Assembly: GCA_031265955.1 (NCBI GenBank)
Contig: JAISBY010000010.1
Coordinates: 1-64,000 of the forward strand
Reading direction: 5' to 3'
DNA from: Mycoplasmataceae bacterium
GTDB taxonomy: Bacteria > Bacillota_I > Bacilli_A > Mycoplasmatales > Mycoplasmoidaceae
DNA: 64,000 bases
Shown here: one piece after another, positions 1-64,000 of the stretch
Layout of the letters: each line of letters starts with the position of its first letter
Position numbering within the stretch: position 1 is the stretch's first letter
Notes under the pieces: model-generated
Told to the model about the DNA's origin: nothing
The model's database searches: none
Seen by the model: the letters and a program-made list of their open reading frames with translations, nothing else
Position numbers and translations under genes: made by a program

Positions 1-64
1 TATAATTTTTATTGTTCATAAGAACCTTTCGTAATTAAATTTTTTGTCAAACTTAATTATATGA

Positions 65-90
65 ATAGGTCCTTATGGACTTTTTTATTT
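65..90 (+). terminator. weak hairpin plus T-run, likely terminator of a gene upstream of the window
   Basis: A short stem (AGGTCC / GGACT with one G-T pair) around a TTAT loop is followed by TTTTTT. It precedes the nagA promoter and probably ends a transcript entering from the left. The rest of 1-142 shows no convincing gene. Confidence 0.4.
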
Positions 91-142
91 ATCGTTGCAG
101 TTACAATTGGAATTTGGAAGTATGCAAAATAGTTGTATATAT

Positions 143-171
143 TTGCGGGTGGTTTTTAGTGTTGATATAAT
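143..171 (+). promoter_or_regulatory. nagA promoter, apparently leaderless
   Basis: TTGCGG at 143-148 and TATAAT at 166-171 are separated by 17 nt. Only six bases lie between the -10 box and the nagA ATG at 178, so transcription should begin at or next to the start codon. No Shine-Dalgarno sequence is present. Confidence 0.7.
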
Positions 172-177
172 CAAGAC

Positions 178-1314
178 ATGATAATTTCCAATGCTAGAAT
201 TGTTCTTGAAAATAAAATAATTCATGGTTTTATTGAATTTGATAATAATAGAATAATTAACATAAAAACTGGAACTACAAACAAGGCAAGTTATGACGCT
301 AAAGGTTTGTATTTGCTTCCAGCCTTTATAGATTCTCATACACACGGCGGATATGGGATGGATTTTAATATGCTTGCAAACCATTGATATAAAGAGAATC
401 TATTAAATTATTTTGAACACATCCACCAAGAAGGTGTTGGTAGTGTTCTGTTGACTACCGTTACTTGTTCAACAGATGATTTGAATTCTATTGCTGGTAA
501 TTATCGTAATGCGAAGGACTTGGATAAAAATAATGTTATTAAAGGTTGGTACATTGAAGGACCTTATATTTCTATTAAACGTAAAGGGGCACACAATCAA
601 AAGTTAATTCGTCCAATTGACACAAATGTGTTAAAAAAATTGAAGAACTTGTTACCGCATGTAACAAAAATATTGGCTGTGGCACCTGAGTTTAAAAATA
701 ATTTGTCTAAATATAAAATAATTAAAAAAGACTATTTTTTAGCTACTGGACATAGTGACGCTAACTATTGAGAAGCGATGAAATCGTTTGATGAAGGAGC
801 AAAGAGGGTTATCCATTTGTACAATGCGTTACCAAATTTTGACAAACGAACCCCCACTATTTTAAATGCCATATTTAATCGACGAGACTTGAAATGCGAG
901 TTGATTTGTGACAAAGGGCATGTAGCTCCTGAAGTTATTTTAAATACCTATCATATTTTAGGTGCCGATCAAATAATGGTAATAAGTGATAGTCTATTGA
1001 CAAAAGGATTAAAAGATGGGACTTACGTGGTTTGGGGAACTGAAGTAGATAAACGTGGTGTTTTGGATTACATTCATAGCACTGATAAAATTTCTGGAGG
1101 AAATTTACCGTATCATAAACAAATTGAAAATTTTGGTAATATCACGAAATGTTCAATGAATGAAATATTGAAAGTATCTAGTTTGAATGCTGCTAAAAGT
1201 ATTAAACAAGAAAGACATTTCGGTAATTTAGTTAAAGATGCTGAAAGTAGCTTTGTTTTATTAGATAAAAAATATAGATTAATCACCACTTTCATCAAAG
1301 GAGTAAAAATATAA
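178..1314 (+). CDS. nagA: N-acetylglucosamine-6-phosphate deacetylase
   Basis: This 378-residue cytosolic amidohydrolase removes the acetyl group from GlcNAc-6-phosphate to give glucosamine-6-phosphate for NagB. The frame is continuous only with UGA as Trp. Visible family features are the N-terminal metal motif HTHGG (His54/His56), the EGP motif with the metal-ligand Glu near residue 127, metal-ligand histidines in ATGHSD (about 192) and VIHLYNA (about 213), and the catalytic aspartate in VISDS. Length is normal for NagA. The stop overlaps the next ATG by one base (TAATG), so nagA and nagB are translationally coupled. The start at 178 is set by the promoter ending at 171; a leaderless message is inferred. 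Confidence 0.95.
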
Positions 1315-2030
1315 TGCCTATTAAATATATTCAATGTAATGATTCAATAGAAATAGGAAACCAGGTTTCAAAGTTATTTATTGATCAAGTTAGAAACTAT
1401 CCTGAATCAGTTTTTATTTTGGCAACAGGTTCAAGCCCAATTACTACATATCAGTCAATTGTGAATGATTACAAAATTAATAAAACAGATTGATCTCGTG
1501 TTTTCACTTTTAATCTAGACGAATATCTTGGTTTAAAAGATGAACATATGAATCAATCTTATCAACAATTTATGAATGTAAATTTGTTTAATCATATTAA
1601 TATTCAAAAAAATAACACCTATTTTCCTTCATATAAATTAGTGGGAGCCAAATATCAGGAATTGATTAATAAATACCATCAAGTTGATATAGCCATTTTA
1701 GGGGTTGGGAACAATGGCCATATTGCTTTTAACGAGCCTGGTACATTAATTTCTGAACAGACACATGTCGTTAATTTAACTGAATCTAGTCGGCAAGCTA
1801 ACTCTCGTTTCTTTGATAACGATATTAACGAAGTTCCAAAACAAGCTGTGACTGTAGGTTTGAGCGAGATTTTAAAAGCCAAACGAATTGTCTTAATTGC
1901 CATTGGGAAAGCTAAAAGAACTGCAATTGAACGTTTAAAACAGGCAAAAGATTTTGATCCTAATTGACCAATTACGGCATTGACAAAACACAATGATGTA
2001 ATTGTTTATACGGATAAATTAGAGAATTAG
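1314..2030 (+). CDS. nagB: glucosamine-6-phosphate deaminase (copy 1)
   Basis: A 238-residue isomerase/deaminase that converts glucosamine-6-phosphate to fructose-6-phosphate plus ammonium, the entry point into glycolysis. Diagnostic stretches are LATGSSP near the N-terminus (phosphate loop), FNLDEYLGL with the catalytic Asp, GVGNNGHIAFNEPG with the catalytic His and Glu, and the ANSRFF segment. It overlaps nagA by one base and clearly forms an operon with it. A second, divergent-sequence NagB is encoded convergently only 2 nt downstream (2033-2776), so the genome carries two non-identical deaminases side by side. Confidence 0.95.
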
Positions 2031-2032
2031 TA

Positions 2033-2776
2033 TTATTTGTAATTTGCTAGTTTAGCTGTTTTAGCATCAACATAAATTTCCACAGCATTATGAAAAATTA
2101 CAGATGAGCATGGTCATTGTGGATCGTAGTGATTTTTAAGTATATGGCGAAAAGCTTCGGCTTTTCCGTTGCCAGTAATAATTACAATTATTCTTCGAGC
2201 GTCTAGAATACTTTTAATTCCCATTGATACTGCACGCTTTGGCACCATTTTTTTATTTCCCTCAAAGAAACGTGAGTTGGCTTTAATAGTACTAGGGGTT
2301 AAAGTGATGATTCTTGTAATGCTATTTAAAGAAGAGCCTGGCTCGTTATAAGCGATGTGACCATTATGACCTAAACTTATAATTTGAACGTCTAAGCCGC
2401 CACTATTTTTAATTAATGTCTCATAGGCGCTAGGATGCTTGTAATCTGGAAAATGAGTATTTTTCATTTGAATATTAGTTTGTGAGAATAAACGAAAATT
2501 CATATAGGCACGATACCCTTCATGAACATATAGTGGATTTAAATTTATATATTCATCTAAATTAAAAGTTTTGATATTTCGATAATTAGTATGATTACTT
2601 AAATAATCTTTAACCATCGCTTCATAGACTGGAATACAAGTGCCTCCTGTAGCTAAACCCAAACATGCGTTTGGTTTTTGCTTAATTATTTTAATAAGTG
2701 ATTTTGCACAAGCTTGTGCTACTAGTGCTTCGTCTTTGCAGACAATAACTTTATATGGGTATGTTTTCTGTTTCAT
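2033..2776 (-). CDS. nagB: glucosamine-6-phosphate deaminase (copy 2)
   Basis: A 247-residue NagB paralogue with the same catalytic landmarks (LATGGTC, FNLDEYINL, SLGHNGHIAYNEPG, ANSRFFEG) but many substitutions relative to copy 1. One UGA Trp codon lies near the C-terminus. It is the last gene of the operon that starts at 5242 (membrane protein, PTS permease, this gene) and begins 8 nt after the PTS stop with no clear ribosome binding site, suggesting coupling. Being next to the transporter suggests it handles imported amino sugar, while copy 1 travels with the deacetylase. Different regulation or allosteric behaviour is possible but not visible. Confidence 0.93.
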
Positions 2777-2784
2777 AAAATCTT

Positions 2785-4644
2785 TTAATTTTTCATTTTT
2801 GTTGTTTGCGGTTGGTCAGCATCTTCATATTCACCTCTAGCAATAATATCTTTCATTTGATTCTTGATTAAATCAGCTTCATTACCAAATACGGCATAAA
2901 CTGATTGAACAGAAGGATGAGTTACACCTAAAGCACCTAATTCTTTTAAACGTTCGCTTTTTACTAAACTCTTATCTTTAACCTGTATACGTAATTTAGT
3001 AATACAAGCATCAATGTTTAAAATATTGTTGGGTCCGCCATAAGCTTTAATTACTTCTTTAGATTTTTCTCTTAGTAGTAAAGTTTTATTAGTAATAACT
3101 TTTTCTTTCGCTTGTTCTTTAACTCAATCCGCTTTAGTAAATAATTTTGTTCCGCCTCGTCCGGGAGTTGAGAGATTTCATTTTTTAATAGCTCAATAAA
3201 AAACGCCAAAGTATATTGGGAAGTAAATGATTGACATTAATAATAGCATTCAACAATGTGTTCCTCCACCTCGAACATCAGGAATAACACCATATACTAC
3301 GAAGTCTAAAGCACCTTGAGCAAATGAGAAAGTTACGTGAGGGGCTATACTTGGCGCATAATAGATGAGAGATGTTGTAATCATTCCACCTATTCCAGCT
3401 AACACAGCGTGAAAGCATCAAAATAATCATGGGGCTAAGAATAAAAAGGTAAATTCAATTGCTTCACTAACGCCGGTTAAACTACTAACAATTGCTCCTG
3501 GAATAACAATAGCTGCAGCTTGTTTACGTCCTTCACCTTTTGGGGCAGCATACAACATACCTAAGGCCGACCCGGATAATCCAAGCAAACCGAATACATA
3601 AGCAAAATTGGTATATTGTCCAGGCGCAATGGTTACACCGCTTGTTTTGGAAGAAATAATAATATCTTGAATAGTTATTATGTATTTAACATTATTTATT
3701 TCATGAGAGCCAATTAATCGAGTGAAATATATTTGCATATTAATGTCGCCAGTAATTTTGCTACTAGCAGTGTCACCAGCGACTGAAAAAGCAGTGCCAA
3801 GATCAATGCCATTTTTAAAAATATGCATATTAGTATCAAATTGCCCGCCGATATTAGTGAATCATAACATTGTGTTAACGACATGATGCATACCAAACGG
3901 CACTAGAGCACGGTTAATAATTCCATAAACTAAAGAATTAACCCCGCCGTATTGACCACTATATTGTAAACCTTCTCCTAAATAAAACAAACCCTGCCCT
4001 ACTAATGGTCAGACGATGGCGAACAGCATACTAAATACAATCATTGTGCCAAAAGTGACTATTGGAATAAAACGTACACCACTAAAAAATGCGATGCTGT
4101 AATGTAATTGAATATCTTTAAATTTATTATAAAGATAAGCAACAACACCTCCGACTAAAATACCGCCGAATACAGATGTAGACAAAGTGTTAACGCCAAA
4201 ACTATTTGTGAAAATGGCATTGAATTTTTCTGGAGTAAAATTATATCAAAGGAAATGATAATTGGGATCATTGCCATGTGGAGATATGATTAAAGCTGTT
4301 TGTAATAATAAAAATACAAAATATCCAACAACAGCAGATAAACCAGCTGTTCCTGCATCTTTGGTAAAAGTAATAGCAACGGCAATTGCAAACAATAGGG
4401 GTAATATTGCAAAAATGATGTTGCCAGTTAACATTAGCACACTACCTATTGTTTGCACTGGAATAATAGAAGATTGAGAATGAATAGTCGACCCTATACC
4501 TAATGCCAAACCAGCGACTGGTAACATTGCGATAGGAAGCATTAATCCACGTGATAATTTGGCAACTGTTTCTTTGAATTTACCATTCCCTTTCTTTATT
4601 TTAAATTTGGGTGTTACTTCACCAAATGTTAATTTTTGATTCAT
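2785..4644 (-). CDS. PTS permease, glucose/N-acetylglucosamine type, EIICB
   Basis: A 619-residue membrane permease that imports and phosphorylates a hexose, most likely GlcNAc given the nag neighbours, although glucose cannot be excluded. The N-terminal EIIC part starts with SRGLMLPIAMLPVAGLALGIG and contains many hydrophobic helices plus the family GMHHVVNTMLW segment. The C-terminal EIIB domain carries the phosphorylation-site Cys near residue 547 in NIDACITKLRIQV. No EIIA domain is fused, so a separate EIIA is required. The ATG is 4 nt after the stop of the preceding membrane protein gene, and nagB copy 2 follows, so the three form one operon. Confidence 0.92.
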
Positions 4645-4648
4645 GTGA

Positions 4649-5242
4649 TTATTTACCGTTGGTTGTAGTGGTATCTATAGTAATAACTTTTGGATCAGAT
4701 ACTAGAAGTGTACTTTCAAAGCGATAATCTGATTTTGGGTCAAAAATTAGATAAACATAGATGTATAAATTGAACGTTCGCTTAATGTCAGAACCAATGT
4801 TTTTGATATCATAATCAACTCGTTTGGAACTTTGATTAATACTAAAATACTGCAGCATATTTTCATCGGATTGATCTGTTTCAAGACCTCAATTTGCATC
4901 TCCTGCAATAACCGGGGGGGGATTTTCCGGATCTAAAGTTGTCGGGTTAAAACACTCTGAATCTAACTCACTAACAAGATGCGAATTATTGTGGTTTTGA
5001 ATATTAATTTTAAGACTAGCATTATGAAAATCACCTACCGGTGAAGATGAATAAATGGTGGCAGGTTTGTCATCAACAAACGATACTTTGGTGTAAGTAA
5101 TTTCTGCTCATGAGTGAAGACCACCAGCACAAATGCCGCCAATGCCTGCTCCCATTATCAACGCTGCACTTCCTCAAACAATAGAACGTTTTATTCAAGG
5201 TTTTAATTTGCCGTGTTGATTATGAATTTTTATTTTTACCAT
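4649..5242 (-). CDS. membrane-anchored protein of unknown function with in-frame C8 tract
   Basis: 197 residues, not recognised. A basic N-terminus is followed by one hydrophobic segment (about 18-42, IVWGSAALIMGAGIGGICAG) and then a hydrophilic, presumably extracellular domain. There is no clear lipobox. A run of eight C on the coding strand (4914-4921 on the plus strand) encodes three prolines near residues 108-110. The frame is intact, so this is an ON state, and gain or loss of one C would truncate the protein. It is the first gene of the PTS-nagB operon, so slippage might also change translation of the transporter. A CATAAT box lies 5 nt before the ATG. Confidence 0.7.
4914..4921. repeat. 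homopolymer G8 (C8 on coding strand), coding contingency tract
   Basis: Eight consecutive G in a genome where such runs are otherwise very rare. It lies inside the membrane protein gene 4649-5242 and is in frame (ON). Confidence 0.85.
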
Positions 5243-5384
5243 AATTAATTATGTTGTTCGAATAATTTAACAATTGTTTTATATCACAAATTATTTATAA
5301 TTACCGAACTTTGAAAAACTTAATAAGGAAATGTAATTCGTGATTAAAACTCACTTGTTTATTTACTAATAGATAAATTTTTGT

Positions 5385-5522
5385 ATGAATTTAGTTATTA
5401 TCATTGTAATTATTTTATGTGCTCTACTATTAATTTTAATGGGTATGTTAATATGACTATTTATTCACAGAAAATACGGCAATAACAATAAAACTACTAT
5501 TAAAAAGAAAAAAGAAAAGTAA
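5385..5522 (+). CDS. small single-span membrane protein, hypothetical
   Basis: A 45-codon frame beginning MNLVIIIVIILCALLLILMG, a hydrophobic helix of about 24 residues followed by Trp (UGA), a short spacer and a very basic tail ending KKKKEK. The composition is what a real single-span membrane microprotein looks like, and it fills a gap between divergent genes. There is no strong ribosome binding site. Its function is unknown. Confidence 0.5.
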
Positions 5523-5529
5523 AAGAAGT

Positions 5530-6531
5530 TTACCTAGCTAAACCGATTAAACGGTAAATTTCATGTATTTTTTTATTAGTTATCTTTTCACACTTAGAAG
5601 CATTTTGTTCTAATATTTGATTTAGATTTCCAATGTTACGAATGGCATTGTCGTATTTAGTTTGAAAATCCTTTAAGAAGCCACTTACAATATTCGCCAA
5701 ATCTTTCTTAAATTCTCCATAGTTCTTATTAGTGTATTTAGTTACTAGTTCTTTAACGGAAACATTCAATAAACAACTATAAATAGTTAAAAGATTACTA
5801 ATGCCAGGTTGATCGTTGGGATCAAAGATTATTTTGTTTAGTGAATCGGTTTTAGAGCTCATAATTTTGTCGTATGCGTCTCTTGGCGCATCCGATAGAA
5901 AGATAGTACCTTTTTCGTTAGAGTTAGATTTAGACATTTTAATGCTTGGGTTAACTAAATCCATAATACGGGCACCATTTTTAGTAATTAAGGGTTCAGG
6001 AATTTTAAACATATCTCCATATTTTTTATTCATACGAATGGCAATATCTCGCGTTAATTCTACATGTTGTTTTTGATCAGAACCAACTGGGACATAATCA
6101 GCATCGTACAATAAAATATCTCCAGCCATAAGAACTGGATACATAAAAATACCAGTAGGGACCATCGCTGTACCATTACTTAAAATAGCCTTGGCAGATT
6201 TATCTTTAAATTGAGTCATGCGGTTTAATTCGCCCATGGTAGTATGGCAGGTTAAGATTCAATATAGTGCGGTATGAGAACTAACATCAGACTGGTAAAA
6301 AATTATATTTTTACTAAAATCTAAACCTAAGGCTTGATAACTAGCTACCAAATTAATTTTGTTTTGATATAAGGTTTTGGGATCAAAAGACACACTAAGT
6401 GCATGCAAATCAGCAATAAATATGTACATTTCATATTCATTTTGTAACTCAACAAACTGTTTAATAGCACCCAAATAGTTGCCAAGAGTTAATCTATTGG
6501 TAGGTTGAATGCCACTAACAATTCTTTTCAT
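5530..6531 (-). CDS. trpS: tryptophanyl-tRNA synthetase
   Basis: A 333-residue class I aminoacyl-tRNA synthetase charging tRNA-Trp. It shows the HIGH-like signature TLGNYLGAI near residue 20, the class I KMSKS loop as KMSKSNSNEKG, and the GDILLYDADYVPVGSDQKQH segment typical of bacterial TrpRS. In this organism it must serve a tRNA reading UGA as well as UGG. The gene itself contains a UGA Trp codon. Length is normal. The start at 6531 is supported by a TATAAT box 10 nt upstream. Confidence 0.97.
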
Positions 6532-6541
6532 ATTGAAATGG

Positions 6542-6547
6542 ATTATA
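6542..6547 (-). promoter_or_regulatory. -10 box of trpS (leaderless type)
   Basis: TATAAT on the minus strand with 10 nt to the trpS ATG and no Shine-Dalgarno sequence between them. Confidence 0.6.
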
Positions 6548-6602
6548 AATTAATTACTTATAATAAAATTTGTTTATGAGAGATAAAATCTTAGTAGTGT
6601 TC

Positions 6603-6628
6603 CACACACACACACACACACACACACA
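6603..6628. repeat. (CA)13 dinucleotide microsatellite upstream of BspA-like gene
   Basis: Thirteen uninterrupted CA units, preceded by GTTC and followed by AACTAGTTTTTT. It lies about 100 nt upstream of the BspA-like surface gene start. The flanks resemble the TTCCACACACAAAGTGTTT element found upstream of other surface genes, as if the CACACA part had expanded. Its length is likely unstable and could alter promoter geometry. An imperfect inverted repeat follows at 6657-6679. Confidence 0.8.
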
Positions 6629-6729
6629 ACTAGTTTTTTCACACATTAATTTAATGCAAGTATTAAATATTAATGCTTGTATTTTTTACTTGATCTTGAA
6701 CCAAATTATTAATTTTTAAGGGAAATAAT

Positions 6730-8100
6730 ATGAAAAATAAAAAGAAACACAGTAGCCATTTATCATCCGATGAAAAATTATCGGTAATATATCGTGTGTG
6801 AAAACGGCGTCGTAAGAATATTTCACTTCTTACTAGTTTAGGCATACTTACTACCGGCGGTATTGGCGTTGGAATTGGCTACGCCATTTGACATAAAAAA
6901 AACGGCTCAACTCCTCCCATTCCGTCAACTCCAGTTGTTTTGAATTTTTTATCACCAGAGAGCAATCCGGAAGACTGAGTAACATGTTTTGGAGATTCAA
7001 CCTCTGGTGTAATGACTGGCTTTATAAATGAGACTGGTGATAATTTTTTCGCTCATTCAGCATATAATGGGATAGATTTTTCAGACTTTCATTCCGTCAA
7101 CACTCAAGCTTTCTACGGCTGTGCAAGTTTAAGTAATGATGATGAACATGGCGGGAAGGATACAGTTATTAGTTTCGAAGATTTTGATTCAAACACATCT
7201 ACCTCCATCGGCGAAGGTGCCTTCTGAGGCTGTGCGCGAATTACAAACATTATTCTTCCTAAAGCTACAACTAACGAAAACGTTTTTTCCATCGGTAATA
7301 ATGCCTTCTGAGGCTGCACGAGTTTAACAGAAATTTTATTGCCAGATAACGGTTCAACCGCCGATATTTCCATCGGTGGTTATGCCTTCCGAGGCTGTGC
7401 AAATCTTGAAGATTTTACTTTATCTAATGGTAACACTTCCATCGGTAATTATGCCTTCTGGGGTTGCATAAATTTACAAATGTTATCATTGTCAGAAACT
7501 CCAACGGTGACCTGTAAAATTACTTCCATCGGTACTCGCGCCTTTCAAGGCTGCGCGAGTTTAAGTATTTTAGGAATTCAAAAACTTAGTGGTCATATTG
7601 CTAGCAATCTTAATTATGTGTCCAACGGTTCTGAAGGTGCAGCAATTGTGGCAGCTTCAACCGAAACATGAATTCAAGGTGCGGGTTTGATATCAGGCAA
7701 CCTTGGCGATAAATTTTGTGCAGATTATTTTAAAACAGAAAATTCCATCGGTATTCAAGCATTTGATGGCTGCGCGAGTTTAAAAGCAATTGATTTAACC
7801 ACCGCAAATGCTAATGGTTCCATCGCCAGTAATGCCTTCAATGGTTGTGTGAATTTTTTAACTGTCGAATTGCCAGTGGGCATTGCTACTATTGGCACTA
7901 GCGCTTTCTATGGCTGTGCTGCTTTAAACGCTTTATCTTGGCACAATACGAGTAACCCTACTTTTATAGGGCTTGGTGCCTTTTATGGTTGTGCGAGTTT
8001 AGCCACTATTTACTACGCGCAAGGTGGTTCGGCTTGAAATACTGATGGCAATATTTCTGTAAACGCTCCTAACTGCACTTACACTCAAATTCCTCAATAA
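6730..8100 (+). CDS. BspA-like leucine-rich-repeat surface protein
   Basis: A 456-residue protein with a basic N-terminus, one membrane segment (about 38-58, containing GILTTGGIGVGIGYAIW) and an external domain built from about ten copies of a repeat with consensus SIGxxAFxGCxxLxxI. This is the LRR_5 / Treponema pallidum LRR pattern of BspA proteins, which mediate adhesion in oral bacteria and are hugely expanded in Trichomonas. The repeats retain obvious nucleotide identity (TCCATCGG and GCCTTCTGAGGCTG recur), so copy number can probably change by recombination. The start is placed at 6730 after AAGGGAAATA. The (CA)13 run upstream suggests phase-variable expression. The adhesin role is inferred from the family. 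Confidence 0.88.
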
Positions 8101-8298
8101 AATAGAAAGAATGAGTTACATTTCTTCATATTGCAAATATTTTCGAAAAGCTTTCACAACACTACTAGTAAAGAATTCATTGTTCGTACCATTTAGTTGA
8201 GTATTCTACTCAAACCATAGTTTGAATTTATAAACTTGAAATTTTCTCAATTAATTAATATCAAAATTAAGATAAGTGCGATAATGTATTAGCAACAT

Positions 8299-9084
8299 AT
8301 GTCTACTAACGCTTATTGAATTGTGTCTAATAATCATGATTTGTCAAAAAAAATTGTTAAGTTAATCAACAGCATACTTGTTAAATCAAAATGAGTTTGT
8401 AATAAAAACAAGCACGATTATTTAATAGTGGTTGGTGGCGATGGGACATATGTAAGATTTTTGCAAAAATATTATGAAAAAACGACAAAAATTATTTGCA
8501 TCAATACTGGAACAGTAGGTTTTTATTCCAAGTTTGTATCTAACCATTTAAAAAACTTTGTTAAGATAATTACAAATCCTAGCAGTTATATTCATCCACA
8601 ATTACTAAAAATTAACATTAACAATAATTTAACATACAACGCAATGAATGAGCTAGTAGTTCAATCATTAAATACTGTAAAAATGAATATTACTATTGAT
8701 GATGTTCCATACGAAAAATATATGGGTAGTGGTATTTTAATTGCAACTAGAACCGGCGCTACAGGACAAGCTAAGTCCAACGGAGGAGCAATTCTTTTTC
8801 CGAACGTTGATGCAATGGAATTGGTAGAATTGGCACCAACTAATCATTCCAAACATCATACATTCAATGCATCTGCCATTTTGAATAGTAATGCCAAGAT
8901 TGAATTATCAGATTTTATTTCAGCACAACGCTGCGATTTAATTATTGATGGAATGCGTGTAAAACATATCAGACCTAACGATCGTATAGTTATTACAAAA
9001 CAGGATGCATCATTTAGTTTGTGCTTTGACGAAGATATAGAGGGTTACATAAATAAGTTACAACAAACATTTATAAAAGGATAG
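8299..9084 (+). CDS. nadK: NAD kinase
   Basis: A 261-residue enzyme that phosphorylates NAD to NADP. It contains the signature GGDGT loop (VVGGDGTYVRFL, about residue 45), an NEL motif (NAMNELVVQ), and the SGATGQAKSNGG-type segment with downstream LAPTN. The frame needs UGA as Trp near the N-terminus (AYWIVSNN, KWVCNK), which supports the ATG at 8299. The 198 nt upstream (8101-8298) hold no gene that I can see. The next gene starts 1 nt after the stop. Confidence 0.93.
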
Positions 9085-9085
9085 T

Positions 9086-9442
9086 ATGAAAAAAGTAGTC
9101 TGAATATTTGTTAATATAATTGCTTTTGGTATTCCTTACATTTATGCTCGTAATAAGGCAAAAAAATCATTAACTATTTCCAACACAGAATTACAAGTTT
9201 CTAATAAAGTTGATATTGATGTTGAAGAATTGATAAATACTTTAGGCGGGAAAAGAAATATTGTTGATACATCTACAACTATTTCAACATTGAAAATTAA
9301 TGTACGCGATAATTCAACTTTAACAAAAGAGAAATTTGACAAGTTTAAAATCACTGGATTTTTGAAAAATACAAATCAAGTTATTTTAGTGTTTGGTGAT
9401 AACGCACAAGCAATTAATGAAAAATTAATTAAAAAACTTTAG
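9086..9442 (+). CDS. membrane-anchored PTS EIIB-like protein lacking the active-site cysteine
   Basis: 118 residues: an N-terminal hydrophobic helix (VVWIFVNIIAFGIPYIYA) followed by a domain that aligns by eye to the glucose-family EIIB fold (ELINTLGGKRNIVD, then a TxxxLKINVRD strand, then QVILVFGDNAQAI). In active EIIB proteins the strand reads DxCxTRLR; here the Cys position is Thr (VDTSTTISTLKI), so phosphotransfer is not possible by the usual chemistry. A regulatory or sugar-sensing role is conceivable. It is coupled to nadK, and its 3' end overlaps degV by 4 bp on the opposite strand. Confidence 0.72.
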
Positions 9443-10335
9443 TCTTCGTAATCTCTAATTTTGTGCTCAATACTTGACTCAAGACTTACACCATAAGCAC
9501 CACGATGAGCGTGGATTAAAACAACATTCGGTAACCAACGAACAGCAATTTTATCTTTAGGAAATTTAAAACCTTCAGCTAATAAGTTAATGATTGTCTC
9601 TTTTTTTTTGTCCTCATAGCCTGCGTAATAAATAGAAATATTAAGAATATTTTCTGCTAATAATTTATTTTGAAAGTCATTATTAATAGATTTAATAATT
9701 TTTTTAATTATGTTGTTGTAATTTTTACCAATGCCACCATAATGATTTTTGCCATCTAGTTGAATGATAGGTTTCAATTTAAAAAGATTAATAGCTTTTA
9801 CAATCGCTTTGCTAACTCTGCCTCCAGAAGTCATGCCACTTGAATCTTCGCATGAAAAATATGTTGAGATTTTATTGAAATGTTGTTCAGCTTCACTTAC
9901 AATTGTTTTAACATCTTTGCCACTTTTAACTGCTTCAACAATCAATTTTAAAACAAATTCATTACCAGCTGCGCCACTCAAAGAGCGGATTGGAAAAAAC
10001 TGTCCTTCAAATTCTTTTTGGATGATCAAAGATTGAGAATATTGACTAGACAAACCAGAGGATATTGGTAAAAAAATAACAGTTTCACAATTTTGTAACA
10101 TGTCATTTACTTTAGTCATTAATTCCCCGATGGGAGTAGCGCTAGTTTTGAAAGACTCATGATTGTCAAGACGTTTTAGTAAATCTTCACGTGTAATAGA
10201 TTTATTATCGTCTTTGAATGTTTTATTAGTGGCATCAGAAAAAGACAACGGAATGACTTCAATTTTATTTTGTGAAATAAAAGCATCATCATAGGTAGTT
10301 GAAGAGTCAATTAGAATACCGATTCGTGTTTTCAT
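9439..10335 (-). CDS. DegV family fatty-acid-binding protein
   Basis: 298 residues of the DegV (FakB-like) fold. The N-terminus GILIDSSTTYDD, the IPLSF strand, the TSATPIGEL motif (T-S-x-P) and FLPISSGLSSQYSQS are all hallmarks. Members bind a fatty acid, and FakB proteins present it to the kinase FakA to make acyl-phosphate for phospholipid synthesis, which suits a mollicute scavenging host fatty acids. FakA is not in this window. The start is supported by a TATAAT box 8 nt upstream. Confidence 0.9.
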   Translation of the reverse strand: MKTRIGILIDSSTTYDDAFISQNKIEVIPLSFSDATNKTFKDDNKSITREDLLKRLDNHESFKTSATPIGELMTKVNDMLQNCETVIFLPISSGLSSQYSQSLIIQKEFEGQFFPIRSLSGAAGNEFVLKLIVEAVKSGKDVKTIVSEAEQHFNKISTYFSCEDSSGMTSGGRVSKAIVKAINLFKLKPIIQLDGKNHYGGIGKNYNNIIKKIIKSINNDFQNKLLAENILNISIYYAGYEDKKKETIINLLAEGFKFPKDKIAVRWLPNVVLIHAHRGAYGVSLESSIEHKIRDYED

Positions 10336-10343
10336 AATTGCTA

Positions 10344-10349
10344 ATTATA
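10344..10349 (-). promoter_or_regulatory. -10 box of degV (leaderless type)
   Basis: TATAAT on the minus strand, 8 nt before the degV ATG, with no Shine-Dalgarno sequence. Confidence 0.6.
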
Positions 10350-10391
10350 CTAATAATATATATAATCATTGGTAAGCTTGAGGTTGTAGGA

Positions 10392-10709
10392 ATGGTAAAT
10401 AAGGTATTAATTGAAGGGCAAGTTGTTCGTAGTACTTGAGGTCAAACAAAAGATTCTGGTTTTTTTGTCACTATTAAGCAAGAGAGAAAAGTTAATAAGT
10501 TTACATGAGCTAATTATTTCCCTTTATACGCTAATCACCCCTTAGCAAAAGATTTGGCTGCAATTGTTGAAAAAAATCCTAATGCCCATATAACGGTTGA
10601 AGGACAATTACGTACATATCATTCTAAAAAAACAAATGAGTGAAAAATATCTATTCAAGTAGAAAAAATTATTCAAAATGAGGAAGAAAAGCAAACTGGA
10701 ACTGCTTAA
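10392..10709 (+). CDS. ssb: single-stranded DNA-binding protein (OB fold)
   Basis: A 105-residue OB-fold protein starting MVNKVLIEGQVVRSTW, with the SSB-like ANYFPLYANHPLAKDLA and HITVEGQLRTYHSKKTNEWKISIQVEKI segments (GxLxxxxY/W strand order). The usual acidic C-terminal DDIPF tail is missing; the protein ends EEEKQTGTA. A TATAAT box lies at 10361-10366 and a weak AGG precedes the ATG. A second OB-fold gene follows 10 nt later and then thrS, so the three probably form one operon. It could be a recombination or primosomal OB protein instead of the replicative SSB. Confidence 0.72.
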
Positions 10710-10719
10710 TTAAAAGAAT

Positions 10720-11004
10720 ATGGAATTTATAAATAAAGTTGAATTATCTGGAATTGTTGCCGAAGTTCGCACATCTGAAAGAGGAACAAATTTTGTCATG
10801 ATTAAGCAAAATGTTACTTATGCAGGCGTAGAAAGAATTAGATTATTTGAAGCATTAATCAATGCTGATCGTAAAGATTTAATTGACCAAATCGCCATTG
10901 ATAAAAAGGTGAAGGTTTTTGGTTCTTTAACTATTTTTAGAGTGAAAAAATTTAACATTCACAAAATGTTAGTTGAAGTTGATAAAATTGAACCACTAGA
11001 ATAA
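10720..11004 (+). CDS. small OB-fold / SSB-like protein
   Basis: 94 residues beginning MEFINKVELSGIVAEVRTSERGTNFVMIKQN, again an OB-fold strand pattern with the VKVFGSLTIFR strand as in SSB proteins. It is shorter than ssb and lacks an acidic tail. It sits between ssb and thrS with 10 nt on either side, so co-transcription is likely. Similar small SSB paralogues occur in other mollicutes. Its exact role is unknown; it may act with the preceding SSB in repair or natural recombination. Confidence 0.65.
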   Translation: MEFINKVELSGIVAEVRTSERGTNFVMIKQNVTYAGVERIRLFEALINADRKDLIDQIAIDKKVKVFGSLTIFRVKKFNIHKMLVEVDKIEPLE

Positions 11005-11014
11005 AAGAGGTTTT

Positions 11015-12739
11015 ATGGAAATTAATAAAGAATTGAATGCTTTAGCTAGTATTTTACTGGCTAAAGCTGTTAAAGATTTATATCCCAATGTTGTCTTAGG
11101 AGATAGTGTTTTAGACGAAAATGGTTTTACTTATAGTTTTGCAATTAACACACCAATATCAATTAAAGAACTGCCAAAAGTTTTGAAACAAATGCAAAAA
11201 AATATTGACCATGCCTATACATTAAGTTATGAAACAGTTGATCATCAAACAGCAGTTAAATTGTTTGCTAATGAAAAATATAAACTGCAAATTATCAAAG
11301 ATCAAAAGCAAATTCATATCGTAAGATTTGGAAATGATTTTGTTGATCTATGTAAAAAAACAAATTTGTCTAAACTTTCTTCTATTAAGGCAATTGAATT
11401 GATTAATGTTTCTGGTGTTTATTGAGAAGGTAATGCTAAAAACGAACAATTATCAAGCATTAGTGGTGTTGCTTTTGAAAACCAAAATGATCTGAAAGCA
11501 TTTCAAAGTGTCCTCAGAGAACGCAAAGAGAGGGATCATCGTAAATTAGGAAACGATTTAGAGCTTTTCACGTTTGATTTAATGGCTGGACAAGGTTTAC
11601 CGATTTGGCTACCTAAAGGTTCGGCAATTAAATATGAAATTGATGCCTACATTCACAATTTATTACAGCGCAATGGTTACAAGTTTGTAAATTCGCCTGT
11701 GCTTGGTTCAAAAGCTTTATACGAAACTAGTGGCCATTGATCTCATTATCGTGATAATATGTTTCCATCCGTGGATGTTGATGGTGACATACATGTGTTA
11801 CGCCCAATGACTTGTCCGCATCATTTGTTGGTTTATCAACAGAAACCTCGTTCTTATAGAGAACTACCATATCGTATAGCAGAACATGCGATTTTACATC
11901 GTTATGAATCGTCAGGTTCATTAACTGGATTAGAGCGTGTTCGTAGCATGCAATTAATTGATACACATATTATTTGTACAACAAAGCAGATTAAAAGTGT
12001 TGTGGAACGTTGTTATAAAATCATTAATGAAGCAAGCAATACTTTCGGCGTTAAGATTCACTCGGTTGATCTTGCTTTGCACGATAAAAATAATGAAGAT
12101 AAATTTTTCAAAAATGAAAAAATGTGAATTGATGCCGAAGATAGTTTACGCAAAGTGTTGAACGACTTAAACATTAAGTTCAAAGAACAAAAGGGTGAGG
12201 CGGCATTTTACGGGCCAAAGATCGATTTACAAGTAGAAACTGCTTTAGGAAGAATCATTACTGCTTATACAGTTCAACTTGATTTTTTATTACCAGATCG
12301 TTTCAAACTTGAATATAAGGATGAAAATGGGCAAATTCAAAGGCCAGTATTAATTCACGCTAGTGTAATCGGAACTCTAGAACGATTTGTTTCAATTTTA
12401 TTAGAGCAAAATAAAGGCGTATTTCCTTTATGATTATCACCAATTCAGGTCGCCGTAATTCCGGTTAATCCACTTGAACACGGAATTTATTGCGAAAAAA
12501 TCACCCACGAATTAGAACAAGAATTAATTCGGGTTGAGTTTGATAATAGTGATGAACGTTTGGCTAAACGAATTCGCGATGCTCAAATTCAAAAAATTCC
12601 TTTTCAAGTAATAATTGGTGACAACGAAATTAAGAATCAATCAGTTTCTTACCGTCGTTACGGAGAACAAGAAAGTAAGGAAATGCCTTTCAAAGAGTTT
12701 GTAAGCTTGCTTAAAAAACAGATAAATGGCCATAAGTAA
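11015..12739 (+). CDS. thrS: threonyl-tRNA synthetase, no TGS domain, degenerate editing site
   Basis: 574 residues. The catalytic core is intact: [22 protein letters not shown] with the zinc Cys, the motif 2 region around [24 protein letters not shown], motif 3 [17 protein letters not shown], and an anticodon-binding C-terminus. The N-terminal 135 residues correspond to the editing domain, and the usual preceding TGS domain is absent. The editing histidines of the HxxxH motif are replaced (LNALASILL), and in the second motif Cys is kept (FVDLCKKTN) but the following His is lost. Proofreading of Ser-tRNA-Thr is therefore probably absent. The SD-like AGAGG precedes the ATG. It overlaps the next gene by 14 nt. 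Confidence 0.95.
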
Positions 12740-13682
12740 AATAAAACCAACAATTGGTGTAAATGATAAACTGTTTATCATAGATATAAATCCTGGTAAT
12801 GATGAGATTACTAAAGATTTAGTTATTGGTCGTTTCGCTAAGATGATTAAAAATATTTCACAATATCAGAAAGTTGTTATTTTAAGTCACTCTACTTTAT
12901 CACTATTAAAAAAAATGGTAAAAGACATTGGTTTAAAAAAAGGGTATGTTGTTAGTGATAATGGCGCCCGTATTTATAATATTGATGAAGATAAGGTTAT
13001 CTATGACAATTCAATGGACCGTGATGAAGTATTGGCAATTGTTCATTTTGCAATTATGCAAAATGCTTTAGTTTTAGTTTCTGGTAGTCAACGTGAGTAT
13101 GGTTACAGCCTTAATTTGCTTAATTCTTCGTCATTAAATAAAAAACATTATTTACCATTACCTTATACGAGTGATTACCCAAAATTTGTTAAGTTCATTG
13201 ATTCTACTATTATTCATAGTATTTTGATTTTTCAAAAAGAGCGCGAAAAAATGTTAAAGACTCTAGATAAATTTAGTGCTATTGCTAAAGATTGAACATT
13301 TAATGCCGTTCAAGGCCAACATTCATATTTTGTAGTAACTGATCGAGAAAACACTAAATACAACGCTATTTTAAAAATTATGGAGATTTTAAAAATAAGT
13401 AATGTTGAACAAATTTATTATTACGCTTTAAATACAATTAATAATCAATGCTTGAAAGCTTTTAAACATCATTTAATTCATCAAGATATTGCCTTAATTT
13501 CTGGATATTACAGCAAAATAAGCATTCAGGCTAATATTGATAATATGATAACTAACATTCGTCATGTATTTTTTGACGCAGCTGAAACAGCTAATGATAC
13601 ATATGTCACAAAAGAAATTATTGATACGAAACGTCTTAGCCAAATAATGACTGAAGCTCGTAATACTAAAAAGATATCGTAA
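12726..13682 (+). CDS. HAD-superfamily (Cof-like) protein with lost catalytic motifs
   Basis: 318 residues, laid out like a Cof/YidA-type HAD phosphatase: FIIDINPGN at motif I, VVILSHST at motif II, GYVVSDNGARIYN (the family NGA segment), and a C-terminal core with KYNAILKIMEILKISN. However, motif I DxD reads DIN, and the GDxxND of motif IV is replaced by YALNTINNQ. It is therefore probably not a phosphatase as built; a binding or structural role is possible. It starts inside the end of thrS (14 nt overlap) and ends 2 nt from the convergent ABC permease gene. Confidence 0.7.
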
Positions 13683-13684
13683 TT

Positions 13685-14611
13685 CTAGCGTTTACTTTTA
13701 TCAAAAGGAATACCATCATGTGCTGGTGCCATAGTTCTTTTTGAAAACGCTAATAAAACAACGATTGTAATAATGTAAGGGATTGCAAACACAACTTCTT
13801 TTGGAATACCCATATTAGTCAAGATGTTTGTTTGTGACAATGATGTAAACAATGAGAAACAAAGTGAGATTAAGGTAATCCACTCTATTTTTCATCCGCC
13901 CGCAACCATAATTGCTAAAGCCAGAAAACCTAATCCAGCAGTATTGCCGCTGAAAGTTTGAACATTAAACAAGAACAATGCGCCTGCTAATCCAGCCATA
14001 GCTGAAGAAAGTAACACACCAATTCATTGATATTTAATAACGCTAATTCCTTGAGCATCAACTGCATTAGGGTTTTCACCTACTGCATTGTATCGTAGAC
14101 CTGTTTTGGTATATCGCATAAAGACGTAAGTGAAAGCGGCAATAATTAACACAATTACAAACATAATGATTGATGATGCGTAAATACCATTACCTAGAAA
14201 TCCAAAACTAACAAATCCGCTTTCTAATTTAGTGTTCCCATCATATAGTATATTAGCGAGCGCACTATTTAGAAATGTAGCAAGTGCTAAACCAATCATA
14301 TTAATGGCAGTACCTGAAATGATGTGATTAGCTTTAAGTTTAATGGTAGCAAAAGCATGCATCGTTCCAACAAACATAGTTGAAACAATAGTTAGTAGCA
14401 TCGGAAAAATAATCATACCGAATCCATAATTTGACATTCCTAAAACCGGTGAAGAATAAATTGCAAAAAACAGCGCACCAATACACATCATTCCATCAAT
14501 GCCAATATTAACAATGCCAACACGTTCAGATAAATATCCACTTAGAGCACCAGCTAATAAGATGGCTCCGAACATAAAGAAATAATTTAATAATATTCCA
14601 GAATCCAACAT
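13685..14611 (-). CDS. ABC transporter permease, nucleoside/simple sugar (BMP-type), second subunit
   Basis: A 308-residue integral membrane protein of the BPD_transp_2 family. It contains LAGALSGYLSERVGIVNIGIDGMMCIGA, the conserved segment of YufQ/NupC-like permeases, and GLRYNAVGENPNAVDAQGISVIKYQW, the EAA-like coupling loop (GxNxxAAxxxGI). About eight hydrophobic helices are visible. It is the last gene of the tsaC-BMP-ATPase-permease-permease cluster, starting 3 nt after the previous stop. The likely substrates are nucleosides, which fits a purine/pyrimidine auxotroph. Confidence 0.9.
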
Positions 14612-14614
14612 ATC

Positions 14615-16063
14615 TTATTTGGCTCCTTTCAGCTGATGATTTTTTTCTTTTTCAACTAATACCATTAATTCTTTTTTTCTTATAGCTTTAAGATTAGGGA
14701 AACTGGCATAAATTTTTTGCTTATAAGAGCGAACATTTTCGTAATTCATTTTGTTTGAAAAATTAATATTAAATTTTTTCATTCTCAGTTTTAAGGAATC
14801 TTTATTAATGGAATTTAAATAATTTTGATCTAAATTTTGATGATGCAGATAATGAATAATACTGGTGGCATCGTCAAGATCTTGATTTATATTATCAACA
14901 TACTGAGCATAATTATTAGCGTAGGCTTTTCCTTTAAATATTCTTAAGTACCATTTATATGGAACTAAAAAATAGAAAATACTAATAATGGCAGCACCGT
15001 ATACGACGATGCCGAAAATAGTATCAGCCACAGCTGGATCAACACCATAGAGTGTTTGCAACGAAACTTTAGAACTGTCAATCATCCCAAATAATAGAGA
15101 AATAGGCAGTATTGCCCAAGAGTTGGACATAGCAATCAAACCCACTGATATTCCAGTAAATCCCTCTTGAGGAATAGTTTTAGCGGCGACAGTTACAGGC
15201 ATATTATCGGCTTTGCCTAAATAAACCATTGCTCCTAATATGCCCGCAATCGCTCCAGAAATAAGCATAGCAGTGACTTGGTTAAATTTAGTAGAGTATC
15301 CCGCATATTTGGCTGCAGTCTGAGACATTCCAGTGTTAATTATTTTTTTACCAAAAGTTGTAAAGTTTAATAAAACAATAGTGAACGAGATAACGATTAT
15401 TGCAATGATGATAAGCGGAAGTCAAGATACATACGTACCACTAATAGATACTTCTAGTACCAAGTTATGCTTAGGACTTAAAGTATTTAAGGCAACCGTC
15501 TCTAAACCATCGCTTCCTACTTGGCACAAACGTGCAAGCATCAAAGTAGCGATAAAATAAATAATTCAATTGAGCATAATACTTGACACCACTTCATTTA
15601 CATTTAATGAGGATTTCAAAAAACCAATTAATGTTGAAATACTAGCTGCAGATATGATACTGATTAAGATAATCAAAATTTGGCTTAAACCATTTGGTAC
15701 ACCAACCATATGTTGTGCAACAATAGTAGCAACAGTGCCCCCGAATAACATTTGACCCGAAATGCCGATATTAAATAAGCCACATTTCATTGCGATTAAG
15801 AATGCTATAGCGGCAACAGCGAAAATGGCAATACTACTTATGGTTGCATTTATATCAGGTGCTGTTGCAAAAGGATGTGTAAAAAATGTTGAAAATATTT
15901 TAGAGAATAAACTGAAATCTTTATAAATAATACAAGTAATAAGCAAGGCGATAGACAGTGAAATAATAATTGTCACAAAAGAAACTAAAATACTTTTGAT
16001 CCCTTTTTTTCTTTTATCTGAATAAACGATTTTATCCTTTCAAAAGCTAAAAGTAGTTCTCAT
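14615..16063 (-). CDS. ABC transporter permease, nucleoside/simple sugar (BMP-type), first subunit, with C-terminal extension
   Basis: A 482-residue membrane subunit pairing with the preceding ATPase. It starts MRTTFSFWKDKIV after an AAGGGGG ribosome binding site, and the ATG overlaps the ATPase stop by one base. Family landmarks are KCGLFNIGISGQMLFGG, the NVNEVVSSIMLNW segment, and TAAKYAGYSTKFNQ as coupling helix. The last roughly 110 residues (after FKGKAYANNYAQYVDN) form a basic hydrophilic cytosolic tail not expected in typical family members. The tail may contact the ATPase or RNA; its role is unknown. Confidence 0.88.
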
Positions 16064-17694
16064 TAATGGCCCCCTTCCAATGCGTGAGCAATATGATGCC
16101 CAACAATATCGCGATTAGTATTTTTGGTAGGATTAGAATATACAATATGTCCCTTTGACATTACCATAATAGTGCTGGCTATGTTGAATAATTCATCTAA
16201 TTCATAAGAAATTAAAATTACTGCTGCACCTTTTTTTGCGTCTTCAATAATATGTTTATGTACTTCTTCTATTGCTCCTAAATCTAAACCTCGAGTTGGT
16301 TGTACATAAATAATCAATCTATGTGCCCTAGAAATTTCACGCCCAAAAACTAATTTCTGTTGATTACCTCCAGATAAACTTCTCGCAATAGCTTTGCCAC
16401 GATTTGATCCACGAACATCATATTTAACGCATAAATCCGAAGTATATTCACGAATAGCAGTTTTATTTAAAAATCCTCAATGTGAAAACGGCTTTTGATC
16501 AATAATTGGTGCAACACAGTTATAAGAAACAGTTTCGTCAAGAAGTAAACCGTATTTATGGCGATCTTCTGGAACGTGTGAAATGCCGTGCTGATAAATT
16601 TCTTTAACACTTAGATTGGTTAAATCAATAGTTTCATATAAATCTAATTTATTGGTGCTAGTTTTAACTAACTTTATAGAACCGTGTGTAGGTTTAACCA
16701 GGCCACCAATAGTTAAAGCTAACTCTGTTTGTCCGTTTCCTTCAATTCCAGCAATTCCTAAAATTTCTCCTTTATGAACATTGAAGGAAATTCCCTTTAG
16801 AGCATCAATTTTATGGCCGCTAATATTTTTTACATGTAAATTATCAATTTTTAAGATTGGCATTTGTTCATCTTTTTTATATGAAAGCATGTGATTTTTT
16901 TGAATATGCAATTGTCGGCCAACCATCATACTAGATAATTCATGAATTGGAGTAGCGGAGACATTACAATGATTTATTTTTTTACCCAAACGAATAATGG
17001 TGGCTTCATCAGCAATTTCTTTCACTTCATTTAGTTTATGAGTGATGATGATAATTGTTTTGCCTTGTTTTTTAAAATCTAGAACCATTTTGAGAAAATT
17101 TTTAATTTCACTATCGCTTAAAACGGCTGTGGGTTCATCAAAAATTAAAATGTTGGAATCTCGATATAGCAATTTAAGAATTTCTACTCTTTGTTGCTCA
17201 CCAACACTAGCATCTTCAACTTTTTTATTTAGATCAACATTTAATTTATATTTTTTGGATAAAGATTGGATTTTTTGTTTTGCTTTATCTAAGTCAAGAA
17301 AACCAAAACGTTTTGTTACTTCTGAACCTAGGATGATATTCTCGAGTAGCGAAAATACTTGTACTAACTTAAAATGTTGATGAACCATGCCTAAGCCTAC
17401 TTTGGTGGCGTCTTGAGCTGAATGAAAGTGAATTGCTTCTCCATTAATTTTAATGGTGCCAGCATTTGGTTGATAAATACCGAACAGAATAGACATCAAA
17501 GTGGATTTTCCTGCACCATTTTCTCCGATGATTGCATGAATGGTGTTGGTCTTCACTAATAATGATATGTCTTCATTAGCAATAATAGAACCATTACCAA
17601 ATGTTTTGGTAATATTATGCATTTCAACAGCATATTGTGATTTACCATATAGGTCTCTAATAGAATTTTCAATTTTTCTCATTTTGCTTTTCAT
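16063..17694 (-). CDS. ABC transporter ATP-binding protein, nucleoside/sugar import, two ABC domains
   Basis: 543 residues containing two nucleotide-binding domains. The first has Walker A GENGAGKST, signature DASVGEQQRVEILKLL and Walker B ILIFDEPTAVLS. The second has GIEGNGQTE as a degenerate Walker A, as in all RbsA/YufO-type proteins, followed by NLSVKEIYQHGISHVPEDRHKYG and a C-terminal signature region ending IIYVQPTRGLDLGAIEEVH. It energises the two permeases encoded downstream. It starts 5 nt after the BMP protein stop. Several UGA Trp codons are present. Confidence 0.93.
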
Positions 17695-17699
17695 ATTTA

Positions 17700-19196
17700 T
17701 TAAACTCTAAATGCCATATGATCTTCTTGTGATAACATCTCTAAATAAGGAATGTTTGTCCCGGTATCTGATAATTCTTCCAGATGTTGGATAATAAAAC
17801 TTCACCATTCAGTTTTATCCTGAGGAATTGGATCATCAGTAAAGTTTTCAATAAATTCTAACAAATATGGTCAAGATGGATCAGATGATTCAATGCCATT
17901 GTTGGTTATGTCGGCGACAGTTAAATACCCAAACGAACCAATACCATTTCAACTGTCATCAGTAGATTCTCCTGCCATAGATAAAGCTAAAATTTTAGAA
18001 GTAACATTAGAGATATTTTTAACAGCAGAGAATTTAACAATTCTGTCATCCCCAGATTTATCTGTATAAACACTTTTTAAGTTAATGGTTGGATCTAATT
18101 CTTGAGCAGTATCTACGCCAATGATTGCACAGTTAGATTTATAAGCCCTAATTTCTTTTACAGCATCCATTGTTTGTGGACCAGCAACTGGTAAAATGGC
18201 ATCAGCACCACGCTGTAGTAAAGCTTGGACAAGGGGTTTTCCGTCGCCCATTGAAAAAGAATTACTAAAAAACGAATCAGGTTGGCCTAGATTTATAAAA
18301 TTAACTTTATGGTCTTCTGGATTTGTTCATCCTTCTTTTTTAGCAATGTCGTTAACGTTTTGATTTCAAGATTCAATTCCATATTCTAACCCCCCCATAT
18401 ATATGGTTACAGAAGGAATGGCAATCCCACCAAACGAGCCGACTCTTAACCCGCCACTACTATATTCATCAAAGTTATCATTTAAATACTGGCAAATAGC
18501 AATTCCGGTTAAAAATGCTGCTTGGTCTGCACGGAAGATTACAGATGCAATGTTTCTATCCTCAGGAGTGTTAGCATCCAATAAAATATAACCTGCTTTT
18601 TGGTAGTTAGGAAGAGAATGAGCTTGAAACCCTGAAAGCCCAGTTTGATGCATGTATCCGGGTAATACTAATGTTTTGAAATTATTATTTACTAATGAGT
18701 CATAGGTTTGTCAAAAATCATTAGAATTATCACTTCCTGGTTTTACACCTTTCGCTTCGCCTGGTGCAGCGGGTAAACTATCTTTCGGAGGTTTTGCTTG
18801 GATTGAAGGAGAGCCATCAAACCACGGATTGTTTCAAATTCAATCAACTAACCCTTGGTAACCACTTTGATTAAAACTTTTATCCAAGACTTGATGAGTT
18901 GCACCATCAACGACTAGCGCGCCATAACTAAACTTATTATCTGAATTGTCCTGTTGGTTAATAGGCGAATGTGCTCCAGGAGTGGAAAAAGGAGTGACTG
19001 ACTGATCAGTTATATTTCAAATTGTTTTTTGTGGAGTTGCAGCATAATAGGATAGCGTTTTTTTGGGATGATTAAAATCTAAAAAAGGACTAGTTTTATC
19101 CGCGAATGCCAATCCAAATACCAAGCCAAAACTAGCTAATAAAGCAATAGAACCATTGATAGTTTTAATTAAAGTTTTCTTTGCAATCTTTTTCAT
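17700..19196 (-). CDS. BMP-family substrate-binding protein (nucleoside/sugar ABC importer), no lipobox Cys
   Basis: 498 residues, longer than the usual 340-380 because of extra loops. Recognisable BMP parts are VIFRADQAAFLTGIA, RVGSFGGIAIPSVTIYMGGLEYGIE, RGADAILPVAGPQTMDAVKE and NCAIIGVDTAQEL. It binds the substrate outside the membrane for the downstream ATPase and permeases. The N-terminus (KKTLIKTINGSIALLASFGLVFGLAFADK) is a signal or anchor helix with no cysteine, so unlike most Gram-positive BMP proteins it is not an obvious lipoprotein. A C7 tract (18390-18396) encodes part of MGGLE in frame. AAGGAATTGATAT precedes the ATG. Confidence 0.87.
18390..18396. repeat. homopolymer C7 (G7 on coding strand) in BMP gene
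   Basis: Seven C on the plus strand within the BMP-type binding protein gene near codon 267. The frame is intact. It is shorter than the other tracts in the window and may be a weaker mutability site. Confidence 0.6.
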
Positions 19197-19213
19197 ATAT
19201 CAATTCCTTATTT

Positions 19214-19744
19214 TTATAACTTATTAATTATTGGTTGGGGGTCAATAACACCTACACGTAAAACTTTCAATTTGTCAAAATCGACAATCGTTGAAGGGTG
19301 ATCGTTTTGTTGCTTCCCCTTGACAACAATTAAATCAAAAGTATACTTTTTGAAAATTGATATTGCTTCTAAGTAATCATAAATTGGCATTCTGCCAGAA
19401 AGATTGGCACTAGACGAATACACGAAATCAACTTTCGTAATTAATTCTAGTAATTTTGGATGGTTAGGCATGCGATAACCAACTCCATGCTTGATAATAG
19501 TTAATTCTCCTGGCCAATATTTCTTAATAATTTTAATTTCATTTTCACTAAGATTTGGTACATCATCAGTAGATGAAATTAATTTGACTAGTTTTTTATT
19601 TTTGCTTCTTTTCTTAATGTTGTAAATTAAATTGCGTTCTAAACAAATAATGCCCATTACTGTATCTGTTTCAACAATTGCAGCCTTACCATTTTTCAAT
19701 TCAAAAGCAATCTGTTCTAGTTCGGTTCAATCATAAACTCGCAT
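19214..19744 (-). CDS. tsaC: L-threonylcarbamoyladenylate synthase (Sua5/YrdC/TsaC)
   Basis: A 176-residue YrdC-fold protein that makes threonylcarbamoyl-AMP for the t6A37 modification of ANN-decoding tRNAs. It shows the N-terminal VETDTVMGIICLE segment (usually PTDTVYGL), a basic KKRSKNK cluster, the SSANLSG loop and STIVDF. The start at 19744 (MRVYDWTELEQIAFEL) needs one UGA Trp. It lies 17 nt upstream of the BMP gene and may be the first gene of that transcript. A TAAAAT box 5 nt before the ATG suggests a leaderless message. Confidence 0.88.
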
Positions 19745-19836
19745 AATTTATTTTAGCACTAATAAAATAAATTAATTAGGTATAAACATATAGTAATATT
19801 TAGTAATACTCGCATTATTAAAGAGAGAAGAAAAGC

Positions 19837-21282
19837 ATGACAATCAAAGAATTAAAACCAAACAAAGTATGAGAGTATTTTGATGCTATTTGTAAAATAC
19901 CACATATTTCACACCATACAGAAAAATTAGTTCAATATTTAACCAATGAATTTAAAGCTTTAGGATATAACCCAATTGTTGATAAGGCTGGTAATATTTT
20001 TGTTGCCAAACCCGCTCACGCTGATTACCAACAATTGCCGGTTCTTTTGTTGCAAGCTCATTCAGATATGGTTGGAACAAAAGACCCATCTTCTAAACAT
20101 GATTTTCTAAAAGACCCAATTCAAACTCGTGTCGAAAACGGGTGGGTTTATGCTAATAAAACAACTTTAGGGGCAGATAATGGCATTGCTGTTGCCATGA
20201 TTATGGCCGTTTTTGCAGATCGTTCATTAAAGCACGGCCCATTAGAAGCATTAATAACGGCTGATGAAGAAACTGGTATGGAAGGCATCCAAAAATTTGA
20301 TATTAGAAAAATTAAAGCAAAATATCTAATTAACATGGACAATGAAAATGACGAGGAAATATGTATTGGTTGTCCTGGGAATGTTAATATTGAGGCTGAA
20401 TTGTTTTTTAAAAGAGAAACAAGAAAAATACCAAATACTACCAATCTAAAAATTACGGTTACTGGTGGTGTTGGTGGTCACTCTGGACAAACTATTGCGC
20501 AAAAAAGGATTAATGCAATAAAGAAAATATTTAATACATTGAACTTCATTGTTGATGTAACTGATATTCGTTTAATAGATATAGAAAAAGCTGGTGTCGC
20601 CAGAAATGTCATTCCTTTCGAATGTACAGCTAATATTAATGTTTACAAAAAAGATGTTGCTAAGGTTAAAAAAATAGTAGCACATTCTCTTAGAATGACA
20701 CATTTGGAATATGATTTAGAAAAAGATATGGATATAACTTGTAGTTCGTCTGATACAAAGCTCTTACCGATGCGCAAAAATGATTCTAATTTAGTTATCG
20801 GTGTTTATGCTGGAGTGCCGAACGGAATTAGTACTATCAATTGAAAATATAATGTGCCAGAAACATCTAGTAATTTAGGTTTAATTGAGACTAAGAAAAA
20901 TAGTGTTTGATCCTACTATATGGTCCGTTCATCTTATGATCAAGCCCAACTAAGGTTAGCAAATCGAATTAAAATGTTATTTAAAAGCGTTGGCGGTACA
21001 GCAAAACAAGTTGATTTTATTTCGGGTTGGTTACCCAAAGAAAATGAACTAGCTAATATCTATCAAAAGTTTTACAAAGGAATTTTTAAAAAAGATGCTA
21101 AACAAGTTTTAATTAACGGCGGGGTAGAACCAGCTTTCATTTTAGCTAAGAAGCCTAATATGTTAGGTATGTCTATCGGCCCACTAATGGAAGAAGTTCA
21201 TACTAAGTCCGAACGTTTGAACATTAAGTCAACTCAAAAAATATATGACTTGCTATTAAGATTTTTGCCAACAATTAAATAG
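19837..21282 (+). CDS. pepD: M20 family aminoacyl-histidine dipeptidase (PepD-like)
   Basis: A 481-residue cytosolic zinc dipeptidase. The metal and catalytic motifs are visible in order: QAHSDMVG (His, Asp), LGADNGIAVAM (metal Asp), TADEETGMEG (catalytic Glu pair), MDNEND (metal Asp region), the dimerisation-domain TGGVGGHSGQ, and a late EEVHTKSERL (metal His). It degrades dipeptides from imported peptides, useful in an amino-acid auxotroph. AGAGAGAAGAAAAGC precedes the ATG. Its 3' end overlaps prmC on the other strand by 8 bp. Confidence 0.92.
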
Positions 21283-22018
21283 TTAACAACTTACAATTAG
21301 GATTTTCAAAGAAGATTTTGCCACCACTATTTAAAAACTTTTTCTTATTTTTGATTAGTAATTTGTAAAAATATAAAGAGTCAGAACTATTGTTAAAACT
21401 AATATTAGTTTCATACTTTATCATTGTTTTATCTAATTTGTTTTGTTTTATATATGGTGGGTTGCAAACAACAAAATCAAATTTAAGTCTTTTATCTATT
21501 AATGTTTTATAAAAATCACCAATGTAAGTCTTAATTTTTAAATTATTTAATTTGGAATTGTGTATCGTATTTCTAACAGCTTTAGGATTGATATCAATGC
21601 TTGTAATATTAACTCAAGTGCAATGTTTTTTAATCGCTAAACCAATGCAACCAGTTCCACAACATAAATCGACACCATTAATTAATTTGTGATTATGTTT
21701 AAGATATTCAATGATTTTTTCGGTGATTAATTCCGTTTCACTACGAGGCTCAAAGATATTTTTATATATATCTATTTTAATACCGCAAAATTTGGTATGT
21801 CTCACTATTTGACCTAATGGTTTATTTTTGTAAAAATATGCATCCAAATACTTGTAAATTCTTTCCGATTTAAAATCAATTTGTTTATTTCTATAAGTTA
21901 AAAAATCAATTTTGCTTTTTATCAATTTTGATGTTTTGAATAGAATTTCAAAAATTACAACATTATTATTTGTTGCATATTTTTGTTTAATATCATTAAC
22001 CAATTTTAAAAAGGTCAT
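21275..22018 (-). CDS. prmC: release factor glutamine methyltransferase
   Basis: A 247-residue SAM-dependent methyltransferase that methylates the Gln of the GGQ motif in RF1. It has the SAM-binding motif I GVDLCCGTGCIGLAIKK and the family-defining NPPY motif (VVCNPPYIKQNK), plus FEPRSETE matching the PRxETE region upstream of motif I. It overlaps prfA, its substrate gene, by one base (TAATG), a frequent arrangement in Firmicutes and mollicutes. Confidence 0.93.
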
Positions 22019-23100
22019 TAAATCTTTAGTTCGGACATCAATTTTACTTGCTCATCAGCTGTTAATGCGTCAATAACTTCGTCTAAATTACCTTGCATTA
22101 TTTGGTCCAACTTGTTCAATGTTAAACCGATGCGATGATCGGTAATTCGATTTTGCGGATAATTATAAGTTCTAATTTTTTCTGAACGATCACCTGTTCC
22201 CACTTGATTTTTTCTCATATCTGCGATTGCGTTAATCCTATCGGTTTCTAATTTTTCTCAAATCCGTGATAGTAATAATTTCATTGCCATTTCACGGTTT
22301 TCAATTTGGCTACGTTCTTGCGAACAAGCAACAACAAGGCCAGTAGGTATATGAGTGATTCGTACGGCAGAATCGGTTCGGTTAACATGTTGGCCACCAG
22401 CGCCACCGGCACGATATTTATCAATTCTAAGATCAGCCGGATTTATTTTAAAATCAATCTCGTCAAATTCAGGCATGACAGCCACCGTAATTGTAGATGT
22501 ATGAACTCTGCCCTTAGATTCTGTGGCAGGAACTCTTTGAACACGATGAACTCCTGATTCAAATTTCATTTTAGAATAAACATCATCTCCAGTGATATTA
22601 AAGAAAACGTAGTCATATCCATGAGAATTGGTGGAAATATCCATAATTTTAATTTTTCAATTTTGCTTGTCTGAATATCTTTTGTAGGTATCAAATAAAT
22701 CTGCAACAAATATGCTGGCTTCATCACCGCCTGCCGCGGGACGCATTTCAATAATTACGTTTTTATCGTTATTTGGGTCAACTGGAAGCAATAAAAGTTT
22801 GAATTCTTCTTCTCATTTAGGCACTTGCTGTTTGATTTCTTCCAGTTCTAATTTAGCTAATTCACTTAATTCCGCATCTAGTTCACTAGTCCCTAGTGCT
22901 TTTTCATTAGCTTCAGCAGTTTTAATTGCAACCTTGTATTTTTGAAATAATTCAACAATTGGTTTATTTCTTTTAAGTTGTTTATTAATATCCTTTAGTT
23001 GATCTAACGGAAGACTAGCAGTTTCTAATTGACGATTTAAATCATTGTATTTTGTACTTATTGCTTCAAGTGATTGGTAAAGTCTCTTATTGTATTCCAT
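22018..23100 (-). CDS. prfA: peptide chain release factor 1
   Basis: 360 residues. RF1 ends translation at UAA and UAG, the only stops used here. It contains the codon-recognition PAT tripeptide ([10 protein letters not shown]) and the catalytic GGQ loop ([11 protein letters not shown]). RF2, which reads UGA, would not be expected with this genetic code. AAAGGAAAATAA precedes the ATG. It is followed by prmC with one-base overlap. Confidence 0.97.
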
Positions 23101-23130
23101 TTATTTTCCTTTAAATTATTAGTTACAAAT

Positions 23131-23160
23131 AAAAAGCAAATACCAAGCTTTGGTATTTGC
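23131..23160 (-). terminator. Rho-independent terminator of rpmE
   Basis: A nearly perfect hairpin (GCAAATACC ... GGTATTTGC, 23136-23160) followed on the minus strand by TTTTT (23131-23135). It ends the rpmE transcript and separates it from prfA. Confidence 0.88.
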
Positions 23161-23174
23161 TTATGAATGTGTAG

Positions 23175-23474
23175 CTACTTTAATTCGTCTAAAGACTTAA
23201 CAATCTTTTTATTAGATTTGCGAACGCGAGCTTCTTTTTTAGGAGCTTTAGTTGAAATGGTTTCTTTACCAGTAGTAAATTTAGAAGATAATTTTTCAGC
23301 ACGTCCTTTTGCTTTTTGATCGCCAATACCACCTTTGTAAAAAGGATGACAATTTGCACAAACATCTAAATTTACTACATCTTGTTTGATAGTAGATTCA
23401 ATTTGGTAAGACGCACCACAAGACGCACATTTAAATGTGACTACATGTACATTTGGTTGAATTTTCTTATTCAT
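23175..23474 (-). CDS. rpmE: 50S ribosomal protein L31
   Basis: 99 residues. The N-terminal L31 domain is of the zinc-binding type with two cysteine pairs (FKCASCG and LDVCANCHPFYKG). The last 40 residues form a basic extension (KAPKKEARVRKSNKKIVK) beyond the standard ~70-residue protein, as seen in other mollicutes. A TATAAT box lies 11 nt upstream of the ATG and a terminator follows, so it is a monocistronic unit. Confidence 0.95.
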   Translation of the reverse strand: MNKKIQPNVHVVTFKCASCGASYQIESTIKQDVVNLDVCANCHPFYKGGIGDQKAKGRAEKLSSKFTTGKETISTKAPKKEARVRKSNKKIVKSLDELK

Positions 23475-23485
23475 AAAACTGGCAT

Positions 23486-23491
23486 ATTATA
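23486..23491 (-). promoter_or_regulatory. -10 box of rpmE (leaderless type)
   Basis: TATAAT on the minus strand, 11 nt before the rpmE ATG, with no Shine-Dalgarno sequence between. Confidence 0.6.
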
Positions 23492-23563
23492 CCGCAATAT
23501 TATGTGACATAACATTTATAGGAAAATATAGTGTAAACAATATAGATACTCCTAAGTCCAACA

Positions 23564-23570
23564 GGGGGGG
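23564..23570. repeat. homopolymer G7 just upstream of a membrane protein gene
   Basis: Seven G directly before an ATG (23571) that is in frame with the membrane protein gene called from 23619. It could be an untranslated mutable tract in the leader, or act as an overly close ribosome binding site for the earlier start. Confidence 0.7.
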
Positions 23571-23618
23571 ATGTTAAAAAAACATAATAGTGTTGTAAAA
23601 CATGCTATCATATTAAAA

Positions 23619-24509
23619 ATGAACAAATTGCCAACTTTAAAGAAGAATAACTTAGTGTATGTTTGTCTTTGTTCAATTGTCGTTTTGCTAACAGTCGCAC
23701 TCATAATCATAAGATTTACTGCCAAGTGAGAAGTTGATAAAATTTCTTTAATAATTTCTTTAGTTTTAGGTTTTATTGTGAGAATGAATTATATTATCGT
23801 TTACTTTATTTTCTTTATTTTTATTATTAAATTTATTGAAGATTTGCATCCGTTCATCAACAATAGTAGAAAGCATCAAATTGTTAAGGTCATAGGTTTT
23901 ACTTTGTTTTCCTGTTATCTTTTAATTACTTTTATACTATTAGGAGCAAGTCAAGTAAATTTTGCATCAATTTATACTTGTATTTTCTTTATAACTTGTT
24001 TTGTTTATTTTCTATTTTTAATTATTTACTCATATAAGGCGAATGCAAAATATTCTATAGTTAGAGCTAACAACTTGTATACATTCATAATCGGGCTCAT
24101 TTTTTACATATTATTGAGTATTTCATCAATAACATTAAGTTTTTTATATTTAACAGTTTCAATTAAAATTTCTTCAATAGAGTATATTACATTTGCCTTT
24201 ACTTTTCATGCTGTTTGAATTATGATTTCTGGACTTTGAAATCCTAACTTCAATTACAAGCTTTCTCGCATTTTGACAATTGTTTATACGGCAATTTGTT
24301 TAGTTATCGTTAGTATTTTGATATATTTTATTTGTACAGATAAAAACATCGCAGACTCAAATTACTTATTTTTCTATGATCATTTGATTATTATCATCCC
24401 TTGTTCATTATTTTTTATTGTTACGGCAATTTTTACTACTCTTCTATTTTGTTTTTGTTTCAATAGTGAAGACAAGATTAACAACCAGTGGGTTTATTCT
24501 AAAAAATAG
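23619..24509 (+). CDS. polytopic membrane protein, unknown
   Basis: 296 residues with about eight hydrophobic helices separated by short loops and several UGA Trp codons; not recognised. An in-frame ATG at 23571, abutting the G7 tract, would add 16 residues (MLKKHNSVVKH...). I chose 23619 because a TATCAT box lies 7 nt upstream of it, similar to other leaderless starts here. It is followed 5 nt later by a transposase-derived gene that also carries a G tract, and both lie at the left edge of the accessory region. Confidence 0.68.
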
Positions 24510-24514
24510 TTATT

Positions 24515-26048
24515 ATGTTTATTTCAATTAAGCCTAAACCAATATCCAATAACTCCAAAGTTTATTTAATAAAATCTTTTCGTGATGAACAAGGTAAAAC
24601 CAAACAACGCATAATAAAAGATTTTGGTAATTATTATGAATTGTTGAAAGAAGATAAACATTTTTTAGAAAAACTAAAGGCAAATGTGAAGAATTTAGAG
24701 ACAGATTTTAGTCAAAAAAATTTGGATGTTAATAAGGAATATAATTTTGGTTACTTTTTTATTGTAAGAATGATATTATCTATGAAATTGCGAATTTTTA
24801 TTTTAAATAGAACCAGAAATAAAAATGAATATTTGTATAAGTGATTTGTTAACGAAATTATTAGGACTTTTATAAAAAAAGATCTTTTTGAGAATAGATA
24901 TGCAATTGACAGTACCAACGAAATGGTAAATTTAGGGAGGGGGGGGGATAGAAACGATTGTAAATCAACTAAAATTTGACTTGTTGTTATATATATATTT
25001 AAATCATTCTTCTCGTTTAGTGAACAAAGACATTTGCTATGCAAGATTGTTCTCAGTTTATAGCAATCCAAACATTAATGTATTAGTTTGTTTTGATGTA
25101 AATATGATTCCTTTTATCTATAAAATTTTAAACACCACCCATCTATCTAACATTCATTTGTTATTATTTACTTTAAAGCAATTTTATAAAGTGAAAACAT
25201 TTATATGTGGGATGAACCTGTGAAAGATTGTAAACAAAAAGTCCAATGATTATATTTTGCTTGATTATGCGATTAGTAATTTAAACGGTACTGGATATAA
25301 AGCAAATATAGAAAAAATAGTTTTATCTAATTTTCATTCATTAAAAATGAAACCAAAATTTTTACAATTAAATTATCTGGATTCAAATACAAAAAAAGTT
25401 GAAACATCTTATATTATTATTAAGCTTGACATTCAAAAATTACTTTTATTGGTTAAAAAAAATATTGGCGAAGGAAGATTTAAGATTGATTTATTTTTAA
25501 ATACTCCTAATTTGATTCAAAATCAAGGTGTAATTAATTTGCTGTCCAATCATTTAAAAAAATCCAGTGATGAATCAAAATTGATTTTGAAATCTATTAT
25601 GATTGATAGCGTCAGAATTTATTTAACATCAAATTGCATGCCGTCGAATATTGATAAAATTTCATTATTTTTAAACCAAGACTTGAACTGTACTTTTTTT
25701 CAACAAAATTTTATAAATAATTCGACAGATTTTAATTATTTTGTTGACCATAATAAAATTGAATTCAGATATTTTTTAAATTTCATATTCATTATTTTAT
25801 CTATGCAAAGTGCACATTCTTTGGGTTTGTCTTATCAAAGTATGTTTGATATTATTTGTGGATTAACTTTGCATCAGACAAAAGACAATAATTATATTTT
25901 TAGTTTTCCTTCTGTTGAGCGTAATGACATAATCAAAATTAATCAGACTGTTGGTACATTCTTTGAGAGTTCTTTCATTACTAAATATGATATTGTAAAA
26001 GAAAAAATTAGATTAATTATTTCGGCAAAAGATACTAGTTTAAATTAA
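24515..26048 (+). CDS. IS1634-like transposase-derived protein, out of frame at a G9 tract
   Basis: Upstream and downstream parts are in different frames, joined at G9 (24939-24947). With eight G the product would be about 510 residues. The N-terminus (VYLIKSFRDEQGKTKQRIIKDFGNYYEL) and the C-terminal pattern (MFDIICGLTLHQ ... YIFSFPSVERNDIIKINQTVGTFF) resemble IS1634-family transposases, as does a YNFGYFFIV segment. The catalytic aspartates are not evident: the strand usually reading VADxGL reads FICGMNL. No terminal inverted repeats were found. It is more likely a domesticated or decaying relative than an active element. As sequenced the frame ends at a TAG near 25061. Confidence 0.6.
24939..24947. 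repeat. homopolymer G9, frame-breaking
   Basis: Nine G preceded by GGGA. Reading from 24515, nine G lead to a stop near 25061, whereas eight would join the two parts of the transposase-derived frame. Confidence 0.85.
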
Positions 26049-27025
26049 TTTTGTTGGTGATAGATTTCAAATCTAAAAAAACCAGGAGCTTGATCAGCAT
26101 AATCATGACCTGTATCAGTTCACATTGTCATAGCAGGATGGTCATGATACTGTTGAGTATCTTCTGTGTGTCAAATTTCTTGTAATTGTTCTCCAACTAA
26201 CTCAACAGTTTTAGGACCCATGTGTGGTATATCTAAATTGGTAAAATCTAATTTTAATTCAAAAACAAATGCTCCGCCTGCTACATGACCATCAAATTTG
26301 ATGTAAACAAAATCAGATAAGGAATACCCGTGATCATATTCGGTGGGATTTTTACCACAGTATCTTAATTGTCAAATGATATTGTTATCTTCTGGCATGG
26401 CAACATTATCTCAGTTCGGTTCATTAACATTGTATTTAGGAGTGCTATATCAAAAATCTGTATGAGTGTAATCTGTGATGTCGTTGTAATAACCCACTGA
26501 TGGTGGAACATCAACTGGTATATTAAAAGTTCTTGTCATATCTACCGGTTGCATAGTATCATCGGTTGGTTGAATTTGATAATCGTAGTTGTAGTTAATA
26601 TTCATTTTAAGATTTTCAAGTATAGGAGTTGATCCTTGTTCTCAATATCAATAGCTTCATGGTTGTCAATCTTTGGAGACACGATGTAATGCATCTTCAT
26701 TGGCAATATCAAAAGAAAAAGTGAGACTATTATAGGCATCTGATGGAACGGTACCAACTGGGACAGCAGATGGATCTCACTGACGAGCAGAATAATTATC
26801 TACTAGCCCTCAACTACCAAGCGCTGGATAATCTGCATAACTCGGAATTGGATAGTCAATCACGAATTGTTGACTGTCGTTTGGATTAGTATTGCTGTTT
26901 TCTAAAGATCTATTCAAATGGTTAACGCCTATATGAAAGTTGCTACCGGTATTTACACAAAGTACCATCGCAGTAATTCCTAATAGTGGTATTATTTTTT
27001 TTAATTTTTTCAGTGAAATTTTCAT
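26045..27025 (-). CDS. secreted or membrane-anchored surface protein, unknown
   Basis: 326 residues. After MKISLKKLKK comes a hydrophobic signal or anchor (IIPLLGITAMVLCVN) and then a Trp/Tyr-rich extracellular region without recognised domains. The start at 27025 is chosen because AAGGGG lies 6 nt before it; an upstream in-frame ATG (27031) abuts the same site. It carries the shared upstream element and a TATAAA box (see 27050-27112), so it belongs to the same regulon as the large surface proteins at 27646, 30546 and 36153. Its 3' end overlaps the transposase-derived gene by 4 bp. Confidence 0.72.
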
Positions 27026-27049
27026 AATCATCCCCTTAACAAGATAGAT

Positions 27050-27112
27050 TTTATAACTTAAGTAATGACTGGGAACGGTTTTAAGTAAATAAACACGCAA
27101 TGTGTGGAAAAC
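27050..27112 (-). promoter_or_regulatory. surface-gene promoter: dyad element plus -10 box
   Basis: On the minus strand TTTTCCACACATTGCGTGTTT occupies 27112-27092 and TATAAA lies at 27055-27050, about 35 nt apart. The dyad ACAC/GTGT matches that upstream of three other surface genes at almost the same distance from the -10 box and from the ATG (about 65 nt). Confidence 0.65.
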
Positions 27113-27549
27113 CTTTTGCTACAAAATACATTAATTTCATCAAAATCACGAGTGCTTACTAAGAAATAAAATAGGGTATGTATTTTCATTGCATGTTTCT
27201 ACTAGATATGATTAAATAATGACTAAATGAAATTGATTGTTTAAAAATCATCACAATCAGCAGAGATAGTTCCAATTTTAGGTGATCTTTTGATAATAAT
27301 CGTCATTGGTTTAAAACTAAAAATGACAGATTATGAATTTTTGAGATTAATTCATATCGTTAAAAATTTTCAAACAATATATTGAAAAATAAAACAATAT
27401 AGGGTTTTATAAAATTGTTACATCCCTAAGCTTCATACGTAAAGATGATAGGTAATTAATTTAAAAAAAAAAAAAAAAAAATATTTATGAATATGATTAC
27501 AGTTATTTAGAAAAGCAAAGGGAATGGAATTAGATTTAGCAATTTCATA
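27113..27549. other. intergenic region without a clear gene
   Basis: This gap lies between divergent surface genes. A stop-free stretch of 55 codons without a start codon runs on the plus strand from 27245 to 27412 (contains LLIIIVIGLKLKMTDYEFLRL). It may be the remains of a gene but is not convincing. An A19 run lies at 27463-27481. Nothing else is recognised. Confidence 0.4.
27463..27481. repeat. poly-A run (A19) upstream of surface gene A
   Basis: Nineteen A, about 165 nt before the ATG at 27646 and about 70 nt before its dyad element. Long poly-A runs upstream of surface lipoprotein genes are known phase-variation sites in other mycoplasmas. Confidence 0.7.
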
Positions 27550-27612
27550 TTTCCACACACAAAGTGTTTTAAAGGAATATTGTCGTGTTGTCACTCGGTA
27601 ATAGGCTATAAA
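27550..27612 (+). promoter_or_regulatory. surface-gene promoter: dyad element plus -10 box
   Basis: TTCCACACACAAAGTGTTT starts at 27551 (the element ends with GTGTTTT at 27570), followed after exactly 36 nt by TATAAA at 27607-27612. The ATG is at 27646. The core contains the dyad ACAC-AAA-GTGT. Confidence 0.7.
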
Positions 27613-27645
27613 TCAAAAGTACGAAAAAGAAAGAAAAGAGATAAT

Positions 27646-30402
27646 ATGAAAAAATCAAAACTAATCAAAACATTCACGGCAATTGCTTTAGGAGCAACTA
27701 GCATTGGTGTGATTATTCCCATAATCAATCAAATTACTACATCTACTAATGTTAATTCAAAATCAAAATTAAACATTACTGCCAAAGAAACTGTTGACTA
27801 CAAAACCAGCAGTCTTGACATGCTTGCAGCAAAGGTTTATACCTACGCTCGCGACATGCAAGGTTTGTCTGAAGACGAAGCCGAAGCTCAAGTCACGCAT
27901 ACTTGTGGAATCTACAATCACATGTACAACCAACAAGTACAACAAATGACTCAAAATGGGCAAGCGCCTAATGACGATATCCAATATGGCATTATTCAAA
28001 GTCTCAATGATCAATTCAATATCGACCCATTAGATGCTGACGGTATGCAAAGCAACATCCTTCCCAACATTGAAACTAGTCTAGAAAATCAAGGCGAAAC
28101 CCCAGCCCAAGCACAACAAGTGGTTGATAATTACCAATCGGTCGTGGACGAAATGCAAGGTGATTTACCGTCAAATCTTGATATCGCTATGCAATATAAT
28201 ACTGAATTTCAACCAGCGACTGCTAATGAAAATAACCTGGATTTAGTCTGTACTTGAGCGGCAACACAAATCAAAAAATCCTTATCCATTAACAACGACT
28301 TAACTGCCGACTTCGCAAGTAAGCTAGCCGTTTACTCACCCGATGGCAAAGTTGGATATGGCGTTGGTAGCGAAATTACCAAAGAAGATTTAGCTAACTT
28401 ATTCACTTTCAACTACGATCTAACCACTAATGCTTGGTTAGATATTCCTTCTTGCGACTATCAAAATGCCGATACCCAAATCTATGACAAAGTTACCACC
28501 AATTTCACTGAAACCTTACCATTATCATACCTATCTGTGCCAAATGGCGCCACTTGAAATACTGGTGAAATCTTACCAGGATATACCATTCATGTCAAAA
28601 TTACCAACCAAGATTTCACTACTGATTCAAATTATGACAAGATTACTTTTGACTTTGGCGTCAGCAACACCAATGAAGATCCAACTTCTAGCGATGTACA
28701 TTGATTAGACGACTCATCTAATCTCACCGAACAAGTCAATGTATCCACTACCCAAGAAAAACAAAACATTGCTACCAATTACTATTGAAAAAATGACACG
28801 ACTTCCATTGAATGTGCCAACGAATATGACAACACGCTTGATGAATATTTTGTTTGTGACCAAACCAAATCCACTCGCTCTACCATTGAAGAAATTCTTG
28901 CCGGCGCCCCAGTGGATGCTCTCGGCCACTATACTGTCTCCCAAGACAATCCATATTTCATAGACCCCACCCAATTCAATTTCGATGGCATCAATACCCC
29001 GCCAACTGATTTTCTTACCGCGGATAACAACCATACCAACGAAAAACTCATGCTTAAAATCGTCGGCATTAACGACAACACTGAAGGCGCTCGAAACCAA
29101 TCACTTCAATGCAAATGATGCATCGCCGACACCGATCCGCAAACTGGTAATATGATAAGCGTTCACGACATTGATTGAATTGGTCAAGGTTCTCAATACA
29201 TATGAGTTAACTTCAATTATTCAGAAGACGATCTGTTATCAATTGACGGTGCAACTTCGGTTTGCAATTCAATTACCAGCATTGATGAAACTTATCAAGC
29301 TGTTCCTAACCAAGACACAAAAAAAGAATACGATGCTGCCCAAAAATTGTACGTGATTGATATGAATCTTAATATTTCTACAATAGTCGCGGGCGCCGCG
29401 TTATCAGCTTTTGCTGTAGTTCTTTCACTGATGTCTGGAAACAAAACCGATATAATATCTGCTCTTATTGCTGCCGGATTATGTACGGCATTCGTCTCAA
29501 CTACAGCCGTAGAGTTAGCGAATGAAACATCAAATTTAAAAGCACTCAAAAATGCTGATGACACAATGCAAGATACTCATAATGATTTTAGCAAAGATCA
29601 AATTAATCAATTTAGACAATGAGCAAAAACATTAAACGATCCATCTATTTCCATTAGTATTAAACTGACAACCGCTCAACAAGAACAAACATTTGAACAA
29701 AATAATACTGACACTATGAATACATGAGCTAATAATATGTTAAAAGACAATGGTGAAGGTGATGCTGCAAAAGATAGTTTTTCTTTGCAATTTGATGATG
29801 TTACTGATAAAATTGTTTATTGAGGTTCGCATTTATTTTTAATGACGACATGTTTTCTAAGTATTCGTGTCGCTAAAAATGTGTTGACTCTCATAAGAAC
29901 AACACTAGGAAATAATAGACAATTTAGAAGTTTGTTAGATAACTTAAATGACTGTGAATTAAATTTTGCAGATTGTTCTAGATCAGTTAGAGAAATGGAT
30001 TTTAACTTAGCAGAATTTATGGGTGGCGGAATGGCTTATGGATGAGAATCTTTTCCTGAAGCCTTAATGTCTGAATTACGCTCATTTTATGGTGGATCCA
30101 ATACTTTTGATAATTTAGGTAGAGAAATCCCTAATACCGATGGTTATATTAGAGGCAACGTGGGAGAAGGAATGGTTAGACAAGTAAATGATTCGCGAGC
30201 ACAATATAATGAAGCAATTGCTGATATTAATGCACGTGAACGAACATTTGACGTACGTATTATGGATAATGATTCATGAATTGATGGTATTATTGCGAAA
30301 TTAACTCCTATCTCTGAAAAAATGCCCCTTATTATTAATCTTATTGTCGTGCTCAATTTGGCTTTGTCAGCTGCTATCGATCTTGTAGATCTTATTTTGT
30401 AG
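27646..30402 (+). CDS. large surface protein A (family with 30546 and 33260)
   Basis: 918 residues, not recognised outside this family. An N-terminal signal or anchor (LIKTFTAIALGATSIGVIIPII) has no lipobox Cys. A long Asn/Thr/Asp-rich region follows, then a hydrophobic hairpin (about 573-625, STIVAGAALSAFAVVLSLMSG ... LIAAGLCTAFVSTTAVEL), a coiled or helical part, and a C-terminal hydrophobic helix (about 888-912). The first ~560 residues are nearly identical to protein C (33260), while the C-terminal third differs, giving a mosaic pattern. Codons in the shared part are noticeably richer in C than the neighbourhood. A terminator follows. Probably a variable surface antigen (inference). Confidence 0.85.
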
Positions 30403-30427
30403 GAAATAAAAAAATTAAAAGTAAACC

Positions 30428-30459
30428 AAAAAACAGAGCAACAGAACTCTGTTTTTTAT
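30428..30459 (+). terminator. Rho-independent terminator after surface protein A
   Basis: The stem AAAACAGAG / CTCTGTTTT with loop CAACAGAA is followed by TTTTTTATTT. It abuts the next dyad promoter element. Confidence 0.87.
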
Positions 30460-30521
30460 TTCCACACACAAAGTGTTTTTACGGTTTATTGCACCACGAA
30501 AACTAATCTAATTCTTATATT
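30460..30521 (+). promoter_or_regulatory. surface-gene promoter: dyad element plus -10 box
   Basis: TTCCACACACAAAGTGTTT begins at 30460 and the element ends near 30479; TATATT lies at 30516-30521, 36 nt later. The sequence around the -10 box is also shared with the copy before 36153 (AATCTAA ... TTATATTTATA). The ATG is at 30546. Confidence 0.7.
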
Positions 30522-30545
30522 TATAGTCGTAGAAGAGGTAAATAT

Positions 30546-33242
30546 ATGAAAACAAGGTCAAAATTATGAAAATTATTTAGTGTTATGGCAAGTACGTTAG
30601 TATTTGCTGGGGTAGTTGCACCTGTTATCAAAACAATTTCTATGCAACATACAAATACCCTTACTCACGCATTAAAAGTATCTGATAGCGAGTTAACGGA
30701 TTTTAAAAACGATAGTGCAAAGATGTTAGCTTCTAAGGTTTATACCTACGACAAAACTGTATTAGGCTTAGATGATACAACTGCAAATAGTGATGTGATG
30801 AAACAATGTGGTGTATATAACAACGACTATAACATTGCTTATCAACAATTGCAGCAAGTAGATCAACAAAACCCTGGGCAAGGATATATGTCAGATGACT
30901 CTCAAATGTCGATGATTAGAAAAAATAATGAAAAATTCAATATTGATCCAGTAGATTTTGATCGTATTTCCTCATCTGATAATCAAGCTTTGTTATTAAG
31001 CCAATTAGAACAACAAGGAATGAGTGCAAGTGATGCAACTCAATCCATTAATGACTACATGAGCAAAGCTGTGCCTGTAGCTAAAACATTACAATTAAAT
31101 GGATTAGAATCTAATACAATGTACAACCAACAAGTTGATACAAATTATCGACTTGATAATGAAAATTTAATAGGAACATGGTTAACCGATCATTATTCAA
31201 ATATTTTAATCCCTAAAACACAAGATCAAATTATGACAAGCGATCTCGCAAGTCATTTAGCTGTTTATTCATCTGATGGCAAAACAGGATACAATGTTGG
31301 AGATGAATTTACCAAAGATGACATAGCTTCATTATTTAACTTTACTTATGATATGTCCACTGGATTAATTTTAAATACACCAAGTTGTGATTATGTGAAT
31401 GCTTCATCAACAGACACAGATACCGTTTTGCCATACATTCAAACGAAAGATCTTTCCACATGTGCAGTAACTGGTGGTTCTACATGAAGTCAAGCGGAAG
31501 TTTATCCAGGTTATACATTACACTGCAAAATTGCTACTCAAGACTATGATACTAACTCAGATTATGATAGTATCACTATAAATTTGGGTGTAAGTAATAC
31601 TCAATTAGATCCACAAAATCAGCACGTTGATTGATTAGACACTTCTGATAATCTTAAAATTGTTATCCCAGTATCTACCGATCAAGAAAAACTTAATATT
31701 GGTAAAAATTATTATTATCCTACTATGCCTACTACAACCAATATAAGTGTAGGTGATTATACAAAAAGCACAGATGAATACTTTGTTTGTGATCAAAGTC
31801 AATCAGACCGTTCTACCATTGAAGACGTTTTAGCTAACGCTCCAATTACATCCGATGGTCACTATAATATTTCCGCTGATCATCCATACAATATTACATC
31901 ACTTAAACAGTTTAATTTTGACGGTATTGCTGGACCAATCGCTCCAACAAGTTGGCACACTAATGAGCAATTTGCACTTCAAGTAGTGGGAGTAGATGAT
32001 AATTTTGATGGGTCTGTACATAACCAGTCCTTGGAATGTACTTGAGCAATTGTGGATCATGGTGCAGCTGATAAATCATCAACTATCACAATAACCCCCA
32101 TTGCTTGAGTCATGGATGATGGTACAGCACTTCCTGAATACATTTGAGTAAATTTCAATTACTCCCAACATGATTTAGACAGTTTAAGTAGTGCATTAAA
32201 TACTGCTAATACTATAAATGATACTAATAACCTTACTAACCTTTTGCTTAATGATACAAAAGGAATGTCTGATCCAACAATTGAAAGCCAATTAGATGGT
32301 GTACAATCACAAACTGATATTTTGTACGACCATGATTCCGTTGATACTGGACTTATGAGTGGTATTCTTGCCGTTGGAACTGCTCAAAGTATTCTGTTAG
32401 CAGTAATTGGTCAAATATGAGCTGTAGCATTATTGGCTGTCATGCTTGCCATGGATGCAACATTTACAGTTTTTAACGCAATGAAAGTTATTGATGATCA
32501 AAAAGCCAAAAATACTGCTAGCACAAACATACCATTATTAAAACAAACAATTGAATTATTTAACAGTAAAGATCGTGCAACAATTCAAAATGATTATTCT
32601 ATCTTAACAGATGGTACTAGAATTATTAGCGATAAATTAAAAGCTGCTAATGAGGTTAATACCATTGTTAATGGGTACGATAAAAATAAATATGCTGATT
32701 GAATAGCAAGTATCGCTAATTTAAATAAAAATATAGATTACACCAATGTGATTAACGGTGTTAGAGACGGTTCGATAATACCGTCAGATAAATGAGTTAC
32801 ACTCGGAATTAACTTCGGGTATATGATCGTAGCTTACGGTATTAGTAGAGTAATTGAGAAGGTTAGATTAATAACCCAAGGGGCTGAAGCAGTTCTTGCA
32901 GCTGAAGATAATTTAAATACTATTTTGGGCAGAATGAATGATGCCGTAGAACAACTCAACGGATTGGCCACAACAGCTCCCGAGACATTCTTTGAATTTA
33001 TAGGAGATGTTGTGGATGGATCAGAAGAAGCACTTGGATTAGCTACTCAAGAAATAGATGAAACGTTAGCAAATTTCGATAAATTAACAAATGGTTGTTC
33101 TGCTGCTGAGGAAGCTGTAGCTAATCAACCGTTTGTGGGAGTTTTACCTGCTATTGAAATTGTAATTAATATCCTGTTTGCTGTTCAATTTATCTATGAA
33201 GCACTACCTATGTTTAGTTCAAAAATTCCAGCATGAGCATAA
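30546..33242 (+). CDS. large surface protein B (family with 27646 and 33260)
   Basis: 898 residues with the same plan as proteins A and C but diverged. It has an N-terminal signal or anchor (LFSVMASTLVFAGVVAPVI), the shared MLASKVYTYDKTVLGL / CGVYNNDYN / NEKFNIDP segments, DEYFVCDQSQSDRSTIEDVLANAP and FNFDGI motifs. A hydrophobic block lies at about 602-646 and a C-terminal hydrophobic helix at about 861-890. Its base composition is close to the rest of the genome, unlike the C-rich part of A and C. It has its own dyad promoter. Protein C follows only 17 nt downstream, so the two are probably co-transcribed. Function is unknown; surface exposure is inferred. Confidence 0.85.
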
Positions 33243-33259
33243 CGAAATAAGGAAGAACT

Positions 33260-36010
33260 ATGAAAAAATCAAAACTAATCAAAACATTCACGGCAATTGC
33301 TTTAGGAGCAACTAGCATTGGTGTGATTATTCCTATCATCAATCAAATTACTACATCTACTAATGTCAATTCAAAATCAAAATTAAACATTACCGCCAAA
33401 CAAACTGATGATTACAAAATGAGCAGTCTCGACATGCTTGCAGCAAAGGTTTATACTTATGCTCGCGACATGCAAGGTTTGTCTGAAGACGAAGCCGAAG
33501 CTCAAGTCACACATACTTGTGGGATTTACAATCACATGTATAACCAACAAGTACAACAAATGACTCAAAACAGACAGTCTCCTAATGATGACACCCAATA
33601 TGGCATCATCCAAAGTCTTAACAACCAATTCAATATCGACCCATTAGATGCTGATGGCATGCAAAGTAATATTCTTCCTAACATTAAAACCACTCTAGAA
33701 AATCAAGGTCAAACCCCAGCCCAAGCCCAACAAGTGGTTGATAATTACCAATCAGTCGTGAATGAAATGCAAGATGACTTACCAACCAATCTTGATGTTG
33801 CCATGCAATACAATACTGAATTTCAGCCAGCGACTGCTAATGAAAACAACTTGGATCTAGTCTGCACTTGAGCCGCAACTCAGATCAAAAAAACCTTGTC
33901 CATTAATAATGATTTAACTGGTGACTTTACTAGTAAACTAGCTGTTTATTCACCCGATGGTAAAACTGGATATGGCGTGGGTAGTGAAATTACCAAAGAA
34001 GACTTAGCCAGCCTATTCACTCTCAACTATGATTTAACCACTAACGCTTGATTAGACATGCCTTCTTGTGACTATCAAAATGCCGATACTCAAATTTACG
34101 ATAAAGTCACCACCAACTTCACCCAAACCTTGCCATTGTCATACTTATCTGTGCCAAATGGCGCCACTTGAAACATTGGTGAAATTCTACCAGGTTATAC
34201 ACTGCATGTTAAAATTACTAACCAAGATTTTACCACTGATTCCAACTGTGACAACATTACTTTTAACTTTGGTGTCAGCAATACCAATGAAGATCCAACT
34301 TCAAGTGATGTACATTGATTAGACGATTCGTCCAATCTTACCGAAAAAGTGAGTGTGTCCACCGCCCAAGAAAAGCAAAATGTCGCTACCAATTACTATT
34401 GAAAAAACGATACGACTTCCATTGAATGCGCCAACGAATATAATAGTGAGCTTGATGAATATTTTATCTGTGACCAAACCCAATCCACTCGTTCTACAAT
34501 TGAAGAAATTTTGGCGAGTGCCCCAATGGATGATTTGGGACACTATACTGTCTCTCAAGATAGCCCCTACTTCATTGATCCAACCCAATTCAACTTCGAC
34601 GGCATTAACACCCCACCCACTGATTTTTTAACCACTGATAACGATCATACCAACGAAAAACTCATGCTTAAAATCGTCGGCATTAATGATAACACTGAAG
34701 GCGCCCAAAACCAATCACTTCAATGCAAATGATGCATCGCTGATACTGATCCTCAAACTGGTCAATTCATCAGTGTCCATGATCTTAACTGAGCTGGTCA
34801 AGGTTCACAATACATTTGGGTTAATTTCAATTATTCTAAAGATGATTTCTATTCAATTGATGCTGCAACTATGACCTGTAACACCATCACCACCATTGAT
34901 GATACTTATCAAGCGATTCCCAACCAAGATATGAAAAAACAGTATGATTCTGCCAAAAAAATATACGACATTGATCTTGGTGTCAACATTACCGCATTAG
35001 CTGCAGCGACGACCTTATCAGTTTTTGCCACAGTTTGTGCGATAACTGGTTGTTCCAAAGTGGAAGTAGCCGGAGCAATTGCTGCTGTCACTGTATTAGG
35101 AATATCGGTAACAGGGACAGGTATCATGTTAGGCAATGAAAGTGACAACTTAAACAAACTGAAAAACACTAACGCTGCCATACAAAACACGCATAATGAT
35201 TTCACCAAAGAGCAAATTAACCAATTTCGCGGGTGAGCGAAAACATTAAACGACCATACTATTTCTATCGGTATTAAATTATCCACCGCTCAGCAAGAAG
35301 AAACCTTTGAACAAAATAATACCAGTACGATGAAAACATGAACTGATAGTATGCTAGAAGACGATGGTTTAAGCGGTGATTATAAAAATCATTTCAGTCT
35401 AGAATTTACCGATACCTCTGAGAAAGTCGTATATTGATCAGCCCATGCATTTTTATTGATGTCAGTAGTTCCTGATTTATATGTCGCCAAAGCTTACTTA
35501 CAAAGTCTTAGAGCAACATTGTCATCAAAAACACAATATAGAGATTTTGCTAATCAAGTTAATACTGAAAGAAACTATCTTGATACTGCCAGACGTGAAA
35601 CCAGACAACTTGTTAATGATATGACACAACTATATAATGCAAACTGCGGTAATTGGGACGCTGCTAGTTCTGATACAATGTATACTTTAGGTGCTTATTT
35701 TGGCCGTAGTGGTGAAAAAGACGGCCGTGATAGATTTATTCCGGGTTCTCCATCCTCTGACGTCGATGGCTCGATACCAAAATTTATGTATGATAATATT
35801 GATCGAAGACAATATCAAGTTTTAAATGATATCAATACACTTAATCAAATGAGAACAGCCAACGATGGTCTTGATAATGACTCGATCCTAGATGGTGTCA
35901 TTAATAAATTAACTTCCCTAGGCAAATACGTTCCTATTGTTGTCGGTATCCTTACCGCAATAACTGCGCTTGCATCAATCGCTACTCCGTTCGTTGATGA
36001 TTTTATGTAG
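33260..36010 (+). CDS. large surface protein C, near-duplicate of protein A
   Basis: 916 residues. The first 25 residues match protein A exactly and the N-terminal 560 or so are about 90% alike at the DNA level (33260-34950 against 27646-29330). After the YQAIPNQDMKKQYD region similarity drops to a related but different hydrophobic hairpin and C-terminal part, which ends with the helix VPIVVGILTAITALASIA. AAGGAAGAACT precedes the ATG. Lacking its own dyad element, it depends on the protein B transcript. Long direct repeats flanking gene B make gene conversion or deletion between A and C likely. Confidence 0.85.
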
Positions 36011-36033
36011 AAATAAACAAACCACAAAAAATA

Positions 36034-36063
36034 AAAAAACAGAGCGTTACAACTTTACTTTTT
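36034..36063 (+). terminator. degenerate copy of the surface-gene terminator
   Basis: AAAAAACAGAGCGTTACAAC followed by TTTACTTTTTATTT resembles the terminator at 30428-30459 but the pairing is disrupted. Read-through into gene D is possible. Confidence 0.4.
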
Positions 36064-36064
36064 A

Positions 36065-36127
36065 TTTCCACACACAAAGTGTTTTTGTACTGTATGATAG
36101 CGTGAAAACCAATCTAAATATTATATT
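36065..36127 (+). promoter_or_regulatory. surface-gene promoter: dyad element plus -10 box
   Basis: TTCCACACACAAAGTGTTT begins at 36066 (the element ends at 36085), and TATATT lies at 36122-36127 after 36 nt, the same spacing as the other copies. The ATG is at 36153. Confidence 0.7.
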
Positions 36128-36152
36128 TATAAGCGTAAAGGAAACAAATAAT

Positions 36153-37235
36153 ATGAAAAAACTAAATTTTATAAAGAAAATTATTCCAGCCTGTTTGGGA
36201 ATAGTTGGCATAGGTGCCGTTGCACCTATAGTTAGTACTACAATAAATGTTAGTAAATCTGTATCTAATAGTGGTAAAACGATTAATGTAGAGATAAATA
36301 ATCCTCCAAATTTTAACCCCGCAATTAACGCGCAAAAAACATATTCATTTTATTCAGACACTATTCCTGAAGATATTACTAATATTGGAGTTGATGAAGA
36401 AGGGTATGTATATACTAACATGGGTAATTGAACTATATCTAGTCAAGATAATCTGCCCGTTACTATCATTCAAAATTCTGACAACACTGCTAATATTCAT
36501 TTCGCAGATAAAATACCACAAGGTATATATAAACTAACAATCAATTGTGACCTAATATACTCCGACGGGTCAACATATCCTTTAAATTGTGATACTAATT
36601 TTGTATCGCTTGACAAGCAAGGAACATCTACCGTGCCGTTGACGTTTGAATCAGATGCTACGAGTACACACCAAGAGCAATTTGTAACTATTTCTTTTTG
36701 CCCGACCGCTGCAGTTTTGAATGTTAATATTTTAAATCCTAATGACTATATATATTCCGTAGTAAGTGCAGGCTATCAACCAACGGATTGGGTGCCATAC
36801 AATGTATTGTATAACATAGGAACTGTCGTCAGCGATGTTTATGTAACTTTAGTTGCAGATATATTTTATTCTAGTTATTATTGAAACAATCATCACATGT
36901 GAGCACTATTTTCAAGATTGGAACAGTTTAATTCCTGAAATAATGAAAGTTATTCTGATGCACAGATCCCTTCTTTTCCATATCATACTTCCTTTTTATT
37001 TTCTTCAAAATTTACTATTCTTGACGACAGTGCGACAAATTATAACATTGGTGATGTTTTAGATATTAGATATGTTGATAATAATCACTTTGAAACTAAA
37101 ATTGATTTTAGCCGTATACAAATTTCAGGTATGAATCAACCTACATTTGGGTTCGCGTATACAGGCATGAGTCTTTGAGATCCTTCTGGTGGTTATGGTT
37201 TACCTGATTTTAGTCAATCTTGAACATCTGACTAA
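36153..37235 (+). CDS. surface protein D, unknown
   Basis: 360 residues with a signal or anchor helix (IIPACLGIVGIGAVAPIVSTTI) whose single Cys at position 13 is not in a good lipobox, followed by a beta-rich looking extracellular region full of Asn, Thr, Tyr and Trp. Six UGA codons are used. It shares with A-C only the N-terminal style and the dyad promoter. AAAGGAAACAAATAAT precedes the ATG. The methionine gamma-lyase-like gene follows after 13 nt and may be on the same transcript. Function is unknown. Confidence 0.78.
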
Positions 37236-37248
37236 AATAAGGTAAAAA

Positions 37249-38457
37249 ATGAAGAAAAAATGTTATACGTACTATATGAGAATAAATTCAGCAGTAATAC
37301 ATGCAAAAAAACAGAAGCATGCATATGGAGCATTAAACGAACCTGTCTTTCGTTCTAGTACATTTGTATTTGATAATGTAGAACAAGGTGGTGCAAGATA
37401 TGCAGGACAAGAGGAAGGATATGTCTATACAAGAAATGGTAATCCAACCACGAGATATCTTGAAGAAAGATTAGCTTATCTTGAAAAAGCAGAAGATTGT
37501 TTGTGTACTTCTAGCGGAATCGGGGCCATTACTTCTACGATTTGAACATTTCTCAAGAAAGGTGATCACATCTTAGCAGATACAGATTTGTATGGGAGTA
37601 CTTTTTTACTATTCACTAAAATGCTTCATAAATTCGGGGTAGAAGTTACGCTTATTGATTTTAATGATTTAGAGTTGATCAAAAAGTCATTAAAATCAAA
37701 CACAGTAATGGTGTATTTTGAAACACCGTGTAATCCTACTATCAAAGTGAACGACATCAAGGCAATTGCAACTATCGCTCATAATTACAACAAGCACATA
37801 AAAGTAGTATTAGATGGGACGTTTGCTTCACCTTATTTGCAACACCCACTGCAATTAGGGGTAGATATTGTTATTCATTCAATGACTAAATACATTAACG
37901 GTCATAGCGACGTACTAGGTGGTTGCGTTTGTGGTAGTAAAAAGGATTTAAAGATGATTCGTGATGAAGGCTTACGAGACTCTACTGGGGCAGTGTTAAG
38001 CCCAGACGATGCTTATTTAGTACTTAGGGGATTAAAAACTTTGGGTGTACGAATGAAAACCATTTGTGAAAATGCTTTAAGCATTGCTAAATATTTAGAA
38101 AAATCACCATATGTAAAAAAAGTATATTATCCAGGGTTAAAATCACATAAAAATCATACCATTGCTAAAAAACAAATGGAATCATTTGGTGGTATGATTA
38201 GTTTTGAAACTAATCTAAATTTTAATCAAACTAAAAAATTTGTGAACAATCTTCAAATGGTGACATTGGCTGTAAGTCTTGGCGGGGTAGAAAGTTTAAT
38301 CGAGCATCCCACCTCAATGACTCATGTTTTATTTACCAAAGAAGCGTTAGTAAAATCTGGAATTACTCCTAACTTAATTAGATTTTCTACAGGAATAGAA
38401 GATGTAAAAGATTTAATCAATGATTTTGAACAGGCATTCAAAAACTCAAAAAAGTAA
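37249..38457 (+). CDS. methionine gamma-lyase-like PLP enzyme (Cys/Met metabolism family)
   Basis: A 402-residue PLP-dependent trans-sulfuration-family enzyme. Landmarks: SSTFVFDNVEQGGARYAGQE, YVYTRNGNPT, TSSGIGAIT, YFETPCNPTIKV, the PLP lysine in HSMTKYINGHSD, and SLGGVESLIEHP. The overall run of motifs is that of methionine gamma-lyases, which split methionine or homocysteine into 2-oxobutyrate, ammonia and a thiol. The active-site Cys typical of MGL (YGCT) is Ser here (LYGST), so activity may lean towards cystathionine or cysteine cleavage. AAGG lies 8 nt before the ATG at 37249; MRINSAV at 37276 is an alternative start. Such genes are rare in mollicutes, so transfer is suspected. Confidence 0.88.
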
Positions 38458-38950
38458 ATTCAAATAATATGGTCTTTAATACGATCTTATCAATAATTTC
38501 TACGAAATAAAGTGTTTTAAGTCAATATTTTGTTATCCTAAATCGCACCCATTATTCTAGTCTGAGTCATACCACGAAGTTTTTTGAATTAAATTCATGT
38601 TTACCATAGTGTGTTGTTCTTTTACTCAAAGTAAATTTGAGTAATGTTAATATTGCAATTACATTTAGTAGCGTAACATTACCTACATCATAACTAATTA
38701 CGTTATTTTTTTTGAAAATTACGACAAAACCGACTTTGGTACATATGGCTTTTTTCTTTTTAAATCACATACAAATACCCCCCCCTATGCAGAAAATTAA
38801 ATCATATAATATGGCATGCAATCAAATAGGGGGGGGATTAGACGCTATAGTGTTGTTAGCACTAATTTAATCTTCTTTCTAAAAACAAAATTATTACATT
38901 CGTAACGATCTTGTTTTTTTGCTATATATATTCATTAAAAGGAGAAAATT
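38458..38950. other. intergenic region with paired C8 and G8 tracts
   Basis: About 490 nt with no convincing gene. It contains C8TA (38778-38787) and TAG8 (38827-38836), which can pair as a 10-bp GC-dominated stem around a 39-nt AT-rich loop that includes a TATAAT-like sequence. Further down, AAAAACAA ... TTGTTTTTTT (38881-38920) forms a terminator-like stem before the next gene, whose AAAGGAG ribosome site is clear. Confidence 0.55.
38778..38836. repeat. inverted homopolymer pair C8 / G8
   Basis: Eight C at 38778-38785 and eight G at 38829-38836 in opposite orientation, each flanked by TA towards the loop. Both arms are expected to be length-unstable and to form a strong cruciform or RNA hairpin. 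Confidence 0.75.
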
Positions 38951-39811
38951 ATGAATAAAACAAAAATATTATTAGCGACGCTAATTTCGGCTACGGCATT
39001 GGTATTTGCCGGAACTGGCGTTGGTATTGGTTATGCCATATTCAATAACAGCAAATCAAACGAAATTACAATTGATGAACTAAAAAATGATTTATTAACA
39101 AAATATACTTGTATCGATACACCTGAAAAACCGATATCGGTCAAAAATACTGATACAACTTCTGGCCAATATACACCTATTTCTGTAGAACCATTAAAAG
39201 ATTTTTGTAGTGGCAACCCTTATAGTTGAACCACAACTATTACTGGAACTAAGTGAATGAATACCGATCAGATGATTTCATATGGATCTTTTTTTGCATA
39301 CTTTAATGATACGGCTCCTTTTAAAACTGGCAAAATTTTAAAACAGCATCAAAATACAACATCCAATATCAATATTGAAAATTACACATATGAATCCAAT
39401 TATAAAATAGATAATTATTTCGTGGATTTTTACAATGTTATGTATTACACGCATATTAGTCTTTCGTTTGTAGAAACAAATTCTAGCATAACTAATAATA
39501 CAGATGGTTCAAAAATACTCTTTAATGATATTAGTAATGCAGGTAATATATTTGTGCCAAGCTTATGTGCAAACTCATTTTCGGGTTCATCCTTTGATGA
39601 TCTTTGAGAAGTTTCATATGTTTTGGGTGTAATATACAATGGAGATTTTTATTTATTTTTACTGCATAGTGCAACCACTTTTCTCGCATCAACTGTTATT
39701 AGTTTAATTAATAACGGCCAATTTGTATTTTCTTGCCCGACAAATTACTCATCAAATTACTTTATGAGTAAAGTAATTGATATGGACGTTAATACCGTTT
39801 CCGATCAGTAA
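38951..39811 (+). CDS. surface protein E, unknown
   Basis: 286 residues, MNKTKILLATLISATALVFAGTGVGIGYAIF as N-terminal anchor, very like the anchor of the BspA-like protein (TGGIGVGIGYAIW), followed by an Asn/Ser/Thr/Tyr-rich ectodomain with no recognised domain and a hydrophobic patch (FYLFLLHSATTFLASTVISL). A strong AAAGGAG ribosome site lies 8 nt before the ATG. Upstream is the C8/G8 inverted pair, which could regulate it. Function is unknown; a surface location is inferred. Confidence 0.75.
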
Positions 39812-39867
39812 TTACAGCCACAAAATGCTTCGTAAAAATCTATTGTAAGTATGATCGCAGTCTAATT

Positions 39868-40560
39868 TTAATTTAATCATGGAATTTGTGGAGTTAATTT
39901 TCTCAAATTATTTCATTTTCCACAATATAAGATAGAACCTTTTTCAATTAAAATAACTCAATTTGTTTTTTGCCTAGCCTCATAAATATTGTGGGAGGAT
40001 ATGAAATAGGTAGAATTTCTATGTTTTTTTAAATATTCGAAAAACATAAAACGAATTTTGGGATCAAGATTTGATGTTGGTTCATCCATAATGTTAATTG
40101 GTTTGTCTTCTAATAGTGTATTAATGATTAAAATTAATTGTTTTTCACCATGCGACATTTTTTTGAACGAACTATTTAATAGATTGTTATCAATTTTAAA
40201 AAACTTCAGCAATGAATTTAACATTTTTGAGAAATGAATTTTATCAATTCCATTCAGCATAGCCATTCTTCTTAAAAACGTAATTCCTTTTACAGAATCA
40301 TGAATGTGTTCTTCTGGGCAATAAGCAACAAGATCATGTGACTTTAAATTTTTAGAACAAACTTTGTTTATTAATATTTTACCCTGAAACTGCTTATTGA
40401 TATTCAAAATACTTTTTATTGTTGAAGTTTTGCCAGAACCATTAGCACCAATAAATGCACAAATTTTATTTTTAGGAACATAAAAACTAACATTATCAAG
40501 AACTAATCGTTTCTTATGCCTTACAGTTAGATTTTTAACTGAAATTATTGAATTAGGCAT
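39868..40560 (-). CDS. ABC transporter ATP-binding protein (export type)
   Basis: A 230-residue single ABC domain. Walker A is GANGSGKTS, the signature is MSHGEKQ (a variant of LSGGQ), Walker B is INIMDEPTSNLD, and the switch His is in ISSHN. It works with the membrane subunit encoded 2 nt upstream (40563-41276), as in ABC-2-type exporters of lipids, peptides or drugs. The C-terminus beyond TNW needs UGA as Trp. Its placement among surface genes suggests a role at the envelope, but the substrate is unknown. Confidence 0.88.
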
Positions 40561-40562
40561 TT

Positions 40563-41276
40563 TTATAGCTTCCTTTCCATGGCTATGGTGCCACCTAAAA
40601 TAGCCAATAAAGATAATGGTGGGAAAACGATATTAATAGCAATCGATGCAAAATACATTATGTTTGTTCAATTAGGTATTCCTTGTGTATCAAGCGGAAA
40701 AATCAATTGGAAAATTAAGATATAACACCCCAAGACAAAAAGAGATGCAATAGTTACTATTCCTGTTTTAGCTCAATACCCGAAACTTGTGGAAATTACT
40801 CCAGCACCAATACAAATAACTAAACCAGAAATAATTAGACCAATATAAAATGAAATGTTATTGTTTAAAACAATAATTTGTTGATCAGTTATTAAGAAAT
40901 AAATAATAACGATTACTAAAGATAACGAAACAACTATTGCTGAAATTATGTTTAATATGATTGTTGATAAAATTTTAGAAAATAACAATTGTTTTTTAGT
41001 TGCTTTTTTCGATAAAATGAAATCAATTTCGTAAGTTTCATCATTTATTTCCCCAATAAGTGAACCCAATATTAATAATGAGGCAAAAAATATTGGGACA
41101 TTAATTTCTACGAATAGTGTGCTAGAGTATCAAAATTCCAAACCATTCTTTGAATATATTAATGGAAGAATTAAGGAGATAAAAACATTAATAAAAACTC
41201 CCAAACACAAAAAAATCCAAAATATTTTTTTAAAAATTAGTTTTTGGACTGAATATTTTAGTAGTTTATGAAACAT
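40563..41276 (-). CDS. ABC-2 type transporter permease
   Basis: A 237-residue membrane protein with about six hydrophobic helices. Its charged segment GEINDETYEIDFILSKKATKKQLLFSKILSTII is typical of ABC-2 permeases. It pairs with the ATPase immediately downstream. The ATG lies 7 nt after a TATAAT box whose upstream spacer is an A16/T16 run shared with the divergent lipoprotein gene, so expression probably varies with tract length and the message is probably leaderless. Confidence 0.8.
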
Positions 41277-41283
41277 AAGTAAC

Positions 41284-41312
41284 ATTATAAAAAAAAAAAA
41301 AAAAGTTATACT
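41284..41312. promoter_or_regulatory. divergent promoters sharing an A16 tract
   Basis: TATAAT on the minus strand (41284-41289) serves the ABC permease and TATACT on the plus strand (41307-41312) serves the lipoprotein. The sixteen A at 41289-41304 occupy the spacer region upstream of both -10 boxes. This resembles the poly-A spacer switches of mycoplasma vlp-type genes. Confidence 0.65.
41289..41304. repeat. poly-A run (A16)
   Basis: Sixteen A between divergent -10 boxes; expected to be length-variable. Confidence 0.85.
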
Positions 41313-41347
41313 AATTCCAATGGGAGTGGAGTTGGCTATTAATCATT

Positions 41348-42817
41348 ATGAATTTGAATAAATCAAAGATTTTGACTCCTATTATTATGTCTTTTATTTT
41401 CCTGACCGGGGGGGGTGCTGCATCATTATTATCTTCATGTTCTATCACACAACCATTGCTTCAAGTGGGAGGGGACAATGAAATACAATGATTGCCTAAT
41501 ACGAAAACAGTTGCTACCGCTACATGGTTAGGGTATTCTGGGAATACCATTAAATATTGATACGATTCTCACGGCAATGATGAATATTTTACATTAGATG
41601 ATTCAAATAGAACCGTAAATTCATGACATTTAATTTTTGACATGAAGAATCCGCAAGAAATTACTAATAGTTTCGTTATCTCAGTTTATTTTCAGGTAGA
41701 AAATACCAAGTATATTCAACATCATGATATTAAAATTGACCAATATACTCCACAACCAGAACCAGTAATAATTGGTGATTGAGGGATAAACAAAGGATCT
41801 GATCCAGCGAGTTTTTGCCCCGTTCCTAAAACTGATTTGTCTACAAATAATTCTATTTCGATTTGTTTGGATTATCTTTATGAGATTGGTGACTCTTCTG
41901 ATAAAATTTCTGCAATTTCTAACCAATTGAAAGCAGATTTCACTTACTTTATGAATGAAAGTGTTGACAATATTGCTCATGCAATTATTCTCTACAAATC
42001 GGTGAATTCATACAATTTAAATATTAAATTCGCTTATAACGCTCAGGAAAGATTATTTTCTAGCGCCGAAATTGATGGCACTATAAAATATAATTTAATC
42101 GTAGGCAGTACTGAAGTTGCTTTCCACATTGACCTACACAATTATTTATTTATTGGTGCCTTTAGTGCAAATCATGCTAATTTATCTTACAACGATCCTT
42201 ACAATAACAATAATGGTCACAAAGATTACAGCGGGAATATAACGACAGGAAATTGTTTGGGTTTGAGCCCACTTGATAATGATAGTTTTTATCATTTCAA
42301 AATTAACGGTGGTTCAGGTCTAATCAATATGGAACATACTTATTGCATTAATGCCGTAAAGTTTATTGGCATTGAAGACATCGGTAATGCCGGAAATGAG
42401 GCTGGCATATATGTGAAGAGTTGATATTTAAAAGATATTCAAACAATTTATCCAATTGACCTTTCGCCTATTTTAACACAAACATTAACAATCAATAACT
42501 ATTGGATTCCAGGTGATGTAGATGCATTTTGTGATGAAGATAATGGCAAGGGATGAAACAATAAAAATGTTGATTCTGTAGATAAATTCCAATTATTTGA
42601 TAAGTGTGTAGGAAGCGAATGAAGAAACATTGTTATTCAATATGCTGATGGCAAATCAATTACTCTAGATTATCGACAAATTTTTGACAAAATTTGAGCT
42701 TGAAAGGATGGTAATAGTGTTTCAATAAATGTTTTTCCATCCTATTATTTTTATATTAACGATTCATGATTTTACAGCTACACTTCACAAAATATAATCT
42801 TCAATAATAGCCCTTAA
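41348..42817 (+). CDS. phase-variable lipoprotein (ON) with G8 in its signal peptide
   Basis: 489 residues. The signal peptide has a basic start, a hydrophobic core and the lipobox SLLSSC with the lipidated Cys at residue 31, the clearest lipobox in the window. A G8 run (41408-41415) encodes Gly21-Gly23 inside the signal peptide and the frame is intact, so the gene is ON; one base more or less would stop synthesis before the mature protein. The mature part is Asn/Asp/Trp-rich with no recognised domain. The promoter contains an A16 tract, so transcription and translation may both switch. A surface antigen role is inferred. Confidence 0.82.
41408..41415. repeat. homopolymer G8 in lipoprotein signal peptide (in frame)
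   Basis: Eight G at codons 21-23 of the lipoprotein gene. The current length keeps the frame open (ON). Confidence 0.88.
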
Positions 42818-42830
42818 TGGGTTATCTGAA

Positions 42831-43794
42831 CTATGCTCACAAACCGTTAATATCAAATTTTCACAAACTTTGAAAAGGATCACCAGTTAATAAACAAATA
42901 GCACCAAAGTAAATCATTCCACCCGCTAAAATTGATGAACATAAAATAAACAATATTATGAAAGTAATTCTTGTTGCGGGACGATCTTGATAGATTTTTT
43001 TACCTTTCGCCATTTTGTAAATAGTTTGATTGGGTAATATGGCATGCATTTTTAGAATTCATCATTCATTCATAGACTCAAAGAAATTATTTCATTTTCA
43101 AAATCGTACTACTGCATAACACAATAAAACAATAACCATTGCGGTAAAAATATCCACAATATAGTGCTGTCTTACAAATAAGACGGAAAGAGATACTAAG
43201 ACAAACATTATTCCTGTTACTAAAATCATCCAACAATTATTCTTTTTGTTTTTCTCAGTTTTGTTCCAACAAGCAACAAAGGGTAAAAAAGTACATAACA
43301 CATGAAAAGATGGCGCAAGATTATCGGGAAGGTCGTTTTCATAAACCATTGTATTCATAATATTTCATAATGGTTTGTCTTTATAAGTTTGAATATTAGA
43401 ATAATCAATATAGCTCATTTTGGATGGTAGAATTACCAACCAACAAAAACCGATAATTTGAGTGAATAAAGTGGCGGCAACAAATTGATAAAAAACTTTT
43501 TTGCCCATTATGCCATATATGACGAACGGAATGGCAATTCAATAGAAATACGACAAAATATAGGGAATTACAAAGAAAGATACAAAAGGTATTTGATGAT
43601 CAATTGGTAGACTCCAATCAAAAAAACTATGGCCATTAGCAAAAACTGTATGTGTAATTAATCTAGCCAATAGGTATCAAAAACGGTTGAATGCCAATAG
43701 TAATCCTGGCATTAAAATAACAATGATATGATTTTTTAATCATAATCAAAATTTTTTATGTTTGACGGGGGGGGGATAAAAAGGTTTTACTCAT
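42831..43794 (-). CDS. PAP2-superfamily membrane phosphatase, out of frame at a C9 tract
   Basis: An ATG at 43794 starts a frame that meets nine C on the coding strand (43775-43767) at codon 7 and then stops within a few codons. With eight C it would read on as a 320-residue polytopic membrane protein. The body shows PAP2 motifs: LAPSFHVLCTF (PSxxH) and FVRQHYIVDIF (RxxxHxxxD). It would act on lipid phosphates or pyrophosphates, or transfer head groups. The ATG overlaps the end of the MBL hydrolase gene by 8 nt. It is currently OFF; an internal start after the tract is possible but unattractive. Confidence 0.72.
43767..43775. repeat. homopolymer G9 (C9 on coding strand), frame-breaking in PAP2 gene
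   Basis: Nine bases where eight would fuse the start codon to the PAP2 reading frame. It lies at codons 7-9. Confidence 0.85.
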
Positions 43795-44434
43795 TATCTG
43801 TTTTGTTGATTATATCTTTAAGGAAAGGATTGCTTTTTTTAATTTCAGTAAGTTGACTATTAGCGCCATGCCCCGGAAATATTCAATCATCTTCATTATA
43901 ATGACTAAGAAATAATTTCAATGACTGATTCATATCATTAAAATTTCCTAACATCAAGTCGGTTCGCCCAATAGAATCATAAAAAATAGTGTCCCCGCTA
44001 AACACATAATTTTTGTATTTTAGAATTATTCCGCCTGGGGTATGACCTCTTGCAAGCAGTACATCAAATGCAAAATTACCAATGATAAGAGTGCTGCTGT
44101 CAAAATATTTGATTGAATTATGATCAATATTAACTTTCACTTGCATTGCATCACCGTAGTGATATTTTTCAACGATTGGTTTTTCGTTGTGATGTAAATA
44201 AACATCAACATGATAAAATTTTGCTAAATTAAAAGTATTGCCAATATGATCGTAGTGACCATGTGTTAACACTATACCCACAAGTTTTAAATGATGTTCT
44301 GTAATATAACTCTTAATTGGCTCATCATTTAAACTTGGATCAATGAGCAAACATTCATTATTTTTGATAATTAAATAAGAATTTACTAAAAATCTGCGAT
44401 CAACAAATATTTTTAAATCGTTCCATGTTTTCAT
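43787..44434 (-). CDS. metallo-beta-lactamase fold hydrolase (glyoxalase II-like)
   Basis: 215 residues. Metal ligands are visible: THGHYDHIGN (HxHxDH), GHTPGG (His), FSGDTIF (bridging Asp), and the C-terminal FPGHG (His). FYDSIGRTDL is typical of the YcbL/GloB-like subgroup that hydrolyses thioesters such as S-lactoylglutathione-type substrates. The exact substrate is unknown, particularly in a mollicute without obvious glutathione use. It diverges from the hydrogenase operon, with overlapping -10 boxes. Confidence 0.88.
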
Positions 44435-44445
44435 ATTTATATTGT

Positions 44446-44455
44446 AGTATATAAT
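44446..44455. promoter_or_regulatory. overlapping divergent -10 boxes (MBL hydrolase / hydrogenase operon)
   Basis: TATACT on the minus strand (44446-44451) is 11 nt before the MBL ATG, and TATAAT on the plus strand (44450-44455) serves the hydrogenase operon. The boxes overlap by two bases, so transcription of the two units should be mutually exclusive on one template. Confidence 0.6.
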
Positions 44456-44485
44456 CTTTTAATATATTAAAATCGGAGTTCTAAA

Positions 44486-44992
44486 ATGAGTGATACAAAT
44501 AGTGGTTCATTGGCTTGTGAGACATGCAAGACAAATGATACTTTTGATATTTTTACTATCAAAGTTAAAGAAATTAAGGCTAAAAACGGTACTAAATTAA
44601 TGGCGTTACAAGAGGCACAAGTACAATTTGGCTATCTTGATAAAGATGCGATGAATATTGTTGCTAATGTATTTGAAACAACTACCAGCGAGATTTATTC
44701 CATTGCTTCTTTTTATGCTCAATTTAAATTTGTAAAACAAGGTAAGTATCGAATTGCGCTTTGTTTAGGAACGGCTTGTTATGTTAGAGGTGCTTCCAAA
44801 ATTCAACAAAAATTAGAAGAAGTATTACAATTAAAAATGGGCGAAACATCCAAAGATGGTAAGTTTACTTTAGGTAGCGCTAGATGTGTTGGTTGTTGTG
44901 GATTGGCTCCGGTAATGTTAATTAATGAAAAAGTTTATCCTGCGGTAAAACCTGAACAAGTGCCAGATATTATTAATGAATACAACGACTAA
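44486..44992 (+). CDS. hydC: NADH-dependent [FeFe] hydrogenase, gamma subunit (NuoE/HydC-like)
   Basis: A 168-residue thioredoxin-like [2Fe-2S] protein of the NuoE family. The four cluster cysteines are in CLGTAC (about 93 and 98) and CVGCC (about 134-138). A helical N-terminal part (LMALQEAQVQFGYLDKDAM) matches the NuoE fold. An additional CETC pair near residues 11-14 is unusual. It passes electrons between the flavin subunit and the hydrogenase. First gene of the three-gene operon; CGGAG lies 8-12 nt before the ATG. The next gene starts 8 nt after its stop. Confidence 0.92.
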   Translation: MSDTNSGSLACETCKTNDTFDIFTIKVKEIKAKNGTKLMALQEAQVQFGYLDKDAMNIVANVFETTTSEIYSIASFYAQFKFVKQGKYRIALCLGTACYVRGASKIQQKLEEVLQLKMGETSKDGKFTLGSARCVGCCGLAPVMLINEKVYPAVKPEQVPDIINEYND

Positions 44993-45000
44993 GGATAGTT

Positions 45001-46881
45001 ATGAGCAAAATGACAATTGAACAATTAAATAAAATTAAAGATGAATTCAAAAAAAATATTGAGCAACGTAAAATCCACCAAGAAGCTAGTTATCAAGGTA
45101 AATTCCAAGTCTTAGTTTGTGCATCCACTGGATGTATATCCAATAAATCCTTATTAGTTTTAGAAAGATTTTCTAAAAAAGTTAAAGAGGCAGGATTATC
45201 GGATCAAGTGGATATAGTACAAACAGGATGCCATGGATTATGTGAAATGGGTCCTGTCGTAATTGTATACCCACAAGGTGCATTCTATGCCAAAGTATCG
45301 GTTGATGATGTTGATAAAATTGTAGAGCAACATTTAAAAAACAATCAAATCGTTAAAGAAAAATTATTTTGAGAATCATTTCAAAATGATAAATTAGTTC
45401 CCTTAGATCAAACTGGATTCTACAAAAAACAAATTCGTATCGCATTAAGAAATTCTGGATTAATCAATCCCGAAAGAATTGAAGAATATATTGCGACTGA
45501 TGGGTATCAAGCTTTGTGAAAATCTTTAAATATGAGCCGTGAAGACGTTATTAAAATTGTTAAAGACTCAGGTTTAAGAGGCCGAGGTGGCGGCGGCTTT
45601 TCTACTGGGACTAAATGGGAATTAGCATATAAAGCTGCTGGTAAGAAGAAATACGTGTGCTGTAACGGTGATGAAGGTGATCCAGGAGCTTTTATGGATC
45701 GTTCTATTTTGGAGGCGGACCCCCATGCTATTATTGAAGCAATGGCAATTGCAGCATATGCAATTGGGGCAGACGAAGGTTATATTTACGTTCGTGCCGA
45801 ATATCCAGTCGCAGTTAAACGTTTAGAGATTGCTATTAAACAAGCAAATAAGCTAGGATTACTAGGACGTAATATTTTTGGGAAAGATTTTAACTTCAAA
45901 TTAACCATCCGTTTAGGAAGTGGCGCTTTCGTTTGTGGTGAAGAAACTGCCCTAATGACTTCAGTTGAAGGTAATCGTGGTGAACCAAGACCAAGACCTC
46001 CGTATCCAGCGAATCAAGGATTGTATAAATGCCCTACGATTTTAAACAATGTTGAGACATATGCTAATATTTCCAGCATTATTAATAAAGGGGCACAATG
46101 ATTTGCTTCAATCGGAACTGCCAAATCAAAAGGAACTAAAGTATTTGCATTAGGCGGCAAAATTAAAAATACTGGACTCATTGAAGTTCCGATGGGAATT
46201 ACGCTTCGTGAAATTATTTATGACATTGGTGGTGGCATTTTGAATAATGGTAAATTTAAAGCAGCACAAACCGGTGGTCCTTCTGGCGGATGTATTCCTA
46301 ATGAATTAATCGATACGCCAATTGACTACGATAATTTATTGGCAATCGGTTCCATGATGGGTTCAGGTGGTTTAATCGTTATGGATGAATCATCTTGTAT
46401 GGTGGATATTTGCAAATTTTATATGGAATTTTGTGCCGATGAATCATGTGGTAAATGTGTGCCGTGCCGGATTGGTAACAAACGCTTGTTAGAACTATTA
46501 ATTGACATTACTGAAAGTAGAGGTAAAGCTGGTGATATCGAAAGATTAGAATCATTATGTCAACACATTAAGGCTACTTCACTATGTGGTTTAGGTCAAA
46601 CTTCACCAAATCCAATTCTTTCCACCATTCGCTATTTTAGACCAGAATATGATGCGCATGTACTAGAACATCGTTGCCCAGCAGGAGTGTGCAGCAAATT
46701 ATTACAGTATCGTATCGTTCCTGAATTATGTAAGAAATGCTCGTTATGTGCAAGAACTTGCCCGGTGAAAGCTATTAGTGGTGAAGTTGGTAAAACACCT
46801 TATGTGATTGATCAAAGTAAATGTATTAAGTGTGGTGCTTGTATGGGTGCATGCAAGTTTAAGGCGATTGAAAGAAAATAG
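45001..46881 (+). CDS. hydB: NADH-dependent [FeFe] hydrogenase, beta subunit (NuoF/HydB-like)
   Basis: 626 residues with the layout of Thermotoga-type HydB and Desulfovibrio HndC. An N-terminal [2Fe-2S] domain is followed by the NuoF flavin domain ([43 protein letters not shown]) that binds FMN and NAD(H), then a [4Fe-4S] site ([12 protein letters not shown] ... C). A C-terminal two-cluster ferredoxin domain carries [12 protein letters not shown] and [11 protein letters not shown]. It oxidises NADH and, in bifurcating relatives, couples to ferredoxin. An AAGGATAGTT site precedes the ATG. Confidence 0.94.
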
Positions 46882-46889
46882 GAGTACTT

Positions 46890-48632
46890 ATGGAAAAAAT
46901 GATAAATTTAAAAATTGATGGTATTCAAGTTAGTGTTCCACAAGGTTCAACTATTTTAGACGCTGCAAACCAAGCTAATGTGCGTATCCCTACATTATGT
47001 TTTTTAAAGAAGATTAATGCCATTGGCGCATGTCGTATTTGTTTGGTAGAAGTTAAAAATATGAGGCCATTAGTTGCAGCGTGTGTCTACCCAGCTAGTG
47101 AAGGCATGGAAGTATTGACTCATACACCACGTGCGAATAAAGCACGTAAAATTAATTTGGAATTAATTCTATCTGCACACGTGAAAAATTGTCTATCTTG
47201 TACTAAATCAATGTCTTGTGAATTGCAAAAATTATCGCTAGAATATGGTTGCAATGAAAATCATTTTAAAGGAGCGATGCCTGAAAGAATTGTTGATAAT
47301 TCTTCACCATCTATTATTCGTGATTCTCAAAAATGTATTTTATGCAAACGTTGTAAAGCGGCTTGTTACGAAACTCAAGATGTTAAAGTGATTGCTGTTA
47401 ACAAACGAGGTTTCGAAAGTTATTTAGGTTGTGCTTACGGCGTTGAAATTAATGATACAGCTTGCGTTGCTTGTGGTCAATGTACATTAGTTTGTCCGAC
47501 TGGAGCGTTAATGGTTAAAAACGACATTGATAAAGTTTTGAATGCATTGAATAATCCGGAATTAACGGTAGTTGTAGCGCCCGCGCCATCAGTGCGCGTG
47601 GGAATTGCTGAAGAATTTGGTGAACCAGTTGGTACTAATGCTGAAGGACGTCTAGTAACTGCTTTACGAATGTTGGGATTCCATAAAGTTTTTGATATTG
47701 ATTTTGCTGCTGATTTAACCATTATGGAAGAAGCGAACGAATTAGTTGAGCGAATTCAAAACAAAGGAGTCCTTCCGATGATGACTTCTTGTTCACCAGG
47801 ATGAGTAAATTTTTTGACTGCTTATCATCCTGATATGATTTCTCATTTATCAACTGCAAAATCACCGCAGCAAATGTTCGGTGCTACTGTAAAAACTTTC
47901 TGGGCTGAAAAAAATAAATTAGATCCAAGTAAAATATTTATCGCAACAATTATGCCGTGTACTGCTAAGAAACATGAAATTCTTCGCAAGAAAGATACAC
48001 ACCAAAATACACCAGATATTGATGCGGTATTAACAGTACGTGAGTTGGGAATCTTATTAAAACGCCAGGGTATTAACTTTAACAAACTACAAAATTCTCG
48101 ATTTGATGATCCACTTGGCGAATCAACTGGAGCTGGTGTTATTTTTGGGGTAACAGGTGGCGTCATGGAAGCTGCATTAAGAACAGCAGCCGATACTCTG
48201 ACTGGTCAATCATTAAAAAACATTGATTACAAAAAGGTTCGTGGTATTAAAGGTATTAAAGAAGCAACGGTTGATATTAATGGTGCAAAAATTAATGTTT
48301 GTGCAGCGAGCGGATTAGCTAACGCTCAAAAAGTATTGGAAGACGTTAAAAGTGGCAAAAAACAATATCACTTTATTGAAATCATGGCTTGTCCAGGTGG
48401 GTGTGTAAACGGTGGTGGCATGCCTATTCATGATCCTAATATAGTTTCTTTTGAAGAACGTGCTAAAATACGGGCAAAGTCCATTTATAAAGAAGACGAA
48501 CGTAAAACAATTCGCAAGTCACACGAAAATACTCAAATCATTCAATTGTATAAAGAGTATTTTGGTAAACCTGGCAGTCACAAAGCTCATGAAGTATTGC
48601 ATACATCATTTGATAAACGCAGGTTTGTATAG
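46890..48632 (+). CDS. hydA: [FeFe] hydrogenase catalytic subunit (HydA-like)
   Basis: 580 residues that produce or consume H2 at an H-cluster. From the N-terminus: a [2Fe-2S] ferredoxin-like domain (CFLKKINAIGACRIC), a His/Cys cluster site (HVKNCLSCTKSMSC), two [4Fe-4S] motifs (CILCKRCKAAC, CVACGQCTLVCP), then the H-cluster motifs L1 TSCSPGW (Ser in place of the second Cys of TSCCPxW), L2 MPCTAKKHE and L3 EIMACPGGCVNGGGMP. A C-terminal small-subunit-like tail is fused (EERAKIRAKSIYKED). Maturases HydE, HydF and HydG must lie elsewhere. AGGAG lies before the ATG. A strong terminator follows. Hydrogenases are very unusual in mollicutes. Confidence 0.95.
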
Positions 48633-48650
48633 TAAAAATTATTAAAAAAA

Positions 48651-48686
48651 TCCGAAAAAATTCCGGAAGGGTTTTCGGGTTTTTTA
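48651..48686 (+). terminator. Rho-independent terminator of the hydrogenase operon
   Basis: CCGAAAA (48652-48658) pairs with TTTTCGG (48672-48678), with an inner TTCC/GGAA pairing, followed by TTTTTT. Confidence 0.88.
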
Positions 48687-48718
48687 TTTTATTATTGTTA
48701 TTCAAGGAAGGAGATAAT

Positions 48719-48862
48719 ATGCAATCAATGAAAGAAAAGAAAAAGGTGAATTATCGACAACATTGTTTCGGTGTTATGAATAGAGTTGCCAAGCTCCAAT
48801 TGTTATCGGAATTAACTAAAACCAAGCTCTGCTTAATCGGAGAAAGAGTACAAGTGTTTTAA
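48719..48862 (+). CDS. 47-residue basic small protein, hypothetical
   Basis: A short frame, MQSMKEKKKVNYRQHCFGVM to GERVQVF, preceded by AAGGAAGGAGATAAT, the strongest Shine-Dalgarno sequence in the window. It is basic and probably cytosolic, with two Cys and no hydrophobic helix. It lies just after the hydrogenase terminator and just before another small gene. The ribosome site argues that it is translated. No function can be assigned. Confidence 0.55.
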   Translation: MQSMKEKKKVNYRQHCFGVMNRVAKLQLLSELTKTKLCLIGERVQVF

Positions 48863-48869
48863 ACATATG

Positions 48870-48875
48870 TATAAT
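48870..48875 (+). promoter_or_regulatory. -10 box of the 48883 gene (leaderless type)
   Basis: TATAAT seven nt before the ATG at 48883, with no Shine-Dalgarno sequence between. Confidence 0.6.
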
Positions 48876-48882
48876 TATTGGT

Positions 48883-49149
48883 ATGAAAAATAAAATTGTT
48901 TCAACAAATTACCAGGTAACTAAATCTGAACACGACCCAGTAAAGCGTGGTGACAACATTACGTTAACTCGTAAAGTAAAATCTCGCGGGCCTGGTCCAG
49001 ATGTTATTATTGATAAGCCTCCAAGAAAAAGCTTAGATGAACGTATTACTGAAGCTTTAACAAAAGCTTTGGAACCAGTCGTATCCCAACTAAAGGAACA
49101 TGATGAATTCAATAAAGTTGTAAAAGACTATATGGAATTTCACCCTTAA
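48883..49149 (+). CDS. 88-residue hypothetical cytosolic protein
   Basis: A hydrophilic protein beginning MKNKIVSTNYQVTKSEHDP, with a central Gly/Pro segment (SRGPGPDVIIDKPPRKS) and an amphipathic C-terminal helix (RITEALTKALEPVVSQLKEH). Not recognised. It has its own -10 box and a terminator (49181-49230), so it is a separate transcription unit. The low-complexity basic N-terminus plus helical tail could suit a nucleic-acid or ribosome-associated role, but this is speculative. Confidence 0.65.
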   Translation: MKNKIVSTNYQVTKSEHDPVKRGDNITLTRKVKSRGPGPDVIIDKPPRKSLDERITEALTKALEPVVSQLKEHDEFNKVVKDYMEFHP

Positions 49150-49180
49150 ATTCACGATTCTAAAACAAACTATTCTCAAT

Positions 49181-49230
49181 AAATCATGGGTTTAAGCACT
49201 TATAAGCTTACTCGCCATGATTTTTCTTTT
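49181..49230 (+). terminator. Rho-independent terminator before tsf
   Basis: AAATCATGG (49181-49189) pairs with CCATGATTT (49215-49223), with an inner TAAGC/GCTTA stem, followed by a T-rich tail. Confidence 0.82.
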
Positions 49231-49332
49231 GTAATCTCAAAAGTAAGGGTACAGCTTAACTCTTCCTACTTGTCTCTGTGTGTAATTTATAGCGTATAAT
49301 CATTGAATTGTTAATTCAAGGAATAATACATT

Positions 49333-50214
49333 ATGGCAAATATGGATTTAATTAAAAAACTTCGTGGTATGACTCAAGCTGGAGTAATGGATGCTAAGAA
49401 AGCTTTAGAAGAAAACGACGATGATTTAGATAAAGCTGCTCAATGGTTAAGAGAAAAAGGAATTGTCAAAGCAGCTAAAAAAGCTTCTGCTGTTGCTACA
49501 GAAGGTGTTGTCAAAGTATTGATTGAAGGTGATAAAGCGTTAATTATTGAAATTAATTCTCAAACTGATTTTGTGGCTATGGGTAATAGCTTTATTGAAT
49601 TATCTAATGAAATTACACAAGCTATCTTCAAAGCTAATGTGAATACATTAGATGAAGGATTAAAAGCTAAAACTAAGAGCGGAATGACTGTAGAAGATGC
49701 TTGTACAGAATTAACTGCAAGAATTGGTGAAAAAACTGCAGTTCGTCGATTTGAAGTTGTTAACAAAAAATCTGATGAAGTATTTGCTCACTATGTCCAC
49801 AACAATAATAAAATTGGCGTTTTATTAGTAATGACTTCAGGTTCTAAAGAAAGCATTGGTCACGATGTAGCGATGCACGCTGCTGCAATGAATCCTAAAT
49901 TTTTAGATCAGAGTCAAGTTGATCAAGAATGATTGGTAAATGAAACTAAAATTTTAAAGGAACAAACAATTGCTGAAGGAAAACCAGTTGACAAAGCTGA
50001 AATGATTGTTAAAGGTCGTGTGAAAAAAATGTTGGCTGAGGTTTGCTTATTAGACCAACCATTTTTCAAGGAGCCATCTAAAAGTATTGGTGATTTTCTA
50101 AAAGTCAATAGTTCTGTTGTTGCTAAATACATTCGTTATGAAGTTGGTGAAGGCATCGAAAAGAAGACTAATGATTTTGCTGCTGAAGTAGCTGCACAAA
50201 TGAAGCAGAACTAA
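49333..50214 (+). CDS. tsf: elongation factor Ts
   Basis: 293 residues; the guanine nucleotide exchange factor for EF-Tu. The N-terminal UBA-like domain (LIKKLRGMTQAGVMDAKKALEE) and the SQTDFVAMGNSF core motif (EF-Tu contact TDFV) are clear. CAAGGAATAATACATT precedes the ATG. rpsB, the usual upstream partner, is not adjacent. The stop overlaps the pyrH start by one base. First gene of the tsf-pyrH-frr-uppS-cdsA-dxr cluster. Confidence 0.97.
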
Positions 50215-50927
50215 TGACTAAAGAAAGAATTATTTTAAAAATATCAGGTGCCGCGTTGAAAGATGCATCAGCTATTTTATCATCTACTAAATTAGAAAGC
50301 ATTGCTAGCCAAATAAAATATATTCACAAAATGTATGATATTGGTATTGTGGTAGGTGGCGGCAACATCTGACGCGGTGGAACTAGTGATTTAAAATTGT
50401 ATCGTGAAGAGCAAGCTCATTATATGGGTATGGTGGCTACAATCATTAATTCAGTAGCACTAAAAGAAGCTTTGGTTCGTATTGGCGTTAAAGCAGAAGT
50501 CCACTCATTATTACCTTGTCCAAAAGTGTCAATTAATTACCACAAAAATATTGGTAATAAAGCATTGTCACAACATAAGGTAGTAATTTTGGCTGGTGGT
50601 ACTGGTAAACCTTTTTTTAGTACCGACACTGGCGCTGCTAAAGATGCAATTGAATTAAAAGCTAATTATATTATTATGGGTAAAGATGGGGTGGACGGAG
50701 TTTATTCAGATGATCCCAAAAAGAACAAGAAAGCCATTCGTTATGATCGTTTAACTTTTAAAGAAGCTATTGCTAAGGAATTAAAAGTAATGGATTTAAG
50801 TGCAATGAAAATGTGTCAGAAAAATAATATTAAAATAATAGTCTTCAACATTTCTCGTCAAAATGCAATTGTGAACACAATGGAACGTAAGATACCTATT
50901 ACTATCGTATCTAACGACAAGAGGTAA
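50214..50927 (+). CDS. pyrH: UMP kinase
   Basis: A 237-residue amino-acid-kinase-fold enzyme converting UMP to UDP. It shows ILKISGAALK at the N-terminus, VVGGGNIWRG, GMVATIINSVALKEAL, and VILAGGTGKPFFSTDTGAA, all characteristic of bacterial PyrH. UGA encodes the Trp of NIWRG. It overlaps tsf by one base (TAATG) and lies 5 nt before frr. Confidence 0.96.
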
Positions 50928-50932
50928 TTCAT

Positions 50933-51487
50933 ATGGAATGAAAAAATTTACAAGATGAATTTGAATTGGAGGCATCTGATACTATTAATTGATTAGAAGA
51001 TGAATATACTCGTATTCGTAGCGGGCGTGTTAGTTTAAATATTTTAGATATTGTTAAAGTAGAAGCATATGGTGAATTAATGTCATTGAATCAAATTGCT
51101 AATTTACAAATAGTGGATGCTCGACAAATTTTGATTAAACCATATGATCGTAATCAACTACACGATATAGCTAAGGCTATTACCACTAGTCCTTTAAATG
51201 TTAACCCGCAAGTAAATGCTGATAACATTCGTTTGATTTTTCCTTCACAGACTGAGGAAAACCGTAAGCAAAATGTAAAAAAAGCAAAAGAAGTATTGGA
51301 GGTAGCAAAAACAAAATTACGTAATATTCGTAAAAATATTCAAGATCAGTACAAAAAAGTTAAGGACACCGTTAGCGAGGATTTAATTCGATATTTTGAG
51401 GATGAACTTAACAAAATTACAAAGACATATAACACGAAATTGGAAGACATTTTTTCTAAAAAAGAACAAGAGTTAATGCATATTTAA
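50933..51487 (+). CDS. frr: ribosome recycling factor
   Basis: A 184-residue RRF that dissociates post-termination ribosomes with EF-G. Landmarks are RIRSGRVSLNILDIVKVEAYGELMSLNQIANL, the family NPQVNADNIRLIFPSQTEENRKQNVKKAKE segment, and a helical C-terminal domain. An AAGAGG site lies before the ATG. The first codons include UGA Trp (MEWKNLQ). Confidence 0.96.
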
Positions 51488-51490
51488 TTT

Positions 51491-52168
51491 ATGGCATTAC
51501 ACAATAAACCTAGTCATATCGCCATTATTATGGATGGTAACGGACGATGGGCAAAAAAACAGAAACGAATAAGAACATTTGGTCATCAAAAAGGGGTGGA
51601 CAACATCAGCAAAATTGTTGAAGCTGCCATTTCCGAGAAAATTGATGTTCTATCCTTATTTGCTTTTAGTTGCGAAAATTGAAATAGGCCAAAAAAAGAG
51701 GTTGATTTTTTACTTAAGTTAATAAATAAAAAAATGGATAAGAATATTATTGGAAAATTTAATGAAAATGGTATTCAATTCCATTGAATTGGTTTTAGAA
51801 ACAAATTGTCATCTAAATTAATTACAAAATTATTATGAGTTGAAGAGTCTACGAAAAATAATAAAAAAATAATTCTTAATCTTTGTTTCAATTATGGCGG
51901 AAAGCAAGATATTTTATATGCAATCAATCAATTAAAAAAATGTCCTCATAAAAAATTTACTGACTTACTTTTAACAAACAAATTACCGTCTGTTGATCTA
52001 TTAATTAGAACAAGCGGAGAAAAACGTATCAGTAATTTTCTTTTATGACAATTAGAATATGCTGAAATTATTTTTGAGCCTACTTTATGACCAGACTATA
52101 ACAAAGATATATTGCGAAAAAATATATTAGAATTTTCTTTAAGACAAAGAAGGTTTGGAGTCGTTTAA
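51491..52168 (+). CDS. uppS: isoprenyl (undecaprenyl) diphosphate synthase
   Basis: A 225-residue cis-prenyltransferase. It contains HIAIIMDGNGRWAKKQ (catalytic Asp, Asn), FSCENWNRP (SxENWxRP), LCFNYGGKQDI (N-Y-G-G-R/K-x-E/D-I) and DLLIRTSGEKRISNFLLWQ. It elongates farnesyl diphosphate with isopentenyl diphosphate to make a long-chain lipid carrier. In a wall-less organism the product may serve glycan or glycolipid assembly. It follows frr after 3 nt. Confidence 0.95.
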
Positions 52169-52197
52169 TAGTGGTTGTAAATAAACTTGATCAAAAT

Positions 52198-53298
52198 ATG
52201 AAAAAATCTATGAACACTAGAGTGCGCTCAGGAATTTTCATGGCATTATATGGCACCATTCTTTTATATGTTTTTTCCTTAACTGACCAATCAAGTGATG
52301 GATGATCATCGTACATTCCAAGTGATATACATAGATATGTATCTTTTGGTTTTGCAATTTTTAGCGTTTTGAGCGTCGCATGAATCATGATATTTGTTGG
52401 AAAAGAACTTCATTATTGTTTCGTTGGTACAAATAATAAGAAGCAAATTTGGTTCATAACCATTTCAATGTGATTAATTCAAATAATACCTACAATGATT
52501 TGAATGATTCCTACTTATATGAATATTCATATGAATGGGAGGATGCCAGTATTATGATTTCTTGTTTTTCTTTTTAGTGGGTTACTTGCTGCTGCTATTT
52601 GTTTTCCGTTGTATATAAAAATGGTAAAACATGGTAAAAAAAATACTACATTCAATTTGATATTTTTCCCGCTAGCTGTTATTTGCATATCATTAGCATT
52701 CGGGGCTACTTATTACCTCTGTATTGTTCGATATTGAAGCACTATTATTATTATTCTATTTGCTGTTGCCGGGTGTGACATTATGGCTTATTTTGGTGGT
52801 GTATTATTTGGAAAACATAAATTAGCCCCAGTTATTTCACCTAAAAAAAGTTGAGAAGGAGCTATTATTGGTTCTATTGTTTCAGCAGCTTTAATCGTTT
52901 TATTTATTTATGCATCAACTTATATACATCACTCTAATTACAATTCTCGAGATATTCCTTTCAACTTCTTTGGCGTGCAATTTCAAAGCATTCAAGATTG
53001 ATATGAAGGTGCTTTGTGATGATTTCTTATTTCAATATTAGCTATTCTTTTGACAGTTGTAACCATCCTAGGAGATTTATTGTTTAGTTTTGTTAAACGA
53101 CGTAATGGGATTAAAGACTTCGGTAATTCAATTCCTGGTCATGGTGGTTATTTGGACCGTCTTGACTCATTTACAGTTGTCACTTTTATTTTTTGTGCTG
53201 TTATGTTTGTTACTGCCGTTACAACCGCCATATACAATAATCACAAAGATCAAAACTTTGAAGGTTTTAAATTAATTTTCCCATATTGAGAAATTTAA
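52198..53298 (+). CDS. cdsA: phosphatidate cytidylyltransferase
   Basis: A 366-residue membrane enzyme making CDP-diacylglycerol from phosphatidic acid and CTP. The C-terminal CdsA signature is complete ([27 protein letters not shown]), and several hydrophobic helices and [25 protein letters not shown] precede it. Many UGA Trp codons occur. The start is uncertain: GTG at 52171 has a GGAG at proper spacing, ATG 52198 is used here, and ATG 52210 ([15 protein letters not shown]) best matches family N-termini. Confidence 0.93.
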
Positions 53299-53300
53299 AT

Positions 53301-54371
53301 ATGCGAGTATTAGTGTTAGGTGCGACCGGTAATATCGGACAACAAGCACTTGAAGTTATCAAGCAATTAAAATATCAATTAGTTGGTATTAGTTTTTATA
53401 AAAATAATCTATCAGCATTACAAATCAACACACCATTTAGATATTCTCCAATTAATAAAATTAATTCAAATGTTTCAAGTTATGACGAACTAATCAAATT
53501 ATCAAAACCCGATATTGTAATAAATGCAATTGTAGGATTTGCAGGTTTAGAAGCTACCATCGTAACAATAAAAAATAAAAAAACATTATGTTTGGCTAAC
53601 AAAGAATCGCTGGTTGTTGCAGGCCAATTTATTACTAAAATGGCAAACAGAAATAATGTTAAAATCTACCCAATTGATAGCGAGGATTCATCCATTTATC
53701 AAATTATTTCTCAGAATAAAAATAGTGAATTCAAAAAGCTTTATATCACAGCAAGTGGCGGTCCGTTTTATAAACATTCATTAAAAAAGCTATCAAAAGC
53801 TACATATAAACAAGCAGTCAATCATCCTACATGAAACATGGGCGCTAAAATTTCTGTTGATTCGGCTACGCTTATGAATAAATGTTTTGAAATTATTGAA
53901 ACTTATTGATATTTTAAAACCACTAAAATCGAAGCTTTATATCATCCTAGTTCTTTTATTCATGCAATAGTCCAATATTCCAAGGCAAAACTTATGTTTG
54001 CTTGTAAACCTGACATGAAAATATCAATCAAGCAATCTCTTACTATGTTTCGCAATCATTCAAAATATGTTGTTACTTTGAATAAAAATAATAAGATGAT
54101 TTTAGAGAAAATAGATATTAACAAATGATTGCCAATACAATGAGCATACGAAGTTATTAAACGCCCTAGTAACTCGTTGTCAGTGATCCTGAACGCAGCA
54201 AACGAAGAAGCTTTTAAATTATTTTCAGTAGGTAAAATAAAATACTTGCAAATAATTGAAATAATTAAGTATTCCATTTCAAAATTCACCCCTGTAAAAG
54301 TAGAAAATATTAGTCAAATTTATGCGATTGATAATAACGTTAGAAAATTTATAAAATCTGTCTATAACTAA
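53301..54371 (+). CDS. dxr: 1-deoxy-D-xylulose-5-phosphate reductoisomerase
   Basis: A 356-residue NADPH-dependent enzyme that converts DXP to MEP, the committed step of the non-mevalonate isoprenoid pathway. Motifs include VLGATGNIGQQALEV (NADPH binding), ANKESLVVAG, IYPIDSEDSSIYQ (metal Asp and Glu; the common His after the Glu is Asp here), TASGGPF and [26 protein letters not shown]. It starts 2 nt after cdsA. rseP and proS, usual downstream genes in Firmicutes, are absent and polC follows instead. Confidence 0.94.
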
Positions 54372-54431
54372 GACGAAAATACTGTTAGATTGAACACAAT
54401 TTATTAAATTATTTGTGTATATTTTTTTCTC

Positions 54432-54437
54432 TATAAT
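54432..54437 (+). promoter_or_regulatory. -10 box of polC (leaderless type)
   Basis: TATAAT eleven nt before the polC ATG, with no Shine-Dalgarno sequence in between. Confidence 0.6.
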
Positions 54438-54448
54438 ACTCAAACTTT

Positions 54449-57400
54449 ATGGATAAGTTCAAATTATTTTTCTCAAGAATTAGTCTATTGAACGAACAGC
54501 AATTTGATGAACTATCAAAGTATGCTAGCTTTGCTATAAAATTACCGACTAACCAAGTTGGTGCGCCCATTAAAACTACATTACATATTACGTTAAAAAA
54601 GTTATTACCAATAGATTTATTTTCAATCTTATTCAATAATATTCAGGAAACAAAAAATAAATTGGAAGTGCATTTCATTGGTAATCCAGTGGCTATTGAT
54701 ACTCAAGAATTAAGCAAATATATACAGTTTTTTTTAGAATATAAAAAGATTAATAATGTACTGGTTCATAACCTAGTAAAGAGACAATCACTTTCTATTT
54801 CTGATTCAGGGTTAATACTTATTACGTATGAAAGCAAGTCGGAATTACATGAATTTAAATTGATAGAAAAAGGATTGCTAGACTTTTTACATTCAATTAA
54901 TTTACACACAACAGGTTTTGATTATGAATTTAACCACGATCACAAAGAAATTGAAGCTATTAAAAAGGCCAAACAAGAGCAGATTTACGCTTCTTTAGCA
55001 CCAATAAATGCTGACGAAACACAATTGCGAAAAGTTACTATTTATAACCAAAATTTATTTAAGAATAAATTTAAAGATCCTATTACAAAATTATCTGAGA
55101 TTGTTTTTACCGGAGAAAATCAATACATTAATGTTACTGGAGAAATTTTTAAAGTTACGAATGACACATTGAAAAATGGCAACCAAAAATTTGTTTTTTA
55201 CATCACTGATTACGATGATTCGCTAGCTATTACTGTGTTTGTTGGCACCAGAAAAGCGACAAATTCCTGGGGGACAGATTCTAATTTACCGCTGTATTAC
55301 CTTAACAGCCTAAAAAAAGGTGATTGAATAAAATCTAGAATTAGAGTGGATCAAAATAAATTTACCAATAACGAAATACAAGGATTATCTAATTACATTG
55401 CTAAAGTTGAAACACCAAAGCAATTTAAACGAGATGATGATGAATTGGAAACAAGAATTGAATTACTGTCTCATACAAATATGTCCACATTAGATGGGCT
55501 AATAGATCCTGAAAAATTAATTCGACGTTCTAAAACATTTAATTGGAAAGGAATTGCTGTTGCCGACCGTTTTAATGTTCATGTTTATCCTGCATTAATG
55601 AATTTCGCTAATAAATTTAAGCAAAAGGTAATTTACGGAGTTGAATGTAATGTTATTAAAAAGAATGTTGATATCGTAACTAATCCGCGAAGCCAAAATT
55701 TAGATAATAGTGAATTTGTAATATTTGATATTGAAACAACTGGTTTGAATAATGAATTTGATGAAATAACTGAATTTGGAGCAATTAAAATTAAAAATGG
55801 TGTGATTGTAGAAGAAGTAGATTGATTTGCAAGTATTAGCAAACCATTGTCACAAAAGATTAAAGAAAAGACGCATATTACAGATGAAATGTTATCCGGG
55901 CAACCAGGCATTAAGGAACTTTTAGATAAAATTGTTAAATTTTTTGGTGATTCTATTTTGATTGCTCATAATGCTATCTCGTTTGATGTTCGCTTTATCA
56001 ACAAGAAATTACAACAAAACAACAGACCGGTATTGACAAATACAGTCATTGATACTTTGCAATTATCTTACGCTGTCAACACTCATCTTGTTAGACATAA
56101 TTTAGGAGTTGTATCGCGCGATCTAAAATTAAATTATGATGAATCTATTGCTCACCGAGCAAACTTTGATGCAAGAATTTTATATGAAGTTTGACAAGCG
56201 ATGTATCATAAATTAACTTTACAGAACATTCGTAATGTTGATGATATTAATAAAAAATTACAAAGTAATTATGTATACCGTAATCAATTTGGATATTTTA
56301 TTAATGTTTATGCAAAAAATCAACAAGGTATTAAAGATATTTATAAAATAGTGTCCAAATCTTGCACGGATGATCTATATAAATATCCAAGAGTTTATAT
56401 TGATGACATTAAAAACGAGCGTGATAATTTGATTATTGCTAACCACCCAACTGAAAGTGATGTTTGAGATATTGCCATAAACGGAACGGAAGATCAATTG
56501 GCCTTGGCTATGATGTTTTATGATTACATTTTTGTTGCACCAGTTAATAATTTGGCTCATTTAATAAATCGAGAAGACTTAACTGAAACAAATGTAAAGA
56601 AAGTAATAAAGAAAATCATAGAAACAGCTAGTAATTTAAACAAAAAGGTTATAGCAGTTAGTGACGCCTATTATCTAGATCCAAGCGATAAGATTGCCCA
56701 TGATGTTTATGTCCACACTAAACAAGGCGGAGGTGGAAATCATCGCTTGTTTCGTTATGGAGATAATAACAAAGTGATGCCTGATATGCATTTGAGAACA
56801 ACCAAAGAAATGTTGAATGAATTTGCCTTTTTAAAGGATGAACAATTAATTAAAGATATTGTTATTAATAATCCTAAATTATTTCTTGAGCAAACTTGTG
56901 ATGATATAAAACCAATTAAATCTGGAACATATCGTCCAAAAATGGGTGACGTTGCCACCAAATTGAGAGAGTTAGTTTCACAAGAAGTGCAAACAAGATA
57001 TGGAGTAAATGTTCCTCAACTAATTCTTGATAGGATTGAGCACGAATTGAAGATGATTATTGACAATGATTATTCAATCATTTATTGGATATGCTATTTG
57101 TTAGTTAAAGAAACTAAAAAAGCTGGATTTATTGTGGGTTCTCGTGGTTCTGTTGGCTCATCAATCGTTGCTTTCTTAACAGATATTTCTGAAGTGAATC
57201 CATTGAAACCGCATTATTATTGTGATAAATGTAAATTTGTCGATTTTAATGTATCTAATCATGCCGATGGTTTTGATCTACCGCAAAAAATATGCCCAAA
57301 ATGTGGTGGTACCATGTATGGTGATGGACATAACATACCATTTGAAACCTTTTTAGGTTTTCCTAAAGACCCAAAAATACCAGATATTGATTTGAATTTT

Positions 57401-58831
57401 CCAGGCGAATATCAACCTCTTGCCCACAATTACATCCGTAAAATGTTTGGCGAAAAGCATACATTTAGAGCTGGAACTATTTCTACAGTTGCTGAGAAAA
57501 CAGCTTTTGGTTGAGTGCGCAATTACTTTGAATTAACAAATCCAACTGATCCAATTAAGAATTCAACTGTGGAGTGGATTGCATCTAAATGTGTTGATGT
57601 TAAAAGAACAACAGGTCAACATCCTGGTGGAATTATTATCGTTCCCAAAGATTACGATATTTTAGATTTCACACCATACAATTTTCCTGCCGACAACAAA
57701 GAGATGAGCTGGTACACAACACATTTTGATTATGAAAAGATCCATGACAACTTGCTAAAATTTGACATTCTTGGGCATGAAGATCCATCCTCATTAAAAA
57801 TGTTGGAGAATATTACTGGAGTTAAGATTAAGGATATTTCATTCCATGATACTGAAGTCATTCAACTTTATTCATCAATTGAATCGTTGAAAATTGACCA
57901 TAATTTATTATTGGGTGAAAAAATCGGTTCGTTCGGTTTGCCAGAATTCGCTACACAATTCGTGAGAACAATGTTGTTAACTGCCCAACCAAAGTCATTC
58001 GCTGATTTGGTTAGAGTTTGTGGGTTGGCCCACGGAACAAATGTTTGAAAAAATAATGCCGAGGACTTAATTGTCAAACAAGGAATGAAACTTTCGGAAG
58101 TTATTACTTGTCGTGATGACGTTATTAACTATTTGATTCATGTTGGTATTGATAATGAAAATGCTTTTAAAATTATGGAATCAGTTCGTAAGGGCAAAGG
58201 TTTAACACCAGAATGGACAATTCTAATGCGCGAAAAGGGAGTTAGTGAATGATATATTAATTCATGTAATAAAATTAAATATTTATTCCCTAAAGCTCAC
58301 GCAACTGCTTATGTCATGATGTCATACCGAATTGCTTGATTTAAAATTCATCATCCGTTAGCTTTCTATGCAACTTACTTTACAATTCGACCTGATGTTA
58401 GTGATCTACCCACATTATTAAAAGGGCCTGATGCCATTAGAAGTAAATTGCATGATATCAAAACTAGATTGGCTGATTTTAAAACCAAGGGAACCGTTAA
58501 AGCTAAAGAAGAAGATTTAATACCTGTGTATGAATTAGCATTAGAAATGTTTGCAAGAGGATATTCATTTGCCAATATTAGTTTGCCTAAATCCGATGCT
58601 TTTAACTACATCATAGAAGGTAAAACTTTAATACCGCCATTCAAAGTTCTTGATGGGATGGGTGAATTAGCTGCCAACTCAATTGTTAACGCTCGTAATG
58701 AAAAACCTTTTACATCTAAAGCTGATTTAGTTGAAAGAACTAAAATTACTAAAACAATTCTAACTACACTTAATAATCTGGGCGTTACTGATTATCTTGA
58801 CGAAGATAATCAAATGAGTTTATTTAAGTAA
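54449..58831 (+). CDS. polC: DNA polymerase III alpha subunit, PolC type
   Basis: A 1460-residue replicative polymerase with its own 3'-5' exonuclease. Order: N-terminal domain, OB domain (about 220-320), PHP domain split by a DEDDh exonuclease (about 425-600; FDIETTGL, HNAISFDVRFI, HRANFDARIL), then the palm with GSRGSVGSS and PDIDLNFPGEYQ catalytic region, a Cys4 zinc-type segment (CDKCKF ... CPKCGG), and the thumb and fingers (GQHPGG). The PHP metal motif is eroded (ELLSHTNMS and VADRFN instead of HxH and DH). Length and layout are normal for mollicute PolC. Confidence 0.97.
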
Positions 58832-58853
58832 ACTAGAATGCACCGAATAATTA

Positions 58854-59558
58854 TTATGTTTTATTATGGTATTTGATATCAATAAAGTTTTTAAGTTTAT
58901 ATAACAATCATGCCACACCATAAAATATGGAAGCCAATACCAATATCACTAACGGAAATACAATGGGCCCGATAGTATGCCCACCATAAAAGTTAGGGTT
59001 AATAAAATCATAAGGAAACTTATCGGTCAAATACCCTACAATTAAACCCATTATTACATAAAGAATGGGATAAACAAGAGTATAAAGCAGACGAACACGG
59101 TTAATTTTCCCTGTTCCTAGTACTAAGAAATAAATAACTCACATCACGATAGGAGTGAGTAAATGTGTGAACAATACTTCACCACCACCGAATATACCGT
59201 TGCTTATTCATTGACCTTTCCAAATTGGAGACAATCATAAAGCAACAATAAAAAATGTCATAGTAATGTATAAACACAAACTAGTCATTACAACTTTGTT
59301 CCGAATGAATCTATCTAATTTAGTTAATTTAGGACATAAACACACTACGCATAGAAAAATCATTCAAATCCCGCAAAATAAATTAGTTTCATTGGTAAAA
59401 GCATAGAAAAAATTAAAACCAATTAAACCTTTATCGTGAATAGATGATACTACCCCATTAATCATAATGAATAATAATATTACGCCATAGATACTAGCAA
59501 AGAAACCGACTGCGATATCTTTCTTGGAGTGTGCTATTTTAGTCGTTTGTGTTATCAT
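58854..59558 (-). CDS. Pr6Pr / DUF1600-like membrane protein
   Basis: A 234-residue protein with about six hydrophobic helices. FNFFYAFTNETNLFCGIWMIF near the N-terminus and FTHLLTPIVMWVIYFLV in the middle fit the Pr6Pr-type family often annotated in mollicutes as DUF1600. Function is unknown. A TATAAT box lies 9 nt upstream of the ATG. It converges on polC with a 22-nt gap and lies downstream of the surface protein gene on the same strand, 96 nt away. Confidence 0.7.
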
Positions 59559-59567
59559 ACTAATAAA

Positions 59568-59573
59568 ATTATA
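59568..59573 (-). promoter_or_regulatory. -10 box of the Pr6Pr-like gene (leaderless type)
   Basis: TATAAT on the minus strand, 9 nt before the ATG at 59558, with no Shine-Dalgarno sequence. Confidence 0.55.
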
Positions 59574-59653
59574 GGAAAATCACACTATTTTCATAAACTT
59601 TATATGAAACTATTTTTAGATCAATAAATGATAACGTTTTGTTAGGATAAAAC

Positions 59654-61844
59654 TTATGGTACTACCGTTACATAAATATCAAAATATACGTAAAAATAAC
59701 CTGAGTATCAATAACGAAGTTTTCCATGAAATTCACCAGCCATTCTTACTGCAGTTAATTCTAATGTCACCACTCCTTGGTTTGATTGCAGAGTAGCAGT
59801 TACTGCTGTAGAATCAGGAAGTCATGCTCAGGTACCGGTAGTAAAAGTTTGATCTCCTATAGTGTTATATTTTACTGAACATGTTGAACCAATCGTCATG
59901 CCAAAATGTATACCATCGGTTGTTGCTGTTTCAGGTATAGCAGAATTATTAACATAACTAATACTGTATGGAGCACTAAGACTTTCTTGCATTACGATTG
60001 TCGTTTGGACAGTAGTTGTTTCATATTCACTGTACGAAAATGTGATTGACAAATTAAAATTTTTAGTTTTATTAATGGTTCCAGGAACTAAAATTTGCAT
60101 AGTATTTTGGTTTTGATTATAAATCGTAATATCACCATTATCATCATGGGTGTCGCCAGACAATTTTCATATTCCATATCTGTCAGTAGCAGGATTTGTA
60201 TTGTTGAATGTAAGCACATTCCCGTCTAGTCCCCCATACATACTTGTGCTTGGAGGGCCACTAATTATTGGTGTAGTAAGTGGAATAATATTTAATGTAA
60301 CAATCATTGTAGCAACCATTCCAATTGTACTAACGGTATATGTAATAGTAATTGTATGAATGCCAATTGTTGCAACATTAGTTCAATTTAACGTTCCGTT
60401 AGTGAATGTTACACCATTGCCAGTTCCAGTAGCACTCCATACTCCACCACTTGTAGCATTAGTATAGACGTGGCTACCATCTATTGTTTGGTGCCCATCT
60501 ATGTAATTTCGTCCGATAATTGGAGTAGTATCAAATGGCGCAACATCAAGCAAACATGTTGTTGAAATATTTGATTGTCTATTATCTGAAATAGTTATAG
60601 TTTTGTTACCTGCTGTTAAATTTGAAGAGGTTGCACCTAAAGTGAGCAAAAAATAATCTCCACTCACAGTCATTTGTGTAGTCAAACCAGTGGCCCCTGT
60701 AATTGTAAAATTATTAATAGTAGTAGTGGTTAAATAATTAATTGTCTGAACTTTAACCGTAGCATCAGAAGTAGTATTTCCAACTTGAAGACTGTTAGTT
60801 TGAACAATAGCTTGTAATTTTCTTGCTGGAGCAATAGACAAATCAAATTCTAATTCAGTATTATCAGAGCCAATAATTGTAATGTGGATCGGATCGTTTG
60901 ATACTAGCGAAGTGGTTTCCGTTAATGTTAAAATTACATTCTGGTCAGTCGCATCGCTAAATTGACCTGAAATTAGTGCTGTACTTACTGAAAAACTCAT
61001 TTCAGAAATTGGCGCATCATTTACTGCTGTAATTTTAATTACAGCAGTAGAATCAACATTATCAACTTGAAGATTGTTAGATTGTATTTCGAAATTATAA
61101 AATTTAGTGGCATCAACTTTTTGAATTACGAATGTTGTGATGGAAGTGAAATTTTCATAATTTAATTCAGCAGTTATTGTGTCAGGCAAAGCATTGTTTG
61201 TTAAAGTTAAAGTAAACATTGCTTGGTCATTAGTTGGAGGTGCTAACACTATGCTAACATATGCGCTAGCATCAGTGCCCGTTCCATTTTTCAATGTCAA
61301 ATTACTTGTACTAATATTCAATAAGTTAGCCCCGTTATAACCGTTAGCAGTTAGGGTGATTTGATTATCAACGCCTGTTCCTTTACCTATTTGCATTTTA
61401 CCAGTAGTCTCTAAATTAAATGCACTTCTTTCTTTTACCAAGAAATCGGTATATTTAGTATCTATACCAACAGTTATGGCAATTTGGTAAGTGCCAGCCA
61501 TAATTTCTTTATAAGTTTCTGGGATTGTTACAGTTAATGTACTAATTAATCCATTAGTTACTATTTGATCAATCTGAAATAACTGGTTACATTCAATTTC
61601 ATCTTTAAAAAAATTAATTTTAGGTTCAACTCAATTTGAAGTTAAAGATTCAGTAATTCTAATTTGCATTGAACTGTTAGGATCGTATTCCCTTAAGTTA
61701 TCATTGCTGATTTCTATATTAAAACTAATGTGATGAGTAACTGAATTATTGGCAAGGATATTAGTGCCAACTACTACGCCTGTCGCCCCCCCCCGTTGTT
61801 GCTATTGCTGCTACTGCAATAGCCAATTTGGTTTTTAAAGCCAT
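59654..61844 (-). CDS. large phase-variable surface protein F with beta-repeat domains, currently out of frame
   Basis: The ATG at 61844 opens MALKTKLAIAVAAIATTGG, a signal peptide interrupted by nine G on the coding strand (61794-61786). As sequenced it stops after about 28 codons; with eight G the frame runs on for about 729 residues. The body is Thr/Asn/Ser/Ile-rich with repeated beta-sandwich-like units of about 90 residues (LQVDNVDSTAVIKITAVNDA and LQVGNTTSDATVKVQTINY are related), like bacterial Ig-like surface repeats. GGGAG precedes the ATG. The promoter has a T17 spacer, so both transcription and translation may switch. OFF as sequenced. Confidence 0.78.
61786..61794. repeat. homopolymer C9 (G9 on coding strand), frame-breaking in surface protein F
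   Basis: Nine bases at codons 17-20 of the surface protein. Eight would restore the full frame. Confidence 0.87.
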
Positions 61845-61887
61845 TTTTATTTCTCCCATAGACAAATTAATAACAAATTATATTAAC

Positions 61888-61915
61888 AATATAAAAAAAA
61901 AAAAAAAAACAAGAA
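61888..61915 (-). promoter_or_regulatory. promoter of surface protein F with poly-T spacer
   Basis: On the minus strand TTCTTG (61915-61910) and TATATT (61893-61888) flank a run of 17 T (A17 on the plus strand, 61893-61909). The spacer is 16 nt, so each added or lost T changes promoter geometry directly. Confidence 0.62.
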
Positions 61916-61970
61916 TTGTGTAATGTACGCTTACTATTGAACGAAATTTATTTTTGAATTTTCATTCATT

Positions 61971-62044
61971 TGGAGCAGGTAATCGGAATCGAACCGACGA
62001 CCACAGCTTGGGAAGCTGTTGTTTTACCACTAAACCATACCTGC
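61971..62044 (-). tRNA. tRNA-Gly (anticodon CCC)
   Basis: A full cloverleaf on the minus strand: acceptor GCAGGTA / TACCTGC, D-arm GTTT-AGTGGTA-AAAC, anticodon stem ACAGC / GCTGT with loop TTCCCAA giving anticodon CCC, variable GGTC, T-arm GTCGG-TTCGATT-CCGAT, discriminator U and an encoded CCA. The U73 discriminator agrees with glycine identity. A CCC anticodon reads GGG, a rare codon in so AT-rich a genome. Confidence 0.9.
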
Positions 62045-62063
62045 AAAGTGGACAAGTATTATA

Positions 62064-62106
62064 TTAGCACTTTCTTATATTGATTGCTAATTTTTTGTTA
62101 TATAAT
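62064..62106 (+). promoter_or_regulatory. CIRCE operator (HrcA site) and -10 box upstream of dnaJ
   Basis: TTAGCACTT (62064-62072), nine bases, then GATTGCTAA (62082-62090) matches the CIRCE consensus TTAGCACTC-N9-GAGTGCTAA with two changes. TATAAT follows at 62101-62106, 10 nt before the dnaJ ATG. Repression of dnaJ-grpE by HrcA, relieved on heat stress, is expected. Confidence 0.82.
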
Positions 62107-62116
62107 CTTCCGCACT

Positions 62117-63304
62117 ATGGCAACAAAGCACGATTATTACGACATTCTTGGAATTAGTAAGCATGCAACTCAAGATGAAGTGAAAAGGGCATTTCGTCGT
62201 TTGGCGATGCAATATCACCCTGATCGTAACAAAGCAGCAGATGCTGAACAAAAATTTAAAGAAGTAAATGAGGCTTATGAAGTATTGAGCGATCAGAAAC
62301 GTCGTCAAACCTACGATCAGTTTGGACATGAAGGCTTAAATCAACAAGGATGATCAGGTGGCGGTAACCCATTTGACATATTTAACGAAATGTTCGGCGG
62401 TTCTGGTGGTGGAGTTAAATTCTCGTTTGGTGGTAATTCTGGAGGATTTGAAGATATTTTTAGCCAAGTATTTGGTGGAGGTTCAACAAGACGAAGAAGT
62501 GGTAAAAGGCAAAGCCAACAAATTTATGATTTAGACATAAATGCCAATTTAACCTTATCTTTTCTTGAAAGTGTACTTGGTGTTCAACGTAAAGTAAAGA
62601 TTAATATTAAGAAGCAATGTCCACACTGTAATGGTTCGGGCGCCGAATCTCCAAACGACATTAAAACTTGCCCTCGTTGTCGAGGGACTGGAGTGATTTC
62701 TACAAGACAACGTACCATTTTAGGCATTATGGAATCACAAGAATACTGCCCAGATTGTAATGGCACTGGCAAGATTATTACCAAACCTTGTTCACAATGT
62801 CATGGACGGAAGTATATAGAGCAAGAAGAGGAAATTGAACTTGATATTAAACCAGGAGTGGTAAACGGATCAATTTTACAATTTCAAGGCAAAGGTAATT
62901 CTTGAAACGGTAGTACAGGTGACTTAAATCTTAATCTTTATGTACAACCATCCAAAATATTCAAGCGTAAAGATAAAACCATTTATGCTAATGTCCTTGT
63001 GGACCCAATTGATGCCATTACGGGTGCTAGAATTAAAATACCAACACCCTATGGTATTAAAGAGATTGAAATGAAATCAAATACCGCTAATGGCGAAGAA
63101 ATTAATGTAAGTGGCTACGGTATTAAAAATACCAAACATAAATTGTTCGGTGGTTCAGCCAATGGTGATCTTGTTATAACCATTGTCTATGCAAGACCTA
63201 AAAAATATTCAAAAGTAGAAATCGATAAATTGAAATCTATGAATAATTCAATAAATCAAGATGTGGCTGAATTTGAAAAAATTGTAAGTAAGGAGATAAA
63301 CTAA
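62117..63304 (+). CDS. dnaJ: chaperone protein DnaJ
   Basis: A 395-residue Hsp40. The J domain ([33 protein letters not shown], with the HPD motif) is followed by a Gly/Phe-rich linker (62370-62500), four zinc-finger repeats ([32 protein letters not shown]; the last lacks the usual final GxG) and a C-terminal substrate-binding part. It stimulates DnaK ATPase and delivers unfolded clients. The start is set by the -10 box 10 nt upstream. grpE follows after 1 nt. Confidence 0.96.
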
Positions 63305-63305
63305 T

Positions 63306-63968
63306 ATGTCAAAACATGAACGTAAAAAACAATCTAATGAAATTAACGAAGAAACAAAGATTGATAATCAAAAAAGTAATGAAGTAAAAACGTCTAAAAC
63401 TAAAGAGCAATTAGAAATAGAAGAATTACTTAATAAAAATCAACAGCTAAGTGAAACCATTATTTCTAAAGATATTCACATTACTAAATTGCAAGATGAA
63501 ATTAATAAGATAAATCAGGATTATGTGAACAAAATTACAGAAAAAGCTAACGAAGCCAACATTACTTTAAAAGCCAAAATTGAAGAACTAACAAATAAAA
63601 CGAATCAAGAATTAGCCATTCACAAAAAATATGCTTTAGAAAATCAAGCGATTGAATTAATTAATATTGTTAATCAATTCGCTATGGCTTTGGATTACAA
63701 ACCGTCAGATCCCAATATTGCAAAATATCAGTCTGGATTTCAAATGTTTTTAACAATGTTTAAAAACCTTTTAACTAATTTAGGGATTAACGAAATTTTA
63801 GTTAAAGTTGGCGATGAATTTAATCCAGAAATTATGGAGTGTATTGAATTTATCCATTCTAATGATTTAGATAATAATAAAGTTGTGAAAGTTATTACCG
63901 GTGGGTATAAATTGTATGATCGATTAATTAAACCTGTCGTTGTTAATGTTGTTCGTAAAAAAAGTTAA
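63306..63968 (+). CDS. grpE: nucleotide exchange factor GrpE
   Basis: 220 residues. A long charged, coiled-coil N-terminal half (KTKEQLEIEELLNKNQQLSETI and following) is followed by the compact GrpE head: YALENQAIELINIVNQFAMALDY, GFQMFLTMFKNLLTNLGINEI, VGDEFNPEIMECIEFI and the closing VITGGYKLYDRLIKPVVVNV. It releases ADP from DnaK. It is coupled to dnaJ (1 nt gap) and so falls under the CIRCE operator. AAGGAGATAAACTAAT precedes the ATG. Confidence 0.95.
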   Translation: MSKHERKKQSNEINEETKIDNQKSNEVKTSKTKEQLEIEELLNKNQQLSETIISKDIHITKLQDEINKINQDYVNKITEKANEANITLKAKIEELTNKTNQELAIHKKYALENQAIELINIVNQFAMALDYKPSDPNIAKYQSGFQMFLTMFKNLLTNLGINEILVKVGDEFNPEIMECIEFIHSNDLDNNKVVKVITGGYKLYDRLIKPVVVNVVRKKS

Positions 63969-64000
63969 TAAAAACTACTTACGATAATCAGCTCAATGCT

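Follow-up and report, generated by a model that had tools for sequence, protein, structure and literature searches.

A putative two-tier phase-variation locus joining a lipoprotein gene to a divergent ABC-2-type exporter in an uncultured Mycoplasmataceae bacterium

Switching of surface proteins by unstable repeats is well documented, and each part of the locus described here has a precedent (vlp, hifA/hifB, P68/P48-like, P78). In Haemophilus influenzae, a (TA)9-11 repeat lies in the promoter that hifA and hifB share (van Ham 1993, described in PMC2651432). The vlp genes of Mycoplasma hyorhinis, which encode surface lipoproteins, have poly-A promoters (Citti and Wise 1995, described in PMC10502178). 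Mycoplasma bovis P68 and the M. agalactiae P48-like protein are lipoproteins with poly-G at the 5' end (PMC2824730), and P78 of Mycoplasma fermentans is a selectively switching lipoprotein encoded in an ABC operon (Theiss and Wise 1997, cited in PMC2831843). Pseudo-symmetric bidirectional promoters, in which divergent transcription arises from symmetric -10 sequences, have also been described (Warman, PMC12825309). Among uncultured mycoplasmas, Ca. M. girerdii shows repeat variation at the population level; its nearest cloned 16S sequences were obtained from rumen and termite gut (PMC5476646). We found no report in the open-licence literature of these elements in combination, or of a single lipoprotein-exporter family that has acquired switches repeatedly, and such a report may exist elsewhere.

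The 64 kb window analysed here lies at the start of contig C3, in a 0.98 Mb genome in which TGA encodes Trp. On the plus strand it carries a lipoprotein gene of 489 aa (41348..42817, from the list of open reading frames), a member of a family represented in the genus by 30 homologs. On the minus strand lie an ABC-2-like permease gene (40563..41276) and the exporter's ABC ATPase gene of 230 aa (39868..40560). The first possible ATG of the permease is at 41285, and the homolog alignment favours ATG 41276 (MFHKLLKYS...) as the likely start. Two homopolymers mark the locus, an A16 tract between the divergent genes and a G8 tract near the 5' end of the lipoprotein gene.

Translation of 41348-42817 with TGA as Trp gives the N-terminus MNLNKSKILTPIIMSFIFLT-GGG-AASLLSSC, so that the G8 tract (41408..41415, plus strand) falls in codons 21-23 and the lipobox cysteine (41438..41440, plus strand) is codon 31. 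The sequence (MNLNKSKI...LSSC) combines a basic n-region, a hydrophobic stretch and a lipobox Cys, as in bacterial lipoproteins, and the Cys is invariant among 20 homologs. The sequence-only reading had placed G8 in the signal peptide upstream of Cys31 and called the gene ON; the translation agrees with this position, and the in-frame ORF with the present state. It had further held that any slip abolishes the mature protein, which is right for slips of one or two bases but not for multiples of three. Specifically, slips of +/-1 or +/-2 yield in silico peptides of 49-61 aa that lack the lipobox, while slips of +/-3 keep the frame and are tolerated, with 488 aa at G5 and 490 aa at G11. Taking homopolymer lengths as the consensus of the metagenome assembly, the genome has 13 signal-peptide tracts, eight ON and five OFF. 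As in P68 and the P48-like protein, where G8-G10 at the 5' coding end sets the frame of signal peptide and lipobox, poly-G upstream of the lipobox here determines by sequence the lipobox frame; the protein family, however, is not recognisably the same, and neither a partner exporter nor a promoter tract is described for those proteins. The locus also resembles P78 in that a homopolymer frameshift selectively affects a lipoprotein encoded with an ABC transporter, but P78 has poly-A in an operon, whereas here poly-G is combined with a divergent promoter.

Similar tracts occur at other genes of the window. At 61786-61909, a T17 upstream of a gene accompanies a G9 in its signal-anchor region, by which the gene is now OFF and would be ON at G8. 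The PAP2-family gene neighbouring the lipoprotein locus carries C9 on its coding strand at the 5' end (43767-43775); it is in frame at C8 and therefore apparently OFF, provided that translation begins at the upstream start.

The A16 tract (41289..41304, unstranded) is flanked directly by the -10 boxes of the divergent genes, as the sequence-only reading had stated. On the minus strand, the exporter box TATAAT (41289-41284, i.e. 41284..41289) is followed after 7 nt by the permease ATG 41276; on the plus strand, the box TATACT (41307..41312) lies 35 nt before the lipoprotein ATG. These outward-facing boxes are exactly 17 bp apart with A16 in between, and therefore each occupies the other's -35 position. 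Neither promoter has a good -35 hexamer by sequence inspection or promoter scan; the sole match of the scan was chance-like and inside a gene, and viral contigs searched with the promoter DNA gave no match. In this genome the distance from -10 box to first ATG peaks at 6-11 nt, so that leaderless or nearly leaderless starts look common. By the rule for Mycoplasma gallisepticum, a 6-nt spacer with a purine start, or one base further when a pyrimidine is met (PMC4245973), transcripts are predicted to begin at 41276, the A of the permease ATG, and at 41319. An ORF of 13 codons, MGVELAINHYEFE (41320..41361, plus strand), begins 1 nt past the latter position and overlaps the lipoprotein start; it may be due to chance.

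As in hifA/hifB, a single repeat separates two divergent genes that are functionally linked, and it may here likewise occupy the spacers of the two promoters; the -10 boxes of the present locus leave a 17-bp gap and have no good -35 hexamers. hifA/hifB differs in its dinucleotide repeat and mapped promoters, in contrast to an A16, unclear -35 boxes and a second tract in coding sequence here. As at the vlp genes, a homopolymeric run of A lies in the promoter region of a gene for a surface lipoprotein, here next to its -10 box, but vlp genes are one-directional, encoding size-variant antigens, whereas this A tract is shared with a divergent exporter. In the relatives G002 and G012 the divergent layout is kept with interlocked -10 boxes and without an A tract, which fits the divergent, symmetric -10 sequences of the Warman promoters; here, in contrast, the boxes stand 17 bp apart with the A tract between them. 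The block A16-G-TATACT recurs at C5:36567, before a small membrane-protein gene followed by a permease that we take to be FtsX-like. Across the genus, 12 sites spread over 7 genomes have A12+ no more than 6 nt ahead of TATAMT, as against matches to the reversed pattern in 2 genomes.

Neither A16 nor G8 is a product of chance; both repeats are longer than chance would give, as is typical of contingency loci. No A run in the window is 9 to 15 long: below this gap the lengths go up to 8, and above it they are 16, 17 and 19. Its G runs of at least 8 number five, against 0.05 expected. Genome-wide, A runs of at least 9 are depleted (18 observed, ~204 expected), and yet 7 of the 18 reach at least 14, where 0.17 are expected (P 2e-10). 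The 0.98 Mb genome has 67 G8+ tracts, and for three of the seven long A tracts one of these is found at a distance of at most 130 bp (P 2e-4). The three A/G tract pairs are the studied locus, 61893/61786, and C3:300117/300157.

Other poly-G tracts of the genome lie in different settings. About eight members of a short-element family (window 38778-38836; L015 1558, L017 1282, L022 1758, L033 1620, L036 6894, L038 1683, L055 2087) share, in this order, TATAAT, ATGCAATCAAATA, G8-G10 and a conserved 3' part extending to near GCACTAATTTAATC; they are apparently noncoding and possibly represent switchable small RNAs or a mobile element. At L021 1609, L023 1536 and L056 1497, G8-G9 stands between -35-like and TATAAT boxes, and these are possible promoter-spacer switches. 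Four related G8-G10 tracts with near-identical flanks lie in a 5 kb stretch on L040 (2189, 3791, 5372, 6530) and probably belong to a repeated gene family.

The divergent genes encode an ABC exporter, as had been claimed from the sequence: the ATPase matches Pfam ABC_tran (E 1.1e-19), with ABCA- and DrrA-type ATPases closest in a profile search, and some permease homologs match ABC-2 families (ABC2_membrane_3, E 8e-8). For the permease encoded in the window itself Pfam gave no match, so that an ABC ATPase domain is paired here with a permease assigned to ABC-2 through its homologs. The lipoprotein has no credible Pfam match, profile searches of the PDB with permease and lipoprotein gave nothing credible, and a single-sequence fold of the lipoprotein was uninformative (mean pLDDT 33). 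Its homologs share 17-30% identity; full-length members were seen only in this genus, and a scan of named genomes with the lipoprotein query gave no match. Permease and ATPase stand beside a lipoprotein homolog at 14/21 loci, in varied order and orientation, and at 5/5 loci of a later check set, giving 19/26 loci of the genus. Judged by gene neighbourhood, the divergent exporter is the lipoprotein's conserved partner, a point overlooked by the sequence-only reading. Fast divergence together with a lipid anchor suggests a surface-exposed role for the module. At 44486-48632 the window holds genes resembling those for NuoE/NuoF and iron hydrogenase, an unusual content in a mycoplasma; the NuoF-like protein shares 92% identity with its counterpart in MAGs named Mycoplasmataceae bacterium, and outside the lineage its closest relatives are clostridial MAGs (~67%).

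Repeats recur in the lipoprotein family. For 25 homologs, simple repeats were counted up to 130 bp from the 5' end: these 6.5 kb contain 10, whereas the surrounding 172 kb contain 17, an enrichment of ~15 times (P 2e-9) under boundaries chosen after inspection of the data. Eight of the 25 genes bear a repeat, and the kinds differ among the genomes, each of which represents one species: this genome has A16+G8, G009 has tandem genes with G8 and with T18+G8, G001 has A18, G018 has a coding A13 and also (TA)8, G016 has a coding A17, and G008 has (GT)25. One homolog in G009 has the same two-tier layout, with T18-GA-TATAAT-7 nt-GTG and a G8 in the signal peptide. Five lipoprotein loci fetched later have no repeat at their 5' ends, a count compatible with 8 of 25 yet one that tempers the claim of recurrence. 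The proposal that the closest lipoprotein homologs are repeat-free was rejected on the finding of (TA)10 at the permease start in G019. Module genes as a whole contain 9 G tracts of at least 8 where 2.2 are expected (P 5e-4). In the second module of this genome (G000), the -10 box of the permease is preceded by a G8, and the ATPase gene carries an in-frame G9 (ON); in G027 the ATPase tract at the matching site is G8 and out of frame (OFF), with G9 before the permease.

Could G8 be the sole switch, with A16 a fixed element of bent or UP-like DNA that offsets the absent -35 boxes and works largely regardless of its exact length? Mycoplasma promoters mostly lack -35 boxes and lie in A/T-rich DNA (PMC4245973), and A12+ runs before -10 boxes elsewhere in the genus fit such an element. 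However, A runs of 9-15 are almost absent whereas those of 16-19 are present, runs as long as A16 are expected to be unstable, and vlp promoters switch by A-tract length (PMC10502178), all of which makes a fixed A16 rather unlikely. Long A runs are depleted tenfold instead of being abundant, and the repeats cluster at lipoprotein 5' ends. Both observations argue against a lineage with loose homopolymer control whose tracts are neutral or remnants of mutation and are simply tolerated by lipoprotein genes; we give this explanation very little credence, even though many of the 67 G8+ tracts are intergenic or in ordinary genes, e.g. FtsH-like.

The sequence-only reading had proposed that A16 may set the expression of the two genes in opposite directions. 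In such a scheme a change in A count would favour one gene at the expense of the other, with two polymerases competing for one site. Polymerase binding would indeed be mutually exclusive, since each -10 box is the other's -35 position, but at bidirectional promoters of E. coli basal initiation is reported to be too low for competition (PMC12825309). Furthermore, any change in a shared A16 spacer is equal for both genes, the tract being symmetric in the two putative spacers as in hifA/hifB, and lipoprotein and exporter genes are conserved partners. Opposite control found no support and appears improbable; given the symmetric position and the conserved partnership, it is more plausible that both genes rise or fall together.

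We therefore favour, with a probability of about 0.6, a two-tier contingency (phase-variation) locus, in which a conserved module of fast-diverging lipoprotein and ABC-2-type exporter would be tuned as a whole by A16 and the lipoprotein gated by G8. This reading draws on the directly observed positions of tracts longer than chance and their effects on frame, the ON/OFF mixture, the conserved partnership and the recurrence of varied 5'-end repeats, together with the layout in G009, the two states of the ATPase tract and the genus-wide A12+ runs before -10 boxes. It is weakened by the missing -35 boxes, the promoters of G002 and G012, the five repeat-free loci, the post hoc enrichment boundaries and the consensus nature of the homopolymer lengths. 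In the first tier, we infer that A16 slips in vivo and alters the spacing and context of the two -10 boxes, so that its length would tune transcription of both genes, most likely in parallel. In the second tier, a G8 slip of 1 or 2 bases, if it occurs in the cell as the frame test supposes, would break the signal peptide, with the lipoprotein alone lost and the exporter still expressed. The population would then mix cells with both, with the exporter only, or with little of either. More tentatively, and at somewhat less than even odds, the homopolymer may serve as a slippery hinge in a pseudo-symmetric bidirectional promoter that tunes lipoprotein and exporter, a second homopolymer gating the lipoprotein alone; such a hinge may stem from an A tract entering an interlocked -10 promoter like those of G002 and G012.

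If the two-tier reading is true, one surface module would be switched at two levels, its partner exporter included, and one lipoprotein-exporter family of an uncultured genus would repeatedly gain switches from different repeats. Such repeated gain would point to strong selection for variable display of the module towards a host or protist partner.

Follow-up and report, generated by a model that had tools for sequence, protein, structure and literature searches.

A poly-C tract that probably phase-varies a PAP2-superfamily membrane enzyme gene in a Mycoplasmataceae bacterium

Introduction

Phase variation in mycoplasmas has mostly been discussed with regard to surface antigens and restriction systems, and in wall-less bacteria the lipid bilayer is the sole envelope. 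The closest described cases of switched lipid enzymes come from other bacteria. In Helicobacter pylori, homopolymer slippage within pldA (OMPLA) yields either a complete or a truncated lipid-acting membrane enzyme (PMC3490997). In Neisseria, eptA, encoding a lipid A phosphoethanolamine transferase, is phase-variable (PMC10525099). Among mollicutes, 'Candidatus Mycoplasma girerdii' switches surface proteins through simple repeats, as metagenomic reads showed; many of its wild-type alleles are OFF, and a G(8) tract controls a type III mod gene (PMC5476646).

A sequence-only reading of the locus described here had called phase variation of a lipid-modifying enzyme unusual. This was overstated, as pldA and eptA precede it. 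Our literature search found no report of a phase-variable PAP2, nor of a phase-variable membrane-lipid enzyme in mycoplasmas. Here we describe a PAP2-superfamily gene whose frame is interrupted at a run of nine C. Judged from its sequence, it is very probably a slipped-strand contingency (phase-variation) locus, captured OFF at C9 in this assembly.

Results

The window, by which we mean the whole 64,000-nucleotide stretch analyzed, belongs to a draft genome assembled as 11 contigs, with a total of 980,658 bases and 89% completeness. Its genes have open frames only if TGA encodes Trp. The PAP2 gene contains nine TGA codons (TGA=W), and a reading with table 11 would make it look shredded. The locus comprises the following features:

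43787..44434 (-), upstream MBL-fold hydrolase gene, 215 aa (Pfam PF00753, E=8e-22)
43792..43794 (-), ATG start of the gated ORF (MSK...), read from sequence
43767..43775 (-), C9 homopolymer, the proposed switch, from codon 7 of the gated ORF
42831..43769 (-), frame of the PAP2-superfamily membrane protein 3' of C9, 312 codons plus stop in code 4 (PAP2_3)
43710..43712 (-), first in-frame ATG 3' of C9, within the first hydrophobic segment

The ATG of the gated ORF sits in the last codons of the MBL-fold gene. The resulting 8-nt overlap, for which the earlier coordinates were exact, suggests translational coupling of the two genes. Tract length was then varied in silico under code 4. The C9 frame of this assembly closed after 12 amino acids and the C10 frame after 19, and C8 gave 320 open amino acids ending at 42831. 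The previous claim that nine C are present, with eight opening 320 residues, was therefore reproduced exactly, and the full PAP2 frame is available at one of three tract lengths, C8 (mod 3).

The tract would be irrelevant if translation began 3' of it. The in-frame ATG at 43712 would give a protein of 293 aa, and the G043 orthologue is also without an in-frame ATG upstream of this region. However, the ATG at 43712 cuts the first hydrophobic segment and is thus not a credible alternative start, and no Shine-Dalgarno-like sequence was found 5' of it. Most orthologues retain 20-30 more residues, with an MSK/MNK/MPK start and a conserved HIIxILLPALLL. Their N-termini lie at the same place (MSKQF in G037, MSKVF in G044, MNKKSF in G038, and MPKNHF in G055), and most of them keep the N-terminal residues encoded on either side of the tract position. 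A start 3' of the tract, named beforehand as an outcome that would count against a switch, is disfavored by the kept MSK-type N-terminus and the position of the ATG within a hydrophobic segment. We consider it scarcely conceivable.

Assignment of the protein to the PAP2 superfamily relied on profile matches and catalytic motifs. Pfam PAP2_3 scored 28.2-28.3 bits (cut-off 27) and PAP2 scored 27.2, at its cut-off, with PF01569 matching 7 of 10 orthologous sequences. Two motifs were located within the gene:

43302..43313 (-), catalytic motif PSFH (PSxH), with P, S, and H unchanged across 10 orthologous sequences
43152..43172 (-), catalytic motif RQHYIVD (HxxxD), with R, Q, H, and D unchanged across 10 orthologous sequences

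The C2 (PSxH) and C3 (RQHxxxD) motifs were present together in all 10 orthologous sequences, and the C1 motif KX6RP was found in none of the 10 (the window protein and nine orthologues). Because KX6RP is missing, the protein is assigned to the PAP2 superfamily and not to proven phosphatases. Thus, of the original label "PAP2 lipid phosphatase", the superfamily part stands on PAP2_3, PSxH, and HxxxD, and the phosphatase part is unproven. The nearest solved structure by profile was Bacillus subtilis PgpB (YodM, PDB 5jki), a weak match (E=0.031). The PSxH and HxxxD regions of PgpB-type PAP2 phosphatases align with the window protein, but their KX6RP motif has no counterpart in it or in its nine orthologues. 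Hydropathy indicated several TM-like segments, and an AlphaFold model built from two sequences was unusable (pLDDT 44). The enzyme may be a phosphatase or a head-group transferase, with a lipid phosphate or a lipid head group as its putative substrate.

The closest orthologue (L061), from a Mycoplasmataceae MAG, is 69% identical, and G044 and G055 retain the MBL-PAP2 pair together with divergent NuoE/NuoF. In the window, NuoE/NuoF-like subunits and an [FeFe] hydrogenase occupy 44486-48632 (+) next to the switch, which is unusual for a Mycoplasmataceae genome. Among direct orthologues in nine other species, none had a G/C run of at least 7 near the gene, which makes the C9 tract lineage-specific. 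The contrast between ON and OFF genomes accordingly comes from paralogue B (below) and not from the window gene's own orthologues.

A decaying pseudogene, in which tract expansion was a neutral frameshift in an unneeded gene, would also account for a broken frame. Many genomes of the genus are without an orthologue, so the PAP2 gene is dispensable. Decay is nonetheless opposed by the state of the gene, which has no other stop in its 312 downstream codons and whose catalytic residues are invariant. The window branch is not faster than its sister (Tajima unique changes of 25 vs 23, 16 vs 24, 18 vs 18, and 22 vs 26), and dN of 0.22 with dS of 1.27 (dN/dS about 0.17) indicates purifying selection. 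The lack of acceleration and this ratio imply a gene in use, now or until very recently. Tracts also recur in PAP2 paralogues. We regard decay as very improbable.

Long G/C runs are far more abundant than expected. Overlapping C7/G7 matches in the window numbered 19, vs 0.63 expected from dinucleotide shuffles. Counts of G/C runs in the window fall through lengths 1-6 (13896, 2657, 347, 54, 8, and 0) and rise again at lengths 7, 8, and 9 (2, 4, and 3). The whole genome contains about 67 G/C runs of at least 8 (104 overlapping 8-mers minus 37 overlapping 9-mers), and the longest of 63 runs examined was 10. The window excess, together with these genomic runs, led us to reject a chance tract. Runs of 8-10 are part of a bimodal length distribution and cluster within 60 codons of the start in surface and membrane genes. 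Specifically, 28 of 62 scored runs lay that close to the start of an ORF no shorter than 120 aa, with the frame intact in 18 cases and broken in 10; tract context was taken from the stretches around tracts, and gene-level background rates are approximate. About 14 of the gated ORFs encode lipoproteins; their tracts lie within the signal peptide or immediately after the lipobox cysteine. Others encode membrane proteins (PAP2, TMEM164-like, EI24-like, and DUF5378-like), some intact and some broken.

A/T runs served as a control. The frame was broken at 12 of 47 in-ORF G/C runs vs 0 of 39 A/T runs of at least 8 (Fisher p=3.7e-4), on which basis a generic homopolymer error was rejected. The same data bear on a specific indel at this tract, whereby the true length would be C8 and the gene ON in every cell. 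In a draft of 11 contigs, represented by one assembly at 89% completeness, a homopolymer of nine is where a consensus indel would most readily arise. Against this, long G/C runs are truly over-represented and placed at gene starts, A/T runs break no ORF, and like gating occurs in several separately assembled genomes. Moreover, a C8 tract would still be a hypermutable switch, caught ON. An indel is therefore unlikely, in our judgment.

Alternatively, the C9 allele could be expressed constitutively or leakily, through +1 ribosomal frameshifting on proline CCC or RNA-polymerase slippage, with the tract tuning the level of product. CCC runs are +1 slippery sites for tRNA-Pro, and C9 needs precisely the +1 direction. 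However, tracts in the genome are often sense-strand G and occur in all phases. A C9 frameshift site leaves G8, G9, and G10 in lipoprotein signal peptides unexplained, and the tract is not conserved in direct orthologues. This explanation appears quite improbable.

MutS (MutS_V) was absent from 36 of 36 genomes of the genus, with 11 of 14 control genomes positive. It is on this absence, in 36 genomes, that a slippage-permissive background rests.

We gathered 63 PAP2-like genes from the genus, several of which carry G/C tracts. In paralogue B, a G9 tract follows the first transmembrane segment at an identical position in G000 (C3:370063), where it is in frame, and in G038 (C6), where it is out of frame. 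The two proteins are 52% identical, and the coding sequence 5' of the tract is conserved (FIKKNYKALDHVFY.../FVKKNYRFLNHLLY...). Two PAP2 paralogues of G055 are out of frame, on C16 (G9) and at C5:24692 (G8). Paralogue C carries a C-terminal G8 before the last transmembrane segment at corresponding places in G000, G037, and G043. In the 10 genomes whose tract counts were known, PAP2 genes contained 9 tracts vs 1.77 expected (P=1e-4; post hoc, with rounded genome sizes). Without the window gene, 8 remained (P=5e-4 in the same post-hoc test with rounded genome sizes).

Judged from these sequences, G/C-tract gating is recurrent in the PAP2 family of this clade, which is noteworthy. A further proposal is that several PAP2 paralogues have independently and repeatedly come under G/C-tract control, at the gene start or at the first or last transmembrane segment. 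Clonal populations would then hedge membrane lipid chemistry in a combinatorial manner, and this would be a strategy under selection instead of a by-product of hypermutability. We put this forward tentatively, as a possibility that is somewhat doubtful at present.

Two membrane proteins of the TMEM164 family in G000 also carry tracts (C9 at codon 38, C1:11754; G8 at codon 201, C3:392229), which makes TMEM164 a candidate for a second lipid-related, tract-controlled family.

A separate, repeated poly-G element was observed in leaders, and several of the intergenic G tracts are part of it. Its order is a TATAAT-like box, about 20 nt, G8-10, a structured leader that ends in a terminator-like hairpin, and the start codon of a lipoprotein or other surface protein. 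Copies include:

Window 38814-38930 (+), leader copy preceding the ORF at 38951
Genome G000, leader copies at C7:37871, C2:68165(-), C3:387390(-), C5:77266, C3:337479, C3:243204, and C3:300143

The poly-G forms one strand of a predicted stem, with a pyrimidine run opposite, and compensatory changes occur at 10 of 38 predicted pairs. A search of Rfam at an E of 1 or better returned just one sub-threshold plant miRNA match. Of 36 genomes in the genus, 7 contain matches to a covariance model of the leader, among them G000 with 15, G037 with 21, G044 with 34, and G038 with 9, a few of these matches being antisense duplicates. G runs span 5-11 in the copies read of G000, G037, and G044, and most copies read in G038, G043, and G055 are without a G run. 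The leader is possibly a phase-variable switch at the RNA level. In the window, a C8 tract (38778-38785) lies 43 nt upstream of the leader G8 (38829-38836), so that the promoter region falls between complementary tracts. Such C..G tract pairing is frequent in genome G037.

Additional tracts were noted in the window. Poly-A runs at 27463 (A19), 41289 (A16), and 61893 (A17) lie immediately upstream of ORFs for surface proteins (27580, 41348, and a minus-strand ORF with C9 at 61786), in an arrangement reminiscent of mycoplasma poly-A promoter switches. Besides its upstream poly-A, the gene at 41348 contains a G8 at codon 21. The C9 at 61786-61794 is at codon 22 of a 734-codon surface-type protein, which runs on the minus strand to 59654 and is out of frame here. 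A G9 (24939-24947) splits a would-be 510-codon ORF into 24515-25063 and 24981-26048 (+). This ORF has no confident Pfam match and, judging by its look, is possibly a transposase, which would make it a phase-variable or programmed-frameshift mobile element. Elsewhere, at G000 C3:451976-463000 (L081), four tandem paralogues encode surface-type proteins; three span about 500 codons and the fourth 369. All four contain a poly-C (8-10) at codon 41-43, and their phases are mixed.

Discussion

Our reading of the PAP2 gene as a contingency locus draws on the geometry of its frame, the set of G/C tracts, the missing MutS, purifying selection on the gene, and the opposite-phase tract of paralogue B. The initial proposal of a phase-variable, C9-gated PAP2 gene is the most likely account, given the genome-wide tracts, the A/T control, the unaccelerated gene, and the paralogue tract in opposite phase.

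Under the proposed model, replication slippage in the C9 at codon 7 would alter tract length. At C9, the frame would shift and translation would stop after 12 codons, leaving PAP2 OFF. A tract shorter by one C, or longer by two, would restore the 320-residue polytopic PAP2-superfamily membrane enzyme. Translation probably proceeds via coupling to the MBL-fold gene, which would itself always be ON. Slippage from C9 to C8 in daughter cells would then lead to the membrane enzyme being made in a subset of cells. We infer that tract length varies in the population and that membrane chemistry may differ between cells. If this is true, a recurrently gated membrane enzyme family makes stochastic membrane remodeling directly testable, and switching could show in metagenomic reads alone, so that culture is not needed.

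Among described systems, 'Ca. M. girerdii' resembles the PAP2 host in being a mollicute with repeat-length switches, one of them a G8. It differs in that, in the portion of the report considered here, the repeats are mainly dinucleotides in BspA-like and restriction-modification genes, with no lipid enzyme among them (PMC5476646). Neisseria eptA belongs to another enzyme family, and its substrate, lipid A, is missing from wall-less mollicutes. H. pylori pldA encodes a Gram-negative outer-membrane phospholipase with its tract at residues 226-228, in contrast to codon 7 here, and its switching was characterized in clinical isolates. As with the PAP2 locus, an in-gene homopolymer gates a lipid-acting membrane enzyme (PMC3490997). 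The mechanism is ordinary slipped-strand phase variation, and it is the recurrence within one enzyme family that is noteworthy.

Follow-up and report, generated by a model that had tools for sequence, protein, structure and literature searches.

A putative phase-variable surface-protein gene with two homopolymeric tracts, and recurrent tract-bearing leader elements, in a mycoplasma draft genome

The window analysed (the whole stretch of 64,000 nucleotides) is part of contig C3 of the draft genome of an uncultured Mycoplasmataceae bacterium, which comprises 0.98 Mb in 11 contigs, is about 89% complete and reads TGA as Trp. Its PolC matches those of the 'Mycoplasmataceae bacterium' MAG isolates Cc175 and Pcl387 at 71-75%. 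Isolate codes of this kind presumably come from termite guts. The window encodes a gene designated F, with a G9 tract inside its signal peptide and a T17 tract in its promoter region, a tRNA-Gly gene upstream of F, a lipoprotein gene that also carries two tracts, a secreted-protein frame behind an A19 tract, and a leader element placed ahead of a surface-protein gene (Table 1).

Table 1. Features of the window: gene F and its upstream region, the other promoter tracts and the leader element
Feature	Position	Strand	Basis
F: T17 tract in the promoter region, putative transcriptional switch	61893..61909	-	one of seven A/T runs of at least 13 nt genome-wide
F: TTCTTG, candidate -35, weak (2/6 to TTGACA)	61910..61915	-	sequence
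F: TATAAT, best -10 candidate	61877..61882	-	sequence; tract-to--10 spacing compared with other loci
F: TATATT, alternative -10	61893-61888	-	sequence
F: GGGAG, Shine-Dalgarno-like	61853..61857	-	sequence
F: start codon and signal-peptide N-terminus MALKTKLAIAVAAIATT	61795..61844	-	ATG 61844-61842
F: G9 tract inside the signal peptide, frame-disrupting (OFF)	61786..61794	-	ORF reading
F: rest of the coding frame (some 709 codons); beta-rich and perhaps Ig-like in a low-confidence model	59654..61785	-	
tRNA-Gly(CCC), about 127 nt upstream of the F ATG, same strand	61971..62044	-	
A16 promoter tract of the second two-tract gene, followed by GT-TATACT	41289..41304	+	
Lipoprotein gene MNLNKSKILTPIIMSFIFLTGGGAASLLSSC, in frame (ON)	41348..42817	+	
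G8 in the signal peptide of this lipoprotein gene, in frame	41408..41415	+	
A19 promoter-region tract before a secreted-protein frame	27463..27481	+	
Leader element: ATG 5 nt past TATAAT, ORF with G8, two hairpins, terminator	38816..38929	+	
G8 in the leader ORF, frame reaching the terminator	38829..38836	+	
C8 (+ strand letters), 19 nt upstream of the leader -10; second tract of the locus	38778..38785	-	
286-aa surface-protein gene behind the leader (MNKTKILLATLISATALVFAGTGVGIGYAIFNNS)	38951..39811	+	

The G9 tract of F lies about 50 nt downstream of the ATG. The initial annotation had stated that nine G place the start codon one base out of frame with a surface protein of about 729 codons, and both the count and the offset proved correct when the frames were read. 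Indeed, (i) the ATG frame closes seven codons past the tract (MALKTKLAIAVAAIATTGGGDRRSSWH*), and (ii) the long frame past the tract (TGVVVGTNILANNS...) comprises 709 open codons down to position 59654, with TGA read as Trp. The tract lengths given for F are those of the draft-assembly consensus. Two intact paralogues of F (1103 and 1108 aa, 66% mutual identity) are encoded on contigs C5 and C6; they open with MALKAKLIIASATVATTGAATGAVVG (MALKAKL...TTGAATGAVVG), their start (MALKAKLIIASATVATT) is the same as that of F, and they are uninterrupted across the site of the F tract, where the DNA alignment places eight mixed, non-homopolymeric bases in both of them versus G9 in F. Because the paralogues, one base shorter here, stay in frame across the site, F is a full gene with a frameshift, and its out-of-frame G9 fits a tract of the frameshift-contingency type. 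Both paralogues lack the T run as well as the G tract, so that the two tracts could either have been gained by F or have been lost by the paralogues.

The label 'surface protein' is drawn from the signal peptide and the predicted fold of F only. A Pfam search with F and four relatives returned no match over the cut-off for F. The AlphaFold model is poor (mean pLDDT 54.8, pTM 0.27, residues 501-710 uninformative), and Foldseek searches with it retrieved mostly proteins made of tandem Ig-type beta-sandwiches, with TM-scores of at most 0.3. Because of the poor model and the low TM-scores, the fold is described as beta-rich and possibly Ig-like, and F may possibly be a chain of Ig-like domains. 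An F orthologue at the same location is absent from three related MAG contigs around polC, and weak matches to F were found in just one other genome of 36 (best match 34%).

The T17 tract was found exactly where the initial annotation had placed it, and was described there as the spacer between TTCTTG and TATATT. T17 lies upstream of two -10 candidates, as a perfect TATAAT, which starts 10 nt past T17, competes with TATATT; TTCTTG is a poor -35. A strict sigma-70 scan of the F upstream region found no promoter. A GAA array of the vlhA type is absent from the sequence read upstream of F, where only T17 is present. Because the -10 is ambiguous and TTCTTG is weak, the reading of T17 as the promoter spacer of F is likely, yet not settled. 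We infer that the length of T17 affects transcription of F and could provide graded control. Transcription from the tRNA gene upstream could also feed into F. The CCC anticodon of this tRNA-Gly reads GGG codons.

Runs of this kind are far more frequent than expected. Indeed, the window contains nine G/C runs of at least 7 nt versus 0.46 expected (100 first-order Markov sequences, maximum 2) and three A/T runs of at least 13 nt versus 0.22 expected (Markov maximum 2). Genome-wide counts were obtained by pattern searches and from fetched stretches around tracts (402 kb), in which 34, 3, 7, 31, 27 and 5 G/C runs of 5, 6, 7, 8, 9 and 10 nt, respectively, were counted, along with five A/T runs of 9 nt, none of 10-15 nt and seven of 16-19 nt; these counts overstate density, given that tracts guided the choice of stretches. 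Short and long runs are separated by the same gap in the window alone, and this gap is no product of tract-based sampling. The whole genome has about 65 G/C tracts of 8-10 nt, set apart from the shorter runs by a sharp gap at 6 nt; A/T runs of at least 13 nt number only seven, and all of them measure 16-19 nt. The Markov excess and the bimodal lengths indicate that tracts of the F kind are longer than chance and specific. Counts of G8 matches in the congeneric genomes (G001-G024) range from 0 to more than 100, and the poly-G repertoire therefore seems to grow and shrink fast. No MutS_I or MutL domain was found in the genome, in a search that detected 11 of 14 controls; this absence is not final, because about 89% of the genome is present. 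The lack of MutS and MutL is expected in a mollicute.

All G/C runs of at least 7 nt in the fetched stretches were read in both directions. About 20 tracts are located within the first 130 nt of genes for lipoproteins or secreted proteins, near the lipobox or within the hydrophobic stretch, about 12 of them in frame (for example C2:35896, C3:95245, C5:83998, C5:88963, C7:32526, C7:66660 and window 41408) and about 8 out of frame (for example F, C2:821, C3:98492, C3:120048 and C5:17790). Four related tandem genes (L030, G000:C3:455588-459936) carry C8, C9, C10 and C8 at one and the same coding site, and one of the four is in frame; as read from the assembly, this array is a case of length variation between sister copies, yet not within a population. 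F has many counterparts of this kind and is not singular. Two out-of-frame candidates at non-lipoprotein genes are also present in the window, namely a C9 (43767-43775) at the start of the frame of a PAP2-family phosphatase (42831-43712, minus strand) and a G9 (24939-24947) between the two halves of a frame (24515-26048).

As regards promoter tracts, six of the seven long A/T runs lie 0-10 nt ahead of a TATA-like hexamer and 31-164 nt ahead of a membrane-protein or secreted-protein gene. The secreted-protein frame behind A19 comprises 963 codons from stop to stop (MKKSKLIKTFTAIALGATSIGVII..., ATG at 27646). Three of the seven runs have a G tract no more than 150 bp away (those of F, window 41289/41408 and C3:300113/300157), versus 0.13 expected (P = 4e-4). 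A search pattern made of an A/T run, an ATG and a G run at F-like spacings, with the reversed pattern as a control, recovered the two-tract layout in two genes of the window and in three other species (two loci in G009, one in G022 and one in G047), whereas the reversed pattern gave zero matches in 36 genomes. These loci open like signal peptides, and most of them reach a lipobox in one of their frames. The recurrence of the layout in the second window gene and in three species supports the proposal of the initial annotation that F is controlled at two levels, promoter and coding. A (CA)12 repeat (6603-6626), about 47 bp upstream of a gene (6673-8100), is a possible further contingency repeat of the promoter type.

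Other explanations of the G9 tract were considered. F could be a decaying pseudogene, a dead gene with a fixed lesion, given that it is now out of frame and that two intact paralogues could cover its function. However, the sole lesion in about 729 codons is a homopolymer, the other 709 codons are open, and a tract in the signal peptide is also found in many in-frame genes, so that decay is highly improbable. It is very unlikely, too, that G9 arose from an error in assembly or base calling while every cell is in frame: homopolymers are the usual site of such errors, but the run lengths are bimodal, many similar tracts are in frame and long housekeeping frames nearby, e.g. polC, are intact; even then, the case for a tract and its slippage would remain. 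Long homopolymers are also generally known to provoke transcriptional slippage or ribosomal frameshifting, by which G9 could be read through in all cells, with a steady low output and no phase variation. Little probability is given to this explanation, as tract lengths differ among the sister copies of the array and among loci, and equivalent sites are found both in frame and out of frame; these differences suggest that DNA length is what changes.

For T17, the alternative is that it forms the U-run of a terminator following the tRNA or is neutral sequence, with no promoter function. The run does follow a tRNA gene of the same strand, and the match to a -35 is poor. Against this, no terminator hairpin was found ahead of T17 on the F strand, on which ground T17 was rejected as a terminator, and no clear terminator was seen between the tRNA and F. 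Furthermore, runs of this kind occur at other genes as A on the coding strand and stand mostly just ahead of a TATA-like box. At the G009 loci, 4-5 nt separate the run from TATAAT and a further 6-11 nt separate TATAAT from the start codon, which places the run upstream of the -10. A terminator or a neutral run is thus considered unlikely, and T17 is taken below as a probable promoter element.

Furthermore, about ten G tracts of the genome, including the one in the window, sit in a conserved leader element, which is composed of a TATAAT, 5-7 nt, the sequence ATG CAA TCA AAT AGG GGG..., two hairpins, a T run and the start of a surface gene. The leader ORF, whose start is at about +1, contains the G tract and has an overlap with an intrinsic terminator. 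In the first hairpin, a pyrimidine run is the pairing partner of the G tract, and the second hairpin is long, with the T run at its end. The window element scores 109.8 bits with the covariance model R1, being itself a member of the model's input, and has a fold z of -3.2. The leader helices covary, with 11 pairs changed on both sides versus 4.2 in shuffles, a number equalled by none of 500 shuffles. Matches to the model, some of which are reverse-strand echoes, number 16 in the source genome, 21 in G042, 34 in G024 and 9 in G021, with a few in G045, G006 and G019; the leader loci are the window element, L015, L024, L026, L027, L029, L036, L040 and L081-L140. In G021, G006 and G045, a (GA)n repeat takes the place of the G tract at the same site. 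Outside the genus, no leader was found in a 198-genome sample of the order, under stricter filters by which weak matches are lost, and no fitting family is present in Rfam. F has no such leader, as R1 yields in the window only the element described and a weak echo on the reverse strand.

The frames of the leader ORF were analysed in 58 copies from 6 species in which start, tract and terminator were identified. Exactly one of the three post-tract frames reaches the terminator hairpin in 56 of the 58 copies (shuffle mean 27.7), which do not amount to 58 independent tests because the copies are related. At present, 15 copies are open up to the terminator, 39 close early and 4 close immediately ahead of it; the window element is among the long-frame copies, and L040:9374-9487 is a short-frame one. 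A downstream gene start was found for 54 copies, at a median distance of 33 nt from the terminator. Codon positions reveal no clear constraint on the leader peptide, as a third-position excess was seen in just one of three genomes, and its changes are mostly non-synonymous; the peptide as such therefore seems unconserved, in contrast to the open frame and the RNA pairing. This lack of constraint is expected if it is the act of translation that matters. A homopolymer (C7-C12 or T18) is present upstream of the leader -10 in 15 of 63 copies, whereas none of 581 control windows in G042 has one. In G042 leaders, for example L083, L086, L091, L098 and L099, a poly-C of 8-12 nt stands just upstream of the -10 and gives the locus a second tract, at its promoter. 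The leader elements thus show the succession known from pil1, i.e. a repeat in a leader ORF, then a terminator, then a surface gene, and on this analysis they seem to act via premature transcription stop.

Building on the tract positions, the frames, the paralogue comparison, the recurrence of the layout and the RNA pairing, a mechanism can be proposed in which the slippage rates, the effect on transcription and the attenuation are presumed. Switching at these tracts is something that we infer from their sequence. In brief, replication slippage, unrepaired without MutS and MutL, would alter tract length by at least one base. In the signal peptide of F, slippage of the G tract would flip translation between OFF and ON; at T17, it would change the distance between the -10 and upstream contacts, and transcription would be altered or abolished. 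At the leader elements, tract length would decide whether the ribosome enters the terminator hairpin, thereby letting RNA polymerase pass. Surface genes carry one or two such tracts, which consist of A/T or C at the promoter, of G or GA in a leader ORF that overlaps a terminator and of G or C in the signal peptide; F would have the promoter and the signal-peptide switches and be OFF at the latter in the present assembly. The outcome would be a random and combinatorial expression of the cell surface. F is thus regarded as a real two-tract contingency gene, currently out of frame and probably functional; very probably, its surface protein is phase-variable through slipped-strand events at both tracts, as part of a genome-wide repertoire.

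Several known systems resemble these loci. The vlp promoters of Mycoplasma hyorhinis, reportedly described by Citti and Wise in 1995, contain a poly-A between -35 and -10. In these surface lipoprotein genes of a mollicute, an A/T run of some 17 nt directly precedes the -10, to which T17 ahead of the candidate -10 of F is comparable, whereas F has a second tract in its coding region; the F protein is presumably unrelated to the vlp products. Mycoplasma hominis vaa and M. fermentans p78 have poly-A tracts of 7-8 nt in the 5' coding region (PMC2831843). As proposed for F, a 5' homopolymer acts there as a frameshift switch of a mycoplasma surface protein, but those tracts are short and of poly-A, and the ones found here are poly-G/C of 7-10 nt in an AT-rich genome. 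In Neisseria, fetA and porA have promoter-spacing tracts and pilC a poly-G frameshift tract (PMC5320596). These two mechanisms, transcriptional spacing and translational frameshift, are the ones proposed for F, although phylum and genes differ, and here both kinds of tract are found on one gene and recur within a genus. The meningococcal porA also has a coding tract, and tract stacking is therefore not unique.

For the leader elements, the closest likeness is with pil1/pil3 of Streptococcus gallolyticus, in which a repeat in the leader ORF switches attenuation and in which mutants showed that translation of the leader counters a premature terminator (PMC3894217). In both systems, and here as a proposal, a leader-ORF repeat sets the arrival of the ribosome at a premature terminator before surface genes. 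In the elements described here, by contrast, the repeat is G or GA and not GCAGA, the ORF starts at about +1, the first hairpin covaries and includes the G tract in its pairing, and each genome has tens of copies. A 2025 review of phase variation (PMC11868660) uses none of the terms attenuation, leader peptide and terminator, and no case of slippage-controlled attenuation beyond pil1/pil3, two pilus loci of a single streptococcal group, was found in the open-licence literature searched. No new principle is involved here; the unusual points are that tracts are stacked on single genes, that this recurs in the genus and that the leader family is multi-copy, with an exchanged repeat.

In summary, F would be a natural case of two unlike random switches in series, whose output could equal the product of two rates and could be predictable from sequence. 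The wider system is more interesting than F alone. It appears probable that the genus stacks serial slipped-strand switches and that those of the leader kind, with tens of loci per genome, with poly-G and GA exchanged and with position and logic kept, are genus-wide phase-variable attenuators. The exchange of G for GA suggests that selection maintains the switch and not the repeat, and the leader family suggests that the slippage-controlled attenuation of pil1/pil3 arose independently or spread widely in these mollicutes.
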